Origin: Cystobacter ferrugineus
GTDB lineage: Bacteria; Myxococcota; Myxococcia; Myxococcales; Myxococcaceae
Direction: 5' to 3'
Length of the DNA stretch: 64,000 nt
NCBI RefSeq assembly: GCF_001887355.1
Contig: NZ_MPIN01000002.1
Coordinates: forward strand, 682,001-746,000
The translations under genes and the position numbers were made by a program. Of this stretch, positions 1 to 64,000 are shown piece by piece (within the stretch, counting starts at the first letter, position 1; each line of letters begins with the position of its first letter). The notes below the pieces were generated by a model. The model saw only the letters and a program-made list of their open reading frames with translations, had not been told where the DNA came from and ran no database searches.

Positions 1-5
1 TTGGG

Positions 6-791
6 ATGATGGAAAAGCAGAGCAAGCCCGTGCAGGAAATCCTCGGTGGGTTTCAAAAGTTACGAGATTGGCTGTCTGAAAATCACCCAGACATAGCACG
101 GTCTTTGTGGGCATCGGCTGAGCGTGCTAATGCCAATGTTTCTCCCCAGCCCAATCTCGGGAATCCACAATTTCCCCCGACATTGCCGGGTGCATCACAA
201 GCATCGCCAAGCCACTTCGACCCAGTGCCGAGAGAGCAAACGCAATTGTTTTCAACCGAGCCTTCGCTCTCCAGTTTGCTGGCGACAGTGCAGGCAGTTG
301 CTGTGGGGACCGAAAATGCCACAGCCTACCATCGAGCAGTCGAACAACTATTGTCGACGCTGTTTGCTCCAGGCCTTTCTGAGCCGACCATAGAAGATCG
401 CCTGCATGAAGGGCGCAAGCGTGTTGATATTACTTATGTAAACCGAGACGCTCACGGCTTTTTCCGGTGGATTACGGATCATTACCCGCCAGCGCCATAC
501 ATCTACGTGGAGTGCAAGAACTACAGTGCGGATCCTGGAAATCCTGAACTAGATCAGCTTACTGGGCGGTTTTCCCCCAAGAGAGGAAGGGTTGGGTTGC
601 TCATTTGTCGGAGTTTCACCAACAAAGATCTCTTTATAAAGCGCTGCCATGACTCAGCCCTAGATGACCGTGGTTTTGTAATTCCTCTGGACGATTCAGA
701 TTTGGCTAATTTGGTTAATGCAAAATTGCATGAGGGCGATGATGGGGTGGTCCGCACCTTGAGGTCGAGGTGGGCTCGTCTTGTCAAGTGA
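6..791 (+). CDS. Putative PD-(D/E)XK-fold nuclease, AT-rich
   Basis: A 261-residue soluble protein. Residues 1-100 are poorly structured and rich in Pro, Ser and Gln. From about residue 105 the pattern resembles a restriction-endonuclease fold: a helix with Glu113 (YHRAVEQLLSTLF), then RKRVDITY with Asp141, then a hydrophobic strand ending in VECK (Glu169-x-Lys171), then a Gln/Asp-rich helix. D...ExK spacing of this kind is the PD-(D/E)XK signature, so DNA cleavage, perhaps in defence or an element, is an inference. The gene is visibly AT-richer than everything after position 2956, which suggests recent transfer. The reading frame is open to the left window edge with no clear ribosome site, so the true start may lie outside. 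Could also be a non-nuclease member of the fold. Confidence 0.55.
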   Translation: MMEKQSKPVQEILGGFQKLRDWLSENHPDIARSLWASAERANANVSPQPNLGNPQFPPTLPGASQASPSHFDPVPREQTQLFSTEPSLSSLLATVQAVAVGTENATAYHRAVEQLLSTLFAPGLSEPTIEDRLHEGRKRVDITYVNRDAHGFFRWITDHYPPAPYIYVECKNYSADPGNPELDQLTGRFSPKRGRVGLLICRSFTNKDLFIKRCHDSALDDRGFVIPLDDSDLANLVNAKLHEGDDGVVRTLRSRWARLVK

Positions 792-914
792 CACTCAATG
801 CCGCCTGCGCTTCTGACGGGAAGCTGCTGGCTGCCCCGCTGCCCTGCACACTCCCGGCAGGAGTCAGGGCAACCCGCTCAAGCCGCTACGCACACGTCCT
901 GACGTCCTGGTCAG

Positions 915-929
915 CCCCCCCCCCCCCCC
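915..929. repeat. Homopolymer of 15 cytosines
   Basis: Fifteen consecutive C residues lie in the 190-bp gap between the nuclease-like gene and the next gene, downstream of both stop codons. The tract lies in no gene I can support. It may be a slippage hotspot, and its length in the assembly should be treated with caution. Confidence 0.9.
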
Positions 930-981
930 TGCGCGAAGCAAAGCGGCAGCGGCGCAGGGGTGGGTGAGCCGAGCAAGCGCG

Positions 982-1479
982 TCACCGGAACGCATCAACG
1001 ATAAACGCGGCTGCGACAGATCCTTCGAGGATGGCGGTTCCAGGCTTGGACTCGGGCAGCTTCCGCATCTGGTCATAGCCGAGCCGTGCCACCGCACAGA
1101 GGGGAACTTTCTCGCCCGTTGGTGACTGCGCTTCGTAGTACCGGATCACAACTTGGGGACCGCTCGTCCAGACCTGCCCATACAGGCGGCTCGTCGCCGC
1201 GAACGGGCCGAACTCCTCCCTTGTGACACTCTCAATGGGTCCATCGTAGAATGTGACGCGTCGGCTCTCTGTCTGGTTCGCGTCGAGATCCACCAATACG
1301 CTGTCCCCAACGCGCAGTCCCATGTAGCGCATCGCCTTCTTTGACTCCTCCGGGCACTCCTGTGGACTCGGACTGCCGTCGGGGCGCAGTGCTACGCCGC
1401 TCCCGATGCAGCCGGTCGAGAAGGCGAGCAGGGCGGTAGAGGTGAGCAAGAGAGTTCTAGCGGTGTGCATGGCCGACAC
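982..1479 (-). CDS. Hypothetical lipoprotein downstream of DUF2381 gene
   Basis: A 165-residue protein with a lipoprotein signal: charged start, hydrophobic stretch, then a lipobox ending in TGC at about residue 24. The mature part contains GLRVGDSVLVDLD and a strand-rich middle (YGQVW, VVIRYYEAQ), so a small beta-rich periplasmic domain is plausible. The C-terminus (ILEGSVAAAFIVDAFR) is hydrophobic and alanine-rich. GTG at 1479 or an in-frame ATG at 1470 could start translation. The GTG is separated by two bases from the stop of the upstream DUF2381 gene, so the two are almost certainly one transcript. No family recognised; function unknown. Confidence 0.7.
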   Translation of the reverse strand: MSAMHTARTLLLTSTALLAFSTGCIGSGVALRPDGSPSPQECPEESKKAMRYMGLRVGDSVLVDLDANQTESRRVTFYDGPIESVTREEFGPFAATSRLYGQVWTSGPQVVIRYYEAQSPTGEKVPLCAVARLGYDQMRKLPESKPGTAILEGSVAAAFIVDAFR

Positions 1480-1481
1480 CT

Positions 1482-2414
1482 CTACTTCCGAATCAGCGTG
1501 TGTTCCATCCTCACGTAAACTTGAAGCAGGCCATCGCCACGGAAAATCTGGAGGGCGAGATCGGAGAGCTGTCCGTCGTCAGTCTGAAAGGCTCTCTTGT
1601 CCACTACAACCGCGATCCTTCCTGTTTCCCCCTCGACGATGCTGCTTCGGTCCATGCGAAGCGCGAAAGGCCGAAGCGTGTAGTGGGTGAAGTCACGGGT
1701 CAGGTAGGCACCATCGAACTTCCAGGGCTCGCCGTAATGGGTGTTCTTCAAGGTGACGAGTGCTGCCGCTTTGCCAGGGCCTTCGAAGACTTCGACGACC
1801 ATGTCCATGTCCTGATTTTTTGGCCGGTAGACCAACCTGCGGCGAAACGGCGTTTTCTTTACCTGCCCGTTCGCGAGCAGCGTCGCGTAGGCGTGGTCGA
1901 TGGAGTTTTCTTCCTGCTTGAGCCGCTCGTTCTCCTCGTTCAGTTTGTGCTCTCGCTTGAGCGAGTCATAAAGGCCCGAGAGGACCGCGTTGTAACTGTC
2001 CGGGTCCTTGAACACGTTGACCTGATAGTCAATCCATCCCCAGTCCTGGCGGCTCTTGGGCCTCACAAGGAACGTGAACTCCGTTCCGTCCACGAGCGTT
2101 ACGAGCAGGGGCAGCGCCTCGCCGTCGCCGAGGTCTCTCAGTGGCTCTAGAACCACCTTCTTACCGCCAATGAGCGGCGCCTCGAAGCGCCCTTCCCACG
2201 CGAGGAACTTCGTTTTCGCCGTATCGACTTCCTTCTCGAAGCGGAGCGCCGTCACCACCTGCCCGGCAACGAAGATGGAAGATGGCTCCTGACTCGGGTG
2301 GTCTTGGTACTTCAGCGTGCGAATCGTGAGCTTCTCGTCCACGTCCCGGGCCAACGCCGGGACACCCAGCAATACGAGCAAGAGACCATACCTGAAAAGT
2401 GGGAGCGCGCGCAT
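1482..2414 (-). CDS. DUF2381 family secreted protein
   Basis: A 310-residue exported protein. A short signal peptide (LLLVLLGVPALA) precedes a mature start at about residue 23. The order of motifs, an N-terminal beta region with FVAGQVVTALRFE, a WEGRFEAPLIGGKKVVLEP segment, a charged helical middle at about 150-185 (coiled-coil-like, LKREHKLNEENERLK) and a C-terminal beta region, matches the DUF2381 family first described as a Myxococcus xanthus paralogous family. Members are often found near Ser/Thr kinase genes and lipoproteins; their biochemical role is not known. Here the partner is the small lipoprotein immediately downstream. The family assignment is from recognition of the architecture, not a search. 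Confidence 0.75.
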   Translation of the reverse strand: MRALPLFRYGLLLVLLGVPALARDVDEKLTIRTLKYQDHPSQEPSSIFVAGQVVTALRFEKEVDTAKTKFLAWEGRFEAPLIGGKKVVLEPLRDLGDGEALPLLVTLVDGTEFTFLVRPKSRQDWGWIDYQVNVFKDPDSYNAVLSGLYDSLKREHKLNEENERLKQEENSIDHAYATLLANGQVKKTPFRRRLVYRPKNQDMDMVVEVFEGPGKAAALVTLKNTHYGEPWKFDGAYLTRDFTHYTLRPFALRMDRSSIVEGETGRIAVVVDKRAFQTDDGQLSDLALQIFRGDGLLQVYVRMEHTLIRK

Positions 2415-2702
2415 GGAGAGGCTAACCTACCAAGGCGGGCCCGAGCGCAGCAACATTTGTAGGTTGCCGGTCCACATTCTGCTCGGGCGGCCCAAGAACC
2501 GCTGGAGCCGACGCGGAAAGTTCCGAGCGTAGGCCCATGGAGGCCGCCCGGCTCGGAGGTCTCCAGAGATGGGACCGCATGTGCCCTCAGTGTGCCCCTC
2601 CAGCGGGGTTAGAGGCTGCACACGGGGGAACGGCGTGGGACGGGGCGGGATGACGAACCCGAGCGGAATCAAGGCGATAGCGGGTAACAGCGCGTCCTGC
2701 TT

Positions 2703-2749
2703 GGGGTTTTCTATCGCCCTGCCCACGGGTTCGAATCCCGTCGGGGACA
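2703..2749 (+). other. tRNA 3'-half-like remnant (possible old att site)
   Basis: Inside the 540-bp gap 2415-2955, which holds no gene I can support with confidence, lies a perfect T-arm: ACGGG / TTCGAAT / CCCGT at 2725-2741, followed by CGGGGAC (2742-2748) as the 3' acceptor strand. An anticodon-loop-like TTTCTAT (central TCT, with U33 and A37 equivalents) lies at 2708-2714, but its stem pairs only partly. No matching 5' acceptor (GTCCCCG) or D-arm occurs upstream, so this is not an intact tRNA. A 3' half of this extent is what tRNA-targeting integrases leave as an attachment repeat; that reading is inference. Confidence 0.45.
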
Positions 2750-2955
2750 ACCTGGAAGGCCCAGGCGAACTGCTCCACCGGTCCTTCCACTTCGAGCCGT
2801 TCCTCGGCTCCCGGTCGGTCCGCGCGCAGCAGCCCGGCTCGAAGACATGGGTGAGCGCGTCATGGCCCACGCCGGTGCTGTCGCGCAGCCGATCGGTCAG
2901 GGTGCGAGGGAGGGTCGTGCGCCAGAGCGTAGGTAGAAGGACGGCACGAGTCGGC

Positions 2956-3531
2956 TCAACCACCCCGGAAGAGGGACCAGAGCAGGTGGAGGAGCCCTTC
3001 GAAGGCGCCCGACACGGCGGCCGTGCCCACGAGGCCGACGAGGACCGCCACCCGCTGGGGCCAGGGAGAGGGACCCCGCTGGATGGTGCCCCCCGCGCCC
3101 AGGTTCACGGCGAGGGAGGCCGGAGCGGGTTCCTGGCGCAACGCGACCCAGGCCCTCGCGCTCATCCACAGGCCTGGACAGCGCGGACACACCTCGATCG
3201 GTTGACCCCGTGGCTCGCTGGGGAACAACCGCGCGGCACACGAGGGGCAGCGGTGGGAGTCTTCGGGGCAGCGGGAACAGTGCTCGTCGGGAGGCCGGAG
3301 CTCGTGCCGACCCCGGGCGCAGAGCCCCTCGCGGGTCCACCGCGAGCGTTGCTCCAGCGCCTGGGTGAGCAGGGGGGTGAGGGACGTCTGGGGACGGGCG
3401 TCCCAGTGGCCCTGGCACCGGGGACACACCTGCAAGGTGCCCTCACGCGTGTGCCGGCCGTGCAGCGGAATGCCACACTCCGGGCAGGTGGGAGCGGGGG
3501 GCTTGCTTGGGGGCAGGTCCATGCCACGCAT
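2956..3531 (-). CDS. Zinc-ribbon (zf-TFIIB-like) membrane-anchored protein
   Basis: A 191-residue protein with two CPxC...CPRCxGxW zinc-ribbon units: residues 15-40 (CPECGIPL ... CPRCQGHW) and about 105-135 (CPSCAARLF ... CPRCPGLW), plus another Cys/His cluster between them (CARGRHELRPPDEHCSRC). This repeated pattern is typical of zf-TFIIB domain proteins, which bind Zn but have no general defined function. The C-terminus (about 165-185, VAVLVGLVGTAAVSGAFEGLL) is one membrane span, suggesting a tail-anchored protein with the ribbons in the cytoplasm. ATG at 3531 or at 3522 are both possible; neither has a strong ribosome site. Common in myxobacteria in general terms; role here unknown. Confidence 0.7.
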   Translation of the reverse strand: MRGMDLPPSKPPAPTCPECGIPLHGRHTREGTLQVCPRCQGHWDARPQTSLTPLLTQALEQRSRWTREGLCARGRHELRPPDEHCSRCPEDSHRCPSCAARLFPSEPRGQPIEVCPRCPGLWMSARAWVALRQEPAPASLAVNLGAGGTIQRGPSPWPQRVAVLVGLVGTAAVSGAFEGLLHLLWSLFRGG

Positions 3532-3532
3532 T

Positions 3533-3799
3533 CTAGGCCGGTTCGTCCTTGGGGATGGCTCCCTGGGCCATGTACCAGGTCTTGCCTTGCTCATAGGTCC
3601 CGGTGAGCCTGAGCTTGACCTCTCCTGCCTCTGCGCCGTCCGGAAAGCTCGCGGTGCGGCGTGACTCCTCTCGCGAGCACAGCAAGGCGGCGTGAGTGTC
3701 CGCGAGTGCGGGTCGCACTCTGGACTCCACCACTGAAAACAGGAAATCAGGTATACCTGACCGACACCGTGACGCACCGCAGAGGAATGCACATGGCAC
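3533..3799 (-). CDS. Doubtful small ORF or gene remnant
   Basis: An 88-codon frame ending directly before the zinc-ribbon start. The last 30 residues (EVKLRLTGTYEQGKTWYMAQ) read like genuine protein with normal hydrophobic/charged balance, whereas the first 50 are Arg/Cys/Ser-rich and unconvincing. The nominal start overlaps the beginning of the divergent lyase gene. It may be the 3' end of a gene whose 5' part was lost when the lyase region was inserted, or a short gene starting internally. No family recognised. Confidence 0.25.
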   Translation of the reverse strand: MPCAFLCGASRCRSGIPDFLFSVVESRVRPALADTHAALLCSREESRRTASFPDGAEAGEVKLRLTGTYEQGKTWYMAQGAIPKDEPA

Positions 3800-5649
3800 G
3801 TCGGCAACTTGTGATCGGCTCGAGCTTGCTCCTGGGTCTGGCTCCTTTCCCGGGATTCGCGGCGGATGAGCGGTTCTCCATTCCGCCCACCTCCGTCACC
3901 GCGAGCTCGGATGATGGCAACATCCCCGCCCATACCGTCGACGGAGACCTGACCACCCGCTGGTCCGCGGAGGGAGATGGACAGTGGCTCCAACTCGACC
4001 TGGGTACCCCCAAGAAGGTGGCCTTCGTGAAGATCGCCTTCCTCAACGGCGCCTCCCGGACCTTCACCTTCGACATCCAGACCTCCACGGACGGCACCAC
4101 GTTTTCCACCGTGCGCTCGAAAGCGACGAGCAGTCTGACGGGCAGCCTCCAGACGTTCGACTTCCCGGATGTCGGGTCCGCGCGGTACGTGAGGCTCGTG
4201 GGGTATGGCAATACCTCCAATGCCTGGAACAGCTACCTGGAGGTGGAGGTTCACGGGAGCGCCGCGGAAGCGCCCTCGGGCAACATCGTGAACGTCTCCA
4301 CCGCCGCTCAACTCACCACGGCCCTCGCCAGCGCGACCGCGGGCACGACCATCGTCCTGGCGGACGGCACCTATACGAACAGCGGCGCCTTCGTCCTCAA
4401 GGGCAAGAACGCAACCGCCTCCAGTCCCATCACCCTCAAGGCCGCGAACCGGGGCAAGGCCATCATCTCCGGTGGCGCCTCCCTCCAGGTGAGGAACTCC
4501 TCCCACGTGGTCATCTCGGGCCTGAAGTTCACCAACACCGGCAACAGCGCCATCGTGCTCGATGGCTCCAACAACATCCGGGTCACCCGGAACACCTTCG
4601 CGCTGATCGAGGACGGCACCCAGATCAAGTGGCTGCTGCTCAAGGGATCCGGGAGCCACCACAACCGGATCGACCACAACGACTTCGGTGGAAAGAGCAA
4701 TCTCGATCCGGTCATCGCCCTGGATGGCAATTACTCCACGCAGATGACCCAGTATGACGTGATTGAGTACAACTACTTCCACGACGTCGGGCCGCGCCTC
4801 GCCAACGGGTTGGAGACCATCCGCCTCGGCCTGTCCGCCGTGTCACTGCTCGATGCCTACGCCACCGTGCAGTACAACCTGTTCGAGAACTGCGACGGGG
4901 ACCCGGAGTTCATCTCCATCAAGAGCGGCCACAACACGATCCGCTACAACACGATCATCACGTCGCAGGGACAGCTCACCGCGCGGCACGGAAACAACAA
5001 CAGCATCTACGGCAACTTCATCCTGGGTGATGGCAGCAAGTCCGGCGTGGGCGGCATCCGGCTCTACGGGACCGACCACAAGGTCTACAACAACTACCTG
5101 GCGAAGCTGACCGATGACGCGCTCCTCCTCGACGGGGGCGATTTCGACGGAGGGCCGACCTCCAGCAACCATGCCGCGAGCGATCTGAGCAAACACTGGA
5201 GGGTCTACCGGGCCGAGGTCGTGAACAACACGGTCGTCGACAGCACGGCGGGCCTCCTCATCGGGAGGAAATATACGTACGCACCGGTGGACTCGAAGGT
5301 CGCCAACAACCTCATCCGGAACACGACGGGCACCCTCTACAACGAGTTCAAGACGAGCAACACCCTGTTCCAGGGCAACATCGGGTACGGCTCGGCCCTG
5401 AGCAACAAGTCGCGGACGTCCAGTGAGATCCGCAACGTGAACCCGTCCCTGACCGCGGTCAACGGTCTGCAGAAGCTGAGCTCCACGAGTCAGGCCATCA
5501 ACGCGGCGACGGGCGCGTACACCTACGTCGCGGAAGACATGGATGGGCAGTTGCGCGCCGCCAACGACGTCGGCGCGGATGAGTACTCCACCGACCCCAT
5601 CGATCACGCGCCGTTGTCGTCGGCCGATGTCGGCCCGAATGCCCCTTGA
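3793..5649 (+). CDS. Secreted PL6-family polysaccharide lyase with F5/8C domain
   Basis: A 618-residue exported enzyme. The start at 3793 is chosen because AGAGGA sits six bases upstream; the in-frame ATG at 3787 would abut it. Residues 1-23 form a signal peptide. About 30-150 is an F5/8 type C (discoidin, CBM32-like) carbohydrate-binding domain (TVDGDLTTRWSAEGDGQWLQ). About 165-560 is a right-handed beta-helix of the PL6 alginate lyase / chondroitinase B family. The catalytic pair is visible as Lys377 in SIKSG and Arg398 in TARHGN; their 21-residue spacing equals that of Lys250 and Arg271 in chondroitinase B. It should cleave a uronate polymer by beta-elimination outside the cell. Alginate is the commonest substrate, but the sequence cannot decide between alginate and dermatan sulfate. 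Confidence 0.85.
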   Translation: MARRQLVIGSSLLLGLAPFPGFAADERFSIPPTSVTASSDDGNIPAHTVDGDLTTRWSAEGDGQWLQLDLGTPKKVAFVKIAFLNGASRTFTFDIQTSTDGTTFSTVRSKATSSLTGSLQTFDFPDVGSARYVRLVGYGNTSNAWNSYLEVEVHGSAAEAPSGNIVNVSTAAQLTTALASATAGTTIVLADGTYTNSGAFVLKGKNATASSPITLKAANRGKAIISGGASLQVRNSSHVVISGLKFTNTGNSAIVLDGSNNIRVTRNTFALIEDGTQIKWLLLKGSGSHHNRIDHNDFGGKSNLDPVIALDGNYSTQMTQYDVIEYNYFHDVGPRLANGLETIRLGLSAVSLLDAYATVQYNLFENCDGDPEFISIKSGHNTIRYNTIITSQGQLTARHGNNNSIYGNFILGDGSKSGVGGIRLYGTDHKVYNNYLAKLTDDALLLDGGDFDGGPTSSNHAASDLSKHWRVYRAEVVNNTVVDSTAGLLIGRKYTYAPVDSKVANNLIRNTTGTLYNEFKTSNTLFQGNIGYGSALSNKSRTSSEIRNVNPSLTAVNGLQKLSSTSQAINAATGAYTYVAEDMDGQLRAANDVGADEYSTDPIDHAPLSSADVGPNAP

Positions 5650-5746
5650 GGATGACGGTCGGGCACCGGAATGACGGGGGCGCACGCTTCTTCCGGCTGC
5701 CTGCGCCGGTACTCCCACTCGCGCTCCCCCACCTGCCCCTCCCCAG

Positions 5747-5854
5747 TCATCTCAGCGCATACGCATCCAGGGCTTCTTTGATGGCGAATCCCACCACTAC
5801 CACGCCGGTGACGAAGTCGTCGATGACCAGGATGCGTTGTCGCGGTTCCATCAT
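5747..5854 (-). pseudogene. Truncated response regulator receiver domain (35 codons)
   Basis: Translation from ATG at 5854 gives MMEPRQRILVIDDFVTG, then VVVVGFAIKEALDAYALR and a stop. RILVIDD is the beta1/acidic-pocket motif of a receiver domain and the following helix is typical alpha1, but the protein stops before the phospho-acceptor Asp. The ATG overlaps the stop of the upstream kinase gene as ATGA, the usual arrangement for a cognate regulator, so this is best read as the stub of that regulator. No continuation of a receiver domain is visible in any frame of 5650-5750. The final residue of the DD pair is followed by Phe where Glu/Asp/Asn is usual. Confidence 0.6.
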
Positions 5855-8103
5855 GAGTGGGGTGTCTCCTCGAGGGGCTGGTAGGGCAGCTCCAGCGTGA
5901 AGGTGGCGCCACGCCCGGGTCCCTCGCTGTGGGCCTTCAGGGTGCCACCCAGTTCCTGGGCCGCCACCGCGCAGGAGTGCAGGCCAAAGCCGTGCCCCTC
6001 CAGGCGGGTGGTGAAGCCATACTGGAAGATGCGTGTCATCAGCTCCTGGGCGATGCCCATGCCGTTGTCGGCGACCTCGATGCGCACGCGATCGGCGACG
6101 GGGACGTCCAGCTTCACGGTCAGCAGGCGCTGCTCCGCGGGGGTCTCATCCATGGCGTACTTCGCGTTGCTGATGAGGTTGACCAGGATCATCAGCACCT
6201 TGTTCTTGTCTGTCATCACCGGAGGCAGGTAGCTGAGCTGCCGGATCTCCTTCACCTGGTGCCGGCTGAGCGCGGCCGTGTTGATGCGCAGCGCGTCGTC
6301 CACCAGCGTCGCGAGGGAGACCGGCTCGGTGAGCCGGGGCGTCCGGGCATGGTTCTGCTGCACCTTGACGATGTCTCCGATGTGCTCCGTGTACCGGCAC
6401 ACATCCTCGAGCAGACAGATGATCTTCTGCCGCTCGTCCAGCAGGTTGTTTCCCAGCTTGTGCATGAAGGGCAGCACGTTGCGTCCGCGCTCGTCCTGCC
6501 GGATGAAGGTGTCGAGTTCCTCCTGGTGCTTCTCGAGCAGGATGGCCATCTTGCCCACGTGCTCCAGCCGCAGCTCACGCACGCTGTCCAGCGCCAGTTG
6601 GGAAGAGGTGTAGACGCTGTTGAGCACATTGCCCACGTTGTGCAGCACGTTGGTGGCGATCTCCGCCATGCCCGCCTGCCGGGCCGTCTGCACCAGTTGC
6701 CCGTGGACCGTCTTCAGCTCCCGGGTGCGTTCCTCCACCCGCTGTTCCAGCCCATCGTTGGCCTGCCGTAGCTGCTCCTCCCGCTGCCGCACCTTGTCGG
6801 ACATGGTCCGGAAGGCACTCGCCAGTTGTCCCAGCTCATCACACCGTGAGGTGTCCAGCTCCACCTGGAAGTCACCAGACGCCACATGATCGGCCGCCTG
6901 GGTGAGTGCCAACAGGGGCCGGGCAATCTGCCGCTGGAGCACCTGGTACATGATGATCAGCTCCAGCAGCAGCGACATCAGACCGAACACCAGGACATAG
7001 CGCGCCGACCTCAAGGCCGCCGCGGACACCACCTGCGCGGGGAGCACCGTGACGAAGTTCCACTCCGGCCCCTCGAGCCGGGCCACGGCCAGGTACTCCT
7101 CATCCTCCGGTAGTTCCAGGAGGCTCTCGTCAGGTGCGCGGTTGCGTACCTTCTCGAAGAGCCGCCGCAGATGGGCCTGCTGCTCCTCGGCGCCCAGCTT
7201 CGGGGGAACCTCTCCTGGCTTCAGTGCGTTCCCCAGGATGTTGTAGCCGACGTTGGCCCCCTCCAGGTCCAGCGAGGGATGGGCGATGAGCTGGCCGTCA
7301 TCGCGCACGAGCAGGTTGTAGGTGTTGTCCAGGTGGTCCTTGATGGAGCGCTCCATCAGCTCATCCAGCAGGACGTCATGGGCGAGCGAGGCAACATGGC
7401 GGCCCTCCATGTCCAGCGGGGTGGTGACCGTGACCATCCAGTGCTGGGTGACGGGGTACTGGAAGATACCGCTCCAGACCGTGCGCCGGCTCGGGTTCTT
7501 CTCGGGTGTGCTGATGGTGTAGTACTCGTACTCGAGTGTCGGATCGTCCGCGGGGATCTCCTGCGCCCAGTTGGGAATCGAGGGCCAGTAGGAGAGGACC
7601 GGCCCCTCCACCAGGGTGACGTAGGTGCTGTTGAATCGTGTCGAGAAGGCGGGCCCGTACTGGGTGAGGACGTCGTAGGCGGCCAGGACGCGGCGGCGCA
7701 GCTCCGTGTCGAGCTTCACGCCCGGGGGAATGAAGACACCCACCATCTTCGTCGCGTCGAAGCCCTCCGCCAGGGAGCGGACAGACCCGTCAGGCTGCTG
7801 GGTGAACAGGCTGTCGAAGCGGGGGTTGGGGTCCCGCTGGCTCCATGCCCGGATGTGCTCCTCCAGCGCCTTCTTGAGGAGCGCGTGGTTGTCCTCCGCC
7901 AGGACGAAGATGGCCTGCTCTCGCTGGCTGCGCTCCTGCACATGCCGTCTCAATTGCTGACGCGCGTCCTCACGCAGCGTGTGGAACATGTGGACGTAGC
8001 TGACCAGCGTGGTCAGGAGGATGATGATGCCGATGCGCACGCCCATCTGGATGAGCGTGGACCGGGACAGGGAAGCAGGCGGCCGGGAGTTTTGTGCTGA
8101 CAT
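5851..8103 (-). CDS. Membrane sensor histidine kinase with dCache-like sensor
   Basis: A 750-residue kinase. TM1 lies at about 19-37 and TM2 at about 372-392, enclosing a 330-residue periplasmic region with dCache-type motifs (VWSGIFQYPVTQHWMVTVTTPL, NTYNLLVRDDGQLIAHPSLD). HAMP follows (IARPLLALTQAADHVASGDF), then a coiled coil (about 445-475) and a catalytic core whose phospho-accepting histidine is His488 in NVLHNVGNVLNS. ATP-binding motifs are intact: N box LISNAKYAMDE, G1 DNGMGI, G2 GHGFGLH. It should sense a small extracellular ligand and phosphorylate a regulator. Its immediate downstream partner is truncated, so signalling output must go elsewhere or be lost. ATG at 8103 fits the signal-anchor topology. 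Confidence 0.85.
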   Translation of the reverse strand: MSAQNSRPPASLSRSTLIQMGVRIGIIILLTTLVSYVHMFHTLREDARQQLRRHVQERSQREQAIFVLAEDNHALLKKALEEHIRAWSQRDPNPRFDSLFTQQPDGSVRSLAEGFDATKMVGVFIPPGVKLDTELRRRVLAAYDVLTQYGPAFSTRFNSTYVTLVEGPVLSYWPSIPNWAQEIPADDPTLEYEYYTISTPEKNPSRRTVWSGIFQYPVTQHWMVTVTTPLDMEGRHVASLAHDVLLDELMERSIKDHLDNTYNLLVRDDGQLIAHPSLDLEGANVGYNILGNALKPGEVPPKLGAEEQQAHLRRLFEKVRNRAPDESLLELPEDEEYLAVARLEGPEWNFVTVLPAQVVSAAALRSARYVLVFGLMSLLLELIIMYQVLQRQIARPLLALTQAADHVASGDFQVELDTSRCDELGQLASAFRTMSDKVRQREEQLRQANDGLEQRVEERTRELKTVHGQLVQTARQAGMAEIATNVLHNVGNVLNSVYTSSQLALDSVRELRLEHVGKMAILLEKHQEELDTFIRQDERGRNVLPFMHKLGNNLLDERQKIICLLEDVCRYTEHIGDIVKVQQNHARTPRLTEPVSLATLVDDALRINTAALSRHQVKEIRQLSYLPPVMTDKNKVLMILVNLISNAKYAMDETPAEQRLLTVKLDVPVADRVRIEVADNGMGIAQELMTRIFQYGFTTRLEGHGFGLHSCAVAAQELGGTLKAHSEGPGRGATFTLELPYQPLEETPHS

Positions 8104-8223
8104 TCGCGGGACGGCTCAACGGCTGTCCGCACCGGGATGTTTCCTCCGTCCTCCCGCTCTCTGCCCAGGGGAGAAGACATGACTTCGTGAGGGGTCGGGC
8201 GCGCGACCCGAGCCCCAGAGCTT

Positions 8224-10095
8224 TCACGGATTGGGCCGGGCCCGCGTGGTGCGCTCCACGAAGAGCAGGCCGTCGTAGCATTCCAGGGCACGCACCGAGC
8301 CCTCCGCCGGGTAGCCCTGGTCCGAGTAGATGAAGCCAATGTCGTGCGTGAGCTGGGTGCGGCGCCACCATTCGTACGCGGGGCCTCCACGCGGCAGCGC
8401 CCGGAGATCCACCGCCAGCAGAGGTGCTCCCGCGCGGGCGAGCGTGTCATCCAGCGAGCCCTCGGGAGAGGGCGGGGCGGAGAACTCGACCACGCCCTTG
8501 CGCTCCGGTGGAGGGTTCTCATCCATGTTGAAGGCCTGGAAGGCGCCCTGGTGGAAGGCGAACCCAAAGGCATACAGCGCCGGGCCGAGCGCCTTCGCGA
8601 GGTGCCGCCCCATGGGCATGTCCCCCCACTCGTCCGGACCCCGCTTCACATGCCCGTTGTGCGCCCACAGCACGGCCCGCGTCCCGGGGCCCTCCTGCTC
8701 CAGGAGCCAGAGCAGGTTGTCCGCCATGGCCCGGTCCCTCTCCGCGCCCTCCTCGTGGAGCACGCGGCCCAGGTACTGGCGCAGCACCCGGAGGAGCTGT
8801 CGCGCCAGGGTCCACTCCTCGGGGCTCGACTGGCGGGTGTAGGTCCCGCGCTCGCGCTCGAAGTGCTCGGCGAGGGTGTCGAGCAGCGCGCTCATCTCCC
8901 GGTGCCGTTGCCGGGGGAGCCGCAGGAAGGTGCCCGCGTTGCGCTCGGTGAGGGGCGCGAGCGGCGCCTGGAGCTGGGCGGCCCGGGCGGGGTCCACCTT
9001 CGTCAGATAGGCCAACAGCCGGGCCACCGCCGCGGGCGAGTACTGCATGTCCACGCCTTGGAGCCGGAGCTTCTTCGGGTGAGAGGGATCCTCGTTGTAC
9101 TGGCGCATCCACCGCACGAGCTCCAGCACCTCCTGGGTGTCCCACGTCTCTCCCTTCAAGAGCCGCGCGGGATCGCCTCGTCCGGTGAGGACGTAGTCGT
9201 CGAGGGCGAGCATCTCGGCGAAGTTGCTCTCCAGCGCCAGGACGGTGAAGCCCATGCGGGTGACGAGGAACTCGAAGAGGCGGTGCTTGAGCTGGAAGAA
9301 CTCCCGGGTGCCGTGCGTGGCCTCGCCGAGGGCCACCACCCGCACGTCCTGGAGCACGGGTTGGAGCGGAACCAGATCCTCGACGCCCCGTCCCGCCTCC
9401 ACGGACTGGAGCCGCAGGCCGTTCCGACGGACCCAGTCCACGGCCGCCCGCCGCATCGCCTCGTCCGCGGCCCGCTCCAGGGTCACCACGAGGGCCTCTC
9501 CCAGCCGCGGTACCGGGTGCATCCGCGTGGTGAAGCCCGGTGCCGAGGCGATGAGGCTGTATGAGCCCTCGCGCGGGGTCTCCAGGTGGAAGCGGCCCGT
9601 CGTCGTGGCCGGAGGGAAGGCGACGTCATCGTAGGGCATGCCCACCCGCACGACGCGCAGCTCCGCGCCCGGCAGGGGTGCTCCCGTTTCGTCCACCACG
9701 GTGACGTCCCAGGCCACCCGGTCCTCCGGCACCCGCAGCTCCCGAGGCCCTCCGGGTTCATCCGCCTTCACCTCGATGCGCTTCGAGAACAGGACCGAGC
9801 CCTCGCGGGTGACGGCGGAAAGGCCATAGCGGCCGGGCTCGAGCGGTCCGAACCCGAAGGTGCCCTGGGCGCCCGACTGGACGAGCGCCACCGGTGCATC
9901 CGTCCGGAGATTCCAGGAGGGGACGAAGGGGATCAGCGCGACCCTCACGCCCTCCAGCGGTGTTCCATCGGCTCCCCGCACGAGTCCCGTGAGCGGGGCG
10001 CCCGTTGGGGAGATGGGAAGGGGCCGGGGTGGGGGACGGGCCGAGGTACAGCCCAGCCCGCATACGAGCAGCAGAATCCATGAAGCGGTGCGCAC
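8224..10095 (-). CDS. Erythromycin-esterase-family lipoprotein with N-terminal regulatory-like beta domain
   Basis: A 623-residue protein starting at GTG 10095, preceded by AAAGG eight bases away. Signal and lipobox end at Cys14 (LLLVCGLGC). About 30-110 and 120-195 are carboxypeptidase-regulatory-like beta-sandwich repeats (TGLVRGADGTPLEGVRV; WDVTVVDETGAPLPGAELRV). About 240-610 is the erythromycin esterase (EreA/EreB) fold: VALGEATHGTREF carries the Glu and His used in catalysis by Ere enzymes, and WAHNGHV is the second conserved motif. Many such proteins are not macrolide esterases, so the substrate is open. Being a lipoprotein, it would act at the envelope, unlike cytosolic EreA/B. Stands alone, between a kinase gene and a divergent gene. 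Confidence 0.8.
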   Translation of the reverse strand: MRTASWILLLVCGLGCTSARPPPRPLPISPTGAPLTGLVRGADGTPLEGVRVALIPFVPSWNLRTDAPVALVQSGAQGTFGFGPLEPGRYGLSAVTREGSVLFSKRIEVKADEPGGPRELRVPEDRVAWDVTVVDETGAPLPGAELRVVRVGMPYDDVAFPPATTTGRFHLETPREGSYSLIASAPGFTTRMHPVPRLGEALVVTLERAADEAMRRAAVDWVRRNGLRLQSVEAGRGVEDLVPLQPVLQDVRVVALGEATHGTREFFQLKHRLFEFLVTRMGFTVLALESNFAEMLALDDYVLTGRGDPARLLKGETWDTQEVLELVRWMRQYNEDPSHPKKLRLQGVDMQYSPAAVARLLAYLTKVDPARAAQLQAPLAPLTERNAGTFLRLPRQRHREMSALLDTLAEHFERERGTYTRQSSPEEWTLARQLLRVLRQYLGRVLHEEGAERDRAMADNLLWLLEQEGPGTRAVLWAHNGHVKRGPDEWGDMPMGRHLAKALGPALYAFGFAFHQGAFQAFNMDENPPPERKGVVEFSAPPSPEGSLDDTLARAGAPLLAVDLRALPRGGPAYEWWRRTQLTHDIGFIYSDQGYPAEGSVRALECYDGLLFVERTTRARPNP

Positions 10096-10320
10096 GGGGT
10101 TGCCTTTCAGTCGGGTGGACGCGTGCCGGGGGGGAGGATGCCACCGTCTCTGGCTGGGGATGGTGGGCGTCACACGGGACGTGGGTCGTGGGAGCGCTTT
10201 CTCGCGGAGGTCTCGGGGCGCGGTTCGCGTCCGGCTGGCCCGTGATTTGCCCTGGGGGCGGTTCGCCGCGCGTCCTGGCACGTGAGCTGGAGAACCCGCG
10301 CGGCCGGAGGAGAAGCGAAC

Positions 10321-11544
10321 ATGAACCGCGTTGGTTCGAGCCGTAACGATGATGTCCTCGTGCTCGGGATGAATCCACATACCGGGCTCGAGGCCGAAGC
10401 CATTCACCGTGCCAATCCCAGGGCGCGGGTGACCACCGTCCAGGACACCGTCCGCGACGATCAGGTCGTGACCTCGAGCGCGCGGGGCGGCGAGAGGATT
10501 CACGACCTGAAGGGAGAGGCGGGCATCCAGTCCTTCGTGGCCACCCTGGAGCTGCCCTGGGCCCAGTCTCAGCGGGTGGCGGCGGCCATCGCTGGCGCGG
10601 GAGAGGATGCCCGGGATGAGCTCGCGCAACTGGCCCAGGTGTGGGCCCGGGCGGAGAAGGGCGGCGTCATTCCCTCGCGCCTCGTGCTCTCGGGACACAG
10701 CGGTGGTTCGAGCCTGTGGGGCGAGGAGCGAGGCTTCAAGAATGGCGTGCTGTCGCGCGACGACATCGCCCAGCTCGCGGCGGCCCTGCCTCGCGCGGCG
10801 GCCGGTATCGAGGACCTGTGTGTCGCGGCCTGTTACAACGGAGGGCAGACCTCGGTGGAGGCGTGGCGCGCCATCTTCCCCCAGGTGCGCACGGTCTGGG
10901 CCTATCACGGCAGCGCTCCCGGGGCCGTTTCCGGCTCCACGGCTCACCTGGCTCGCTGGGAGAAGGCCACGCGGGGCGAGGTGAACGCGCTCCAGGCGGA
11001 TGCGGCCCGGGGGCTGCGCAAGGGAGAGAACCTCGCGGTGTGGTCGCGCCGCGACGGCTATCAGACCGCCACCGTGAGCGCGAACCTCGACGAGCTGCGC
11101 ACGCGTTACGCCTCGGGTCAGGGTGTTTTCGAGCGCTCCTTCTCGGGCGTGGAGGCGGTCCAGGATGCCCAGCGTGGCCCGCTGCGTGCGCACTACAACA
11201 CCCTCCAGGCCCTGCTGGGTCGGCCCGAGGTCTCCGCCGCGGAGCGCGTGGGCCTGGAGCGGGCGAGGGATCAAACGTTGCGGGTCCTCTTCTACGGCAA
11301 CGTCGCCGCTCAGTTTCAACGGACCCACCAGACGAGCCTTCAGCGAGGCTTCGCGGCGCTGGGCTGGAGCTCCCCGGATTTCTCCCGGCTGGGCCGGGGC
11401 GAGGCGCTGGCCGTCATCCAGTCCTTCGAGACCGAGCTGTCCCGCCGTCAACCGCCGCCCCTGGAGGCGCGGCGATTGCTGCCCCTGCTGACCGAGGGCC
11501 TGCGGGATCTCCGTCGCGAGCGCGTTCCGGAGAACTGGCTATGA
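10321..11544 (+). CDS. Hypothetical protein with caspase-like His/Cys pair
   Basis: A 407-residue protein without a signal peptide. ATG 10321 is preceded by GGAGGAG at good spacing. Residues 115-180 hold two motifs that resemble the catalytic blocks of clan CD (caspase/gingipain-like) peptidases: a hydrophobic strand ending in His126 (RLVLSGHSGG) and another ending in Cys171 (DLCVAACYNGG). After Cys171 comes WRAIFPQVRTVWAYHGSAPG, as in a Rossmann-like alpha/beta core. The C-terminal 150 residues are helical. Canonical caspases have His-Gly and Asp-x-Cys; here they are His-Ser-Gly-Gly and Ala-Ala-Cys, so protease activity is only inferred. It overlaps the next gene by 4 bp (ATGA), implying coupled translation with a secreted protein. 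Confidence 0.6.
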   Translation: MNRVGSSRNDDVLVLGMNPHTGLEAEAIHRANPRARVTTVQDTVRDDQVVTSSARGGERIHDLKGEAGIQSFVATLELPWAQSQRVAAAIAGAGEDARDELAQLAQVWARAEKGGVIPSRLVLSGHSGGSSLWGEERGFKNGVLSRDDIAQLAAALPRAAAGIEDLCVAACYNGGQTSVEAWRAIFPQVRTVWAYHGSAPGAVSGSTAHLARWEKATRGEVNALQADAARGLRKGENLAVWSRRDGYQTATVSANLDELRTRYASGQGVFERSFSGVEAVQDAQRGPLRAHYNTLQALLGRPEVSAAERVGLERARDQTLRVLFYGNVAAQFQRTHQTSLQRGFAALGWSSPDFSRLGRGEALAVIQSFETELSRRQPPPLEARRLLPLLTEGLRDLRRERVPENWL

Positions 11545-12137
11545 GCCTGTATGCCCTGGTGTTGGGGGGATGGATGGGACTGGGGTGGTGGGTGGGGGCC
11601 CTTCCTCCCGGTGCCTCAGCGGAGGCGGCGCGAGGCGAGGGGCCGGCTGCCCCCGAGGTGCTCGCCCGCTGTCACTCGGACATGGAGCGGGTCCTCGGTG
11701 ATGCGGCGCGGTTTGGTTCCGTCCAGCGGCGGGCGCAGGCCCTGCTGGCGGGGCTGTCCACCGCGTGTGAGGAGGTGCTCCCCGCCCGTCTCCGGGAGGG
11801 GGCGGGGGAGGCGGCCTCGGCACGTCGGGCCGAGCGCTCCCGCCGCCTGCTCGAAGCGGCGCGGGGGTTTGTTCCCGAGGCGTGTCTGTCCTCGGAGCCC
11901 GCGCGGGCGCGCGAGGTGGAAGCGCGCTGTCCACCACCCGAGGACACCCTCTTCGTTCGCCCCCTCCCGGACTCCCTCGATACGGGCAGCTATGCGTTCG
12001 CGCTCGCCGTGAGGGCACGGCTGCGAGAGCGGGGGGCATACGATGCGAGAGCACAACGCTGGGTCGCGGAGTTCCTCCTGCGCAGTGCCCTGGACGGAGA
12101 GGCGGAGGCACACCGGGGAACGCGGCGCTTCGACTGA
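11541..12137 (+). CDS. Hypothetical secreted protein coupled to caspase-like gene
   Basis: A 198-residue protein starting inside the stop of the preceding gene (ATGA). The first 28 residues form a signal peptide (MSLYALVLGGWMGLGWWVG...AEA). The mature part is Arg/Ala/Glu-rich and mostly helical, with four cysteines (about 42, 74, 112, 128) that could form disulfides after export. No family recognised. Translational coupling to the caspase-like protein suggests related roles, for example an exported partner or substrate, but the sequence does not show which. Confidence 0.65.
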   Translation: MSLYALVLGGWMGLGWWVGALPPGASAEAARGEGPAAPEVLARCHSDMERVLGDAARFGSVQRRAQALLAGLSTACEEVLPARLREGAGEAASARRAERSRRLLEAARGFVPEACLSSEPARAREVEARCPPPEDTLFVRPLPDSLDTGSYAFALAVRARLRERGAYDARAQRWVAEFLLRSALDGEAEAHRGTRRFD

Positions 12138-12156
12138 GGGAGGACGGCGCGGCGCC

Positions 12157-12969
12157 TCAATGCGGGACGGGTTCGGTTGTCGGCCCGTCTCCTTCGCCCT
12201 TCTCGCGCAGCCGCAGGATGATCCACAGCGACAGGAGGCCGAACGCCGTGATGACGCCCTCGGCGGCCATGTTGCCCGCGGCCCGCGCCACCAGGACGGA
12301 GCACAGGTTGAACAAGGTGTGGAGGCCCAGGGCCAGCCAGTACCAGCGGCGTTGGTCGCGGAGGAACCGCTGGAGGACGAGCACGCTCATCGCGATGTGA
12401 AACGCCAGGGCCCACACCCGCTCGTAGGCACCCATCAGGGGCTCCCACCAGCGCAGCCCGGCCACCTGGGCCTTCGCGGCACGGACCTGCTCGAGTTGCT
12501 CCGCGGGCAGTGAAAGGGTGGAGGGATCCATCCGTGAGAGCACCACCACGTTGACGAGCCCGATGATGGCCATTCCTCCCACCAGCAGGGTCGCCTCCAG
12601 TCCTCCGTGGCCGATGCCGAACCCCACCGCGTCGCGCCAGCGCCGGAAGTGCTTGAGCGGGTATTTGAAGGCGATGAGCCGTGCGGTCTCCTCGAACAGT
12701 CCGGCGGTCAGCGACAGGACGACGAACCACAGGGTGAGCAGGGTCTGGGAGCTCTTCAGCTCCTCGCGCAGGAGGTACTGAATCACCTGCACCGCGGGCA
12801 CGCGTGTCAGCAGTTGTGACAGGGCGAAGGCCAGCGCTCCCACACCGACCGTCTTCCAGGCGAAGCCCAGCCGGCGCCGCGCCCACAGCGCGACGAACAG
12901 GGGCATCGCCAGGTCGAAGGCGATGGCCAGGCAGAAACTCACGATGAGCCGTACGTCGAGTCCCGACAT
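12157..12969 (-). CDS. YhfC/PrsW-like putative intramembrane metalloprotease
   Basis: A 270-residue polytopic membrane protein with about seven spans. Conserved motifs lie in and near the spans: FEETAR (about 104-109, the EExxR motif), FGIGHGGLEA (about 127-136) and LHTLFNL (about 228-234). This combination is typical of YhfC, which belongs with PrsW and CAAX-like (CPBP) intramembrane proteases. The family is predicted to cleave membrane-anchored substrates; few members have been tested. ATG at 12969 places the first span right after a short periplasmic or cytosolic N-tail. It converges with the upstream gene pair; only 19 bp separate the two stops. Confidence 0.75.
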   Translation of the reverse strand: MSGLDVRLIVSFCLAIAFDLAMPLFVALWARRRLGFAWKTVGVGALAFALSQLLTRVPAVQVIQYLLREELKSSQTLLTLWFVVLSLTAGLFEETARLIAFKYPLKHFRRWRDAVGFGIGHGGLEATLLVGGMAIIGLVNVVVLSRMDPSTLSLPAEQLEQVRAAKAQVAGLRWWEPLMGAYERVWALAFHIAMSVLVLQRFLRDQRRWYWLALGLHTLFNLCSVLVARAAGNMAAEGVITAFGLLSLWIILRLREKGEGDGPTTEPVPH

Positions 12970-13127
12970 CGTTTCACTTGGGGGCAGGGGCCGCCGGAGT
13001 CCAGGGCCGTGTCGTGCGCGCCATCTTCTCATGCCGGAGGTGAGCGCGCCTCTGTCTCGCTGGCATACAGGAGCCCTGGCGCCCGGGGGGTCCTCGGGTA
13101 GTGTGCCCCCTGAAGGAGGAAGGCACG

Positions 13128-15320
13128 ATGATGCGGCGTCTGGTCGAGCACGCGAGGGAGGCGGTCCGGTTCGCTCCGGTGAAGCCGGCGGTGATGGCCG
13201 GGGTCCGTGCGGCGATCGCGACCATCGTCCCCGTGATGGTCACCACGGCCCTGCGGCTGAGCGATGGGGTGTGGCCGAGCCTGGGCGGGTTCAACGTCTC
13301 CTTCGCGGACAAGGGAGGCTCCTACCGTGCCCGCGCCACGAGCATGGCGTGCGGTCTGATCATCGGCGCGCTCGCGGCCTTCCTGGGTGCCCTGGCCGGT
13401 GAGAACCCGGTGCTGTCCATCGCCATGGTGCTGCTCTGGGTGACGGCCTGCTCGTTCGCGGGCGTCTATGGCGCGGCGGCGACCATCGTGGGCAACACCG
13501 CGGCGAGCGCCTTCGTCGTCTCCCTGGCCTTTCCGTCCTCGGGGCTGGGAGAGGCCCTGACGCGCGGGGGAATGCTGGCCATGGGTGGCCTGTGGGCGAT
13601 GTTCCTCTCGCTCGTGCTCTGGCCCATCCGTCCCTACCGGCCGTCCCGGCTCGCCGTCGCCCAGTGCTTCCGGGAGCTGGCGGAGTACGTGGGCGAGGTG
13701 ACCCAGGTCTTCACCGGAGAGGAGGACGGCTCGCTCTGGCAGGGGCTCATCCAACGCCACCACGGGCGGATTCGCGAGACGCTGGAGGTGGCGGGAAGCA
13801 CGCTCGCCGCCACGCGCCGGGGCCGCGGCGAGAGTCAGCGCGGCGAGCAGCTCCTGGTGTTGTTGCAGATCGCCGAAACGATGTTCGGCACGGTGATCGC
13901 CCTGAGCGACTTGCTGGAGAGCCTGCCGCGCGAGCGCCGGGCCGATCCGGCGTGGCGGCTGGTGGAGCGCTCGGCCACCGGCTTCCGCGAGTCGCTCCTG
14001 ACGCTCGCACAGGGCGTGGAGACGGAAGGCGGGGTCGATCCCCTGCCCCCGCTGGAGTGGGGACTCGAGCCCCCGGGCAACCCCCGGCCCGCGGCGGGAA
14101 CCGAGGAGCGGGCGAAGTACCTGTACGCGCTGCGGCTGCTCGCCCAGCTTCGCGACTTCATGGGCGCGGCGACGCGGACGGAGACGCGCTTGACTGATCC
14201 GAACGCGCTGCCCCGGACGGATCCCCGCCCCTGGTCGCAGCGGGTGCTCGGGCCGGTGCGCGACAACCTCTCGCTGGACTCCATGGTGCTGCGCCACGCG
14301 CTCCGGGTGGGGTTGACCACCACGGTCGCGGTGGGCGTGTCGCTCGCGTTCATTCCGAGCCACGGCTACTGGGTGACGATCACCGTCCTCACCATCATGC
14401 AGCCGTACACGGGCGCGACGTTCCTCAGGGGACTGCAACGGGTGGGGGGAACGGTGGTGGGTGGCATCCTCGCCGCGGCGGTCGCCTCCAGCATCCAACA
14501 ATACCCCCAGGCGCTCCTGCCGCTGCTGTTCGTCACCGTGGCGATCAGCATCGCCGTCATTCCACTCAACTACGGGCTCTATACCGCCTTCCTCACGCTC
14601 ACCTTCGTGCTGCTGGCGGAGGTGGGGACGGGCGATTGGGGCCTGGCCCGGGTGCGCATCCTCAACACGCTCATCGGCGGCGCGCTGGCGCTGGCGGGCA
14701 CCTGGTTGTTGTGGGAGCGCTCCGAGCATGTGCTGCTCCCCGAGCAGATCTCCGCCGCGCTCCGGGCCAATCGCGAGCACTTCCTCCAGGTGCTCGCCAA
14801 CCGGCGGGAGCCGTCGAGGGATCCCCAGGAGAGCTTCTCCGAGGCGCGGCGCAAGATGGGCCTGGCGACGCTCAACGCCGAGGCCTCCTTCCAGCGGCTG
14901 CTGTCCGAGCCGCGCCGGCGCACCGAGCCGCTCGAGCCGTTGATGACCATGCTCGCCTACCTGCGGCGGTTCGCGGCGTCGGTGGTGTCCCTGTCGGCGA
15001 CCCCGCGCGAGGCGTTCCCCGAGGGGCGCCGGGCCCACCTGGAGCGCTTCGCGGACACCGTGGGCGGGGTGCTGGATGATCTCGCCGATGCGGTGGTGCG
15101 GGGCCGTCCGCCCTCGCCCCTGCCGGATCTGGAGGGGTGGCTGAGGGAGGCGCCGCTCCGGGTGGAGCACGCGGGGGCGGGAGCCGAGGAGGAGTCGCTG
15201 CTGCGCATCCAACTGGAGCGGGTGACGCGGCGGCTCATCGTCCTGCATGGAGCCGTGTCGCGCCGGGGGACGCGCTCGCCCCTGGAGCGGACGTCGGGCG
15301 CCGTGGCGGCGATCCGGTGA
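13128..15320 (+). CDS. FUSC family membrane transporter
   Basis: A 730-residue protein. The start is fixed by an excellent GGAGGAAGG immediately before ATG 13128. Two membrane blocks of about six spans each (about 20-170 and 395-520) are separated by a cytosolic helical domain (about 180-370) and followed by a second cytosolic helical domain (about 540-720). This duplicated layout is that of the FUSC/YccS/AaeB family. The second block carries the family pattern with VTITVLTIMQPYTGATFLRGLQR. Members export aromatic acids or related compounds, or act in envelope homeostasis. No membrane-fusion partner is adjacent, so the substrate is unknown. Confidence 0.8.
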   Translation: MMRRLVEHAREAVRFAPVKPAVMAGVRAAIATIVPVMVTTALRLSDGVWPSLGGFNVSFADKGGSYRARATSMACGLIIGALAAFLGALAGENPVLSIAMVLLWVTACSFAGVYGAAATIVGNTAASAFVVSLAFPSSGLGEALTRGGMLAMGGLWAMFLSLVLWPIRPYRPSRLAVAQCFRELAEYVGEVTQVFTGEEDGSLWQGLIQRHHGRIRETLEVAGSTLAATRRGRGESQRGEQLLVLLQIAETMFGTVIALSDLLESLPRERRADPAWRLVERSATGFRESLLTLAQGVETEGGVDPLPPLEWGLEPPGNPRPAAGTEERAKYLYALRLLAQLRDFMGAATRTETRLTDPNALPRTDPRPWSQRVLGPVRDNLSLDSMVLRHALRVGLTTTVAVGVSLAFIPSHGYWVTITVLTIMQPYTGATFLRGLQRVGGTVVGGILAAAVASSIQQYPQALLPLLFVTVAISIAVIPLNYGLYTAFLTLTFVLLAEVGTGDWGLARVRILNTLIGGALALAGTWLLWERSEHVLLPEQISAALRANREHFLQVLANRREPSRDPQESFSEARRKMGLATLNAEASFQRLLSEPRRRTEPLEPLMTMLAYLRRFAASVVSLSATPREAFPEGRRAHLERFADTVGGVLDDLADAVVRGRPPSPLPDLEGWLREAPLRVEHAGAGAEEESLLRIQLERVTRRLIVLHGAVSRRGTRSPLERTSGAVAAIR

Positions 15321-15341
15321 CGGCGGGAGCGGCTCGGGGGC

Positions 15342-16025
15342 TCACGGCGCGGCGTGCAGCGAGGCGCCTTCCGCTCCGGCGGTCTTGATGAAGAGGAGCG
15401 CGTTGGTGCCCATGTGCTGGGTCTTCAGGGACAGGTGGAGCTCCTGTTCCCCCCGGCGGAAGACGAGGGGTTCTTCCTCCTTGTAGCCGGCGGTGAGCAG
15501 CCGCTCGCGGTACCAGGTCTCCACCTGCTCCGTCCGCGCCGCCGCCCAGAAGGAGAGGGTGCGCGCGCCCTCGAAGTTCCCCTGGAGGACGTGCTTCGCC
15601 CCGGGGTAGGTGGGCACGAGCGAGGGGGTGGCGGACGCCGTCTTCTGATCCATCTTCGCCTCGCCGAGCACGACGGTGGTGAAGCCATCGGGCGAGGGGT
15701 TGAGGAGGATGGTGTAGGCGGTGAGCGTGCGCGTATCCAGCGCGGTGAGGTGGGGCTGGCGCGCCACCCGCCGCGTCTTGCGGGGGATGTAGAAGCCCGC
15801 CGCGTCGGAGGCGTTGGCGAAGGACTGCAACAGGGACTCGACCGGCTCGCGCGAGGTGTAGACCTGGAGGCGGATGGGGATGCCGCCCACGTTCATCTCG
15901 CCGGGGACATCCAGCGTGGACACCAGCCCGGGCACCTTCCAGTGGAAGGGGGCGGGAGGAGGGGAGGGCGGGGGCGAGGCGCTCAACCATCCCGTGGTGA
16001 GCACGACCAGTAGACCGCTCAGCAT
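15342..16025 (-). CDS. Hypothetical exported protein, last gene of Tad-like operon
   Basis: A 227-residue protein with an N-terminal hydrophobic signal (MLSGLLVVLTTGWLSA) followed by a proline-rich linker. The mature part contains two alpha/beta-type repeats around RLQVYTSREPVESLLQSFAN and RTLSFWAAARTEQVETWYRE, each a strand followed by a helix, reminiscent of small sporulation-like or pilus-accessory domains. ATG at 16025 is preferred; it overlaps the stop of the TadE-like gene by seven bases. An in-frame ATG at 16046 would lengthen it by seven residues. Its position suggests a role in assembly or stability of the pilus-like proteins upstream. No family recognised. Confidence 0.65.
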   Translation of the reverse strand: MLSGLLVVLTTGWLSASPPPSPPPAPFHWKVPGLVSTLDVPGEMNVGGIPIRLQVYTSREPVESLLQSFANASDAAGFYIPRKTRRVARQPHLTALDTRTLTAYTILLNPSPDGFTTVVLGEAKMDQKTASATPSLVPTYPGAKHVLQGNFEGARTLSFWAAARTEQVETWYRERLLTAGYKEEEPLVFRRGEQELHLSLKTQHMGTNALLFIKTAGAEGASLHAAP

Positions 16026-17098
16026 CCAGGAATGCCCAGGAAGCACGTGTTGGAGTCACGCCGGACCGCGTTGGGTTTGTGCTCGACGCCGCCCGTGTTG
16101 TAGGGCCGATCCCTCGTGTCGTAGTACTCGCCCTCGGGCGTCTTGGTCTCGATGTACCCGTCCTCCTCGCCGCGGTAGCTCATGAAGAAGCCGTCCTCGT
16201 CGATGGGGCTGTAGCCCGCGAACTCCTCGGCGAACTCCGTGCCGGCCTTGCCGACGGAGCCCAGGTTGCGATCGAACACGCTCATCGCCGCGTAGTAGAA
16301 GGCCCGGTTCTCTCCGCAGGGCTGGTCGGGCCGCTCGGGCTGGAGGGGGCAGTGCTCGCTGACCTCGCGGTCGGCGAAGGCCCAGTCCCCGAGCAGGATG
16401 CCGTAGCGGCCCTTGCACTCGCCGTCCTTGGCGCGGCCCACGGCGCATATCTTCATGCTGAAGCGCGTGGCCAGCGGGGTGTCGAAGAAGCCGCCGTTCT
16501 GCTGTTCCAGGAAGTGCCTGGGCAGCGAGGGCAGCGTGTCGAGCTGGGCCTCGGCCCTGCACGAGATGCCACCCATGTTCTCGTAGACGTCCGTGAGCAC
16601 GCTGTCCGTGTCGTTGCCCGTCTCCGCGCCGGGCGGAGGCTGCGCGAAGTCTCCATCGACGGCGTCGTACAGGGCGGGGCGTCTGCCACGCACCAGGTCG
16701 AACTCCACCTCGTCCTGGCGATCACAGCGCACGATCAGGCCCTGCACGCGGGTGAAGACCTGGGTGACGGAGGTGTCGCCGTTGCCCGGGGTGGAGCTGC
16801 GCCCGTCGAAGTCGTGGTAGCGCCCGTTGGCGTTGGCCTCCACCGAGGTGGGGATGGCGGGGAAGGTGGAGAAGTCGCCGATGTTGGTCTTGTTGCCGCG
16901 CATCCGGTGGACGCGCAGGGCGGTGCTGTCCCAGAGCGGGGAGACGGCCGCCTCATGGATCTTGATGGGCAGGTAGCCCACCTCGGCGAAGTGGATGCCG
17001 AGCATGACCACGGAGACGAAGAGCAGCAGGGCCAGGGCCAGCTCCACGATGGATTGGCCCCGGGGAGCCTTGCGCACGATCTTCTTCGCGGTCCGCAT
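16019..17098 (-). CDS. TadE/TadG-like pseudopilin protein
   Basis: A 359-residue protein. The N-terminus, RKAPRGQSIVELALALLLFV, is the classic TadE/RcpC-neighbourhood pattern: a basic leader, GQSIVE, then one membrane helix (about 15-35). The remaining 320 residues are extracytoplasmic and contain six or more cysteines and an acidic C-terminal half. TadE-type pseudopilins are processed by prepilin peptidase at the Gly before the acidic residue and support assembly of Flp pili. The gene overlaps the preceding one as TGATG, so it is translationally coupled. It is much longer than typical TadE (about 180 residues), as seen in myxobacterial homologues generally. Confidence 0.75.
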   Translation of the reverse strand: MRTAKKIVRKAPRGQSIVELALALLLFVSVVMLGIHFAEVGYLPIKIHEAAVSPLWDSTALRVHRMRGNKTNIGDFSTFPAIPTSVEANANGRYHDFDGRSSTPGNGDTSVTQVFTRVQGLIVRCDRQDEVEFDLVRGRRPALYDAVDGDFAQPPPGAETGNDTDSVLTDVYENMGGISCRAEAQLDTLPSLPRHFLEQQNGGFFDTPLATRFSMKICAVGRAKDGECKGRYGILLGDWAFADREVSEHCPLQPERPDQPCGENRAFYYAAMSVFDRNLGSVGKAGTEFAEEFAGYSPIDEDGFFMSYRGEEDGYIETKTPEGEYYDTRDRPYNTGGVEHKPNAVRRDSNTCFLGIPGC

Positions 17099-18606
17099 CA
17101 GTGCGCTCCCTTGAAGCCGGCCTTGATGAGGGCGTTGTAGGCCTGGGCCGCCGGGCCCCCCACCGTCCGCTCGACATCGGCGTTGCCCGACTCGTCGACA
17201 TCCGCGGAGGCGAGGGTGGCGCGCCAGAAGGGGTTCCAGAGGTTGGGCGGTTCGTTCCAACGGCCACGCCGGTGGTAGTAGGCCAGGCCCGTGGCGAGCG
17301 AGTATTGCACGCTGATGTCGGTGCCGTCGGCCAGGGTCTGGCCGCGGTTGTCGAACGAGCTGGCGCGCAGGGGGGAGAACTGGAAGTTGAAGCGCAAGAG
17401 CCAGGGATCGCGCAGCACGCCCGCCGCGTCCCGGACCTTGTAGTCGCGCTGGACGAGCGAGAAGAGCTTGGGCTGGGCCCAGAGGTTCTTGTCGTTCTCG
17501 TCGCCGGTGTTGAAGGACATGCCGCCGACGAAGACGTTCGGGCAGTACTTGGGGTTGTCACAGGGCAGGAGCGTGTGCCGGTACTGCTTCTCCATGCCGG
17601 GGTCCTCCTTGCCCGAGCCCCCCGCGACGCCCCAGGTGTGGTTGTCGCTGGTGTCGTTCATGTCGGTGGCGCGCACCGCGGCCACGGCGCGCATGGGGGC
17701 GCCCATGCACCCGTTGTAGCTGGCCGTCACGGTGGCGTGGTCCTCGGCGATGAGGAAGTCGGTGGTGCCGGGGCTCCCCGTGCTTCCTCCGTGGCCGTTG
17801 GTGTCACCCGCGGCGGTATCGCCCCAGTAGGTGCTGCCACCGCCCTCGCCATCGGGCGTGACGGTGATTTGCAACTGTCCGATGGGGCCGTCGGAGGTGG
17901 CGGTCGGCGGGGGAACCGCCCGGCGGGTGATGAACTCATAGCCGCGGCTGGCCATGGCCATGTCGCGGAACCAGCCATAGCCCGAGGTGGCCCAGGTCAG
18001 CTCGTCCAGGGACACCTGCGTGGCGCCCCCCTTGAGCTCTCCCTGGAAGCGGCTGCCCTCACTGGCCAGCTCCGACAACTGGGTGGCGAAGGACTTCGGC
18101 CCTCCGTTGACGGACTCCTGCAGCTGCTCGTACAGCTTTCCCTCGAGGCCCGACATGTGCCAGGCCATCATCTGGATGTTGAGCGCCTGCACGCCCGCGG
18201 CCGCGTCCAGCTCATCCCACTTCTCCTGGATCTCCTCGTTCTCGTCGTCCAGGGCCTCGAGCACCTCGGGCGGGGGAGCGCAGCCGGCGATGCTCGCGCG
18301 CGCGGCGACGAGGCTGGCGCGCACCATGCTGGTCCAGCTCACCAGGCTCTCCGTCGCGGTGAGGGCCACGAGCTGGCCCGTCTGCGCGCGGTTCATCAGG
18401 GCGATGCTGTTGAAGGTGCGCGCGGTGGCCACCGCGCTGCTGTAGGCGGCGAGGTCCGCGATGCTCTGCGCCTCCATCTTCTCGCGCACGCGCATGGAGA
18501 AGGAGAGCGTGACGCAGACCATGAGGACGAGCAGCAGCATGGTCAGGCTCATCAACACGAGCGCCTGTCCACGGGGCCGTTTCGGGTGGGGGAGCCGAGT
18601 CTTCAC
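17098..18606 (-). CDS. TadG-like (Flp pilus-type) membrane protein
   Basis: A 502-residue protein starting at GTG 18606, which overlaps the previous stop as GTGA. RPRGQALVLMSLTMLLLVLM (about residues 10-30) is the TadG-like basic-plus-membrane-helix leader, followed by SMRVREKMEAQSIADLAAYSSAVATARTFNSIALMNR, the typical helix of Flp pilus-assembly TadG/RcpL-like proteins (N-terminal domain of putative Flp pilus-assembly TadE/G). The remaining 430 residues are extracytoplasmic, with Gly/Ser/Thr-rich and Asp-rich segments and paired cysteines. Probable role: a minor pilus or surface-associated component needed for Tad secretion. Confidence 0.7.
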   Translation of the reverse strand: MKTRLPHPKRPRGQALVLMSLTMLLLVLMVCVTLSFSMRVREKMEAQSIADLAAYSSAVATARTFNSIALMNRAQTGQLVALTATESLVSWTSMVRASLVAARASIAGCAPPPEVLEALDDENEEIQEKWDELDAAAGVQALNIQMMAWHMSGLEGKLYEQLQESVNGGPKSFATQLSELASEGSRFQGELKGGATQVSLDELTWATSGYGWFRDMAMASRGYEFITRRAVPPPTATSDGPIGQLQITVTPDGEGGGSTYWGDTAAGDTNGHGGSTGSPGTTDFLIAEDHATVTASYNGCMGAPMRAVAAVRATDMNDTSDNHTWGVAGGSGKEDPGMEKQYRHTLLPCDNPKYCPNVFVGGMSFNTGDENDKNLWAQPKLFSLVQRDYKVRDAAGVLRDPWLLRFNFQFSPLRASSFDNRGQTLADGTDISVQYSLATGLAYYHRRGRWNEPPNLWNPFWRATLASADVDESGNADVERTVGGPAAQAYNALIKAGFKGAH

Positions 18607-19364
18607 AACCCCTCCGGGGCCGGGTTGCAGTTCTGCCGGGCGAAGTTCGTGCGACGCGGGGGCGTCATCATGCGCATGGCGTAGTTGGCTTGGAGTGGGA
18701 AGACGTATTGGTGGCGGCTGGCGCGGTCGAGCAGCTCCTGCCCGATGAGCCCGTTGAGCCGGAACGCCGTCTGGCTGCCCCACTGGGCCTGGCGGGGGGA
18801 CATGAGCGGGTTGACGGCGGTGTAGTCGCGCAGCCCCAGGTGGGCCAGGAACATGCGGCCGAGCACCCAGTTGGCGAAGGGGATGCGCATCGGGTACCAG
18901 AAGATGAGCCGGGCCTCCAGGCGCGTCACGTCCGCCACGCTCGCGTAGCGCGCGGGATCATCGAAGGACTCCTCCTCGTTGGCGCGAATCTCCCCGAGCA
19001 CGGGCCGCTCGCGCACGATCCACACGATGGCGCCCGTGTGTCCCGAATCGCGGCCAGCCGTGTACTCGTTGTCCCGGTGATTCTCGAACGCCCTGCCCAG
19101 CGCCGCGGGCGAGTCCGTCCGGGCGAAGGTGGGCAACAGCGCCGCGATGGCCGCGTGGGTCATCGCCTCGCAGTTGGCGTGCTTCACGCTGCCGGTGCGC
19201 ACGGCGCGGAACGCCGCGTACTCCGTCATCGTCCGTGCCTGGAGCAACAGGAAGAACTGGATCGTCGCCAGGATCAGGAAGATCGATAACGGGAGCGTGA
19301 GCGCCGCTTCCACCGCCGCCTGTCCGGACTCGGTGTCCACAGGGCGATTGTTCTTCCTCGACAT
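18603..19364 (-). CDS. TadE-like pseudopilin, first gene of operon
   Basis: A 253-residue protein. TESGQAAVEAALTLPLSIFL (about 11-30) is a TadE-type leader: Gly-Gln, a short acidic segment and one membrane span. ARTMTEYAAFRAVRTGSV then gives the conserved TEYAA...AR motif of TadE proteins. The rest is extracytoplasmic. It heads a run of four overlapping minus-strand genes (18603-15342) whose products all carry export signals. No Tad ATPase, secretin or prepilin peptidase is encoded in the window, so assembly machinery must be elsewhere. An Flp-type pilin gene lies 6 kb away at 25232. Confidence 0.8.
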   Translation of the reverse strand: MSRKNNRPVDTESGQAAVEAALTLPLSIFLILATIQFFLLLQARTMTEYAAFRAVRTGSVKHANCEAMTHAAIAALLPTFARTDSPAALGRAFENHRDNEYTAGRDSGHTGAIVWIVRERPVLGEIRANEEESFDDPARYASVADVTRLEARLIFWYPMRIPFANWVLGRMFLAHLGLRDYTAVNPLMSPRQAQWGSQTAFRLNGLIGQELLDRASRHQYVFPLQANYAMRMMTPPRRTNFARQNCNPAPEGL

Positions 19365-19482
19365 GGACGCCTACTTTCATCCATTTCCGGCCCTGAATCC
19401 ACCGGGTATCGCGCCGTCCATGCTTTCCTCGTTTAAAAGGAATGGAGAGAAGGCGACAATGTAGGTGGGCGAAGTCCCCCGA

Positions 19483-21366
19483 TCAGGGGAGGCTCTCACC
19501 GGGGGTGGGGCGGGCCGGAGCGGGGGGGAGGTCCTCCACGGGGACGCCGGCCATCTTCAGGACGCGCAGGGCGTTGGTGGTGTCCACCACGCCGGGGCGG
19601 AGCTGGTAGTCGAACACCATCTTCCCGTCCTCCAGGTGATCGCGGAAGTGCATGTTGACCACCCGGCCGCCGTACTCCTCGGCGAGGCTGGCGAGGGACA
19701 GGTCGTGGGTGGTGACACCGCCGCTGGCGCCGGTGGCCAGCAGCAGGCGCAGCACCTCGCGCGAGGCGATCTGCCGCTCGCGGGTGTTGGTGCCGAGCAG
19801 GATTTCATCCAGGAGGAAGAGCGCCTGGCCCCGGGCGGCGGCCGCCGCGTCCAGCACGGCCTTGATGCGCTGCACCTCGGCGTAGAAGTAGGACACGCCC
19901 CGCTCCAGGGAGTCCTTCACCCGCATGCTGGTGAGCACCTGCACGGGCGAGACGGAGAAGGCGCGTGCGCAGACGGGGGCGCCGGCCAGGGCGAGCACCG
20001 TGTTGAGCCCCAGGGCGCGCAGCAGCGTCGTCTTGCCCGACATGTTGGAGCCGGTGAGCAGCAGCGCGCACCCGGGCCCCGGCAGCGACACGTCATTGAG
20101 CACGGGGGCATCCAGGAGCGCGTGGCCCATGCCCTCCGCCTTCACCCGGGGACCCGTCTCCTCGAGCGTGGGCCAGACGAAGCCCGGCCGATCATAGGCG
20201 AGCCCCGCCAGGCAGGAGAGCGCCTCCAGCTCCGCCAGGGCCTCGAACCAGCCCCGCACCTGGGCGCCATGGCGCTGCTTCCACCGCTCCAGGGCGAACA
20301 TGGCGTGCACGTCCCACAGGGTGAACAGGTGCACCAGCGGGTGGAACTGGTGCCGTTTGAGCTCCGCGAACGAGTAGAGGAAGCTGAAGCGCTTGAGGTG
20401 CGCGGACACGGGCTCGTGCGTCTCGCGCTGCATGCCGCCCTGGATGCGCCGCAGCTCCGGGTGCTCGAAGCGCTCGCGCTCCACGCGCTCGAAGACGGGG
20501 GCATAGCGCACGAAGCCCCGCTCGCCCGCGCTCATGCGCTCCTCCATGGCCTGGAGCCGCCCCCGGGTCATCAGCGCCACGCCGAGCTGGGCGAACAGAC
20601 CCACCCACCACGCCCAGCCGGGGAGCAGCTCGAACTGGCCCAGCAGGAAGAGCGTCAGGGTGATGGGGGGCAGGAGGAGCGCCACGGGCCGGGCCCATTG
20701 AATCTCCGTGAGCGCGGGGCCACTCTCCGCCCAGGCGATGAACAGCGCCGGGTCCGCCTTCTCCCGGGCCACGGTGCGCGCCTCCACGCACACCTCCTGG
20801 CGGAAGTCCAACCGGGGGATGAGCTCGCGCGCCGCCTCCTGCCGGGTGCGCACCTCGGGCGCCGTCGCCGGCTCGGACAGCCACGCGGCGAGCCGCTCCT
20901 CGCCCGCGCGTGTCGCCGTCTCGTTCATGAGCTGGAAGACGCTGCCCTGGCCGAAGACGTCCAGGTCCGCCGCGTACAGGTGCGAGCCCGACAGGAAGCG
21001 CTCGCCGCGCTCGGGGAAGTCGTGCCAGCCGCGCGACATCCGGGCGAGGCCGCGGGCGTTGAGTTGAACGAATTGACGCTGCCGCGCCTCGCGCAGGAAC
21101 ACCTGGTGGTGCAACACCGCCAACACGATGTAGACGAGCAGGGCCACCCCGGCGGCCCACCACCCCATCCGGGGCAGCCGGCCGAACATGACGGCCAGCG
21201 CCACCGCGGCGCCAGCGGTGAAGACGACGGCGCGCAGGTTGGCGTAGCGGGCACTGACCGCGTCCAGCCGCCGCAGCTCCGCCTCGGCGGCGGTGCGGCG
21301 CTCGGTGTACGTGCGATCGGGAGAGGCGGAGTCGGAGAGAGCGGGAGTCGTCACGGGCCCGCGCAT
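19483..21366 (-). CDS. Membrane-anchored MutS-like ATPase
   Basis: A 627-residue protein with two pairs of membrane helices near the N-terminus (about 45-90 and 215-255) and a C-terminal MutS ATPase domain (about 420-600). ATPase motifs are complete: Walker A GSNMSGKTTLL, Walker B LFLLDEILLGTN, and the switch GGVTTHDLSLA. MutS domains I (mismatch recognition) and the Smr nuclease domain of MutS2 are both missing. The middle contains helical lever/clamp-like segments (FALERWKQRHGAQVRGWFEAL). Such proteins occur in Bacteroidetes and myxobacteria but their role is not established; classical mismatch repair is unlikely given the membrane anchor. ATG at 21366 was chosen because the upstream extension is arginine-rich and unconvincing. 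Confidence 0.75.
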   Translation of the reverse strand: MRGPVTTPALSDSASPDRTYTERRTAAEAELRRLDAVSARYANLRAVVFTAGAAVALAVMFGRLPRMGWWAAGVALLVYIVLAVLHHQVFLREARQRQFVQLNARGLARMSRGWHDFPERGERFLSGSHLYAADLDVFGQGSVFQLMNETATRAGEERLAAWLSEPATAPEVRTRQEAARELIPRLDFRQEVCVEARTVAREKADPALFIAWAESGPALTEIQWARPVALLLPPITLTLFLLGQFELLPGWAWWVGLFAQLGVALMTRGRLQAMEERMSAGERGFVRYAPVFERVERERFEHPELRRIQGGMQRETHEPVSAHLKRFSFLYSFAELKRHQFHPLVHLFTLWDVHAMFALERWKQRHGAQVRGWFEALAELEALSCLAGLAYDRPGFVWPTLEETGPRVKAEGMGHALLDAPVLNDVSLPGPGCALLLTGSNMSGKTTLLRALGLNTVLALAGAPVCARAFSVSPVQVLTSMRVKDSLERGVSYFYAEVQRIKAVLDAAAAARGQALFLLDEILLGTNTRERQIASREVLRLLLATGASGGVTTHDLSLASLAEEYGGRVVNMHFRDHLEDGKMVFDYQLRPGVVDTTNALRVLKMAGVPVEDLPPAPARPTPGESLP

Positions 21367-21493
21367 GCTGGGTCTCCCGGACGAAGGGAGCAAGCCCGCA
21401 GACACGCGGAGCGCGCGAAAAAGAAGAACCCCGGTACCCACCCCGTGTGACGGGAGGCGGCCGGGGCCCGGGGCTTCTTGCCCGACGAGAGGA

Positions 21494-22240
21494 CTACTTC
21501 TCCTTGGAGGCCAGCTTGCGCAGCGCCTTCTGGTCGCGGATGCAGAGGATGCGGCCCACGTTGCCGAGCACGCCGTCGCGCTTCATCTCGTTGATGAGCG
21601 TGGAGACGAAGGAGCGCGAGGCGCCCACGAGGTCGGCCAGGTCCTGCTGGGTGATGCCGCGCAGGTCGGTCTCGCCGCCGTGCGGGCAGCGCTCGCCGTG
21701 GGCCTCGGCCAGGGTGAGCAGGGTGTCGGCCAGCCGGGCCGGCACCTCCTTGAAGGTCAGACCCAGCACGCGCTTGCGCAGCGAGCGCACGCGCTCGGCG
21801 TAGGCGCGCACCACGTCCACCGCCAGGGCCGGACGCGCCTCGAGCTGCGCGCGGAAGTCACGCCCCTCGATGCTCCACACCTCGGCCTCGCCCGAGGCGA
21901 TCGCCATCTCCTCCACCGGCGTGCCCTCCGGACGGAACAGCTCGCCGAACAGATCCCCCGCGCGCAGGATGCTCACCACCGAGCGCGAGCTGTTCTTGCC
22001 CAGCCGCATCAGGCGCACGCGCCCGCTCTTGAGCAGGTACACGCGGTCCGTCGTGTCGCCGGGGCGGTAGATGACGGAGTTGTGGGGGAAGGACTCAACC
22101 TTGAAGTAGCCCTTGAAGTCGATCGCCTCCTGACCGGGCACCAGCTTGTTGGCCGTGACGAGCATGCCGGAGCTCGTGGTCTGGATGGGGGCAACGACGT
22201 TGGAACCGATGGGACCGAGGGGGCGATTGAAACCGTGCAT
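21494..22240 (-). CDS. Crp/Fnr-family transcriptional regulator
   Basis: A 248-residue regulator. A cyclic-nucleotide-binding-type beta barrel spans about 45-150 (FKVESFPHNSVIYRPGDTTD, VYLLKSGRVRLMR, GDLFGELF), a long dimerisation helix follows at about 155-180, and a winged helix at about 185-240 carries the recognition helix in TQQDLADLVGASRSFVSTLI. Conserved Arg/Ser residues for cAMP (RxS) are not clearly present, so the effector may be different. Three copies of a GAACGTT-containing palindromic motif lie in the 280-bp region upstream of its start, suggesting autoregulation. ATG at 22240 is used; the frame extends upstream but into low-complexity sequence. Confidence 0.85.
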   Translation of the reverse strand: MHGFNRPLGPIGSNVVAPIQTTSSGMLVTANKLVPGQEAIDFKGYFKVESFPHNSVIYRPGDTTDRVYLLKSGRVRLMRLGKNSSRSVVSILRAGDLFGELFRPEGTPVEEMAIASGEAEVWSIEGRDFRAQLEARPALAVDVVRAYAERVRSLRKRVLGLTFKEVPARLADTLLTLAEAHGERCPHGGETDLRGITQQDLADLVGASRSFVSTLINEMKRDGVLGNVGRILCIRDQKALRKLASKEK

Positions 22241-22330
22241 GGCGGGCACTCCTGCAGGCGGTTGAGGGTTTGGAAGAGGGGTTGCTGTGCTGCGAACGGA
22301 ACAGTCCCTTTCCAAGCTTTGTGCCAACCC

Positions 22331-22467
22331 GAACGTTCTTCCCAAATCCTGAAAAAGTCTGCGATGACGCCTACTTAGCGATGCATCGCGCCGTGTCGTG
22401 GTTTCGAATGTCCGAAAGCTGAAACAGAACGTTCAAACAGTCTGATCAATTTGAACGTTTCGTTCAA
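22331..22467. promoter_or_regulatory. Cluster of GAACGTT palindromes upstream of Crp/Fnr gene
   Basis: GAACGTTC occurs at 22331-22338 and 22427-22434, and a 17-bp perfect inverted repeat TTGAACGTTTCGTTCAA at 22451-22467 (arms TTGAACG/CGTTCAA, 3-bp centre). The second and third copies share GTTCAAA...TTTGAAC arms that are themselves inverted. This AT-richer island sits between the NtrC-like gene and the regulator start, 90-230 bp upstream of the ATG. Dyad half-sites of the TTGA...TCAA kind fit Crp/Fnr binding. Binding is inferred, not shown. Confidence 0.55.
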
Positions 22468-22521
22468 TCCGGAGGGGGTGGTGTTGGAGGCGCGACAATG
22501 TCCACCCGCGAGCCTTTGCCC

Positions 22522-23952
22522 TTACGGTTGATGATCCTGTCGGACACCGTACTTCTGCAGCTTGCGCTCCAAGGTGGGACGACTGATGCCGAGGATCTGG
22601 CACGTCTTGCCCTTGTGGCCCTTGGTGACGTTGAGGGTGAGCTCGATGAGCATCCGCTCGGCCTCTTCCAGGGTGGGGATGAGGTTGGGGTCGGCGATGG
22701 GGGAGGCGAGGAAGTTGGGCAGGCCGTTGGCGGCGGAGGTGTGCGGGGCGTGGCCGTGCTCGGAGGGGGTGGGCTCCAGGGCGGGGAGGTTCTCGGCGAG
22801 CAGCACCTCGCCCGGGGCGAGCACCACGGCGCGCGTGAGCACGTTCTCCAGCTCGCGCACGTTGCCGCGCCAGGGCAGGCGGGTGAGGTGCTCGAGCACC
22901 TCGGGGGGCACGCGGGTGACGCGCTTGTGCACCTTCTCGTTGATGCGCTCGAGCAGGTGGTGCACCAGCGGGGGGATGTCCTCGCGCCGCTCGCGCAGCG
23001 GGGGCAGTTGCAGGGTGATGACCTTGAGGCGCTGGTAGAGGTCCTCGCGGAAGCGCCCCGCGGCCACCTCGTCCGCCAGGTGGCGGTGGGTGGCGGCGAT
23101 GACGCGGGCGCGCAGCTTGATCCGCTTGACGCCGCCCACGCGCTCGAACTCGCGCTCCTGGAGCACGCGCAGGAGCTTGGCCTGGAGCATCAGCGACATG
23201 TCGCCGATCTCGTCCAGGAAGATGGTGCCATCCTCGGCCAGCTCGAACTTGCCGGGCTTCACGGCGTTGGCGCCCGTGAAGGCGCCCTTCTCGTGGCCGA
23301 ACAGCTCGCTTTCCAGGAGCGTGTCCACGATGGCCGAGCAGTTGATGCCGATGAAGGGCTTCACCTCGTCATAGGAGTAGTTGTGGATGACGCGGGCGAT
23401 GAGCTCCTTGCCCGTGCCGCTCTCGCCGTGGATGAGCACGGTGGCGTGACTGCCGGCCACCTTGCCAATCTCCTTGACGAGCTGCTGCATGAGGGGGCTC
23501 GTCCCCACGATGTCGCCCAGGCGCGCCGCGGCGCTCTCCACGTTCACCGTGGCGGCGCGGCGCGAGAGCTGGCGGTACTCCAGGGCGCGCGACACCACGA
23601 TGTCCAGGGCCGCCAGGTCCGGGAAGGGCTTGTGGATGTAGTCGAAGGCGCCGGCCTTCATCGCCCGGATGGTGGTCTCCATGTCATGGAAGGCCGTCAC
23701 GAGGATGATGCGCGCGTCGCCGCACAGGCCCTTCATCTCCTCGATGATGTCCAGGCCCGTGCGGTCCGGCAGCTTCATGTCGAGGATGACGACACCCGGC
23801 TGGGCCTCCTCCGCCAGCCGCAGGCCCTCGGAGGCACGCGTGGCCGTCACCACCTGGTAGCGCGGGGCCCCGTCGTGCTCGATGTCCTCGAAGTGCATCT
23901 TCAAGGATTCGAGCAGCGACAGGTCGTCGTCGACGATGAGAAGCGTCTCCAT
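22522..23952 (-). CDS. NtrC-type sigma-54-dependent response regulator
   Basis: A 476-residue regulator with three domains: receiver (1-120, acidic pocket VDDD and phospho-acceptor Asp58 in ILDMKLPD), AAA+ sigma-54 activator domain (about 145-385), and C-terminal Fis-type HTH (KTCQILGISRPTLERKLQKYG). Walker A is GESGTGKE, the sigma-54 contact loop is GAFTGA, Walker B is GTIFLDEIGDM, and the arginine-finger segment is RFREDLYQRL. All residues for ATP hydrolysis and sigma-54 remodelling are present. ATG 23952 lies five bases after the stop of the upstream kinase gene, so the two are probably a cognate pair in one transcript. No -24/-12 promoter was recognised nearby, so targets are elsewhere. 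Confidence 0.92.
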   Translation of the reverse strand: METLLIVDDDLSLLESLKMHFEDIEHDGAPRYQVVTATRASEGLRLAEEAQPGVVILDMKLPDRTGLDIIEEMKGLCGDARIILVTAFHDMETTIRAMKAGAFDYIHKPFPDLAALDIVVSRALEYRQLSRRAATVNVESAAARLGDIVGTSPLMQQLVKEIGKVAGSHATVLIHGESGTGKELIARVIHNYSYDEVKPFIGINCSAIVDTLLESELFGHEKGAFTGANAVKPGKFELAEDGTIFLDEIGDMSLMLQAKLLRVLQEREFERVGGVKRIKLRARVIAATHRHLADEVAAGRFREDLYQRLKVITLQLPPLRERREDIPPLVHHLLERINEKVHKRVTRVPPEVLEHLTRLPWRGNVRELENVLTRAVVLAPGEVLLAENLPALEPTPSEHGHAPHTSAANGLPNFLASPIADPNLIPTLEEAERMLIELTLNVTKGHKGKTCQILGISRPTLERKLQKYGVRQDHQP

Positions 23953-23957
23953 GGCCC

Positions 23958-24932
23958 TCAGACCGTAAAGGTAAGGGTGAAGACCGTGCCCCCGTGGGGT
24001 CCAGCCTCGGCGGACACATCGCCCCCCTGGTGCATCATCACGCGGCGCAGGGCCGCGAGTGACAAGCCCGCACCTCGCGCCAGACTGCTCTCGAAGGGGA
24101 CGAAAAGCGAGCCGCGCTCCTCCTCGGAGAGCGTGCCGGCCGCGTCCTCCAGCACCACGCGCACCCGTCCCGGCGGCCCCGGGTGGATGGTGACCGGCAC
24201 CTGGGTGCCCGCCGCCTGGCCCATGGCCACGTTGAGCAGCACCTGGGCGAGCACGGGCCGCAGCCTTCCGGGCTCCACCCGCACGCGGGGCACCTCCGCG
24301 CTCTCCGTGACGCGCACCTCCACCTGGCGCTCGGCCAGCTCCGGCGCCACCACGGCCGCGGCTTCCTCCAGCAGGGTGCGCACGGCGTGCGGCTCCAGGG
24401 TGGGGGTGCTGTCCCGGGCGTACTCGGACAAGAGCCACAGCATGCGCTCCAGGGTGCGCACCTCCCGGTTGGCGATGGTCAGCCGGCGTTGATCCCGCTC
24501 GGACAGGCCCGTGTTGCGCGCCAGCGTCTGCACCGCCATCTTCACGGAGCTCAAGGGGTTGCGCAGCTCGTGGCTGAGCTGCGAGGCGAGTCCGGAGAGC
24601 TGCACCGGAGGGGCGTCCTGCAAGAGGGCCTTCAGGTCCACCACCACGGCGCTGGCCTCGCCCGCGTCCAGCCCGAGCGCCAGCCGGAGCTGCACCGGAT
24701 CCTGGGAGCCGAACGTGCCCGGCAGGAACTCCACCGCCCGGCGGTCCTCGCGCGCCAGGGCGTCAATCACCCGGGCCTTCTCGGCGGTGGTGCCCAGCAC
24801 CACCTCGAGGGGGCGATCCACCATCTCCGAGGCGGGGCGGCGCAGCACGCTCTCGCAGTCCCCTCCGGCGCGGGTCACGCGCAGGTTGGGAGACCATGAC
24901 AACTGGACGGCTTGCAGCAGGTGGACGGTCAT
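23958..24932 (-). CDS. Soluble NtrB-like histidine kinase with degenerate ATP-binding motifs
   Basis: A 324-residue cytosolic kinase with no membrane span. About 1-105 is a PAS-like region (VTRAGGDCESVLRRP, VVLGTTAEKARVI). The dimerisation/phosphotransfer helix contains His121 in SQLSHELRNPLSSVKMA. The HATPase half (about 215-324) is weakly conserved: the N box reads LLNVAMGQA where the second Asn of LxNLxxNA is replaced by Gly, and the G1 Asp-x-Gly-x-Gly box is EDAAGTL. The G2 box survives as GAGLSLA. Kinase activity may be low, and the protein may act more as a phosphatase or scaffold. It precedes the NtrC-like regulator by five bases. Confidence 0.8.
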   Translation of the reverse strand: MTVHLLQAVQLSWSPNLRVTRAGGDCESVLRRPASEMVDRPLEVVLGTTAEKARVIDALAREDRRAVEFLPGTFGSQDPVQLRLALGLDAGEASAVVVDLKALLQDAPPVQLSGLASQLSHELRNPLSSVKMAVQTLARNTGLSERDQRRLTIANREVRTLERMLWLLSEYARDSTPTLEPHAVRTLLEEAAAVVAPELAERQVEVRVTESAEVPRVRVEPGRLRPVLAQVLLNVAMGQAAGTQVPVTIHPGPPGRVRVVLEDAAGTLSEEERGSLFVPFESSLARGAGLSLAALRRVMMHQGGDVSAEAGPHGGTVFTLTFTV

Positions 24933-25231
24933 GGGCAGGCACGAACCATAACGAGCCGCCAGATGGGGGGACCCCCTTCATGGCGCCGCGGTTTCCCTTT
25001 AGAATTCAATACATTGGAGCACCGCCCATTGGGAAGGCGCTTTGCGCGCCCCCGGGGCGTCCACCCCTCGACAGTGGGGCGGGGGAGGAGCCAGGGGGGA
25101 CGAGCCCCGGAAATTCCCGGGAAGTGCGATCATCCTCCCGATGACGGATGGAGCAGCGAAGGGGAGCAAGGTAGCTTACGCATCGTTGGTGAGGGGCACT
25201 CCCCCCCGTCGCTACTCCCCGGAGGCATCAC

Positions 25232-25492
25232 ATGACCACCCAGAAGAGCCAGAAGAAGCTGCTGCGCAAGCGCCGCGGCCAGGGAATGACCGAGTACATC
25301 ATCATCGTCGCCCTCATCGCCATCGCGGCGATCGGCGTCATCACCCTCTTCGGCAACAACATCCGCAAGCTCTTCGGCGCGTCGGCCGAGGCCCTGGCGG
25401 GTAACGAGGACGTGAAGAACACCGGCCAGACGGCCAACAACCAGCTTCAGCGCAAGAACCTGAAGAACTTCGGCGCGAACGCCCAGGACTGA
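25232..25492 (+). CDS. Flp-type pilin
   Basis: An 86-residue prepilin. A basic leader (KKLLRKRRGQG) is followed by MTEYIIIVALIAIAAIGVI, one membrane helix with Glu at position 5 of the predicted mature form, cut by prepilin peptidase after Gly18. The Flp family core GNNIRKLFG follows. A GGAGG ribosome site precedes ATG at about 8 bp. The 299-bp upstream region has no other gene and should contain its promoter. It stands alone, 6 kb from the TadE/G operon, and may supply the main pilin for that system. An Flp pilin next to no assembly genes is unusual but known. Confidence 0.85.
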   Translation: MTTQKSQKKLLRKRRGQGMTEYIIIVALIAIAAIGVITLFGNNIRKLFGASAEALAGNEDVKNTGQTANNQLQRKNLKNFGANAQD

Positions 25493-25517
25493 GTCGGGCG
25501 TCAGCCAAGGGCTTCGA

Positions 25518-25551
25518 GGGCGGTTCTCTCCATCTCATGGAGGGGCCGCCC
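25518..25551. terminator. Hairpin between convergent pilin and YfhO-like genes
   Basis: GGGCGG (25518-25523) and CCGCCC (25546-25551) form an outer stem, and CTCCAT/ATGGAG an inner stem around CTC. It lies just after the pilin stop and overlaps the end of the opposing gene. No U-tract follows, as in many high-GC terminators. Confidence 0.5.
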
Positions 25552-27783
25552 TTCGCGCTTTGCGGGGCCACGGCACGAGCACCCACGCGACCAGGGCCAG
25601 CCCCGAGAGGAGCGCGCCCCAACGGAAGCTCCCCGGGCGGTAGTCGAAGCGAACCGTGTGGGCTCCGGCGGGCACCGGCACCGCCCGCAGGAGGACATCG
25701 GCCCGCCGCAGGGGCACGGGAACCCCGTCCCGCGTGGCCTCCCACCCCGGGTAGAACCAGTCACTGAGCACCAGGTAGCCCGGGCCACACGCCTCCAGCT
25801 CCACCTCCACCCATGCCCGTCCCTCCCGGGTGATGCGCGCCGTCGAGCCCTCGCAGCCCGGGCCCACCAGGGGCTCCCCCTCGGCGAGCAGTGCCTCGTG
25901 CCTCAGCGGTTGGGCGGGGTCCACGAAGGCGGCCAGGGCCTCCTCGTCCGAGGCCACGCGCGCGGCATGGACCAGGAAGGCCCTCGGCAGGGCGGTGCCG
26001 GAGCGGTAGAGGGTCGGCAGTCCGGGAAGGGAGAGGACGGGTTCCAGGTCCTCGAAGGGGGGCGGACCCCGGCGCACGTAGTAGTCCACGCCCAGCAGAT
26101 CGAACGCCGCCCGCGCGCCCGCGCCCGCCAGGGACTCCACGTGCCGGGGCTCCGGAGCCCCATACCCCTCGAGGACGCGCAAGCGCTCCTCCACGAAGCG
26201 GTTGGGCACCAGGGCATCCCGGCTGAGCGCGATGTAGGAGCCCCCTGCCTCCTCCGGCGGCGCGGTCCGGGGGCTCGCGGCGCGCGACACGTCGGTGAGC
26301 TCGTCTCCGGAAAGCTCCACGCTCACCCGGCCCGCGTACCCGGTGGGGAGGGCGGCGGCGAGCCGGGACGCCCGGCTCAGGGACTCCATGGGCGCGCTGC
26401 CCGTGCCTCCTTGCATGAGGTGGAAGGCCCCCACTTCCAGCAGGGCGAGCCCGGCGAGCAGCCCGCGCACCCGGTGGGCCCGGCGGGGACCCGCGGCGGG
26501 AAGGCTCAGGGCGAGGGCGCCCGCGCCCAGGGCCAGTACCACCCAGGGCAGTCCGGCTTCCACGCCAGGGCGGAAGAGCGGAAGCCGGGTCAGGGGCGGC
26601 CCGAGCAGCAGCGCCGCGAAGAGGGCGGCCACCACCCCGGCCACGCGCGGCAATGAGCGGCGCCCACCTCGCGCCCGGCGGGCGAGGGTGTCCAGTCCGA
26701 ACGCGGCGAGCACCGCGAGGCAGAACGCCGCCCCGACGAAGTACTTCACCGGGTAGCGGAAGAGGTGGAAGGGCGGCAGTTGGAGGAGGAGCGCGGCGGG
26801 AGGCAGGTGCTCCCCGAGCGAGAGCGCCGTGAGGCCCAGGGCGCCGAGCCCGAAGGGAAGCCTCCGCCACGAGCGCCCGAGTCCCGCGAGCGCCAGGGCA
26901 CACACGAGGGTGCCCAGGAAGAGCAGGAGGATGAAGAACTGATCGCCTCCCTCCCAGTAGCGCGAGCGCGGATGCTCGGCGAAGGGCCAGGCCACCGACA
27001 GCAACTGGGGCCAGGACAGGGACCACTCGAGTCCATTCATCCCACCCGTGCTCCGGGTGGAGTGCCGGGCGAACTCCAGCGCGGGCAGGGCCACGAGGGC
27101 GCCGAGCGCGAACCCCCAGGCGAGTCCGCCCCCCGTGGCTCCGAGGACGCGGCCCGTGCGCCGGGTGCAGAGCGCCACGAGGAGGGCGAGCGGGGCCTGC
27201 CACAGCCAGGTCTCGGGCGAGCCCGCGAGGAAGGACAGGCCGGCGAAGAGCGCCACCCGCGCGGCGCTCCGGGAGGAGGGGGCGCGCGCGGCCTGGCGCG
27301 AGGCGAGCAGCAGGAAGCCCGTCCACGCGGCGGCGCTGGCCACGTTCTGCTGGGTAGCCAGCTCGGTGAAGGGCGCCGAGAGCGCGAAGGCGGCCGCGCC
27401 CACCATCGCCGCGGGGCGCGAGGTGCCCAGGTGCCGCGCGAGGAGCCAGGTGCCCGCCGCGGCGATCCCCACGTGCAGCAGGTGTTGCAGGGTGAAGCCG
27501 AGCACCGGGCCCGCGAGCAGCACCGTGAGCAGCCGGGGGGGATAGAAGACCTGGGAGTACAGGGTGGCGGCGAAGGGCTGGCCGAGTCTCGGGTAGGGCG
27601 TCCACAGGGGAAGCTCTCCGGCGCGCAGCGCCTCCAGGAGGAAGGCCGAGTCCGGAAAGAAGATCCGGAAGGCATCCCGTCCGGCGAGCACCTGTCCTCG
27701 CAAGAGGGCGCGGTACACGAGCGCCATGCCCAGCAGCAACCCCACCCAGGGCAACAGCCGCCGTGCCGCCTTCCCGCGCCAGC

Positions 27784-27787
<4 letters not shown>
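25535..27787 (-). CDS. YfhO-family multispanning membrane protein
   Basis: A 750-residue integral membrane protein. It has about 12 spans, a large extracytoplasmic loop with LWTPYPRLGQPFAATLYSQVFYPP (about 65-90), and a C-terminal periplasmic beta domain (about 520-720) ending in one span. FPDSAFLLEALRAGELPLW and the YPVKYFVGAAF motif match YfhO-type GT-C glycosyltransferases, which in Gram-positive bacteria decorate lipoteichoic acid. The Asp of the first extracytoplasmic loop (FFPDSAFL) could be the catalytic acid. In myxobacteria the lipid-linked sugar donor and acceptor are unknown. ATG 27787 overlaps the stop of the upstream kinase gene as ATGA, so it is made with that kinase. Confidence 0.8.
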
Positions 27788-29688
<1,901 letters not shown>

Positions 29689-29858
29689 GAAGGACCGGCC
29701 GCGAGGATACCAATCCGGCGGAAGCCCGCCCGGGAGATCCGCGCATCCAGGTCCACAAGCTCCGCTCCGGAATGAACATTCCGGGCCGCGCGGGAGTGGG
29801 GCTAAGGTCGCCGGATCGCGGTGATTTCCCGGCGGAGGGGGCCGCGAGGAGGGGACCG

Positions 29859-30866
29859 ATGGACATACTGCAAGACCTGGGCAGTGGATTCCTACTGGGC
29901 GCGCTGGCCTGGTTCGCGGTGCGCTGCATCCTCACGGGCTTCTTCACCGTGGATCAGAGCGAGCGCGCGGTGAAGGTGCGCCTGGGCCGCGCGGTGCGGC
30001 TGGCGGGAGAGCCCACGACGCGCGAGGGGCCGGTCAGCGAGGGCCTGGCTCGCACCGACGAGGCGCGCTACGTCTACCCTCAACTGGAGGTCATCCAGCC
30101 CGGGGGGCCGTACTTCAAGTGGCCTTGGGAGAAGGTGATCAAGGTCTCGGTGGCCACGCAGACGCTCAGCATGGCCTACGATCCGGAGTCGCCGGGCGCC
30201 AACCAGGGCGGCGAGGTGCTCGAGGCGGTGACCAAGGATCAGCTCAACACCGGGCTCACCGGGCAGATCCGCTACCGCATCTCCGAGCAGAACCTCTATG
30301 CCTACCTGTTCGCGGTGAAGAACCCCATCGCGCACGCCATGGGCTACTTCATCTCCATCCTGCGCGAGCGCATCGCCAGCTTCGAGGCGCCGCCCCCGCC
30401 CGCCCCCGAGGGCACGCTGGAGGCCGTCGAGGCCACGGCCGTCTCCGGCGTCTCCATCAATGACTTGCGCAAGAACCTGCGCGCCCTGAACGAGCACATG
30501 GACCGGGAATGCCGGGGCAGCCTGTCGCGCTACGGCCTCGTCCTGGATGCCTCGCTCATCACCGGCATCGATCCGCCCGCGGAGGTGGAGTCGGCGCTCG
30601 CGGCGATCAACACCGCGCACAACCACGTCTCCTCCGACATCAGCCTCGCGCAGGCGGCGGCGGATCAGAAGATCGTCCAGTCGCGCCGGGCCGTGGAGAT
30701 CGAGACCCTCAAGGCCCAGGCGGAGGTGGAGCCCCTGAACGCCCTGGCCGAGCAGCTCACCGTGCTCAAGCGCAGCGGGCCGGGTGCGCTCCAGGCCTAC
30801 CTGCGCAACATCCGCCTCGGCCTCTTCTCCAAGGCGAGCCAGGTGGTGCTGGGGGTGAAGTCATGA
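29859..30866 (+). CDS. SPFH/band 7 domain membrane protein (first of twin pair)
   Basis: A 335-residue protein with one N-terminal span (about 10-30) followed by an SPFH (stomatin/prohibitin/flotillin/HflK) domain (about 32-230). Motifs include FFTVDQSERAVKVRLGRAV and GGPYFKWPWEKVIKVSV, the HflK/prohibitin-like signature, then the helical C-terminal region with coiled-coil character. GGAGGGG precedes ATG 29859. It overlaps a second SPFH gene as ATGA; the two are likely to form a hetero-oligomer, as HflK and HflC do. Homologues organise membrane microdomains and protease activity. HflK/C identity is not claimed: there is no adjacent hflX or ftsH gene. Confidence 0.8.
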   Translation: MDILQDLGSGFLLGALAWFAVRCILTGFFTVDQSERAVKVRLGRAVRLAGEPTTREGPVSEGLARTDEARYVYPQLEVIQPGGPYFKWPWEKVIKVSVATQTLSMAYDPESPGANQGGEVLEAVTKDQLNTGLTGQIRYRISEQNLYAYLFAVKNPIAHAMGYFISILRERIASFEAPPPPAPEGTLEAVEATAVSGVSINDLRKNLRALNEHMDRECRGSLSRYGLVLDASLITGIDPPAEVESALAAINTAHNHVSSDISLAQAAADQKIVQSRRAVEIETLKAQAEVEPLNALAEQLTVLKRSGPGALQAYLRNIRLGLFSKASQVVLGVKS

Positions 30867-31765
30867 GCCTGCTCATCGGGATGATCGCCGGCTTCATCGC
30901 CATGGGCGTGGGCGTGCCCCTGGTGCTGGCCCTGTGCCGGATGTTCGGCCTCTACGCCATCGTGGAGGAGCGCACCTGCCGCGTCTATGTGTTCCTCGGC
31001 AAGGTGCTGGGCGTGCTGGACGAGCCCGGCCTGCACTTCCTATGGGCCCGGCTCGGGTGGAAGGCACTCCTGGTCAACTGGTTCGGGCGCTGCCATGTGA
31101 TCGATCTGCGGCTGGATCAGCAGTACCTGCGCAGCCAGGCCGTCAACTCCGAGGAGGGCGCGCCCATGGGGATTGGCATCTGGTACGAGATGTACATCTC
31201 GGATCCCCTCAAGTACCTCTTCGAGAACGCGGATCCGCGCGGCTCGCTGGCGGCCAACGTGAGCAACGCCGCGGTGCGCTGCCTGTCCAACATGAAGCTG
31301 GCGGACATGCTGGAGAACCGCCACGGCATGAGCCGCACGGTGCGCGCCGAGGTCTCCCCCATGTCGCACGCCTATGGCTACCAGCTCGGCTCGGTCTACA
31401 TCCGCAAGGTGCACTTCCGCGACGAGGGGATGATCCGGCAGATCGAGGAGAAGGTGGTCAACCGCCTGCGGCAGGTGACGTCCGCCATCCGCCAGGACGG
31501 CGCCAACCAGGTGAGCATCCTCACCAGCTCCGCGGACCGTCAGGCCGCCATCGCCTTCGCCAAGGCGGCCGCCTTGCGCCCGCAGATCGTGGGCGAGGCC
31601 CTGCGCCGCATCTCCCAGGATCCCGAGGTGGCCACGGCCATGTTCGAGATCCTCGAGGTGCAGCGGCTCCAGGACGGCTCGGCGAAGGTGACCCTGGTGC
31701 CCGAGTCGCAGAAGAACGATCTGCTCACGCAGATGCTGGCCGCCTCCCCGGTCCCCACCCGGTGA
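30863..31765 (+). CDS. SPFH/band 7 domain membrane protein (second of twin pair)
   Basis: A 300-residue protein. Residues 1-25 form a signal anchor. The SPFH domain spans about 30-220 (VEERTCRVYVFLGKVLGVLDEPGLHFLW, DLRLDQQYLRSQAVNSEEGAPMGIGIWYE). The C-terminal third contains the alanine-rich helix SSADRQAAIAFAKAAALRP that in flotillin-like proteins forms an oligomer rim. The start lies within the stop of the first SPFH gene (ATGA), fixing it. Different sequence from its partner despite the shared domain, consistent with a hetero-complex. Confidence 0.8.
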   Translation: MSLLIGMIAGFIAMGVGVPLVLALCRMFGLYAIVEERTCRVYVFLGKVLGVLDEPGLHFLWARLGWKALLVNWFGRCHVIDLRLDQQYLRSQAVNSEEGAPMGIGIWYEMYISDPLKYLFENADPRGSLAANVSNAAVRCLSNMKLADMLENRHGMSRTVRAEVSPMSHAYGYQLGSVYIRKVHFRDEGMIRQIEEKVVNRLRQVTSAIRQDGANQVSILTSSADRQAAIAFAKAAALRPQIVGEALRRISQDPEVATAMFEILEVQRLQDGSAKVTLVPESQKNDLLTQMLAASPVPTR

Positions 31766-31833
31766 CGGCGTGACATGGGGCCGGGACGCTCCGCCGCCGA
31801 CCTGACGTGTCGGGTTGGCAACCCTACGGCGGA

Positions 31834-31875
31834 CGTCCTACCGCCTTCCCCAGGACCGTCCTCCGAGGTAGGACG
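31834..31875. promoter_or_regulatory. Inverted repeat before alkyltransferase-like gene
   Basis: CGTCCTACC (31834-31842) and GGTAGGACG (31867-31875) are perfect inverted 9-bp arms separated by 24 bp, ending 21 bp before the ATG of the next gene. It could be an RNA hairpin at the end of the SPFH transcript or an operator for the gene downstream. Confidence 0.4.
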
Positions 31876-31896
31876 AGTCATCTGACTGGAGAAGAC

Positions 31897-32322
31897 ATGT
31901 CCACGACCGTGACCATCACGATGCAGGAGCGCCGGTACTTCGAGCGCATCCACCAGGTTGTCGAGCAGGTTCCACGAGGGCAGGTGTCCACCTACGGGGA
32001 CATCGCGCTCATCGTGGGGGGAGGGTGCGATGCCCGCATCGTCGGGCTCGCCATGGGGGACCTGGGGCCGCGCTCCGCCCAGATCCCCTGGCAGCGCATC
32101 ATCAACCGCTCGGGAGGCATCTCCACCCTGGAGGCGGTGGGACAGCGCGAGCGGCTGAAGGCCGAGGGGGTGGAGTTCGACGAGAAGGGCCGGGTGCTGC
32201 TGGAGCGTTTCCGCTGGGCCGGACCCACTCCGGAATGGGCCGCCCAGCACGGTTTCACCCCGCTGCCCGCACGCTCTGCGTCCAAGGACGAGGAGGACAA
32301 GTCTCAACTGCGGCTGTTCTAA
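31897..32322 (+). CDS. Alkyltransferase-like (ATL) DNA-repair protein
   Basis: A 141-residue protein of the MGMT DNA-binding domain family. VPRGQVSTYGDIA is the usual helix start, ARIVGLAM carries the arginine finger (Arg47) that flips alkylguanine, and PWQRIINRSGG is the active-site loop. The loop has Trp65 where O6-alkylguanine transferases have the acceptor Cys (PCHRV), so it cannot accept the alkyl group; this is the mark of ATL proteins that bind O6-alkylguanine and recruit nucleotide excision repair. An SD-like GGAGAAG precedes ATG 31897. The C-terminal 35 residues are a charged tail outside the domain. Confidence 0.85.
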   Translation: MSTTVTITMQERRYFERIHQVVEQVPRGQVSTYGDIALIVGGGCDARIVGLAMGDLGPRSAQIPWQRIINRSGGISTLEAVGQRERLKAEGVEFDEKGRVLLERFRWAGPTPEWAAQHGFTPLPARSASKDEEDKSQLRLF

Positions 32323-32363
32323 ATGCCGACCCGGCGGGGGTCCGTGCGTATACTCCCGCCCCC

Positions 32364-33728
32364 ATGGAAGGCCGTCTGGTCCTCAAGAATTGCTCCATCT
32401 TCCGCGCGGACGGTCGAGGCCGCGCGGGCATGGCCGTCGTCATCGAAGGGGGTCTCATCCGCCAGGTTGGCCCCGATGAGGAGATCCCCGTCCTGCCGGG
32501 AGACTGGGAGGTGGCGTGCCGGGGCCGGCTGGTGATGCCGGGCCTGGTGGACTGTCACTCCCATCTGGTGGGGGACCTGGTCATGCCCCCCTCCAGCGAG
32601 CTGCTGCTGCATCCACCCCACATCCGCATGGAGCACGAGCGTCTGCTGTCCTCGTTCCTCACCGCCGCGGACGTGGAGGTGCTGTCCCGGTACGCCATGG
32701 CGCGCGCCCTGCGCTCGGGCGTCACCCTGGCGGTGGATCACCTGTCCTGTCCGAAGGACGTGATGGGGGGGCTGGAGGCCATGGCCCGCTCGGCACAGCA
32801 GCTCGGCATGCGGCTGGTGGCCAGCCACTGCACCCATGGTCTCGACGGGGATGCCCAGGCGGTGGCCCAGGCGCGCGCCAACGCGGAGTTCGTGCGCAAC
32901 CAGGGCTCGCATCCCCTGGTGCGCGGCGCGCTCGGCTTCCACTCCTCGTGGACGAGCGGGGACGCGCTGCTCGGGGAGCTGCGCCGCTCGCGTGAGGTCT
33001 CGGGCTCGCCCGTCATCTTCCACCTCTCCGAGGGGGACCATGACCTGGCCATCACCTGGGCGAAGCACAGCCAGCGCGTGGTGCCCCGGTTGGAGTCCTT
33101 CGGGCTGCTCGGACCGTTGTCGGTGGCCGCGTACGCGCGCTCGGTGGACGACGCCGAGTCCATCCGCCTGGCCGAGTCCGGCACCTGCGTGGCGCTCGGC
33201 CCCGGGGCGGCCCTGCTCGTCGAGCCGGGTGGGCGCACGCTGGAGACGCTGTACGGCCGCCAGAACCTGCTGGGGCTGGGCAGCGCCGGCCACGGCCACC
33301 TCTGGGACGCGTTGTTCGTCGCGCTGGGCACCTCCCTGAGTGCCGCGCGCGGCTCGCGCCTGGTGGATCCGGACGGGGTGCTGGTGCAGCTCTTCGCGGA
33401 CGGCCCCGCCGAGCTGTGCTCGCGCCTGTTCGGCATGCCCTCCGGCTCGGTGGAGGAGGGGCGGCTGGCGGACCTGGTGGTGTTCGACTGCGTGCCGGCG
33501 TTGGATCCGGACAGCGGCCAGACGCCGCACATGATCGGCCAGCTCCTGCGCTCCCGGGTGGCGTGGACGGTGGTGGATGGCCGGGTCACCGTGCGCGAGG
33601 GACAGGTGCTCGGCGTGGACGAGGTGGCCCTGGCGCACGAGGCCTCCCTCATCCTATCCCGGCTGTGGGCCCAGGCCCGGCTGCCGGAACCCTCTCCTCC
33701 GTCCCCGCCGCCGGTGCGCCGGGCATGA
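32364..33728 (+). CDS. SsnA/guanine-deaminase-type amidohydrolase, possibly inactive
   Basis: A 454-residue amidohydrolase of the COG0402 type (SsnA, guanine deaminase, atrazine chlorohydrolase group). The N- and C-terminal beta-sandwich strands flank a TIM barrel. His65 and His67 in DCHSHL and the HLSEGD segment (His-x-x-Glu) are present. The next metal His is Tyr in SVAAYARSVDDAE, and the Asp of the LGTDG motif is Ala in LGLGSAGHGH. Loss of both the third-site His and the catalytic Asp argues against hydrolysis. It overlaps the downstream methyltransferase start (ATGA). ATG 32364 was used; the in-frame upstream region overlaps the ATL gene. Confidence 0.75.
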   Translation: MEGRLVLKNCSIFRADGRGRAGMAVVIEGGLIRQVGPDEEIPVLPGDWEVACRGRLVMPGLVDCHSHLVGDLVMPPSSELLLHPPHIRMEHERLLSSFLTAADVEVLSRYAMARALRSGVTLAVDHLSCPKDVMGGLEAMARSAQQLGMRLVASHCTHGLDGDAQAVAQARANAEFVRNQGSHPLVRGALGFHSSWTSGDALLGELRRSREVSGSPVIFHLSEGDHDLAITWAKHSQRVVPRLESFGLLGPLSVAAYARSVDDAESIRLAESGTCVALGPGAALLVEPGGRTLETLYGRQNLLGLGSAGHGHLWDALFVALGTSLSAARGSRLVDPDGVLVQLFADGPAELCSRLFGMPSGSVEEGRLADLVVFDCVPALDPDSGQTPHMIGQLLRSRVAWTVVDGRVTVREGQVLGVDEVALAHEASLILSRLWAQARLPEPSPPSPPPVRRA

Positions 33729-34711
33729 GCCCTCGGGCCGCTTCCCGGGTGGAGTTGTTGCGCCGCGCTCACGAACGGCGCGCTCCGCTGCGGGAGCAGC
33801 CGGGCACCACGGCCTACCGGCTCGTGAACGGCGCGGCCGATGGGGTGCCCGACGTGACGGTGGATGTCTTCGAGTCGCTCCACGTGGTGAGCCTCTACCG
33901 GGACTTGTCTCCGGCGGAGGAGGAGGCGTTGCTCGGGGACCTGGACGCCGCGTGGGCTCCGCCGTGCGTCTACCTCAAGCGCCGGCCTCGCGAGGCGCGC
34001 CACCTGGCGAACGTGGCCCGGGATCAGCTCGCGCCCGAGCAGGCCGTGCGGGGGGCCTCGGTGGAGTCGGTGGTGGCGTGGGAGAACGGGTGCCGCTTCC
34101 TCATCCGCCCGGGGAAGGGCCTGTCGGTGGGGCTCTACCTGGACATGCGCGACACCCGGGCGTGGGTGGCCCGGGAGGCGCGCGAGCACACCGTGCTCAA
34201 CCTCTTCTCCTATACGTGTGCCTTTGGCGTGGCGGCGACGGCGGGCGGGGCGCGGCGGGTGCTCAACATCGACGCGAGCCGGCGGGTGTTGGAGTGGGGT
34301 GAGGAGAACGCACGCCTCAATGGCCAGCCGGTGGACCGGTACGACTACGTGGCGGGGGATGTCTTCGAGTGGCTGGAGCGCCTGGCGCGCAAGGGGGAGG
34401 TGTTCGAGCTGGTGGTGGTGGACCCGCCCTCTTTCGCCACCACGCGCACCAGCCGCTTCTCCGCCGCGAAGGACTACGCCTCGCTGGCCAGCCTGGCCGC
34501 GCGGGTGGTGGCCCCGGGAGGACGGCTCGTGGCGTGCTGCAACCTCGCCACGCTGGCGCCCCGCCGCTTCGAGACGATGGTGGCCGAGGGGGTGGCCCGG
34601 GCGGGCCGGCGCGCGGGGGAAGGCGTGAGCCTGGGCCCCTCGCCCGTGGACTTTCCGGCCTCCGCCGAGCACCCGGCGGCGCTCAAGGTGCGGGTGCTCG
34701 AGCTGGCGTGA
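33725..34711 (+). CDS. RlmI-type class I SAM-dependent rRNA methyltransferase, lacking PUA domain
   Basis: A 328-residue enzyme. LNLFSYTCAFGVAATAGG is SAM motif I, RVLNIDASRRVLEW the acidic motif II, and VVVDPPSFATTR motif IV. N-terminal YRLVNGAADGVPDVTVDVF and KGLSVGLYLDMRDTR are characteristic of the RlmI/RlmK (COG1092) family, which methylates cytosine 1962 of 23S rRNA at C5. The usual N-terminal PUA domain (about 70 residues) is missing, so target choice may differ. The start is set by the ATGA overlap with the amidohydrolase stop. Confidence 0.82.
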   Translation: MSPRAASRVELLRRAHERRAPLREQPGTTAYRLVNGAADGVPDVTVDVFESLHVVSLYRDLSPAEEEALLGDLDAAWAPPCVYLKRRPREARHLANVARDQLAPEQAVRGASVESVVAWENGCRFLIRPGKGLSVGLYLDMRDTRAWVAREAREHTVLNLFSYTCAFGVAATAGGARRVLNIDASRRVLEWGEENARLNGQPVDRYDYVAGDVFEWLERLARKGEVFELVVVDPPSFATTRTSRFSAAKDYASLASLAARVVAPGGRLVACCNLATLAPRRFETMVAEGVARAGRRAGEGVSLGPSPVDFPASAEHPAALKVRVLELA

Positions 34712-34770
34712 GGCCGGGCGCGAGGGCTCCCCGCAACTCCGTTGTCCGCGCGGACCCGGGAGGCGCTATC

Positions 34771-35937
34771 GTGCCGGCTCCGATGGCTCCCGTCGCCGCG
34801 CGCACTCCCGTGCCCTTTGGGCAGTACCAACTCCTCGAGCGCATCGCCGTGGGTGGAATGGCGGAGCTGTTCCTGGCCCACCAGTCGGGCCCGGACGGCT
34901 TCGACAAGCCCGTGGTCATCAAGCGCATCCGCTCGGAGCTGTCCAAGCAGCCGGCCTTCGTGCGCATGTTCCTCAACGAGGCCCGGCTCGCCGCCCAGCT
35001 CAACCACCCCAACATCGTGCAGATCCACGACCTGGGGAAGGTGGGCGACAGCTACTTCATCGCCATGGAGTACCTCTTCGGCCGCGACACGCGCAAAGTG
35101 GTGCCCATGGCCGAGTCGCTCGGCATCTCCTTTCCCATGGTGTACGCGCTGAAGATCGCCTCGTCCGTGTGCGAGGGCCTGCACTACGCGCACCAGAAGG
35201 TGGACCTGTACGGCTCGCCGCTCAACATCGTCCACCGGGACGTGACGCCGGAGAACATCTTCGTGTGCTTCGACGGCACGGTGAAGGTGCTCGACTTCGG
35301 CATCGCCAAGGCGACCAACCGCGCCGAGCAGACGACGCGCGCCGGAGAGCTGCGCGGCAAGCTCAGCTACCTGAGCCCCGAGCAGTGTCTGGGCAAGCCC
35401 GTGGACCACCGCAGCGATCTGTTCTCCCTGGGGGCGGTGCTCTACGAGTGGCTCACCGGCTTCCAACTCTTCTCGGGCGACTCGGAGGTGGCCGTCATGC
35501 GCGGCATCGTGGAGGGCAAGGTGTATGCCCCCTCGTACTTCCGCGCGGACATCCCCGAGCCCGTGGAAGCCATCCTCATGAAGGCGCTGGAGCGCGACCG
35601 GGACAAGCGCTACCCCTCGGCCTGGCACTTCCAGCAGGACCTGGACCGCTTCCTCAACGCGTACGACTTCACGCCCACGCACCTGCACCTGTCCAACTTC
35701 CTCAAGCAGCTCTTCCTGCGTGAGCTGGAGGAGGAGCAGGAGCGGCTGCGCTCGGCGCCCCGCACCGCCCAGGAGCAGGTGCCGGCGTCGGACTCGCCCT
35801 CCGGGAGCGAGCACGTGCTTCCCGTGCCCGTCTCCGCCGCGCAACTGGAGCAGTTGGAGGCGATGGCCCGTCGCAACAACGTCCCCGTGACGCGCATGGT
35901 GGGCGAGCTCCTCTCCGCCTGGCTCAAGTACCGCTGA
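34771..35937 (+). CDS. Ser/Thr protein kinase with ribbon-helix-helix-like tail
   Basis: A 388-residue protein. GTG 34771 is preferred: GGGAGG lies seven bases upstream, whereas ATG 34783 is 19 bases away. The kinase domain (about 15-295) has a Gly loop (ERIAVGGMAELF), Lys in VVIKRI, catalytic loop HRDVTPENIF, DFG and a truncated activation region (ELRGKLSYLSPEQ). No transmembrane span or PASTA repeats. A helical linker follows, then residues about 350-388 read PVSAAQLEQLEAMARRNN and VPVTRMVGELLSAWLKYR, a strand-helix-helix pattern like CopG/Arc ribbon-helix-helix proteins. That combination suggests a kinase that dimerises or binds DNA through its tail. The downstream gene starts one base after its stop. 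Confidence 0.85.
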   Translation: MPAPMAPVAARTPVPFGQYQLLERIAVGGMAELFLAHQSGPDGFDKPVVIKRIRSELSKQPAFVRMFLNEARLAAQLNHPNIVQIHDLGKVGDSYFIAMEYLFGRDTRKVVPMAESLGISFPMVYALKIASSVCEGLHYAHQKVDLYGSPLNIVHRDVTPENIFVCFDGTVKVLDFGIAKATNRAEQTTRAGELRGKLSYLSPEQCLGKPVDHRSDLFSLGAVLYEWLTGFQLFSGDSEVAVMRGIVEGKVYAPSYFRADIPEPVEAILMKALERDRDKRYPSAWHFQQDLDRFLNAYDFTPTHLHLSNFLKQLFLRELEEEQERLRSAPRTAQEQVPASDSPSGSEHVLPVPVSAAQLEQLEAMARRNNVPVTRMVGELLSAWLKYR

Positions 35938-35938
35938 C

Positions 35939-36733
35939 ATGCCCCGCCTGAAGCTGACGGTCGAATACGACGGAACGAACTACGTGGGGTGGCAGGTCCA
36001 ACCCAATGGCGTCTCCATCCAGGCGCGGTTGATGGACGCGGTGGAGAAGCTGCTCGGCGAGCGCGTGCCGGTGGAGGCCGCGGGCCGGACGGACGCGGGC
36101 GTGCATGCCACCGGGCAGGTGGTGTGCTTCACCACCGGGCGCGTGCTGCCGCTCAAGGCCTACTGGATGGGGCTCAACAGCCTGCTGCCCGAGGACATCG
36201 CCGTGGTCCGGGCCGAGGAGGTGCCCGCCGACTTCGATCCCCGCCGCTGGTCGCGCGGCAAGCGCTACCGCTACCGGGTGAGCAACGCGCCCTCGCGCTC
36301 GCCGCTGCTTCGCGCCACGCACTGGGAGGTGTTCGCTCCGCTGGATGTGGACGCCCTGCGGCGCGGCGCGGCCCATCTGGTGGGGCGGCACGACTTCTCC
36401 TCCTTCCGGGCCTCGGACTGCCAGGCCGCCCACGCCGTGCGCGAGGTGCGCCGGGTGGACATCCAGGGAGAGAGCCGCGGGGTGCTGTCCTTCACCGTCG
36501 AGGGCACCGCCTTCCTCAAGCACATGGTGCGCAACCTCGTGGGCTCCCTGGTGGAGGTGGGCAAGGGCCGCCGGTCTCCGGACTGGGTGGCCGAGGTGCT
36601 CGCCGCCCGGGATCGCAAGCGCGCGGGCCCCACCGCGCCCGCCCACGGGCTCGTCCTGGAGGAGGTCTTCTATGGGGAGGGCCCGCCCCCTCGTTCCCCC
36701 GGCGGCACGGCGGACGGAGGCGACGAGGAGTGA
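35939..36733 (+). CDS. truA: tRNA pseudouridine synthase A
   Basis: A 264-residue enzyme that makes pseudouridine at tRNA positions 38-40. YDGTNYVGWQVQP at 10-22, AGRTDAGVHA with catalytic Asp52, RRWSRGKRYRYRV, HLVGRHDFSSFRA and FLKHMVRNLVG are the characteristic TruA motifs; length matches the family. A proline-rich acidic tail of 20 residues extends beyond the fold. It follows the Ser/Thr kinase by one base, so the kinase and truA are probably cotranscribed. Confidence 0.95.
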   Translation: MPRLKLTVEYDGTNYVGWQVQPNGVSIQARLMDAVEKLLGERVPVEAAGRTDAGVHATGQVVCFTTGRVLPLKAYWMGLNSLLPEDIAVVRAEEVPADFDPRRWSRGKRYRYRVSNAPSRSPLLRATHWEVFAPLDVDALRRGAAHLVGRHDFSSFRASDCQAAHAVREVRRVDIQGESRGVLSFTVEGTAFLKHMVRNLVGSLVEVGKGRRSPDWVAEVLAARDRKRAGPTAPAHGLVLEEVFYGEGPPPRSPGGTADGGDEE

Positions 36734-36745
36734 GCGCCCGGGAAT

Positions 36746-36761
36746 GCCTGACCGGTCAGGC
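36746..36761. promoter_or_regulatory. Perfect 16-bp palindrome upstream of a membrane-protein gene
   Basis: GCCTGACCGGTCAGGC is a spacerless perfect dyad ending 21 bp before the GTG of the next gene. With no loop it is more likely a dimeric repressor site than a terminator. The repressor is not identified. Confidence 0.45.
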
Positions 36762-36782
36762 TTGCGCTAGGCTCGGCTCCCC

Positions 36783-37475
36783 GTGAGCTCCTCGAAGGCC
36801 TTTCTCGAACCGCTGCGCGTTCGCATCCGCCGTTTCCAGTTCACCGTGGGACTGGGGTTTCTCGCCTTGATCCTCGGCTCCATCGTGAGCGTGGCCCTGT
36901 CCCAGCGCCTCATCGGCCGGGTGCAGGCACTGCCCTTTGGCTACGTGCGCTTCGCCATTGGCCTGGGGGTGCAGAACCTGTGGGTGCTCGCCGTGCTGCC
37001 CCTGCTGAGCTACGGCGCCGCGCGCATCATCGAGCTGCGCCCCCTGTCCACCGCGATCGGGGCCGCGCTCACCGGCGAGCTCTTCCTGGTCGCGCTTCAG
37101 TTCGTGCAGGACGGCATCGACGGGTGGGTGGAGCGTGGGTGGGTGGTTCTCTCGCTCGAGGCGGCCGTGTTCGCCCTGGGCATCTGGCTCACGCATCGCG
37201 CGATCCAGCGGGGACGGCGCGACGCGGCCCTGCAGGCGGAGCAGGCCCGGCAGCGCGCCGCCAGCCGCAAGGATGAGTACGCGGAGTTTCTTCGCGAGGC
37301 CGAGCGCGCCGGGGAGAAGAGCGCTCAGCGCGATGCCCAGAAGACCGAGGTGCCCGGCGGCACGCCCGAGACGCCTTCCCCCGCGCCGCAGCAGCCCGCC
37401 GCGCCGCCCGAGGCACCCCCGTCGGAGCCCATCGAGCCCACCACCGGAGAGCCGTCGAAGACCCCCGTGGTGTGA
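36783..37475 (+). CDS. Hypothetical four-span membrane protein with Pro-rich tail
   Basis: A 230-residue protein starting at GTG. Four predicted spans occupy about 18-40, 58-80, 90-110 and 118-138, then a charged helical stretch at about 140-185 (ARQRAASRKDEYAEFLREAERAGEK, partly coiled-coil) and a Pro/Glu/Thr-rich disordered tail (190-230). No recognised family. The long charged tail is cytosolic by the positive-inside rule, so it may interact with other proteins. Confidence 0.65.
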   Translation: MSSSKAFLEPLRVRIRRFQFTVGLGFLALILGSIVSVALSQRLIGRVQALPFGYVRFAIGLGVQNLWVLAVLPLLSYGAARIIELRPLSTAIGAALTGELFLVALQFVQDGIDGWVERGWVVLSLEAAVFALGIWLTHRAIQRGRRDAALQAEQARQRAASRKDEYAEFLREAERAGEKSAQRDAQKTEVPGGTPETPSPAPQQPAAPPEAPPSEPIEPTTGEPSKTPVV

Positions 37476-37501
37476 GTGTCCCCGGGGGAGTGCCCGCGCT
37501 C

Positions 37502-37870
37502 TCAGCCCTGGACCACGCGCTTGACGCCGCGGCGCAGCAGCAGGTCGGGCAGGGTGAAGCGGTGATCTCCCCGGAGCCGCAGCCGCTCTCCCTCCACGCT
37601 CCCGGTACACGCGAGGCCCCGCTGGAGGGCCTGGAGCCAGACGTGGAGCTCCGCCGCGGGCAGGCCCAGCCCCTCCACCACGGTGAAGTCCTCGCCTCCC
37701 TTGCCGCTCTCCCGGCGCACCGTCACGCGCTCGGGCCCCTGGTCGGGTGGGGTGGCGGGAAAGTCCTCCGGGCGCAGCTCGGGCTTCGTGGAGGGCAGGG
37801 CGTCGCGCAGGCCCCCGAGCCTGGCGAACGGCTGGTGGAAGCCCTTGGACTTGTCGTCGTTCCTGGCCAC
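37502..37870 (-). CDS. SUI1/eIF1-like translation initiation factor (YciH type)
   Basis: A 122-residue protein. The core, RVTVRRESGKGGEDFTVVEGL followed by LHVWLQALQRGLACTGSVEGERLRLRGDH and LPDLLLRRGVKRVVQG, is the SUI1 domain of eIF1 and bacterial YciH. In E. coli YciH discriminates initiator tRNA and start codons and represses some translation under stress. The N-terminal 45 residues are a charged extension. GTG 37870 is used because AAGGAGGA precedes it by nine bases; the GTG at 37879 would abut the SD. It follows a 77-residue gene by five bases. Confidence 0.85.
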   Translation of the reverse strand: MARNDDKSKGFHQPFARLGGLRDALPSTKPELRPEDFPATPPDQGPERVTVRRESGKGGEDFTVVEGLGLPAAELHVWLQALQRGLACTGSVEGERLRLRGDHRFTLPDLLLRRGVKRVVQG

Positions 37871-37875
37871 GGCCC

Positions 37876-38109
37876 TCACTCCTCCTTCGCCCGGGGCATG
37901 TGCCGCCCCACGAGCCGGGAGAGCAGGACCTGGAACGCGTCGGGACTGATGTCCAACTGCTCGACGACGTGTCCGTAGAGCTGCGCGGTGGGCACGGCGC
38001 GCCCGGGACGCTCCTGCTCGAGCCGGTGCAGGGTGTGCAGGATGATGCGCTCGGCCCGGGTGAGGCCGTCTCGCACGTCGGGGAGATGATCGAAGGGGTG
38101 GCCGGACAT
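37876..38109 (-). CDS. Small conserved-type helical protein upstream of SUI1-like gene
   Basis: A 77-residue cytosolic protein. Three helices are visible: LTRAERIILHTLHRLEQE (about 16-33), TAQLYGHVVEQLD (about 41-53) and DAFQVLLSRLVGRH (about 57-70). The helix-turn-helix-like spacing (PTAQLYGHVVE ... SPDAFQVLLSRL) resembles a compact winged-helix fold, so nucleic-acid binding is possible. It has no recognised family and probably shares a transcript with the SUI1-like gene. Confidence 0.6.
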   Translation of the reverse strand: MSGHPFDHLPDVRDGLTRAERIILHTLHRLEQERPGRAVPTAQLYGHVVEQLDISPDAFQVLLSRLVGRHMPRAKEE

Positions 38110-38244
38110 GGGCGCCCGGCAGCCTATTCCAGCGGGCCGGGTGCCCGCCCGCCCTCCGGGCCGGATTGACAGCTCCTCCGCTCAAACGGATATTGCGCGC
38201 GTCCGCTCCTGCGGACATGATTCCGTTATCGGAGACACCCCCTC

Positions 38245-38382
38245 ATGAATCAGGCCGCCGAAGTCATCAACCTCGAAGAGTTCCGGAAGCGGCGCGAGCC
38301 CAGGGCCTCGTCGGCCTGGACACACATGCCCATGCACCGCTGGACGCCGGTGTGGGTGTGGGTCATGGTCTGGCCGACGTGA
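38245..38382 (+). CDS. 45-residue coupled small ORF upstream of XRE-cupin regulator
   Basis: ATG 38245, with GGAG nine bases upstream, opens a 45-residue frame: MNQAAEVINLEEFRKRREPR, then a Trp/Val/Met-rich end (MHRWTPVWVWVMVW). INLEEFRKRRE is a good amphipathic charged helix. Its TGA overlaps the GTG of the regulator gene as GTGA, so ribosomes finishing this ORF would restart on the regulator. It could be a leader peptide or a small regulatory protein with a hydrophobic, aromatic tail. No family recognised. Confidence 0.6.
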   Translation: MNQAAEVINLEEFRKRREPRASSAWTHMPMHRWTPVWVWVMVWPT

Positions 38383-39110
38383 AATCGGTTCGAGAAAACA
38401 CCCCTCCCTCGTCGGAGGAAGCCGAAGCCGCTCCGGCCAAGGGCCGGAAGCGGGAGTCGAGCGCGAAGAAGGTGGCGCCGCCCGTGGCCGATGCCCCCAC
38501 CTCCGAGGAGGAGTGGGCCTACGAGGTCGCTCACGCGGAGGCGTCCACGGATCTGGCGCCCATCGTCGGACGCAACCTGCGCAGGCTGCGCACCCAGCGG
38601 GGCCTGTCCCTGGAGCGGCTCGCCAAGGCGTCGGGCGTGAGCCGGGCGATGCTGGGGCAGATTGAACTGGGACAGAGCGCGCCCACCATCAACGTCATCT
38701 GGAAGATCGCCCGGGCGTTGGGCATCCCGTTCTCGGCGCTGATCAGCACCACGGCGCAGACGGGCACCCGCCTGATGCGCTCCCAGCAGTCCAAGCGGCT
38801 GTCCTCCCATGATGGGAAGTTCGTGTCGCGGGCGCTCTTTCCGTTCGACGAGCCCCGGCGCGTGGAGTTCTACGAGCTGCGGCTGGCCGCGCACGCGACG
38901 GAGGAGGCGGACGCCCACCCGCCCGGCACCATGGAGAACCTGGTGGTGACGTCGGGCACGGTGGAGATCGACCGGGGCGAGGAGCACCACGTGCTGAGCG
39001 CGGGAGACGCCATCCTGTTCGAGGCGGACGTGGCGCATGTCTACCGGAACACCAGTGACGTGGACGCGGTGATGTACCTGGTGATGACGTACGCGGAAAC
39101 GGTCGGCTGA
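38379..39110 (+). CDS. XRE-family regulator with C-terminal cupin
   Basis: A 243-residue regulator. Residues 1-55 are a disordered Lys/Glu/Ala-rich tail. 62-121 is a lambda-repressor-type HTH (LRRLRTQRGLSLERLAKASG, SRAMLGQIELGQSAPT). 155-240 is a cupin (HPPGTMENLVVTSGTVEI, GDAILFEADVAHVYRN), which usually binds a small ligand or metal. This two-domain layout is common in regulators of catabolic or stress genes (PuuR/SutR-like). GTG 38379 overlaps the small ORF stop (GTGA), so regulator output depends on translation of that ORF. The transcript ends at a strong hairpin at 39137. Confidence 0.88.
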   Translation: MKSVRENTPPSSEEAEAAPAKGRKRESSAKKVAPPVADAPTSEEEWAYEVAHAEASTDLAPIVGRNLRRLRTQRGLSLERLAKASGVSRAMLGQIELGQSAPTINVIWKIARALGIPFSALISTTAQTGTRLMRSQQSKRLSSHDGKFVSRALFPFDEPRRVEFYELRLAAHATEEADAHPPGTMENLVVTSGTVEIDRGEEHHVLSAGDAILFEADVAHVYRNTSDVDAVMYLVMTYAETVG

Positions 39111-39136
39111 GCGGGCCCCGTGTCCCCGAAAACGCC

Positions 39137-39176
39137 GAGAGCCGGCGCGGCCCCGTGGGGCGGCTCGCCGGCTCTC
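39137..39176. terminator. Strong hairpin between convergent XRE-cupin and Met-rich genes
   Basis: GAGAGCCGGCG (39137-39147) pairs perfectly with CGCCGGCTCTC (39166-39176), and the loop itself folds as CCCC-GTG-GGGG. For the leftward transcript the stem is followed by a short T-run (GCGTTTTCGG). It probably serves both genes. Confidence 0.7.
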
Positions 39177-39203
39177 GTGCTTCGTGCCCGATGGGGGCGC
39201 GGA

Positions 39204-39704
39204 CTACTTGGTGGAGCCCATCATGGTGCCCATCATCATGGGCATGCCGTTGCACATCATCATCATCGGCATCCCCATGGCCATCATGGAGTTCATCGCC
39301 TCGCAGCAGTCCTTCATCATGTCCATCTGCGACGGATCCATGGGCATCATCCGGCACATCATGCCGTCCTTGCCCATCTCCATCGTCATCCGGCACATCA
39401 TCGGCATGCGCATCATCATGGGCATCATCATCGGCATGCCGCCCATCATCGGGTTCATGCCCATCATCGGCATCTGATTCATGCCCATCATGGGCATCAT
39501 GCCGCCCATCATCGGGTTCATGCCCATCATGGGCATCATGCCGCCCATCATCGGGTTCATGCCGCCCATCATCGGGTTCATGCCGCCCATCATCGGCATG
39601 GGCATGGGCATCATTCCACCCATCATCGGGTTCATGCCGCCCATCATCGGGTTCATTCCAGGCTGCATGGGCATCGGCATGGGCATCTGAGAAGCAGGCG
39701 TCAT
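39204..39704 (-). CDS. Methionine-rich repeat protein (46% Met)
   Basis: A 166-residue protein with 77 methionines, 5 cysteines and no histidine. Residues 17-90 are tandem MNPMMGG and MMPMMG units; residues 90-166 are Met-rich but less regular, with MMCR twice, CC and MMMMCNG. No signal peptide is visible, so it is probably cytosolic. AGAGGA lies seven bases upstream of ATG 39704. Met/Cys-rich proteins of this kind bind soft metals such as Cu(I) or act as oxidant sinks; that is inference. The repeats also leave Ile/Pro-rich ORFs open on the plus strand, but those lack ribosome sites. Confidence 0.7.
   Translation of the reverse strand: MTPASQMPMPMPMQPGMNPMMGGMNPMMGGMMPMPMPMMGGMNPMMGGMNPMMGGMMPMMGMNPMMGGMMPMMGMNQMPMMGMNPMMGGMPMMMPMMMRMPMMCRMTMEMGKDGMMCRMMPMDPSQMDMMKDCCEAMNSMMAMGMPMMMMCNGMPMMMGTMMGSTK
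39437..39660. repeat. Tandem 21-bp coding repeats (MNPMMGG units)
   Basis: The unit GCCGCCCATCATCGGGTTCA, about 21 bp, occurs roughly seven times with small changes and some GGGCATCAT spacers. It encodes Asn-Pro-Met-Met-Gly-Gly-Met on the minus strand. Copies are nearly identical at the DNA level, suggesting recent expansion. Confidence 0.85.
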
Positions 39705-39925
39705 GGTGCGTCCTCTCGTGACTGTGACTGCATGTATGACTTCGACCCGGCTACGGTAGAGAGGGACGCCCCACGCGACAATCCACCCGGTTTTTTTTCC
39801 TCCAGTGAAACGGAGGAGTCGCTTTGGGCAGCGGATGCCGTGTGGGATTCAGTACGGCGAACCGGGATGTTCGTGCACCCCGGATCGCCCGGATGAAGGA
39901 GGCACACGGCCCGTCGCCTGGTGAT

Positions 39926-41545
39926 CTATCGGCACTGGGGCTGCTCGGAGGCTCCGGTGCTGGAGGCGACGAGCCGCAGGAACTCGTCCGGCGGGGGCTC
40001 CGAGCCGTTCTCCCAGAGCGAGGCTTCCGCCCAGCACTGCACCCAGTCGGTGCTCCAGTTGGCGGGCAGGGCGTTGCACGCGGAGCGGCGCGCGGCACCT
40101 CGCACCCGGGCGTCGTGCTGCACCGCCGCGAACACGTGCGGAGCGAGTCGATCCAGGAAGGCGTCGGAGAAGGCGTGGGGAGGCGGCATGTTGAGCGGAT
40201 CCGCCGAGATGCCAGCGGGCCCGAAGCCCACGTGCTCCGCGTCCGAGAAGCGCAGCACTCCGGCATCCTGCACCGGCGGCGCGCCCCCCGGGGTGTTCGC
40301 GCGCAGGGTGAACTGGTAGGGCGAGCTCCAGTCGTGCGTCAGCACGGAGTAGGTGAAGGTGTCGTAGACGTCCTCGGTCACGGTCTCGGAGAGTCCGTCC
40401 AGTGCCCGGCCCGCATCCTCTCGCGCCGCCACCTTCTGCTTGCGCTCCTCGTCGAGCTTGCGCGCCTCGTCACAGGCGGGAGTGCTCGCGGGGGGCGTGT
40501 CCGGGCAACCCACGCACGTCGCATCGTGTGCCGGCGGGTTCTTCTTGCACTCCTTGTCCTTCTCCTCGAAGGCCCGCTCGGCCCTCCGCAGCTCGCGCTC
40601 GGCGTCTCCCAGCCGATCGCGGGCCCGCTCGAACCTGGGGTTGGGCACCTGGCGCGTGCCGCTCACATAGCGCACGTGGTTCACGTCCTCGGTGATGTTC
40701 TCCACCACGCGCTGCACGAGCGCGTCCACCTGGAGGACGAGGGGCGAGGGCTGACCGGGCACGTTTCCGTTCTCGGCGCACCGGCTCCCACGGGGAAGGC
40801 CCGAGGCCAGGCTGGAGCACGGGGCGGACAGGCCCTGGGCGATGGGACGGTAGATGGGGCCATCGAGCTGGGTGACGACGGGGATGCTGCTCTGGGCGAA
40901 GAAGTCCTGCTGGGCGCGCTGGAGCTCGGCGCCCGTGTTGCCCGAGGGGGCCAGGCACTGCGCCGTCGTCCACAGCACGGCGGCGGCGCCTTGCGTTCCC
41001 CGGGAGCTCGCGGTGGTCGCGAGCGTCGCGAAGCGCGCGGAGAGCTGGCTCGCGCGCGAGGCGAGGAGATCCTGGTAGGCGCTCACGGGAAGCTGGTGTC
41101 CCCGGGCCTGGAGGCACGCGAAGCCCGCGACCTCCGAGCCCACCGAGCCGTCCTCCCTCCACTGGTTGGCGCAGCGCTCGGTGTGCAACCGGCTCGCACT
41201 CTCGAGCATCGCGTTGACCTCGACGTGCTCGGGCAGCAGATCCCGCGCGTCGAGCAGCGGCGGCAGGCAGCGATCCAGGTCGCCCGTGTCACATCCCGGC
41301 CGGGCGGTGGTGATGGCCTGATCCGTGGCCTTGACGGAGAAGAGGGGGACACGGCCGCACGCATCCTCGTCATCGGGCGCGGCGCGGCAGGCGTCACGGT
41401 AGGAGCGTGCCGCGGTCAGGAAGTCGCCACGGATCGCCGCTTCCCGGGCGCGGTTGAAGGCTTCCCGATAAGCGCTGTTACAGCCTCCCAGTAGAAGGAG
41501 GGCGAGAGCCGAGGTGAGTCGTAGAGGGGAAGAGGGGGTGTTCAT
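39926..41545 (-). CDS. Large hypothetical lipoprotein
   Basis: A 539-residue protein with a lipobox LALLLLGGC (Cys22). The N-terminal 100 residues look like helical repeats (AFNRAREAAIRGDFLTAARSYRDACRAAPDD, TPR-like). A long charged coiled-coil region lies at about 310-390 (RFERARDRLGDAERELRRAERAFEEKDKECKK). About 15 cysteines are spread through the protein, so disulfides are likely in the envelope. The C-terminal third is beta-rich. No named family recognised. The 190-bp region upstream of the start (41546-41738) separates it from the divergent GNAT gene. Confidence 0.7.
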   Translation of the reverse strand: MNTPSSPLRLTSALALLLLGGCNSAYREAFNRAREAAIRGDFLTAARSYRDACRAAPDDEDACGRVPLFSVKATDQAITTARPGCDTGDLDRCLPPLLDARDLLPEHVEVNAMLESASRLHTERCANQWREDGSVGSEVAGFACLQARGHQLPVSAYQDLLASRASQLSARFATLATTASSRGTQGAAAVLWTTAQCLAPSGNTGAELQRAQQDFFAQSSIPVVTQLDGPIYRPIAQGLSAPCSSLASGLPRGSRCAENGNVPGQPSPLVLQVDALVQRVVENITEDVNHVRYVSGTRQVPNPRFERARDRLGDAERELRRAERAFEEKDKECKKNPPAHDATCVGCPDTPPASTPACDEARKLDEERKQKVAAREDAGRALDGLSETVTEDVYDTFTYSVLTHDWSSPYQFTLRANTPGGAPPVQDAGVLRFSDAEHVGFGPAGISADPLNMPPPHAFSDAFLDRLAPHVFAAVQHDARVRGAARRSACNALPANWSTDWVQCWAEASLWENGSEPPPDEFLRLVASSTGASEQPQCR

Positions 41546-41738
41546 GGCGAAAGGTGGCGGGCGAGCGGGAATGCTGCTCCGGACGGGAGCCCGGCCCCTC
41601 TATTCAGCCCCATTCCCCGTCAACTTCCAAACCCCCCTCCTGTCCGCTGGAGTCCATTGGCACCGCCCGGGTGGGCGGATGTCTTGACGCGATGCGGCGT
41701 GGGGCTCAGGTTGTTAAGAACGGAGCGGGAGGTCCTCC

Positions 41739-42419
41739 ATGGGTTCCTATCATCGTTTTCATCCTGGGTTTCGGGAGCGGGTGATGCTCGAGGATGGGAC
41801 GTGGGCGGAGGTGCGCATGGTGCGGCGCCAGGACGAGCAGCTCCTGCGGGAGGGGTTCGCCCGGCTGTCTCCGCGTGCCCGCTACCAGCGCTTCCTGTCC
41901 GCCAAGCCCCGGCTGACGGACGAGGAGCTGCGCTACCTCACCGACGTGGATGGGGAGAGCCATGTCGCGCTGGGGGTGGTGACGTGGGACGACCTGGGCC
42001 GGGAAGTGGGGCTGGGCGTGGCCCGCTTCTTCCGGCTGGCGGACATGCCCGAGGTCGCCGAGGCGGCCATCACCGTGGTGGACGATGCCCAGGGCAAGGG
42101 AATCGGCCGCCTGCTGATGGACTGTCTGGTCCAGGCCGCGCGCGAGCGGGGCGTGGATCGTTTCGAGTTCCGCGTGCTTCCGGGCAACCAGCCCATGAAC
42201 CGGCTCATCCAGGCGCTCGGCCCGTGTGAGCCCCAGCACGAAGGCGAGGCGCTGTGCTTCAGCGTGCCGCTGCATGCGTCCTCGCTCGGGGAGAGCGATT
42301 TGATCCGCCCCCTGCTGTCGCTCGCGGCCCAGGGGGCGCTGACGCTCGTGGGCCCCACGTGCCGCGCCCGGCTCCTGCCGCACGCGCCGCTCGTGCGGCA
42401 GGAAGTCCACGCTTCCTGA
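41739..42419 (+). CDS. GNAT-family N-acetyltransferase
   Basis: A 226-residue protein. The N-terminal half includes RVMLEDGTWAEVRMVRRQDEQLLREGFARLSPRARYQRFL, typical of GNAT domains related to Pat/protein acetyltransferases. The acetyl-CoA pyrophosphate loop is DAQGKGIGRLLMDCLVQAARERG (Q/R-x-x-G-x-G/A), and VDRFEFRVLPGNQPMNRLIQALG provides beta5/alpha4. The C-terminal 50 residues are an extension. ATG 41739 follows GGGAGG. Substrate unknown; the resemblance to protein lysine acetyltransferases is suggestive only. Confidence 0.85.
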   Translation: MGSYHRFHPGFRERVMLEDGTWAEVRMVRRQDEQLLREGFARLSPRARYQRFLSAKPRLTDEELRYLTDVDGESHVALGVVTWDDLGREVGLGVARFFRLADMPEVAEAAITVVDDAQGKGIGRLLMDCLVQAARERGVDRFEFRVLPGNQPMNRLIQALGPCEPQHEGEALCFSVPLHASSLGESDLIRPLLSLAAQGALTLVGPTCRARLLPHAPLVRQEVHAS

Positions 42420-42428
42420 GGGCGCGGC

Positions 42429-43052
42429 TCAGGGAGGGGAGGGGGGCGCCGCCACTTCCTGGTAGCGCAACGAGGGCCGCGCGGGAGTGCCCGCGGCGTC
42501 GTAGTACGAGAGCATCTTCAGCTTGAAGAACCGCCCGCGGCTGCTGCGCACCACGTAGAGCAGCTCGTCACGCGGCTGGAGGCGGTGCTTGACGAGATCG
42601 TAGACGTACCAGCCGCCCCGCGCGCCGTTGAACACCGTCTCGGAGGCGTCCTGCTGGTAGCCCTCGGCGGGTGCCTCCGTGAGCGCATCCCAGCCCTGTT
42701 CCTGGAGCACCGCCACGCGCACCGAGCCCGCCGGATTGCCACCGCCCCCGTTCATCGTGACGGTGAAGCGCTGGAAGGCCAGGTCCCACTCGTTGCTCTC
42801 CAGGGCCTCGTCGGTCTTCATCTCCCGGCCCTCGTCGATGTCGAAGTAGACCTGGGCGGACTTGTTCGTCGCGTCGATGAGGGCGACGTGGCTGCCGTCC
42901 TCCTGGTTCGTCACCTCGACGAGCGGCCCGGTGGTGATCTGCCCATCGAAGGGGTAGTCCTCGCGCAGGTCCGGCGCACACGCCGCCAGGAGCAGCCCCA
43001 TCATCGGCCCCGTGAAGGGCGGCGCTCCATCCATCCTCGTCAGTATTCCCAT
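42429..43052 (-). CDS. HmuY-family haem-binding lipoprotein
   Basis: A 207-residue protein. ATG 43052 gives a short signal with lipobox LLLAAC (Cys25). The core has the HmuY pattern [13 protein letters not shown] and [24 protein letters not shown], then [39 protein letters not shown]. HmuY in Porphyromonas takes haem from host proteins and hands it to the TonB receptor HmuR. The gene overlaps the adjacent receptor's stop by 13 bp, which fits a pair. Haem ligands (two His in P. gingivalis) are not obvious here; family members vary and may use Met or Tyr. Confidence 0.82.
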
Positions 43053-44998
43053 TGCACACCCCCGAGCACGCCGCGTGGCGGGCGCGGGTTGAACTGCTGA
43101 TCGCCCGCGTTGAACAGGTTGTAACCGTTGACGAAGAATTCGAATCCCGCCTTGAAGTGGTACGTCACCTGGGCCTCGAGATCGAAGTAGGCGGGCACCC
43201 CCACCCGCGTCTCGTCCCCGGCGCCGATCACGTTGGCGAAGCCTCCTCCCACGCCGAGGTAGTAGGGCCGGGCGCTCACCCACGAGCCGCGCACCACGGC
43301 CTCGAGGTTCCACGGGCGGTAGCGCGTGGACAGTTGCGCGTTGACGCGGTGCCGCGAGCGGCCTTCCAGCGGCCGGTCGCGGGTGCGATCCCGGGCGTCC
43401 AGGAACATGTACGCCAGGTCGAGGTACGTCGAGCGCACGGGGAGCCGGAAGCGGCCGTTGAGCTCGATGCCCTGGGTGTAGGCCCGCGCCACGTTCTCGT
43501 AGTTGAAGGTGACGGGGTTGTCGGGGTTGGGCTCGCCCGTGGCGGTGACGTTGATGAGGTTGCGAAGCTGGGTGTGGAAGCCGCTCGCGGAGAAGAGCCA
43601 CCCGTCGATCGGCGGCCGCCAGTCCACGCCGACATTCACGCCCACGGAGCGCTCGGCCGTGAGCTCGGGGTTGCCCGAGACCACGTACCCGATGCCCGTG
43701 TTGGAGAAGCGCAGGTAGAGCTCCTGGAACGAGGGCGGACGGAAGCCGAGTCCCGCCGAGGCCCGCACCGTGAGGGCCGGGGTTGGATCCAGCTTGAGCG
43801 CGAGCCGGGGCGAGGGCGCTCCGCCGAACTGCGAGTCCAGATCGAAGCGGAAGCCGGGGGCGATCTTCAGCTTCGCTCCCGTGCCCTCCGCGCCCAGGGC
43901 CACGTCCCACTCGTCCTGGAGGAAGGCGGCGCCCCGGAGGCGGAACACGGGACTCTGGTCGAGCCGCGCCGAGGTGAGCCGCTCACCGAGCAGCTCCACG
44001 CCTCCGGTGAGGGCATGGGCGCCGAGGCGATGGTCCGCCTGGAGGAGGCCCTCGTAGAGCCGGGTGAGGTTCTGCGAGTAGTCGTCGAGCCCACGCGAGC
44101 CGCGCTGGTCCTGCAGGAGCTGCTCGCGGAACAGGCCGAAGTGTCCCCGGGCGAGCAGGGTGGGCCCGCCGGAGAACCGGTGCTGGCCGCCCAGGGACAG
44201 GTCGAACTGCTCCTGGCGCTGCCGCCGGTCGAGCACGGCCCCCGAGGGGTTGAGGTCCACGGCGTTCTCGTCGCGCCGGTTGTAGCCGCTGCGCAGCCAC
44301 GCTCGTGTCTGGTCATCCGGCGCGTAGGTGAGCGCCACGTCCCCATCGAAGCGCCGCAACCCGGCGCCGCTCGTCGCCGCGTCCTGGGGCTCCCAGTCAT
44401 AGGGGTTGCGCGTGCGGTAGCCTCCACCCACGCGCACCTCGAAGGGCCCCTGCTTGGAGCCCGCGTGGGCGCGGACGTCTCCCTCCAGCAGCGTGCCGAA
44501 CGAGCCCCGCGCGCTGGCCTCCAGGGGGCGCTGGACGCGGCGGGTGATGAGGTTCACCACGCCGCCCATGGCATCCGCGCCGTAGAGCGCCGCGGCCGGC
44601 CCCTTGACGATCTCCACCCGCTCCAGATCGCGCAGGCTGAAGCGCCCCAGGTCGAGCGTGGTGCCCACCCGGCCGCTCACGCGCTCGCCGTCCACGAGGA
44701 TGAGCACGTATTCAGGATCCAACCCTTGCAGGCGCAGCCCCACGCCCCGGAAGGTGTAGACGAGCTCCACGCCCGGGTGCTGCTGGAGGAGTTGACCCAG
44801 GTCCCTCGCCCCGGTGGCCTCCATCTGCTGGCGGGTGATGACCTCGGTGGCCACCACCGCGTCCTCCAGCTTGCGCTCGGCGCGCGAGGCCGTGACGACC
44901 GTCTGCTGGCGCCGATCGGGCTCCTCGGGCCCGGACGCCTCGGGCGGTGGGAGGGGGGACTGGGACGTGAGTACCGCGGCCACCAGGGAGAAGATCAC
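43040..44998 (-). CDS. TonB-dependent outer-membrane receptor, haem-type
   Basis: A 652-residue receptor starting at GTG 44998 with a short signal sequence ([11 protein letters not shown]). A TonB box region QTVVTASR at about 32-39 is followed by the plug (about 45-155, [32 protein letters not shown]) and a 22-strand barrel ending in the typical terminal aromatic GGVQWEY. Pairing with the HmuY-like gene points to haem or siderophore-like uptake driven by TonB. No exbBD or ABC permease is adjacent. It is the first gene of the pair, reading leftward. Confidence 0.88.
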
Positions 44999-45085
44999 GA
45001 AGACAACTCTCTGCCTGGGATGTCACCCAGCGTCAATCAAACCCAGTTGCCCCGTAAGGGTGCAGGGCTTAAACCGGGCCCACCT

Positions 45086-47308
45086 ATGACCGACACGTCT
45101 CCAGGTTTCGATTCGACGAAGTTCCAGGAATTGGTGGCCAAGGTCCGACAGGAGCAGCAGAGCGCCGGACCCTCCACGCCCGCGGTGGAACTCCGCCCGC
45201 TGGAGCCCTCCGACATCGAAGCCGTGCCCGCGCCCGGCACGCCGCTGTACGAGGAATGTCTCCGCCTGGGCTCGGACTCCCTGCGGCGGGGTGAGGTCGC
45301 CATGGTCATCCTCGTGGGTGGCGCGGGGACCCGCTTCGGTGGGGCGGTCAAGGCCCTGGCCCCGCTCATCGACGAGCGCACCTTCCTGGACGTGCGGCTG
45401 GAGGACGTGCGCCAGGTCTCCCAGCGCCACGGGGCACCGGTGCCCGTGGTGTTGATGACCTCCCCGATGACCCACGAGGGCATCGAGGCGTTCGTGCGCT
45501 CCCGGGGTCTGGGCAGGGAAGTCCTGTTGTTCCAGCAGCGGATGCTGCCGCGGCTGACGCCCAACTGGGAGCTGTTCCGGGACAAGGCGGGCGAGCTGTC
45601 CCTGGCTCCGTCCGGACACGGGGACTTCTTCCGGGCCATCCGCGAGAGCGGCACGGCGGCGGAGCTGCACCGGCGCGGCGTGCGCCACGTGTTCTTCTCC
45701 AACATCGACAACGTGGGCGCGACGCTGGATCCCATCATCGTCGGACTGCACCTCAAGCTCGGCCGGGAGATGACGGCGGAGGTGACGCCGCGCGCGAACC
45801 AGAACGGCGCGCTCGACACGGGCGCGGCCCCGGTGCGCATCGGCGATCACCCCCAGCTCATCGAGCACATCGATCCCAAGCAGCACCGGCTCATCAACAC
45901 CAACAACATCGCCTTCTCCCTGGAGGCGCTGCTCCACAAGAACATCGACCTGCCCTATCGCGTGGCGCGCAAGAAGGTGGAGGGCCAGGAGGTGCTGCAG
46001 CTCGAGCAGGTCACGGGCGAGGCCAGCACCGTCGTGGGCCCCGACAACCGCCCGGTACTGTCCGTGGCCTTCATCGAGGTGCCCCGCGACAACCCCATCA
46101 CCTCGCGCTTCGAGCCCGTGAAGGCGCCCGAGGACCTGTCCTACGTCGTCCCGCGGCTGCGCGAGCGGCTCCAGGCGGCGGCCTCCGCCCGGGCGACCTC
46201 GGGGACCTCGGAGACGCCGCGCTTCGATCCTTCCGAGCTGGAGACGAAGCTGTCGCGCGTGCGCGCGGTGCTGGAGAAGCACGGCCTGGGCGCGGTGCGG
46301 CTGCGTGGCGTGGACTGGTTCGCCTGGGCGACCTGCGGGGGCTCCAACGTCGTCCTGCTCTCCACCGACGTGGGCGTGGCCGAGGTGCTCATCACCCGTG
46401 ACGGCGCCTGGGTGCTGACGGACGCCATCGAGGCGGCCCGCATGGAGGAGGAAGAGGTGCCTCCGGGCCTCACGGTGTGGTCCGGTCCGTGGCAGGACAA
46501 GGCCCAGCGCGAGACGTTCGTCGCGGCGCGCGCGGGCAAGGCCCCGGTGGCGTCGGATCGCCCCGCGAAGGGCGAGGTGCCGCTGCCCGAGGAGCTGCTC
46601 CACACGCGCTGGTCGCTGCTCCCCCAGGAGCTGGAGCGCTACCGGGTGCTCGGGCGTGACGCGGCGGAGGCGATGACGGACGTGCTGCTCGCGGCGAAGC
46701 CGGAGTGGACGGGCTGGCAGCTCGCGGGCGCGGGGGCCGAGGCCCTGTGGGCGCGGGGCATCCACCCGGCGCTGACCCTGGTGGGCGAGGAGCGCCGCCT
46801 GCCCCTGCACCGCCACGCCACGGCGAGCCGGGAGAAGCTGGGTGGGCGCGCCATGCTCGTCTTCTGCGGCCGCCGCCACGGGCTCTTCGCCAACCTCACC
46901 CGCTTCGTCTACTTCCGCAAGCCCACCCCCATCGAGCGCCACCTCATCGCGGACGTCGCCCAGGTCGAGGCCGCGGTCTTCAAGGTCTCGCGTCCGGGCG
47001 CGACGCTCGGCGAGAGCTACGAGGCGCTCGTGAAGGCGTACGCGGCGCTGGAGCGCAAGGGCGCCGAGGCCTTCCACCACCAGGGCGGCTCGTGCGGCTA
47101 CCTGTCGCGCGACGAGATCGCCCGGCCGGGCTCGCGGGTCGTGCTCCAGTCCCACAACGCCCTGGCGTGGAACCCGTCGCTGCCCGGCGCGAAGATCGAG
47201 GACACCATCGTCATCAACGAGGGCGGGGTGGAGATCCTCACGGTGGATCCGCGCTGGCCCACCGTGAGCATCGACGGCCGCCCGCGGCCGGACGTCCTGG
47301 TGCGTTAG
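45086..47308 (+). CDS. Fusion: UDPGP-family nucleotidyltransferase plus metal-ligand-less M24 domain
   Basis: A single open frame of 740 residues. The N-terminal half (about 30-375) is a eukaryotic-type UDP-sugar pyrophosphorylase: [13 protein letters not shown] at 75-86 with Lys89, [13 protein letters not shown], and [13 protein letters not shown]. It should transfer UMP from UTP to a sugar-1-phosphate, most likely glucose- or galactose-1-phosphate. A linker (about 375-400) joins it to a creatinase/prolidase-like domain (about 405-740). That domain keeps the M24 fold but not its metal ligands: the Asp-x-Gly motif reads FCGRRHG (Cys594) and the second Asp is Asn603 in FANLTR; the His-x-x-Gly-His motif and one Glu are also changed. 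It overlaps convergent galK by 4 bp. Confidence 0.85.
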
Positions 47309-48426
47309 GTCCCGGAGGGCTGGGGCAGGAGGATCGTCGGGCGCTGGCCGGAACGGGCCGCGTAGCGCTCGGCGATCCGCCGGGCCACGGCGGCGCCGGT
47401 GCCCTCGCGGGCCAGCATCACCACCGAGCCGCCGAAACCTCCACCCGTCAGGCGCGCGCCGTGCACGTCCGCGTCCTCCCGGGCCAGGTCCACGAGCAGA
47501 TCGATCTCCGGGACGGACACCTCGTAGTCCAGGCGCTGGGAGTCGTGCGAGGCGTAGAAGAGCTGGCCCAGGCCGGGGAGATCTCCCTTGCGCAGCGCCG
47601 ACACGGTGGCGAGCACGCGGGCGTTCTCCGTCACGATGTGCCGCACGCGCCGGCCCAGCGGCTCGGGCAGGGCCATGGCCCGGGGGAGATCCGCCTCGGT
47701 CAGATCCCTCAACAGGGACACGCCGAGCTGGGCCGCGGCGCGCTCGCACTCCGCGCGGCGCACGCGGTAGTCACCCGCCGAGTGGTTGTGCGCGACGCCC
47801 GAGTTGATGATGACGGGGTCCACGCCGGGCGGGAGGGGAACACGCTCGAAGCGCATGGTGTGCGTGTCGAGGAAGAGCGCGGCATTGAGGCCCGCGATGC
47901 TGGCGGCCATGGGATCCATCACGCCCACCGGCGCGCCCACGAATTCCACCTCCACGCGCTGGCCGAGCAGGGCGAGCTGCACGTCATCCAGCGGCAGCGC
48001 GAACGCCTCGCGCAGCGCGCGCAGCAGGCTCACGTCGAGCGACGCGCTGGAGGACAACCCGCTGCCCAGCGGCACCTCGGAGGTGATGCGCAGCTCGAAG
48101 CCAGACAGGGGGAATCCCGCGAGCTGGAGCACGTGGGTGACGCCCTGGACGTAGTCGAGCCAGCCCTTGCCCGTGGACTCCTGGCCGATCTCGTACTCGA
48201 GGATCTCCCCCGCGGCGCTCTTGTTGGTGCTGAAGGCGCGAACACGCCGATCCCCCCGCCGGCGCAGCTCCACGTGCGTCTGCTGGGGGATGGCCATCGG
48301 CAACACGAAGCCGCCGTTGTAGTCGGTGTGCTCGCCGATGAGATTCACCCGGCCGGGGGCGTGTGTGACGACCTCCGGCCGATGACCGAACAATTCCTGG
48401 AAAGAAGGGCTCACGCCTCCTTTCAT
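47305..48426 (-). CDS. galK: Galactokinase
   Basis: A 373-residue GHMP kinase that phosphorylates galactose at C1. GHMP motif 1 is [22 protein letters not shown] (about 21-42), which includes the galactokinase signature; motif 2 is [17 protein letters not shown]; and the C-terminal [12 protein letters not shown] is motif 3. Catalytic Asp and Arg positions are conserved ([21 protein letters not shown]). It starts three bases after the stop of the GH43 gene, so the two are likely cotranscribed. With the downstream UDPGP fusion on the opposite strand, it may supply galactose-1-phosphate for nucleotide-sugar formation. Confidence 0.95.
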
Positions 48427-48429
48427 CGA

Positions 48430-50100
48430 TTATTCGGGCGTGATGCGCAACGAATCAAAGCGAGCGGAGGCGCCCGGGGCCCCGCCCGTGGTGAGGCCCA
48501 CGCGCACGCCGCGATCCCACGGTGGCAGGAGGATGGGTCCATCCTTGCGGTAGCTGATGCCGCCATCCTGCTCGCCGCCCACGTCCACCCAGCTCCCGTC
48601 CTGGCCCCGCACCGAGAACAGGAACAGGTGCCCGGCCTTCGCCTTCATCCGCAGGGAGAGCTTGCCGTCGGCCGTGGCGGGCGTTTCGAGAGAGGCGACC
48701 GCCACCTGTTGGCCCTCATAACGCCGCCAGACCTCGACCTTGTCGCCGTTGAGCACGACGCCGATCCAGTTGTCCCAATCGCCCACCGCCGCGAGTCCGG
48801 CCTGGGCTTCCGGGGTGATGCCGGTGACGTCCAGGACGGCCTCGGCCGAGTAGTTTCCGGTGTTGGTGGCGCGGGCGAGGATGGCGCCCACGGGCCTGTC
48901 CGCCCGGTCCGTGGTGGGCACGCCCAGGGTCAGCAGACCGTTGGCGAGGCTCGGGACGGGCGGGAAGGCGTTGGGCCACTGCCAGCCGAAGGCGAGCGAC
49001 TGGGAGGTGAACTCATCGGAGAAGGGCGCGAACTGGGTGAGCACCTTGCCGCCCGGACCCCGGCGCGAGTTGATGGTGGGCCAGCCATCCGCGCCCCACT
49101 GGATGACGTCCAGCATGCCCTGGCGGCCGACGTAGACCGAGTCCGTGGCGCGGTAGGCGTGGTACAGCAGATAGTCGCGTCCCTTCGCGTCCGTCACCAC
49201 GCTGCCGTGGCCCGGGCACTTGAAGGACTCGTTGTTCTTCATGATGGGGTTGAGCGGGTTCTTCTCCCAGCCCTCGAGCAGCTTGCGCGAGCGGGCCACG
49301 CCCACCCCGTAATTGCAGTCGCGGCCACAGCAGCCGGCGCCAGCGTAGAACAGATAGAACCAGCCATCGCGCTTGATGAGGTAGGGCCCCTCGATGAGCT
49401 GACCCTCCCAGGGCGTGTCGTTGAGGAGGATCTGCGTCTTGTCTCCCACGAGCCTGGGCTCGTTTCCGCTCACGTCCAGGCGCTGCGCCCAGAGGGGAGT
49501 GGGCAGACCCCGGCTGTTGCCGTCCAGCTTCCAGACGAGGAACAGCTCATCGTTCTCGTCGCGGATGAGCGCGCCGTCGATGGAGCCCAGCTCCTCGCAG
49601 ACGAGCGGACCATGATCGGTGTACGGCCCCTGGGGCTGGGAAGCGGTGGCCACGGCGACGCACAGTGGGCCGCCCTTCTTCTTGGCCGTGTAGAAGACGT
49701 AGTAGCGGCCCTTGTCGACCGCCAGCTCCGGCGCCCAGTAGTTGGCCTCGGACCAGGAGGGTTGCTGCGTGAAGACGGTGCCCACCTGCTCCCAATGCAG
49801 CAGATCCTTCGAGTGCAGCAGCGGATACTGGGGCGCCCACTCCGAGGACGTCGCCGAGGCCCAATAGTCCTCGCCCACCTTGATGACGGACGGGTCGGCG
49901 AAGTCACCCGAGAGCACCGGGTTGGTCACCTCGAGCGGCGGCAGGGCCGGGGCCGGCGGCTCTTCGGGGGGCTGGGGCTCCACCGGCGGCGTCACCGGAG
50001 GCGGCTTGGGACCATCCTGCGTGCAGCCTGGCACCGCGAGCGCCAGGGACATGGACAAGGAAAGCAGGGCCGCGGAAAACGAGACACCGCGAGAGCGCAT
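48430..50100 (-). CDS. GH43-family glycosidase lipoprotein (arabinan/xylan-active type)
   Basis: A 556-residue lipoprotein (signal and lipobox ending ALAVPGC, Cys26) with a Pro-rich linker. The GH43 five-blade propeller has the catalytic triad: Asp in DFADPSVIK, Asp in GSIDGALIRDE, and Glu in IEGPYLIKRDGWFYLFYA. A C-terminal LamG-like domain (about 360-556, FSDEFTSQSLAFGWQWPN) may bind carbohydrate. It should hydrolyse arabinan, arabinoxylan or galactan outside the cell. The start is ATG 50100 (TTG at 50103 also in frame). Adjacent galK suggests galactose is a product. Cysteine pairs (CCGRDC) occur in the propeller. Confidence 0.88.
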   Translation of the reverse strand: MRSRGVSFSAALLSLSMSLALAVPGCTQDGPKPPPVTPPVEPQPPEEPPAPALPPLEVTNPVLSGDFADPSVIKVGEDYWASATSSEWAPQYPLLHSKDLLHWEQVGTVFTQQPSWSEANYWAPELAVDKGRYYVFYTAKKKGGPLCVAVATASQPQGPYTDHGPLVCEELGSIDGALIRDENDELFLVWKLDGNSRGLPTPLWAQRLDVSGNEPRLVGDKTQILLNDTPWEGQLIEGPYLIKRDGWFYLFYAGAGCCGRDCNYGVGVARSRKLLEGWEKNPLNPIMKNNESFKCPGHGSVVTDAKGRDYLLYHAYRATDSVYVGRQGMLDVIQWGADGWPTINSRRGPGGKVLTQFAPFSDEFTSQSLAFGWQWPNAFPPVPSLANGLLTLGVPTTDRADRPVGAILARATNTGNYSAEAVLDVTGITPEAQAGLAAVGDWDNWIGVVLNGDKVEVWRRYEGQQVAVASLETPATADGKLSLRMKAKAGHLFLFSVRGQDGSWVDVGGEQDGGISYRKDGPILLPPWDRGVRVGLTTGGAPGASARFDSLRITPE

Positions 50101-50183
50101 CAAAGGGGGTCCTCGGCAAAAAGGGGGGGCAGGCTACGGCGCGATGATCCACCGGTCAATCCATCAGGACGTCAGGATTGGCG

Positions 50184-50193
50184 GACACGTGTC
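50184..50193. promoter_or_regulatory. GACACGTGTC palindrome between divergent GH43 genes
   Basis: A perfect 10-bp dyad lies in the 330-bp divergent intergenic region (50104-50430) that holds the promoters for both GH43 genes and no gene. GACACGTGTC could be an operator for a common regulator. I see no clear -35/-10 pair to place it against. Confidence 0.3.
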
Positions 50194-50430
50194 ACTCACT
50201 GCGTGTATGGGCTTCGAGGTTGGAAGTGTATTCCGGCCGACATATGGCTTTGACTCAATGCGTTGTCATCGAGTCTGGTGCAACGGATGGCGGGCGTGCG
50301 GGAGGGCGTCTCGCTGTCCTTGACACCCCGCACCCGCCTGTATCTGATGTTCGGCCTTTTGCACGTGCCCGGAACCGGGCGGCCTGAGAGCCAGCAGTCG
50401 TTACCTCAACAAGCGAAGGGAGCAGGGTTC

Positions 50431-52326
50431 ATGCGGAGAGGTGTGTCCTCGTCTCGGGGTTGGAGCCGGATAAGAGCCTTGCTTCCCGTGCTCGCATTGA
50501 TGACCTTCACGGCCTGTCCGAGCGAGCCGACACCCCCGACGCCCCCGGATCCTCCGGGTTCCGAGCCCCAGCCGCCTCCAGCGCCCACGCCCGTGAGCCG
50601 CGTCTTCACCAATCCCTTGCGGGCCTCCATTCCGGGCGGAGGCTTCGTGGAGACCTGCGCGGACCCGACTATCATCCGCGGCCAGGGCAGCGATACGTCT
50701 TGGTACATCCTGTGTACCTCGGACCCCCTGAACGAGCAGGACCGGGACAGCTCGGGCCGCTACAAACACCACCTGCTGCCCGTCCTCAAATCCCAGGACC
50801 TCGTCAATTGGGCCTATGTGGGGGATGCCCTGCCCAAGCCGCCGGATTGGGCGAAGCCTGGCGCTGGCATCTGGGCCCCCGAGATCGCCTGGTTCAACGA
50901 CAAGTACTATCTGTATTTCACCGTGACCGACACCCAGGAGGGCGGGAGCGCCATCGGCGTCGCGACGAGCGACAGCCCGGCCGGGCCCTGGACGATCTCG
51001 AACAAGCCCGTCGTGGAGCCGCATGAGAACGTTTGCTGCGGCAACTCCAGGCGGCACGTGTACGACCCCGAGGTCCTCGTCACGCAGGGCGGTGCGCGGT
51101 ACATCTACTACGGCAGCTATTACGGCGGCATCTCGGTGCGTGAGCTCTCGGAGGATGGCCTCACCTCGGACCCCTACACCCAGGTGGAGGTCGCCATCCC
51201 CAATCGTTACGAGGCGCCCAACGTCATCCAGCATGGGGAGTATTACTATCTCCTGGCCTCCGCCGCGGAGTGCTGCCGGGGCGCGCTCACCGGCTACAGC
51301 GTCTTCGCCGGACGCTCCAAGCAGCCCCATGGCCCCTTCGTGGATCGTGAAGGCGTGCGCCTCACCTACAACCGCGTGGGCGGCACCCCCGTGCTGGGGG
51401 CCAATGGCAACCGCTGGGTAGGGGTGGGCCACAACAGCGTCTTCACCGACACGGGCGGCCAGGATTGGATCGTCTATCACGGCATCGATCGGAACAACCC
51501 CTACGTGTCGAGCACGCCCGGTGGGGGAGAGCTCCTCAACAAGCGCCCGGTGCTCATGGACGCGCTGGACTGGGTGGACGGCTGGCCAGTGGCGCGCGGA
51601 GGCCAGGGGCCCTCGGATTCCGCGCAGCCCGCTCCCGCCGCCCAGGCCAACGAGAAGAGCCGCTACGAGGTGGTCCTGGCGAAGCAGGATCTGCCGGGCG
51701 CCGAGCTGACCGCCTTCTCGGACGAGTTCAACGGCTCCTCGTTGGAGCCAAAGTGGTCCTGGACGCGTCCTCCCCTGATGAGTGACTACGGCGTGGAGGC
51801 GGGCCAGTTCCGCTTCAACACCCGGAACAAGGACATCTATCAGGGCGACAATGCCGCCGCCGTGCTCTGGCAGCCCGCCCCCACGGGGAACTTCCTCGTG
51901 GAGACGAAGATGTCGCTGAACGTTCCGCCGGTGAGCTGCTGCCACAACTTCGTCCAGGCGGGTCTGCTGCTCCAGAAGGATGATGACAACTACGTACGGC
52001 TGACCCACGTCTCGTACTACGAGACCCGGCAGATTGCCTTCTCGAAGGAGGTGTCGCTGGAGCAGGTGCCGGCGGGGGCGCCGCTCTTTGGTGATACCTA
52101 CGGGGGCCCCGCCGACGAGACCGTCTGGATGAGGATCGCCCGGCGAGTCCAGGGCAACGAGGAGCTCTACACCGCGTACTCGAGCCGGGATGGCACCACC
52201 TGGACCCGGACCGCGACGTGGACCCATGCCCTGGGCGCGGCGCCCCGGCTGGGCTTGCTGTCGATCGGTGGAGAAGGTTTCGTCGCCACCTTCGATTACG
52301 TGCGAGTCTATGAGCTGAAGGAGTAG
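50431..52326 (+). CDS. Second GH43-family glycosidase lipoprotein
   Basis: A 631-residue lipoprotein: signal ending FTACP (Cys29), then a Pro-rich linker of about 30 residues. The GH43 catalytic residues are Asp in CADPTII, Asp in VYDPEVLV and Glu in EAPNVIQHG; GHNSVFTDTGGQDWIVYHG is the usual later blade. The C-terminal half (about 420-631) contains FSDEFNGSSLEPKWSWTRPP, a LamG/GH43_C-type domain also seen in the other GH43 protein. Start ATG 50431 has GAAGGGAG upstream. It is divergent from the first GH43 gene and precedes the sugar importer. Confidence 0.88.
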   Translation: MRRGVSSSRGWSRIRALLPVLALMTFTACPSEPTPPTPPDPPGSEPQPPPAPTPVSRVFTNPLRASIPGGGFVETCADPTIIRGQGSDTSWYILCTSDPLNEQDRDSSGRYKHHLLPVLKSQDLVNWAYVGDALPKPPDWAKPGAGIWAPEIAWFNDKYYLYFTVTDTQEGGSAIGVATSDSPAGPWTISNKPVVEPHENVCCGNSRRHVYDPEVLVTQGGARYIYYGSYYGGISVRELSEDGLTSDPYTQVEVAIPNRYEAPNVIQHGEYYYLLASAAECCRGALTGYSVFAGRSKQPHGPFVDREGVRLTYNRVGGTPVLGANGNRWVGVGHNSVFTDTGGQDWIVYHGIDRNNPYVSSTPGGGELLNKRPVLMDALDWVDGWPVARGGQGPSDSAQPAPAAQANEKSRYEVVLAKQDLPGAELTAFSDEFNGSSLEPKWSWTRPPLMSDYGVEAGQFRFNTRNKDIYQGDNAAAVLWQPAPTGNFLVETKMSLNVPPVSCCHNFVQAGLLLQKDDDNYVRLTHVSYYETRQIAFSKEVSLEQVPAGAPLFGDTYGGPADETVWMRIARRVQGNEELYTAYSSRDGTTWTRTATWTHALGAAPRLGLLSIGGEGFVATFDYVRVYELKE

Positions 52327-52368
52327 AACCGTCGCTTGTGGTGCACCGAGTGGGGCTTCGTTGATTTC

Positions 52369-52391
52369 AGCGGTGGACCGGTTCCGCCGCT
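52369..52391 (+). terminator. Hairpin between GH43 gene and sugar-importer operon
   Basis: AGCGGTGGA (52369-52377) pairs with TCCGCCGCT (52383-52391) with one G-U pair around a 5-base loop. It lies in the 80 bp between the GH43 stop and the importer start, 15 bp before the ATG. Could be a weak terminator or an attenuator shielding the ribosome site. Confidence 0.4.
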
Positions 52392-52406
52392 CACCTGGAG
52401 GGACGC

Positions 52407-53390
52407 ATGAGATGGATGATCGTGGCGGCGATGGTCGCCCTGGTGGGTTGTAAGCAGCAGGCGGCGGAGAACAAGGCGCCGGCCACGGGCGCGGAGGGCG
52501 CGGGTGCCCCGGTGGCCAAGAAGCTGACCGTGGGCTTCTCCCAGGTGGGTGCCGAGAGCGCCTGGCGCACGGCGGAGACCAATTCGATCCGCGGCGAGGC
52601 GGAGAAGCGGGGCGTGGACCTCAAGTTCGCGGACGCCCAGGGCAAGCAGGCCCAGCAGATCCAGGCCCTCACGTCCTTCATCGCGCAGAAGGTGGACGCC
52701 ATCGTGCTCGCCCCGGTGGTGGAGACGGGCTGGGATGTCGTGCTGACCCGGGCCAAGGAGGCCAACATCCCGGTCATCCTCGTGGACCGCGGCATCAAGA
52801 CGAGCGACGAGAGCCTCTACACCACGCTCATCGCCAGCGACTTCGTGGAGGAGGGGCGCATGGCGGCCGAGTGGCTCGCCAAGAAGACCAACGGCAAGGC
52901 CAACATCTACGAGCTGCAGGGCACCACGGGCGCCGCCCCGGCGATCGATCGCAAGAAGGGCTTCGAGGAGGTCCTCCAGAAGTACCCGGACATGAAGATC
53001 GTCAAGAGCCAGAGCGCCGACTTCACCCGCGCCAAGGGCAAGGAGGTCATGGAGGCCTTCATCAAGTCCGACCGCGAGCAGATCCAGGCCGTCTACGCCC
53101 ACAACGACGACATGGCCCTGGGCGCCATCCAGGCCCTGGACGAGGCGGGCATGAACCCGGGCAAGGACGTGACGCTCATCTCGGTGGATGGCGTGAAGGG
53201 CGCCTTCGAGGCCATGGTCGCCGGCAAGCTCAACGCCACGGTCGAGTGCAACCCGCTGCTCGGGCCTCTCGTCTTCGACACCATCAACAAGGTCCGGGCC
53301 GGAGAGAAGGTCGAGAAGTTCATCAAGAGCAACGACCAGCTCTTCGAGCAGAGCACCGCGGCACAGGTCATCGGCTCGCGTGAGTACTGA
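52407..53390 (+). CDS. ytfQ: Galactofuranose-type ABC sugar-binding lipoprotein
   Basis: A 327-residue periplasmic-binding protein with a lipobox (VALVGC, Cys15). LTVGFSQVGAESAWRTAETNSI is nearly identical in pattern to YtfQ, the E. coli galactofuranose-binding protein, and DGVKGAFEAMVAGKLNATVECNPLLGP follows its ligand-binding order. It is first of four overlapping genes for one importer. E. coli YtfQ prefers furanose forms of galactose; here a myxobacterium would import sugars freed by the adjacent GH43 enzymes. It is lipid-anchored rather than freely periplasmic as in E. coli. Confidence 0.88.
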   Translation: MRWMIVAAMVALVGCKQQAAENKAPATGAEGAGAPVAKKLTVGFSQVGAESAWRTAETNSIRGEAEKRGVDLKFADAQGKQAQQIQALTSFIAQKVDAIVLAPVVETGWDVVLTRAKEANIPVILVDRGIKTSDESLYTTLIASDFVEEGRMAAEWLAKKTNGKANIYELQGTTGAAPAIDRKKGFEEVLQKYPDMKIVKSQSADFTRAKGKEVMEAFIKSDREQIQAVYAHNDDMALGAIQALDEAGMNPGKDVTLISVDGVKGAFEAMVAGKLNATVECNPLLGPLVFDTINKVRAGEKVEKFIKSNDQLFEQSTAAQVIGSREY

Positions 53391-54864
53391 GCCCATCCTC
53401 GTCGCTCGCGGAGTCCAGAAACGTTTTCCCGGGGTCCACGCGCTGGCGGGCGTGGACCTCGAAGTTCGTGCGGGCGAAGTCCACTCCTTGATGGGCCAGA
53501 ATGGCGCCGGCAAGTCCACGCTCATCAAGATTCTCACCGGTGTCTATGCGCGTGATGGAGGCGCCCTCACCTTCGAGGGACGTGACTTCCATCCCACCTC
53601 GCCAGGTGATGCCCAGAAGAAGGGCATCAGCACCATCTACCAGGAACTCAGCCTCATCCCGACCCTGACGGTGGCGGAGAACCTGTTCCTCGGCCGCGCC
53701 CCCCGGCGCTGGTTCGGCATCGACTGGCGGGCCATGCGCCGTCAGGCCGAGGAGATCCTCGCCACCTTCGATCTGCACGTCGACGTCACCCAGCCGCTGG
53801 GCACGTTGTCGGCCGCCGTGCAGCAGCTCGTGGCGATCGCCCGCGCCGTGCAGACGCGTGCCCGGGTGATCATCATGGACGAGCCGACCTCGAGTCTCGA
53901 CAGCCACGAGACGGAGGTGCTGCTCGACACCATCGTGAAGCTGAAGCAGCGGGGACTCGGCATCATCTTCGTCACCCACTTCCTGGATCAGGTCTACCGG
54001 GTGAGTGATCGCATCACCGTGCTGCGCAACGGCACGCACGTCGGCACGTACGAGGCCAGCCAGCTCTCCCGTCTGGATCTGGTCTCCCACATGCTGGGCA
54101 AGGTGCCCGAGGAAGTGGAGCCCGCGCTGCACGAGCATGGGCCGACCCAGCGGCCGGTGGTCGTCGAGGCCCGGGCGCTGGAGCGCCGGGGCGTGCCCGC
54201 GTTCGATCTGACGTTGCACGAGGGGGAGGTGGTCGGCTTCGCGGGATTGTTGGGCTCTGGCCGCACGGAGGCCGCGCGGCTGTTGTTCGGCGCCGACCAT
54301 GCCCGGAGCGGAACGCTCAATGGTGAGCCCTCGAAGGGTCCTCGCCACTCCATTGCCCGGGGAATGGCCTTCCTGCCCGAGGATCGCAAGGCGGAGGGCA
54401 TCTTCCCGGAGTTGTCGGTGCGCGAGAACATCGCGATGGTGGTCCAGCGCAAGCTCGGCTTCACCTTGTCGTACGCGCACCAGGTGCAACTCGCCCAGGA
54501 GTTCGTGACGAAGCTGGGCATCAAGACGCCCTCGGTCGAGCAGCCCATCCGCCTGCTCAGCGGTGGCAATCAGCAGAAGGTCATTCTCGCCCGGTGGCTC
54601 GCGTACGAGCCGCGCCTGCTCATCCTCGACGAGCCGACGCGCGGCATCGACGTGGGCGCCAAGGGGGAGATCGAGAAGCTCATCCAGCAGCTTTCGCAGA
54701 AAGGACTCGCGGTGCTCTTCATCTCGGCGGCGCTGGAGGAAGTGCTCCGGCTGTCTCATCGCATCGCCGTGTTCCGGGATCGCAAGAAGGTGGGGGAGCT
54801 GTCGCGGACGACGCTGCCGGAAGTCATGAAGATGATCGCCAGCGAGGAGACCGATGCGCGCTAG
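53380..54864 (+). CDS. ytfR: ABC sugar importer ATPase (two NBDs)
   Basis: A 494-residue twin-NBD ATPase of the RbsA/YtfR class. The N-terminal half has Walker A GQNGAGKSTLIK, signature LSAAVQQLVAIARA (degenerate) and Walker B VIIMDEPTSSLD. The C-terminal half has a poor Walker A (GLLGSGRTE), signature LSGGNQQKVILARW and Walker B LLILDEPTRGIDVG. This asymmetry is normal for the family. GTG 53380 overlaps the binding-protein stop by 11 bp, so it is translationally coupled. Confidence 0.92.
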   Translation: MSTEPILVARGVQKRFPGVHALAGVDLEVRAGEVHSLMGQNGAGKSTLIKILTGVYARDGGALTFEGRDFHPTSPGDAQKKGISTIYQELSLIPTLTVAENLFLGRAPRRWFGIDWRAMRRQAEEILATFDLHVDVTQPLGTLSAAVQQLVAIARAVQTRARVIIMDEPTSSLDSHETEVLLDTIVKLKQRGLGIIFVTHFLDQVYRVSDRITVLRNGTHVGTYEASQLSRLDLVSHMLGKVPEEVEPALHEHGPTQRPVVVEARALERRGVPAFDLTLHEGEVVGFAGLLGSGRTEAARLLFGADHARSGTLNGEPSKGPRHSIARGMAFLPEDRKAEGIFPELSVRENIAMVVQRKLGFTLSYAHQVQLAQEFVTKLGIKTPSVEQPIRLLSGGNQQKVILARWLAYEPRLLILDEPTRGIDVGAKGEIEKLIQQLSQKGLAVLFISAALEEVLRLSHRIAVFRDRKKVGELSRTTLPEVMKMIASEETDAR

Positions 54865-55834
54865 GAATTTCTGGCCCTGGGTGGCGCTCGCGGCGTTGCT
54901 CGTCTTCAACCTGCTGTTCACCCCGGGCTTCGCGCGGCTGGAGCTGCGGGACGGCCGGCTCTTCGGCACGCTCGTGGACATCTTCCAGAACGGTGCCCCC
55001 GTCATGCTCCTGTCCGTGGGGATGACGCTGGTCATCGCCCTGGGAGGAATCGATCTGTCGGTCGGCTCGGTGATGGCGCTGTCGGGCGCGGTCGCGGCGC
55101 TGCTGATGACGGAGCAGGCGCAGTCGGTGCCCGTGGCGGTGCTGGCGGCCCTGGCCCTGGCCCTGGTGGTGGGGGCCTTCAACGGGGCGCTCGTCGCCTA
55201 TGGAGGCATCCAGCCCATCATCGTGACGCTGGTGATGTTGGTGATGGGGCGGGGGCTCGCGCAGGCGCTCACGCATGACCAGAAGATCCGCTTCGAGGTG
55301 CCGGCCTTCGAGTTCATCGGCAATGGGACGGTGCTGGGCCTGCCATTTCCCATCTTCCTCGTCGCGGCGCTGGCGCTGCTCGTGGGGCTGATGCTGACCA
55401 AGACCGCGGCGGGGCTCTACCTCGAGGCGATGGGGAGCAACCCGCGCGCCGCGCGGTTGTGTGGCCTGCGGGTGCATGTCATCCGGCTGGTGGCGCACAT
55501 GACGTGTTCCTTGTGCGCGGGGCTCGCCGGGCTCATCGCCGCGGCGGACATCAAGGAAGCGGACGTGGCCAACGCCGGGCTCTATCTGGAGTTGGATGCC
55601 ATCCTCGCCGTCGTGCTGGGCGGCACGAGCCTGACGGGAGGGCGGGCCAACCTGGTGGGCTCGCTCATCGGGGCCACCTTCATCCAGACGCTCACCACCA
55701 TGCTCCAGATGCGCGGGGTCATCACCGAGCACACGCTCATCATCAAGGCCGCGGTGGCGCTCTCCGTGTGCTTCATGCAGACGCCCGCCTTCGAGCGGCT
55801 GGCGCGCCGCTTCCGGTCCGCGGAGGCCGCATGA
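54854..55834 (+). CDS. ytfT: ABC sugar importer permease
   Basis: A 326-residue permease with about ten spans. GGIDLSVGSVMALSGAVAA is the BPD_transp_2 (RbsC family) signature, and YLEAMGSNPRAARLCGL is the loop that contacts the ATPase. It overlaps the ATPase gene by 11 bp and the second permease by 4 bp. In E. coli YtfT pairs with YjfF as a heterodimer, and here both are present. Confidence 0.9.
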   Translation: MRARNFWPWVALAALLVFNLLFTPGFARLELRDGRLFGTLVDIFQNGAPVMLLSVGMTLVIALGGIDLSVGSVMALSGAVAALLMTEQAQSVPVAVLAALALALVVGAFNGALVAYGGIQPIIVTLVMLVMGRGLAQALTHDQKIRFEVPAFEFIGNGTVLGLPFPIFLVAALALLVGLMLTKTAAGLYLEAMGSNPRAARLCGLRVHVIRLVAHMTCSLCAGLAGLIAAADIKEADVANAGLYLELDAILAVVLGGTSLTGGRANLVGSLIGATFIQTLTTMLQMRGVITEHTLIIKAAVALSVCFMQTPAFERLARRFRSAEAA

Positions 55835-56790
55835 ACTTCGTGCGCAAACACATCACCGTGCTGGCGGGCGCGTTCGTCTACGTGCTGCTCTACGCGGTGG
55901 CGTCCCTCCGCTACGAGGGGTTCTTCTCGCTCCCGGTCTTCATCAACTTCCTGTCCAACAACGCGGTGCTGGGTATCGTGGCGGTGGGCATGACGTTCGT
56001 CATCCTCTCGGGAGGAATTGATCTCTCCGTCGGGGCGGTGATGTCCTTTTCCAGCGTGATCATCGGCGTGCTGGTCATGGACCTGCACTGGAACGTGTAC
56101 GCGGCCATCGCGGCGGCGCTCGTGTGTGGCACCGCGTTGGGCGCGGTGATGGGGGCCATCATCCACGCGACGGGAATCAAGCCGTTCATCGTCACGCTCG
56201 CGGGGATGTTCTTCGTCCGGGGGCTCGCCTTCCTCATCCACCTGGAGTCCATCTCCATCTCCGAGCCGGGCCACACCGCCATCGCCCTGGCCAGCGTGGG
56301 CGCGCTGCCGGTGACGGCGGTGCTGTTCCTGGGCTTCGTGCTGGTGGGGTGGTACGTGGCGGTGCTCACGCCCTTCGGCCGCGAGGTCTACGCGCTCGGG
56401 GGAGGGGAGGAGGCGGCGCTGCTCATGGGCCTGCCGGTGCGGCGCACGAAGATCGCCGTCTACGCCGTCAGTGGCTTCTGCGCGTCGTTCGCCGGGGCGG
56501 CGCTCACCTTCTACCTGTCGAGCGGCAGCCACCTGGAAGGCGTGGGCATGGAGCTCGATGCCATCGCCACGGTGGTGATTGGCGGCACGCTGCTGGCGGG
56601 CGGGGTGGGGTCGGTGTTCGGCACGTTCATCGGCGTGCTGATGCTGGGCCTCATCCTCACGTCCATCACCACGTATGAAGGCATGATGAGCTCGGGGCTG
56701 ACCCGCGTGGCCATTGGCGGCCTGCTGCTCGCGTTCGTGCTGTTGCAGAAGGTGCTGACGCGGCGGGCGGGCGTGGGCCGCGCCACCTGA
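55831..56790 (+). CDS. yjfF: Second ABC sugar importer permease
   Basis: A 319-residue permease paralogous to the preceding gene. GGIDLSVGAVMSFSSVIIG is the family signature; EVYALGGGEEAALLMGLPVRR is the ATPase contact loop. The ATG overlaps the upstream stop as ATGA. With the other three genes it completes a YtfQRT-YjfF importer. The transcript ends at a double hairpin (56800-56884). Confidence 0.9.
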   Translation: MNFVRKHITVLAGAFVYVLLYAVASLRYEGFFSLPVFINFLSNNAVLGIVAVGMTFVILSGGIDLSVGAVMSFSSVIIGVLVMDLHWNVYAAIAAALVCGTALGAVMGAIIHATGIKPFIVTLAGMFFVRGLAFLIHLESISISEPGHTAIALASVGALPVTAVLFLGFVLVGWYVAVLTPFGREVYALGGGEEAALLMGLPVRRTKIAVYAVSGFCASFAGAALTFYLSSGSHLEGVGMELDAIATVVIGGTLLAGGVGSVFGTFIGVLMLGLILTSITTYEGMMSSGLTRVAIGGLLLAFVLLQKVLTRRAGVGRAT

Positions 56791-56799
56791 GGAAAGCAG

Positions 56800-56850
56800 A
56801 AGGCCCGTCCTCCCAGTGGCGCCTCGCGGAGCCGGGAAGAGACGGGCCTT
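56800..56850. terminator. Terminator hairpin after sugar importer
   Basis: AAGGCCCGTC (56800-56809) and GACGGGCCTT (56841-56850) are perfect 10-bp arms around a 31-base loop with its own weak structure. It follows the permease stop by 10 bp and may serve the opposing porin gene too. Confidence 0.65.
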
Positions 56851-56863
56851 GGGGGGAGCGCTT

Positions 56864-56884
56864 CCCACGGTCAGGTGCCGTGGG
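56864..56884. terminator. Second hairpin before porin end
   Basis: CCCACGG (56864-56870) and CCGTGGG (56878-56884) with a 7-base loop, then GCCTTTCCC. It lies 18 bp past the stop of the leftward porin gene and probably belongs to the convergent terminator cluster. Confidence 0.45.
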
Positions 56885-56902
56885 AGCCTTTCCCGGGGAA
56901 GA

Positions 56903-58330
56903 CTAGAACCACCACTCCACGCGCGTGCCCAGGTAGTGGCCGACCTTCACCGGGCGGCCATTGTCGGACACGGCCTGCTGATAGGGCGAGACGAGGCCGA
57001 TCGCCGCGGCCTCGTTGTAGAAGGCGGCCGTGTAGAAGATGCGGAAGTGGGGGCGGGCCCACATGGTGCGGCCGCCGAGCGGAACGAAGGTGGGCGCGAT
57101 GGTCAGCTTCAGGGCCGTGGCCAGGTCGCCGTTGGCGGTATCGGCCTGCTTGACGCCGTTGTAGTGGACCTCGCCGATGAGGTGGAGGTGGTCGGTGAAG
57201 TAGTACTCGCCGCGGGCGCCCACGCCGAAGTCCATGGAGCTGCTCACGGCGGTGCCGTCCGCGGGCACGTTGGACACGTTCTGCAGACCCTGGTTCCAGT
57301 GCAGGATGGCGTAGGCGTTGAGGCTGAAGACGTTGCCGAAGTTGTAGAGGAAGTGATCCACGGCCTGGATGCCCGCGGAGTCGTCATAGACGCCCTGGGC
57401 GTTGGGCTGGCCGAACGAGAAGAAGGTCTGCGCATTGCCGCGCGCGCCGCTGGCGGCACGGCTGCCATAGCGGATGGACATGTCATTGAAGGAGCCGTTG
57501 CCCAGGTCGAAGTGCGCCTTGGCGCCGAGCACCCAGCCCATGTCGGCGTTGAGGCCCCTTTCGGTGCCATTCGCCTCCCGCACCTTGGCGGCGGGCAGCA
57601 GGTGCAGCTCCGCCAGACCATGGAAGGAGTGACCGGCCTCGAGCTTGTGCACGTACTGCGCGACGAACACGGTGCGCTGGCGCCGGATGTCTCCCGCGCC
57701 AATGCGCCCGTCGCCGTTCACGTCGAAGTTGTACTGGCCGCTGGTGGAGTTCGCGCTCTGCATGATGATGGCCAGATCCAACGGGCCGTACATCACGCCA
57801 CCGCCCTGTCCCGACAGGTTGTTGAAGTAGAAGATATCCGCGATGTGCACGTCCGTGCCGCGGTAGAACCGGGCGCCGCCCCACACCCGCAGGTTGGGCA
57901 GGAGGATGTTGCCCGCCTCCATGTAGGCCTGGAAGAGCGCGATCACGAGCGGGTCGCCGTTGTTGCTCAGCGCGCCGGCGAACAAGCCGTTCTGGGTGTA
58001 CATGGACGGGGTGATGACGAAGTCCACGTACGGCGCGCTCGTGTCCGTGCTCGGCGCGAGCAGGTGCAGCTTGATGGCGGGCTCGAGATAGTCGCCTTCT
58101 TCGAGACGGCCGCCGATGGCGCTGCCCGTCACGTTCATGCGCTGTCCCTGGATGTAGCGGCCCGAGGAGGGATCCCAGGCCGCGCCCATGCGGCCGTACA
58201 TGGAGATTTCCAGGCGGTCGTACAGGAGGCTCGCGTTCGCCGGGGTCGAACTCACCGCCAGGGCGATGACGCAGAGCATCAGGCAAACGCGCCAGAGGCG
58301 GGACAATGTGGGGGTGGAGGCAAGTGTCAT
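56903..58330 (-). CDS. LamB-type carbohydrate porin
   Basis: A 475-residue outer-membrane protein. A signal peptide of 30-35 residues ends before SLLYDRLEISMYGRMG. Motifs DVHIADIFYFNNLSGQGGGVM and RVWGGARFYR match the LamB/maltoporin family, and the C-terminus GTRVEWWF ends in Phe as outer-membrane barrels do. Should form a trimeric sugar channel. The upstream 474 bp (58331-58804) lie between it and divergent permease genes of the MalF/MalG kind, so it may serve the same sugar. Confidence 0.82.
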   Translation of the reverse strand: MTLASTPTLSRLWRVCLMLCVIALAVSSTPANASLLYDRLEISMYGRMGAAWDPSSGRYIQGQRMNVTGSAIGGRLEEGDYLEPAIKLHLLAPSTDTSAPYVDFVITPSMYTQNGLFAGALSNNGDPLVIALFQAYMEAGNILLPNLRVWGGARFYRGTDVHIADIFYFNNLSGQGGGVMYGPLDLAIIMQSANSTSGQYNFDVNGDGRIGAGDIRRQRTVFVAQYVHKLEAGHSFHGLAELHLLPAAKVREANGTERGLNADMGWVLGAKAHFDLGNGSFNDMSIRYGSRAASGARGNAQTFFSFGQPNAQGVYDDSAGIQAVDHFLYNFGNVFSLNAYAILHWNQGLQNVSNVPADGTAVSSSMDFGVGARGEYYFTDHLHLIGEVHYNGVKQADTANGDLATALKLTIAPTFVPLGGRTMWARPHFRIFYTAAFYNEAAAIGLVSPYQQAVSDNGRPVKVGHYLGTRVEWWF

Positions 58331-58804
58331 GAAGTCAATCTCACAAGGGGTCCGCAGGGTAGCTCATACTCTGCTGTACATACTCTGACACCGAAGTTGT
58401 TGGGTTTGTCGAGAAAATTAGGGATGCTGCTACGCGTCGATCTTCCCGCTGGAGGCCGGAGTCAAATGCGAGACAGGCGGAGAGCGCTCACGAGGGCCGC
58501 CGCTCCATTTTTCCTGTTGGAAAGTACCGGCCTGGGCAGGTGCTTGAGAGCTGAAACGTGTAAGCAAAGTCCCTCACTCAATGGAAGGACTCGGTTCAGC
58601 GCGTCTCACCCACGGCTTTCCGCGGGTCCGGCGGCCATGACTGTCTACGAGAGAGACGGTGGGGCGCGGGGCCATTGTCTTTGGCTTGATTGGTTTGAAG
58701 CCCTATGGTCCGAGGCGCTGAAGGGCGGCGGTGGGCGGCCACGGCGGGGACGACATGGATGAATTCTTGACTTGTAACACATTGATAAACCACGAGGGGA
58801 CGCG
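58331..58804. promoter_or_regulatory. Divergent regulatory region with CATACTCTG direct repeat
   Basis: This 474-bp gap between the porin and the MalF-type permease holds no convincing gene. CATACTCTG occurs twice at 58365-58373 and 58379-58387, 14 bp apart (about 1.3 helical turns), 35-57 bp upstream of the porin ATG, where an activator would bind. An AT-rich stretch (58760-58795) precedes the permease start. Specific -35/-10 hexamers are not clear. Confidence 0.4.
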
Positions 58805-59767
58805 TTGAGTATGGCGGACAGCGGCACAAAGGCATCAACCCTTCCATCCTCCGACGAGGGCTCGGCGCCGAGCCCGAGTTCGATGCTGGCCCGGCAGCGC
58901 GTGCGGGCGGCGTGGCTGTTCCTGTTGCCCACGCTGGTCGTGCTGGCGGGAGTGGCGGGGTGGCCTCTCTTGCGGACCTTCTGGTTCGCCTTCACCAACG
59001 CCAGCCTCGCCAGCGGCGAGCAGCCCGAGTTCGTCGGTCTGGAGAACTTCGTGGTGGTGATGGAGGATCCGGACTGGTGGCGCTCGGTGCGCAACACGTT
59101 CCTGTTCACCGGGGTCTCCGTGACGCTGGAGACGGTGCTGGGGATGATCATCGCGCTCACGCTCAACAGCCGCTTCCGGGGCCGGGGCGTGCTGCGCGCG
59201 GCGGTGCTGGTGCCGTGGGCCATTCCCACGGTGGTGTCCGCGAAGATGTGGGGGTGGATGTTCCACGACGTCTACGGCGTCATCAACGAGGTGCTGATGC
59301 ACTTCGGGGTGATCTCCGGGCCCATCGCCTGGACGGTGGATCCCAACCTGTCGATGGTGGCCATCATCGCCGTGGACGTGTGGAAGACGACGCCGTTCAT
59401 GACGCTGCTCCTGCTCGCGGCGCTGCAGATGCTGCCGGACGAGCTCTACGAGGCGGCGCGCCTGGATGGGGCCAACCCGGTGCTCGTCTTCTTCCAGATC
59501 ACCCTGCCGCTCATCCGGGGGCCGATGCTGGTGGCCATCATCTTCCGCGTGCTGGATGCGCTGCGCGTGTTCGACTTGTTCTACGTGCTCACGAGCAACA
59601 GCGCCGAGTCCATGTCCATGGCCGTCTACGCGCGGCAGCAGATGTTCGAGTTCCAGGATCTGGGCCTGGGGGCCGCGGCGGCGACGCTGCTCTTCGGGCT
59701 CATCGCGCTGTTCACCATCATCTACATGGTGCTGGGCCGTAACTCGGTGATTCAGGAGGCCGCATGA
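58805..59767 (+). CDS. MalF-type ABC sugar permease
   Basis: A 320-residue permease with six spans. The EAA loop [23 protein letters not shown] is the signature of MalF-type proteins. TTG at 58805 follows GAGGGG by five bases; ATG 58811 is also in frame, with 11-bp spacing. It overlaps a MalG-type partner as ATGA. Neither a substrate-binding protein nor an ATPase is encoded nearby, so a distant MsmK-like ATPase may be shared. Substrate probably a maltodextrin or other disaccharide, but not determined. Confidence 0.85.
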
Positions 59768-60600
59768 GCCCGGCGCTGACGTGGTTGAAGCGGATCGCCT
59801 TCGGGCTGCTGGTGGTGGTCATCACCGTCTACACGCTCTTTCCCTTCTATTGGGCGGTGGTGTCGTCGCTCAAGCAGGGCAGCGCGCTCTTCGAGGTGGA
59901 GGCGTGGCCCCGCAACCCGGCGTGGCAGAACTACTCCGCGGTCTTCACCGAGCAGCCCTTCGGCCGCAACCTGTTCAACTCGGTGATGGTGGCGGGCTCC
60001 GTGGTGCTCGTGTCGCTCTTCCTGGCGGTCACCGCCGCCTTCGCCCTGGCGCGCATCCGCTTCCGGGGGCGCACCCCGCTCATGTTGATGATCCTCGCCG
60101 TGTCGATGTTCCCGCAGATCGCGGTGCTCTCCGGCATGTTCGAACTCATCCGCGCCCTGGGGCTGTACAACACGCTGCCCGCGCTGACGCTGTCGTACAT
60201 GCTCTTCACGCTGCCGTTCACCGTGTGGGTGCTGACGACGTTCATGCGTGAGCTGCCCAAGGAGCTGGAGGAGGCGGCGGTGGTGGATGGCGCCACGCCC
60301 TGGGTCATCTGCATGCACGTCTTCCTGCCGTTGTTGCGGCCGGCGCTGGTGACCACGGGCCTGCTCGCCTTCATCGCGGCGTGGAACGAGTTCATCTTCG
60401 CCCTGACGTTCACGATGGATCAGGAAGCGCGCACGGTGCCGGTGGCCATCGCGCTGATGAGTGGCGCCAGCCAGTACGAGCTGCCCTGGGGCCTCATCAT
60501 GGCGGCGTCCGTCATCGTCACGGTGCCGCTCATCGCCCTGGTGCTCATCTTCCAGCGCAGCATCGTCTCCGGCCTCATGGCGGGAGCCGTCAAGGGCTAG
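59764..60600 (+). CDS. MalG-type ABC sugar permease
   Basis: A 278-residue permease with six spans. [28 protein letters not shown] is the EAA loop and the C-terminus ends GLMAGAVKG as in MalG. The start lies within the preceding stop (ATGA). A strong hairpin follows nine bases after its stop. Confidence 0.88.
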
Positions 60601-60608
60601 AAACGGCT

Positions 60609-60642
60609 CCGCCCCGCACGGTGCTCGCACCATGCGGGGCGG
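60609..60642. terminator. Bidirectional hairpin between malG-type and clpB genes
   Basis: CCGCCCCGCA (60609-60618) and TGCGGGGCGG (60633-60642) are a perfect 10-bp stem, and the loop contains GGTG/CACC. It serves the rightward permease operon and the leftward clpB, whose stop is 34 bp away. Confidence 0.75.
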
Positions 60643-60675
60643 GGGAGGGGTGCTCGGGACGCGAGCACCCGAGGC

Positions 60676-63279
60676 TCAGGCCGCCTTCGCTTCGCCCTTG
60701 CCGAAGGTCAGGCCGTCCTGGTCCGCGTCCACGAGGATGTGCTCCCCGGGGGCGTAGTCACCGCCGAGCACCTTGCGCGCGAGCGGATCCATCAGGTGCT
60801 TCTGGATGGCGCGCTTGAGCGGACGCGCCCCGTACACCGGATCGTAGCCGCGCTCGGCCAGCACCGCCGCGGCCTTCTCCGTGAGCGACAGGGTGAGCCG
60901 CTTGTCCGCGAGCAGCTTCTGCAGGCGCCCCACCTGGATGTTCACGATGCGCTGGATGTCGCGCTTGCGCAGCGGCTCGAAGAGGATGATCTCGTCCACG
61001 CGGTTGAGGAACTCCGGCCGGAAGTGCTGGCGCAGGATGCCCAGCACGTCCTCGCGCGTGCGCTCGTCCAGCTCCTCCTTGCCCGCCATGCCCTCCTGCA
61101 GCGCCTGCGAGCCGATGTTGCTCGTGAGGATGAGCACCGTGTTCTTGAAGTCCACGGTGCGCCCCTGGCTGTCCGTCAGCCGGCCCTCGTCGAGAAGCTG
61201 CAGCAGGATGTTGAAGACATCCGGGTGGGCCTTCTCGATCTCGTCGAAGAGGATGACGGTGTACGGACGGCGGCGCACGGCCTCGGTGAGCTGGCCGCCC
61301 TCGTCGTAGCCGACGTAGCCCGGAGGCGCGCCCACCAGGCGGGCCACGGAGTGCTTCTCCATGTACTCGGACATGTCGATGCGCACCATGGCGGTGTCGT
61401 CATCGAAGAGGAACTCCGCGAGCGCCTTGGCCGTCTCCGTCTTGCCCACGCCCGTGGGGCCCAGGAAGATGAACGAGCCGATGGGCCGGTTGGGATCCTG
61501 CAGGCCCGAGCGCGCGCGACGCACGGCGTTGCTCACCGCCTCGATGGCGCTGCGCTGGCCGATGACGCGCTGGGCGAGCCGGTCCTCCATGTGGATGAGC
61601 TTCTGCACCTCGCCCTCCAGGAGCTTGGAGACGGGGATGTGGGTCCACTTGGCCACCACCTGCGCGATGTCCTCCGCGTCCACTTCCTCCTTGAGGAACT
61701 TGTGGTTCTTCTGCAGCTCGGCCAGCTTCGCGTTGTCCTGGGCGATCTCCTTCTCCAGGCCGGGGATGACGCCGTACTTCACCTCGGCCGCCTTGTTGAA
61801 GTCGCCCTGGCGCTCGGCCGCGGCCTGATCGTTCTTGGCCTTCTCGAGCTTCTCCTTCTTCTCGCGGATGCTGGAGATGGCCTTCTTCTCCGAGTCCCAA
61901 TGGGCCTTGAGCGCGGTGAAGTTCTCGCTGAGGTTGGCCAGCTCCTGTTCGATCTTCGAGAGCCGCTCCTTCGAGTGCGGATCCGTCTCCTTGCGCAGGC
62001 CCTCGCGCTCGATCTCCAGCTGGGTCATCTTGCGCCGGATGTCGTCGATCTCCGTGGGCATGGAGTCGATCTCGATGCGCAGGCGGCTGCACGCCTCGTC
62101 CACGAGATCGATGGCCTTGTCGGGCAGGAAGCGGTCGGAGATGTAGCGGTTGGACAGCGTCGCCGCCGCCACGAGGGCCGAGTCCTGGATGCGCACGCCG
62201 TGGTGCACCTCGTAGCGCTCCTTGAGGCCACGCAGGATGCTGATGGTGTCGTGCACCGTGGGCTCGCCCACCATCACCGGCTGGAAGCGCCGCTCGAGCG
62301 CCGCGTCCTTCTCGATGTGCTTGCGGTACTCGTCGAGCGTGGTGGCGCCCAGGCAGTGCAGCTCACCGCGCGCGAGCGCCGGCTTGAGCATGTTGCCCGC
62401 GTCCATGGAGCCCTCGGCCTTGCCCGCGCCCACCAGGGTGTGCAGCTCGTCGATGAAGAGGATGATCTCCCCCGCCGAGTCGGCCACTTCCTTGAGCACC
62501 GCCTTGAGGCGCTCCTCGAACTCGCCGCGGAACTTGGCGCCGGCCACCATGGAGCCCAGGTCCAGCGTCACCAGGCGCTTGTTCTTGAGCCCCTCGGGCA
62601 CGTCGCCGTCGACGATGCGCCGCGCGAGCCCCTCGGCGATGGCCGTCTTGCCCACGCCCGGCTCGCCGATGAGCACCGGGTTGTTCTTCGTGCGCCGGCT
62701 GAGCACCTGGATGCAGCGGCGGATCTCCTCGTCACGGCCGATGACCGGATCCAACTTCCCGGAGCGGGCCGCCTCCGTCAGATCCCGCCCGTACTTCTCC
62801 AGCGCCTGGTAGGTGGACTCGGCGTCCTGGCTCGTCACCCGGGCCGAACCGCGCACCTCCTTGAGGCTGGACAGCACGCGCTCGCGCGTCACTCCGGAGG
62901 ACTTGAACACCTCGCCCGCGTTCCCCTTGTCCTGCGTGAGGGCGAGCAGCAGGTGCTCACTGGAGACGAAGTCGTCCTTGAGGGACTTCGCTTCGTCCTC
63001 CGCCTTGTCGAAAACCTTGGCCAATCGCTGGCGCACGACCGCGCTCTCGCCTCCCTGCATGCGGGGCAGCTTCTGGAGCGCCTCACCCAGGCGAGAAGCG
63101 AAGAGCTTCACGTCCACGCCGATCTTGCGCAGCAGCGGCTCGACGATGCCGTCCTTCTGTTCGAGCAGCGCCGCCGCGAGATGCTCTGGCTCGTAGTCCG
63201 GGTTGTCGGCACGCCGGGCCAGAGACTGACCTTCCTGAATGGCCTCCTGGGCCTTCACCGTATACTTGTCGAGTCGCAT
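60676..63279 (-). CDS. clpB: ATP-dependent disaggregase ClpB
   Basis: An 867-residue Hsp100 chaperone. [21 protein letters not shown] starts the N domain; the N-terminal extension available to 63339 is not credible. NBD1 has Walker [16 protein letters not shown] and Walker [16 protein letters not shown]; the M domain (about 410-525) is a coiled coil ([32 protein letters not shown]); NBD2 has [17 protein letters not shown] and [14 protein letters not shown]. It extracts proteins from aggregates together with DnaK. ClpB, not ClpA/C, because of the intact M domain. No CIRCE element was seen upstream. Confidence 0.95.
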
Positions 63280-63478
63280 GCCACCAACGTAAGGGCCGTG
63301 GTCCCCTTGGCAAGGAAGCCGGGTACGGCGCTCTTTCACTCCCTGTGGGTGAATTTCACGGATTTCCTGGCTCTTCGGGAGTTGCCTTCCCCCACCCGGT
63401 CCAGGTATATGCCCGCGCGAACACCCTGGGGGGCTCCCACTGGAATCGCACGGCGGTTACCTCATTCGAGTCGAGTCG

Positions 63479-64000
63479 TTGGGCAGCCTGCCGTTGAGGG
63501 CGCTCGCCCAGCAGGCGCTCGTCGAGGACGGTGCCCCGGCGGACACCGTGCTCACCGTGTCCGTCTATCCGCGGCGGAAGATCGTCCGCCTGGCCTTGGA
63601 CTCGGCCCTCACGGCGGGGCGCCGAGGCGCCCACTGGTACAGTACCCATCACGCGCTCGCCCGCGGCCTGTCACGTGCCACCGGCGTCACCGTGCACACC
63701 TACGTGTATGACCCGCAGGAGTACGAGGAAGTGCTCGCCTTTGGCCGGGGACAGCACGTGGGCGGAGAGCGGCTGTTCTACGACACGGTGGATCTGCCCG
63801 AGTGCGTGGACGGTGAGTTCGACGACGCGGCGTTCGCGCGGATGCAGTCCCGCTGGCCCCTGGGGCACCTGGCGTGGGTCTTCGGGGTGGAGCGGGAGCT
63901 GTTGCTGCAGCTACACCAGATGAAGCCGACGCGGCTGAGCCTCCAGGCCTCGGAGCCGGAGCTGTCCCTGGAGCACCTGCTGCGCGGCATCGCCGCCTGA
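63479..64000 (+). CDS. Hypothetical protein ending at the window edge, start uncertain
   Basis: A 173-residue soluble protein counted from TTG 63479, ending at TGA 63998-64000. The frame continues upstream through a plausible [21 protein letters not shown] with no ATG or GTG, so a rare start (CTG at 63440, with GGGGGG seven bases upstream) is possible. Visible features: VLTVSVYPRRKIVRLALDSAL, VHTYVYDPQEYEEVLAFGRG and WVFGVERELLLQL, an alpha/beta pattern without recognised motifs. No family identified. It is divergent from clpB. Confidence 0.6.
   Translation: MGSLPLRALAQQALVEDGAPADTVLTVSVYPRRKIVRLALDSALTAGRRGAHWYSTHHALARGLSRATGVTVHTYVYDPQEYEEVLAFGRGQHVGGERLFYDTVDLPECVDGEFDDAAFARMQSRWPLGHLAWVFGVERELLLQLHQMKPTRLSLQASEPELSLEHLLRGIAA

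Follow-up and report, generated by a model that had tools for sequence, protein, structure and literature searches.

A methionine-rich protein with a conserved C-terminal domain and its XRE-cupin partner in Myxococcota and Pseudomonadota

What could a bacterial protein be for in which nearly every second residue is methionine? The question is raised by a reverse-strand frame in Cystobacter ferrugineus, in a stretch of 64,000 nucleotides (contig NZ_MPIN01000002.1, positions 682,001 to 746,000) that we call the window and whose numbering is used throughout. A first-pass annotation made from the letters of this DNA had described a cytosolic-looking protein, a candidate Cu(I)/Ag(I) sponge or oxidant buffer, encoded convergently to an XRE-cupin regulator. 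At about 46% Met the protein is an outlier. Rather than being the oddity of one genome, it has a conserved domain and is accompanied, in two phyla, by a recurring regulator and a very small third gene. The features of the locus are collected in Table 1.

Table 1. Features of the locus, in window coordinates.
Feature	Position	Strand	Basis or remark
Promoter-like TTGACA-N17-GATATT of the small ORF / XRE-cupin unit	38166..38194	+	Sequence pattern
Two palindromic operators TCCGN6CGGA	38177..38215	+	First fills the -35 to -10 spacer; no second tandem of this kind found in the genome
Conserved small ORF, 45 aa, VINLEEFRKRR...PVWVWVMVWPT	38245..38382	+	Stop codon overlaps the XRE start codon
XRE-cupin regulator, SutR / 1Y9Q-like, 243 aa	38379..39110	+	Likely GTG start at 38379; end 93 bp from the stop codon of the Met-rich gene
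GC-rich hairpin between the convergent genes	39136..39177	.	Possible shared terminator
Met-rich protein gene, 166 aa, 46% Met	39204..39704	-	ATG at 39704, stop at 39206-39204
Conserved C-terminal domain, residues 102-166, Met/Cys-rich, predicted beta-beta-alpha-beta-beta	39207..39401	-	Alignments, AF2, column counts
Variable Met-rich low-complexity region, MNPMMGG / MMPMMG repeats, 21-bp DNA units	39402..39686	-	Translation and repeat searches; length differs between relatives
Operator-like array TCCG-N17-TCCG-N7-GGAGGAAA	39796..39835	-	About 90-130 bp before the ATG of the Met-rich gene; alignment

The methionine-rich gene and its C-terminal domain

Translation of the frame gave 77 Met among 166 residues, 5 Cys and 0 His, the composition that the first-pass annotation had reported, and showed that Trp, Phe, Tyr, Ile and Leu are lacking. 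The tandem 21-bp units it had described were recovered by TRF at 39435-39596 (period 21, 7.9 copies, 76% matches), and a search for direct repeats in the gene found 11 overlapping 75-nt copies, separated by 21 nt in 8 of the 10 steps. As had been stated, no signal peptide was recognizable by eye at the N-terminus; nor was an export signal seen by eye in the 33 sequences of the first set of homologs or in 37 sequences from a Pseudomonas-like family of Pseudomonadota. The earlier distinction from secreted Met-rich copper domains is supported, and the protein is genuine and probably cytosolic. The gene is present as a single copy in its own genome, where two further matches reached only E 0.3 and 1.2. 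The window protein matched 0 Pfam and 0 NCBIfam families at E≤1, and two Pseudomonas-family homologs matched 0 Pfam families at the same threshold; this covers the Csp and metallothionein profiles in Pfam and, for the window protein, the MXKDX model that we take NCBIfam to include. One MGKDG pentapeptide lies within its C-terminal domain. A PDB sequence search returned a single chance-level match, an aryl alcohol oxidase (E 0.2). Plasmid records gave no match by tblastn with the window protein or a Pseudomonas-family homolog, in searches whose low-complexity filter may mask Met-rich sequence. Nothing on the protein or its module was found among the titles and abstract openings listed from the open-access literature, a body that leaves subscription journals mostly outside.

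The frame is a real gene. The same frame, with its C-terminal domain and a Met content of 38-50%, recurs in 32 Myxococcota sequences, and the domain recurs in Pseudomonadota, a repetition that amounts to more than chance. Loss of the frame in close relatives, named beforehand as evidence against it, was not seen, and the three other genomes of the genus keep it at 89-94% identity. With L007 set aside, non-Met codons have a GC3 of 0.928, and codon position 3 changes most often in three of the four genus groups tested, the exception being the Myxococcus/Pyxidicoccus group with 107, 48 and 74 changes at positions 1, 2 and 3. Openness of the frame alone proves little, because one complementary antisense frame is likewise open in 33 of 33 copies. 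That antisense frame, together with another, Ser-rich ORF on the plus strand, is what could be said for a repeat that is non-coding or read in another frame. Given that the domain profile matches in the Met-rich frame across two phyla, and given the GC3 value and the third-position bias, we regard a chance or misread frame as extremely improbable.

As judged from the alignments, the protein is more than a mere repeat protein and consists of a conserved C-terminal domain preceded by a variable Met-rich front. The 32 Myxococcota forms have 117-176 residues (the lengths of L033 and L037 may include a false upstream start), 38-50% Met and 3-7 Cys, with a front of variable length and one C-terminal domain. 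The 37 Pseudomonas-family forms have 159-174 residues, 37-44% Met and 13-17 Cys, and most of them are two-domain proteins with a short Met-rich front and a linker (111 domain copies were counted in 73 proteins), L173 and L174 having one domain each. Although the median Cys content differs threefold between the two phyla, Met and Cys together make up about half of all residues in both, with medians of 0.49 and 0.51. Each protein has 0-1 His and few aromatic residues, and the number of Cys ranges from 3 to 17. One locus of the Massilia family (L078, G430) has its two domains split between short open frames of 102 and 52 residues, as if by an interruption of the frame.

Column counts over 103 distinct domain copies showed that Pro20 and Pro45 are invariant and that nine columns are at least 92% Met, with rare Leu, Ile or Val. 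Cys exchanges mainly with Met in six columns (column 7, C92 M9; 16, C101 M2; 42, C65 M32; 50, C97 M3; 57, C60 M30; 58, C50 M32) and with Ala, Val or Ser in three (3, C46 A44 V10; 32, C61 S25; 33, C71 A31). Ordinary hydrophobic columns are also present (29, F48 M39 L13; 35, L35 M34 A30). AF2, run with 36 sequences, predicted strands at 15-22 and 25-32, a helix at 35-53 and strands at 58-62 and 65-70, with moderate confidence (mean pLDDT 68, 72-83 over residues 11-60; pTM 0.47). In the model of the Massilia tandem protein, nearly the same beta-beta-alpha-beta-beta element appears twice (pLDDT 62, pTM 0.52). In the first hairpin (5-7-9, 14-16-18) the columns between the sulfur positions are mostly polar, and the alternation is less clean in the second (46-48-50 and 53-55-57, with Met also at 47 and 56). 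From this alternation on the predicted strands we infer that the inner face of the domain is lined with sulfur. Foldseek found nothing at E≤0.001 for either model, the best values being 1.3 for the single domain and 0.021 for the Massilia tandem; a fold comparison gave one VIA row at Z 2.8. Such a lack of matches does not show a new fold.

The profile of the C-terminal domain matched 28 of the 96 genomes of the window's family. We counted G008 as a further carrier (29 of 96) despite the lack of a match in this search: only the 3' end of its Met-rich gene is present, running into the contig end, and a transposase-like gene is inserted at the XRE-cupin stop codon (L133), between the XRE-cupin and Met-rich genes. 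Across the 195 genomes of the phylum that were searched, those 96 included, there were 30 matches, two of them outside the family. A contig scan added MAGs with the Met-rich gene, one of them named Massilia, and in the family of this MAG 3 of 294 genomes match, the MAG itself included. A spread of 398 Pseudomonadota genomes gave nine listed matches, of which eight stand, because that in G726 (E 6e-4) was judged false, its ORF resembling a trimethylamine methyltransferase by eye. In the Pseudomonas-like family the gene is carried by 37 of 298 genomes.

The XRE-cupin regulator and the small ORF

The convergent neighbor is an XRE-cupin, as had been noted, with an HTH_3 domain at 61 bits (cut-off 23) and a Cupin_2 domain at 48.5 bits (cut-off 27.2). 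In a direct comparison limited to two regulators, it is 36% identical to E. coli SutR (E 4e-41) and 26% identical to PuuR (E 7e-10). The closest solved structure is 1Y9Q (E 2.7e-23), and for SutR the closest are 6B8W and 1Y9Q. Cupins often use H...E...H residues for a metal; these residues are kept in the alignments of the regulator to 1Y9Q and SutR, which leaves room for a metal or metal-methionine signal. An excerpt of PMC7901475 places D-methionine in the cupin pocket of 1Y9Q, and a passage of PMC11332829, citing Yamamoto 2015, gives SutR a regulatory role in sulfur utilization.

The XRE-cupin is the usual partner of the Met-rich gene across two phyla. It is the next gene in 19 of the 28 mapped loci of the first set, lying a few genes off in one more, and in 18 of the 24 mapped Pseudomonadota loci; the other neighbors change in both, between genera in the first set. 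These gene maps take in 28 of 30 and 24 of 39 loci, respectively, the Met-rich gene being missed elsewhere by the simple gene caller. In 25 of the 29 carriers of the window's family, no more than 400 bp separate the XRE-cupin from the Met-rich gene; in the remaining ones the regulator is about 5 kb away (G005, L021), separated by the insertion described above (G008), or on another contig (G089, G094). It also adjoins the Met-rich gene in L173, L174 and Anaeromyxobacter oryzae (L012, L045). Among the 37 carriers of the Pseudomonas-like family, 31 have a convergent XRE-cupin at a distance of no more than 900 bp and two have it 2.1 and 4.7 kb away; it is absent from the fetched stretch of about 6 kb in three, and untestable in one. 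At E≤1e-8, a search near the Met-rich gene found no XRE-cupin in L007, L077 and L078 of the Massilia family or in L079, L011 (contig end), L013, L074 and L075, and none stands beside it in two g26 genomes. Loci without a nearby XRE-cupin stay in every count (6 of 37 in the Pseudomonas-like family and 9 of 16 in the further set).

Co-occurrence was counted over whole genomes. In the window's family, an XRE-cupin at E≤1e-45 is present in 44 of 96 genomes, that is, in 29 of 29 carriers and 15 of 67 non-carriers. The 15 non-carrier copies are more distant (best E 2.2e-88), like those of the carriers G016, G089 and G094, while the other 26 carriers have an XRE-cupin at E 1.6e-94 or better. Seven of the 27 genomes of genus g19 have the Met-rich gene, and those same seven have the XRE-cupin. 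At E≤1e-60, the Pseudomonas-like family has the XRE-cupin in 36 of 37 carriers (G1049 is the carrier without it) versus 0 of 261 non-carriers; both Pseudomonas-like counts come from the same 298 genomes, as far as the listed handles show. Fisher tests gave p values of 7e-14 for the window's family and 1e-45 for the Pseudomonas-like family, with genomes treated as independent, which they are not. The two genes lie about 9 kb apart in G964 and on different contigs in G638 and G936, which argues that the association is not just one of neighborhood.

Two side observations concern individual loci. G016 has two XRE-cupin paralogs (L142, L143), and only the more distant one (57%) adjoins the Met-rich gene, together with a small ORF and an operator. 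In L171 the gap between the XRE-cupin and the Met-rich gene contains a REP-like repeat of the GTGGGAGCGAGCCTGCTCGCGATGG type, which we take to be typical of Pseudomonas.

All 26 aligned Myxococcota loci have an ORF whose end overlaps the start codon of the XRE-cupin. Read from ATG it has 43-46 residues and reads approximately VI(D/N)L..FRK.R...PVWVWV; for 14 of these loci the script had picked an earlier start codon. The 57%-identical XRE-cupin of G016 and the regulators in L012, L173 and L174 also follow a related ORF, as seen by eye from the translations. The part common to the small ORFs is a short V-I-D-L/F-xxx-R motif, and a regular expression containing it found the ORF in 30 of the 33 Pseudomonas-family loci with an XRE-cupin. 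The only Pfam match of the small ORF was to DUF4169 (E 0.017), below the cut-off of that family. A small ORF of about 45 residues, an XRE-cupin and a convergent Met-rich gene form a three-gene module whose members are mostly together or co-occurring across Myxococcota and Pseudomonadota.

Operators, promoters and the intergenic hairpin

Upstream of the small ORF, 26 XRE loci have TTGAC(A/G), TCCG-N6-[CT]GGA sites and, in most cases, a -10-like element. None of the 26 aligned XRE promoters lacks a TCCG-N6-[CT]GGA site, and 21 contain two or more. The spacer between the -35 and -10 elements, where the first operator of the window lies, is a classical position for a repressor. Of 13 loci whose XRE-cupin copy does not adjoin a Met-rich gene, 5 show one or two such sites in the 330 bp upstream of the match and 8 show none. 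Ten of these loci come from the 15 non-carrier genomes that have an XRE-cupin, with two sites in L135, one each in L141 and L144, and none in seven; the others are the unlinked copies of carriers, with one site each in G094 (L137) and G089 (L147) and none in G016 (L142). The G016 copy that is linked to the Met-rich gene (L143) has one operator site.

On the other side of the locus, TCCG units at steps of about 21 bp, ending in GGAGGAAA, precede the Met-rich gene in most Myxococcota loci. A matrix was built from 20 distinct XRE-promoter sites and run on the 260 bp before the Met-rich gene, against 200 dinucleotide shuffles. It gave p≤0.05 upstream of 29 of 33 Met-rich genes, with the reservation that related loci are not independent tests; the exceptions were the window itself (L001, three best sites, 0.060), L015 (0.090), L034 (0.622) and the Massilia locus L007 (0.806). 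By these comparisons, the XRE-cupin promoter and the DNA upstream of the Met-rich gene have a TCCG-N6-CGGA operator in common, in Myxococcota only. Since both carry it there, the XRE-cupin probably controls both itself and the Met-rich gene.

The possibility that sites like the upstream array define a genome-wide regulon was considered and rejected: the tandem XRE operator occurs once in the 12-Mb genome, and the array pattern has one exact match, which is the window's own source. With up to two mismatches there were 23 matches, own source included, versus 9 for a reversed control. A known RNA family behind the upstream conservation was likewise dropped, Rfam scores over 38000-41000 being nowhere near the gathering scores. 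The Myxococcota stretch from GGAGGAAA to the ATG (about 39705-39795 in the window) is translatable from a GGAGG and gives similar peptides in some loci, with no constant frame; because the frame is not kept, it is no more than a candidate for a leader peptide.

In the Pseudomonas-like family, no operator common to both promoters was seen by eye. Sixteen aligned loci (within L169-L228) show a conserved GAATATCCAT-n-GCGTC-like element about 200 bp before the Met-rich gene and a TTG..-N17-TAGAAT-like promoter near it. Upstream of their XRE-cupin lies a different, AT-rich conserved block.

The strong hairpin that had been noted between the convergent genes was found again, with 19-nt arms that are 84% complementary and folding energies of -41.6 and -40.1 kcal/mol on the two strands (z -3.45 and -2.91). 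Beyond the Met-rich gene, the next gene upstream (39926-41545, reverse strand) has no Pfam match and a weak similarity to TraC (E 1.1e-12, 47.4 bits versus a cut-off of 500). TraC is an accessory lipoprotein of outer-membrane exchange.

Candidate functions of the module

We propose that the three genes make up a compact, self-contained module in which the Met-rich gene would be the effector. The small ORF and the XRE-cupin would form one transcription unit, and the XRE-cupin would repress itself and control the Met-rich gene, either by repression or by activation. The Met-rich protein would consist of one or two small beta-beta-alpha-beta-beta domains with Met and Cys on the inner face, behind a flexible Met-rich stretch. 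In the mechanism that we prefer, with a probability of roughly 0.4, the protein would be a cytosolic sink for soft metals, with Cu(I) or Ag(I) ions held by the Cys/Met core and many additional weak thioether sites supplied by the Met-rich arm. We prefer it because most Cys positions exchange with Met and not with other hydrophobic residues, and because His is nearly absent; a scarcity of His and aromatic residues fits the ligation of the soft ions Cu(I) and Ag(I). Against a metal sink, the module has no link to a copper gene or to a known copper sensor, and we know of no SutR-like regulator that acts as a copper sensor. The exchanges with Ala, Val or Ser at Cys columns 3, 32 and 33 and the wide range in Cys number would also argue against it. 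The module model itself has against it the p value of 0.060 for the window's array and the 15 non-carriers that hold an XRE-cupin without the Met-rich gene.

The extreme Met content would also suit a protein whose Met residues are sacrificed to oxidation when hypochlorite or peroxide is present and are then reduced again by methionine sulfoxide reductases of the cytosol, as a cytosolic counterpart of MrpX/BcrX. An excerpt of PMC8315932 describes the Met-rich peptides BcrX/MrpX with MsrQP in such a role, and the nine nearly pure Met columns, with their rare Leu, Ile or Val, are as expected for a residue that must be hydrophobic but oxidizable. We nevertheless consider such a buffer somewhat unlikely, as only the XRE-cupin and the small ORF are kept as neighbors (neighbors not being annotated singly), no msr linkage of the MrpX type was seen, no NCBIfam model matched, and the swapping of Cys and Met at six fixed columns suggests ligands, not bulk thioether. 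A third reading, absent from the first-pass annotation, is raised by the kinship of the regulator to SutR and 1Y9Q and concerns sulfur-amino-acid homeostasis: the XRE-cupin would sense methionine or another sulfur metabolite and release synthesis of a protein that is later degraded for its Met and Cys. Among the rivals, this is the one that the relatives of the regulator would favor, namely SutR, to which it is closer than to PuuR and which has its role in sulfur utilization (PMC11332829, in a passage citing Yamamoto 2015), and 1Y9Q, its best structure, with D-methionine (PMC7901475, in excerpt). A constant Met plus Cys fraction in both phyla, despite the threefold difference in Cys, speaks for it as well. 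However, a store requires composition only, yet many positions are fixed, including the nine Met columns and the two Pro residues; the methionine in 1Y9Q may stem from its preparation, and no sulfur metabolism gene was seen among the kept neighbors. We consider a reservoir unlikely, although it is, like the oxidant buffer, a serious rival to the metal sink.

It seems more improbable still that the protein is a scaffold or redox-sensing condensate, in which the Met-rich front would self-associate and dissolve on oxidation as in yeast ataxin-2, with the domain as an anchor. The front is indeed of low complexity (Met, Gly, Pro and Asn), and part of PMC11132505, citing Kato 2019 and Yang 2019, links Met-rich low-complexity domains of yeast to redox sensing. 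However, most Pseudomonas-family copies are two-domain proteins with a short front and a linker, so that a long low-complexity arm is not the constant feature, and no partner protein is known. Yeast ataxin-2, reportedly the subject of Kato 2019, would be a distant analog of the front.

The company of the same regulator gene and small ORF in two distant bacterial groups suggests an undescribed intracellular handling of sulfur-loving metals, oxidants or sulfur amino acids. In a wider and rather doubtful reading, the cytosolic protein made by the three-gene module of the two phyla would have a folded core in which Met and Cys replace ordinary hydrophobic residues, an XRE-cupin that senses methionine or metal-methionine would switch the protein on, the small ORF would be a co-regulator of the XRE-cupin, and one protein would link soft-metal, redox and sulfur-amino-acid homeostasis. 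The outcome could be a new store for soft metals, an oxidant buffer of the cytosol that is based on methionine, or a regulated reservoir of sulfur amino acids in bacteria, of which last we know of no example. How far Met and Cys can build a hydrophobic core is a protein-folding question that the domain raises in any case, and the conserved module in the carrier Pseudomonas-like strains, which should be convenient to handle, makes the function directly testable.

Comparison with known systems gives Csp3 and MrpX/BcrX as the closest analogs in function. Csp3 is described in an excerpt of PMC7558416 as a small cytosolic protein whose core of sulfur residues holds Cu(I), and the same excerpt lists the bacterial metallothioneins SmtA and MymT as small cytosolic sulfur-rich proteins for soft metals. 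The Met-rich protein resembles Csp3 in its size, its probable location and its predicted sulfur core, the holding of Cu(I) being known in Csp3 and proposed here. However, Csp is a Cys-lined four-helix bundle, whereas the domain here is a Met/Cys-rich beta-beta-alpha-beta-beta element, predicted by AF2 at moderate confidence. The likeness to the metallothioneins extends to small size, cytosolic location and sulfur content, with soft metals as their cargo, but Met far exceeds Cys in the protein studied here.

As to the oxidant-related peptides, BcrX is accompanied by an MsrQP-like system and by an ECF sigma factor, and MrpX is termed periplasmic in a title cited there (PMC8315932, in part). They share with the Met-rich protein a small size, a Met-rich composition, a regulator gene nearby and a possible role as a sacrificial oxidation sink; in contrast, the module here has no export signal by eye, no kept msr neighbor and an XRE-cupin as its regulator. 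Melnyk 2015 is a reference cited for MrpX/BcrX. Published XRE-cupins are mostly local repressors of neighboring genes that act at palindromic sites (PMC7901475 and PMC12565409, in excerpts), and those of the PsdR, ErfA and PauR type control a neighboring gene, with some autoregulation (PMC7901475, in excerpt). The regulator of the module resembles these local repressors, as well as SutR and 1Y9Q, in its HTH_3 and Cupin_2 domains and in the palindromic sites at its own promoter. It differs from them in its presumed target, a Met-rich protein that is neither enzyme nor transporter, and in the conserved small ORF that precedes it. In one Pseudomonas-like subclade, genes named by eye as TonB-receptor-like and ECF-sigma-like lie beyond the XRE-cupin.
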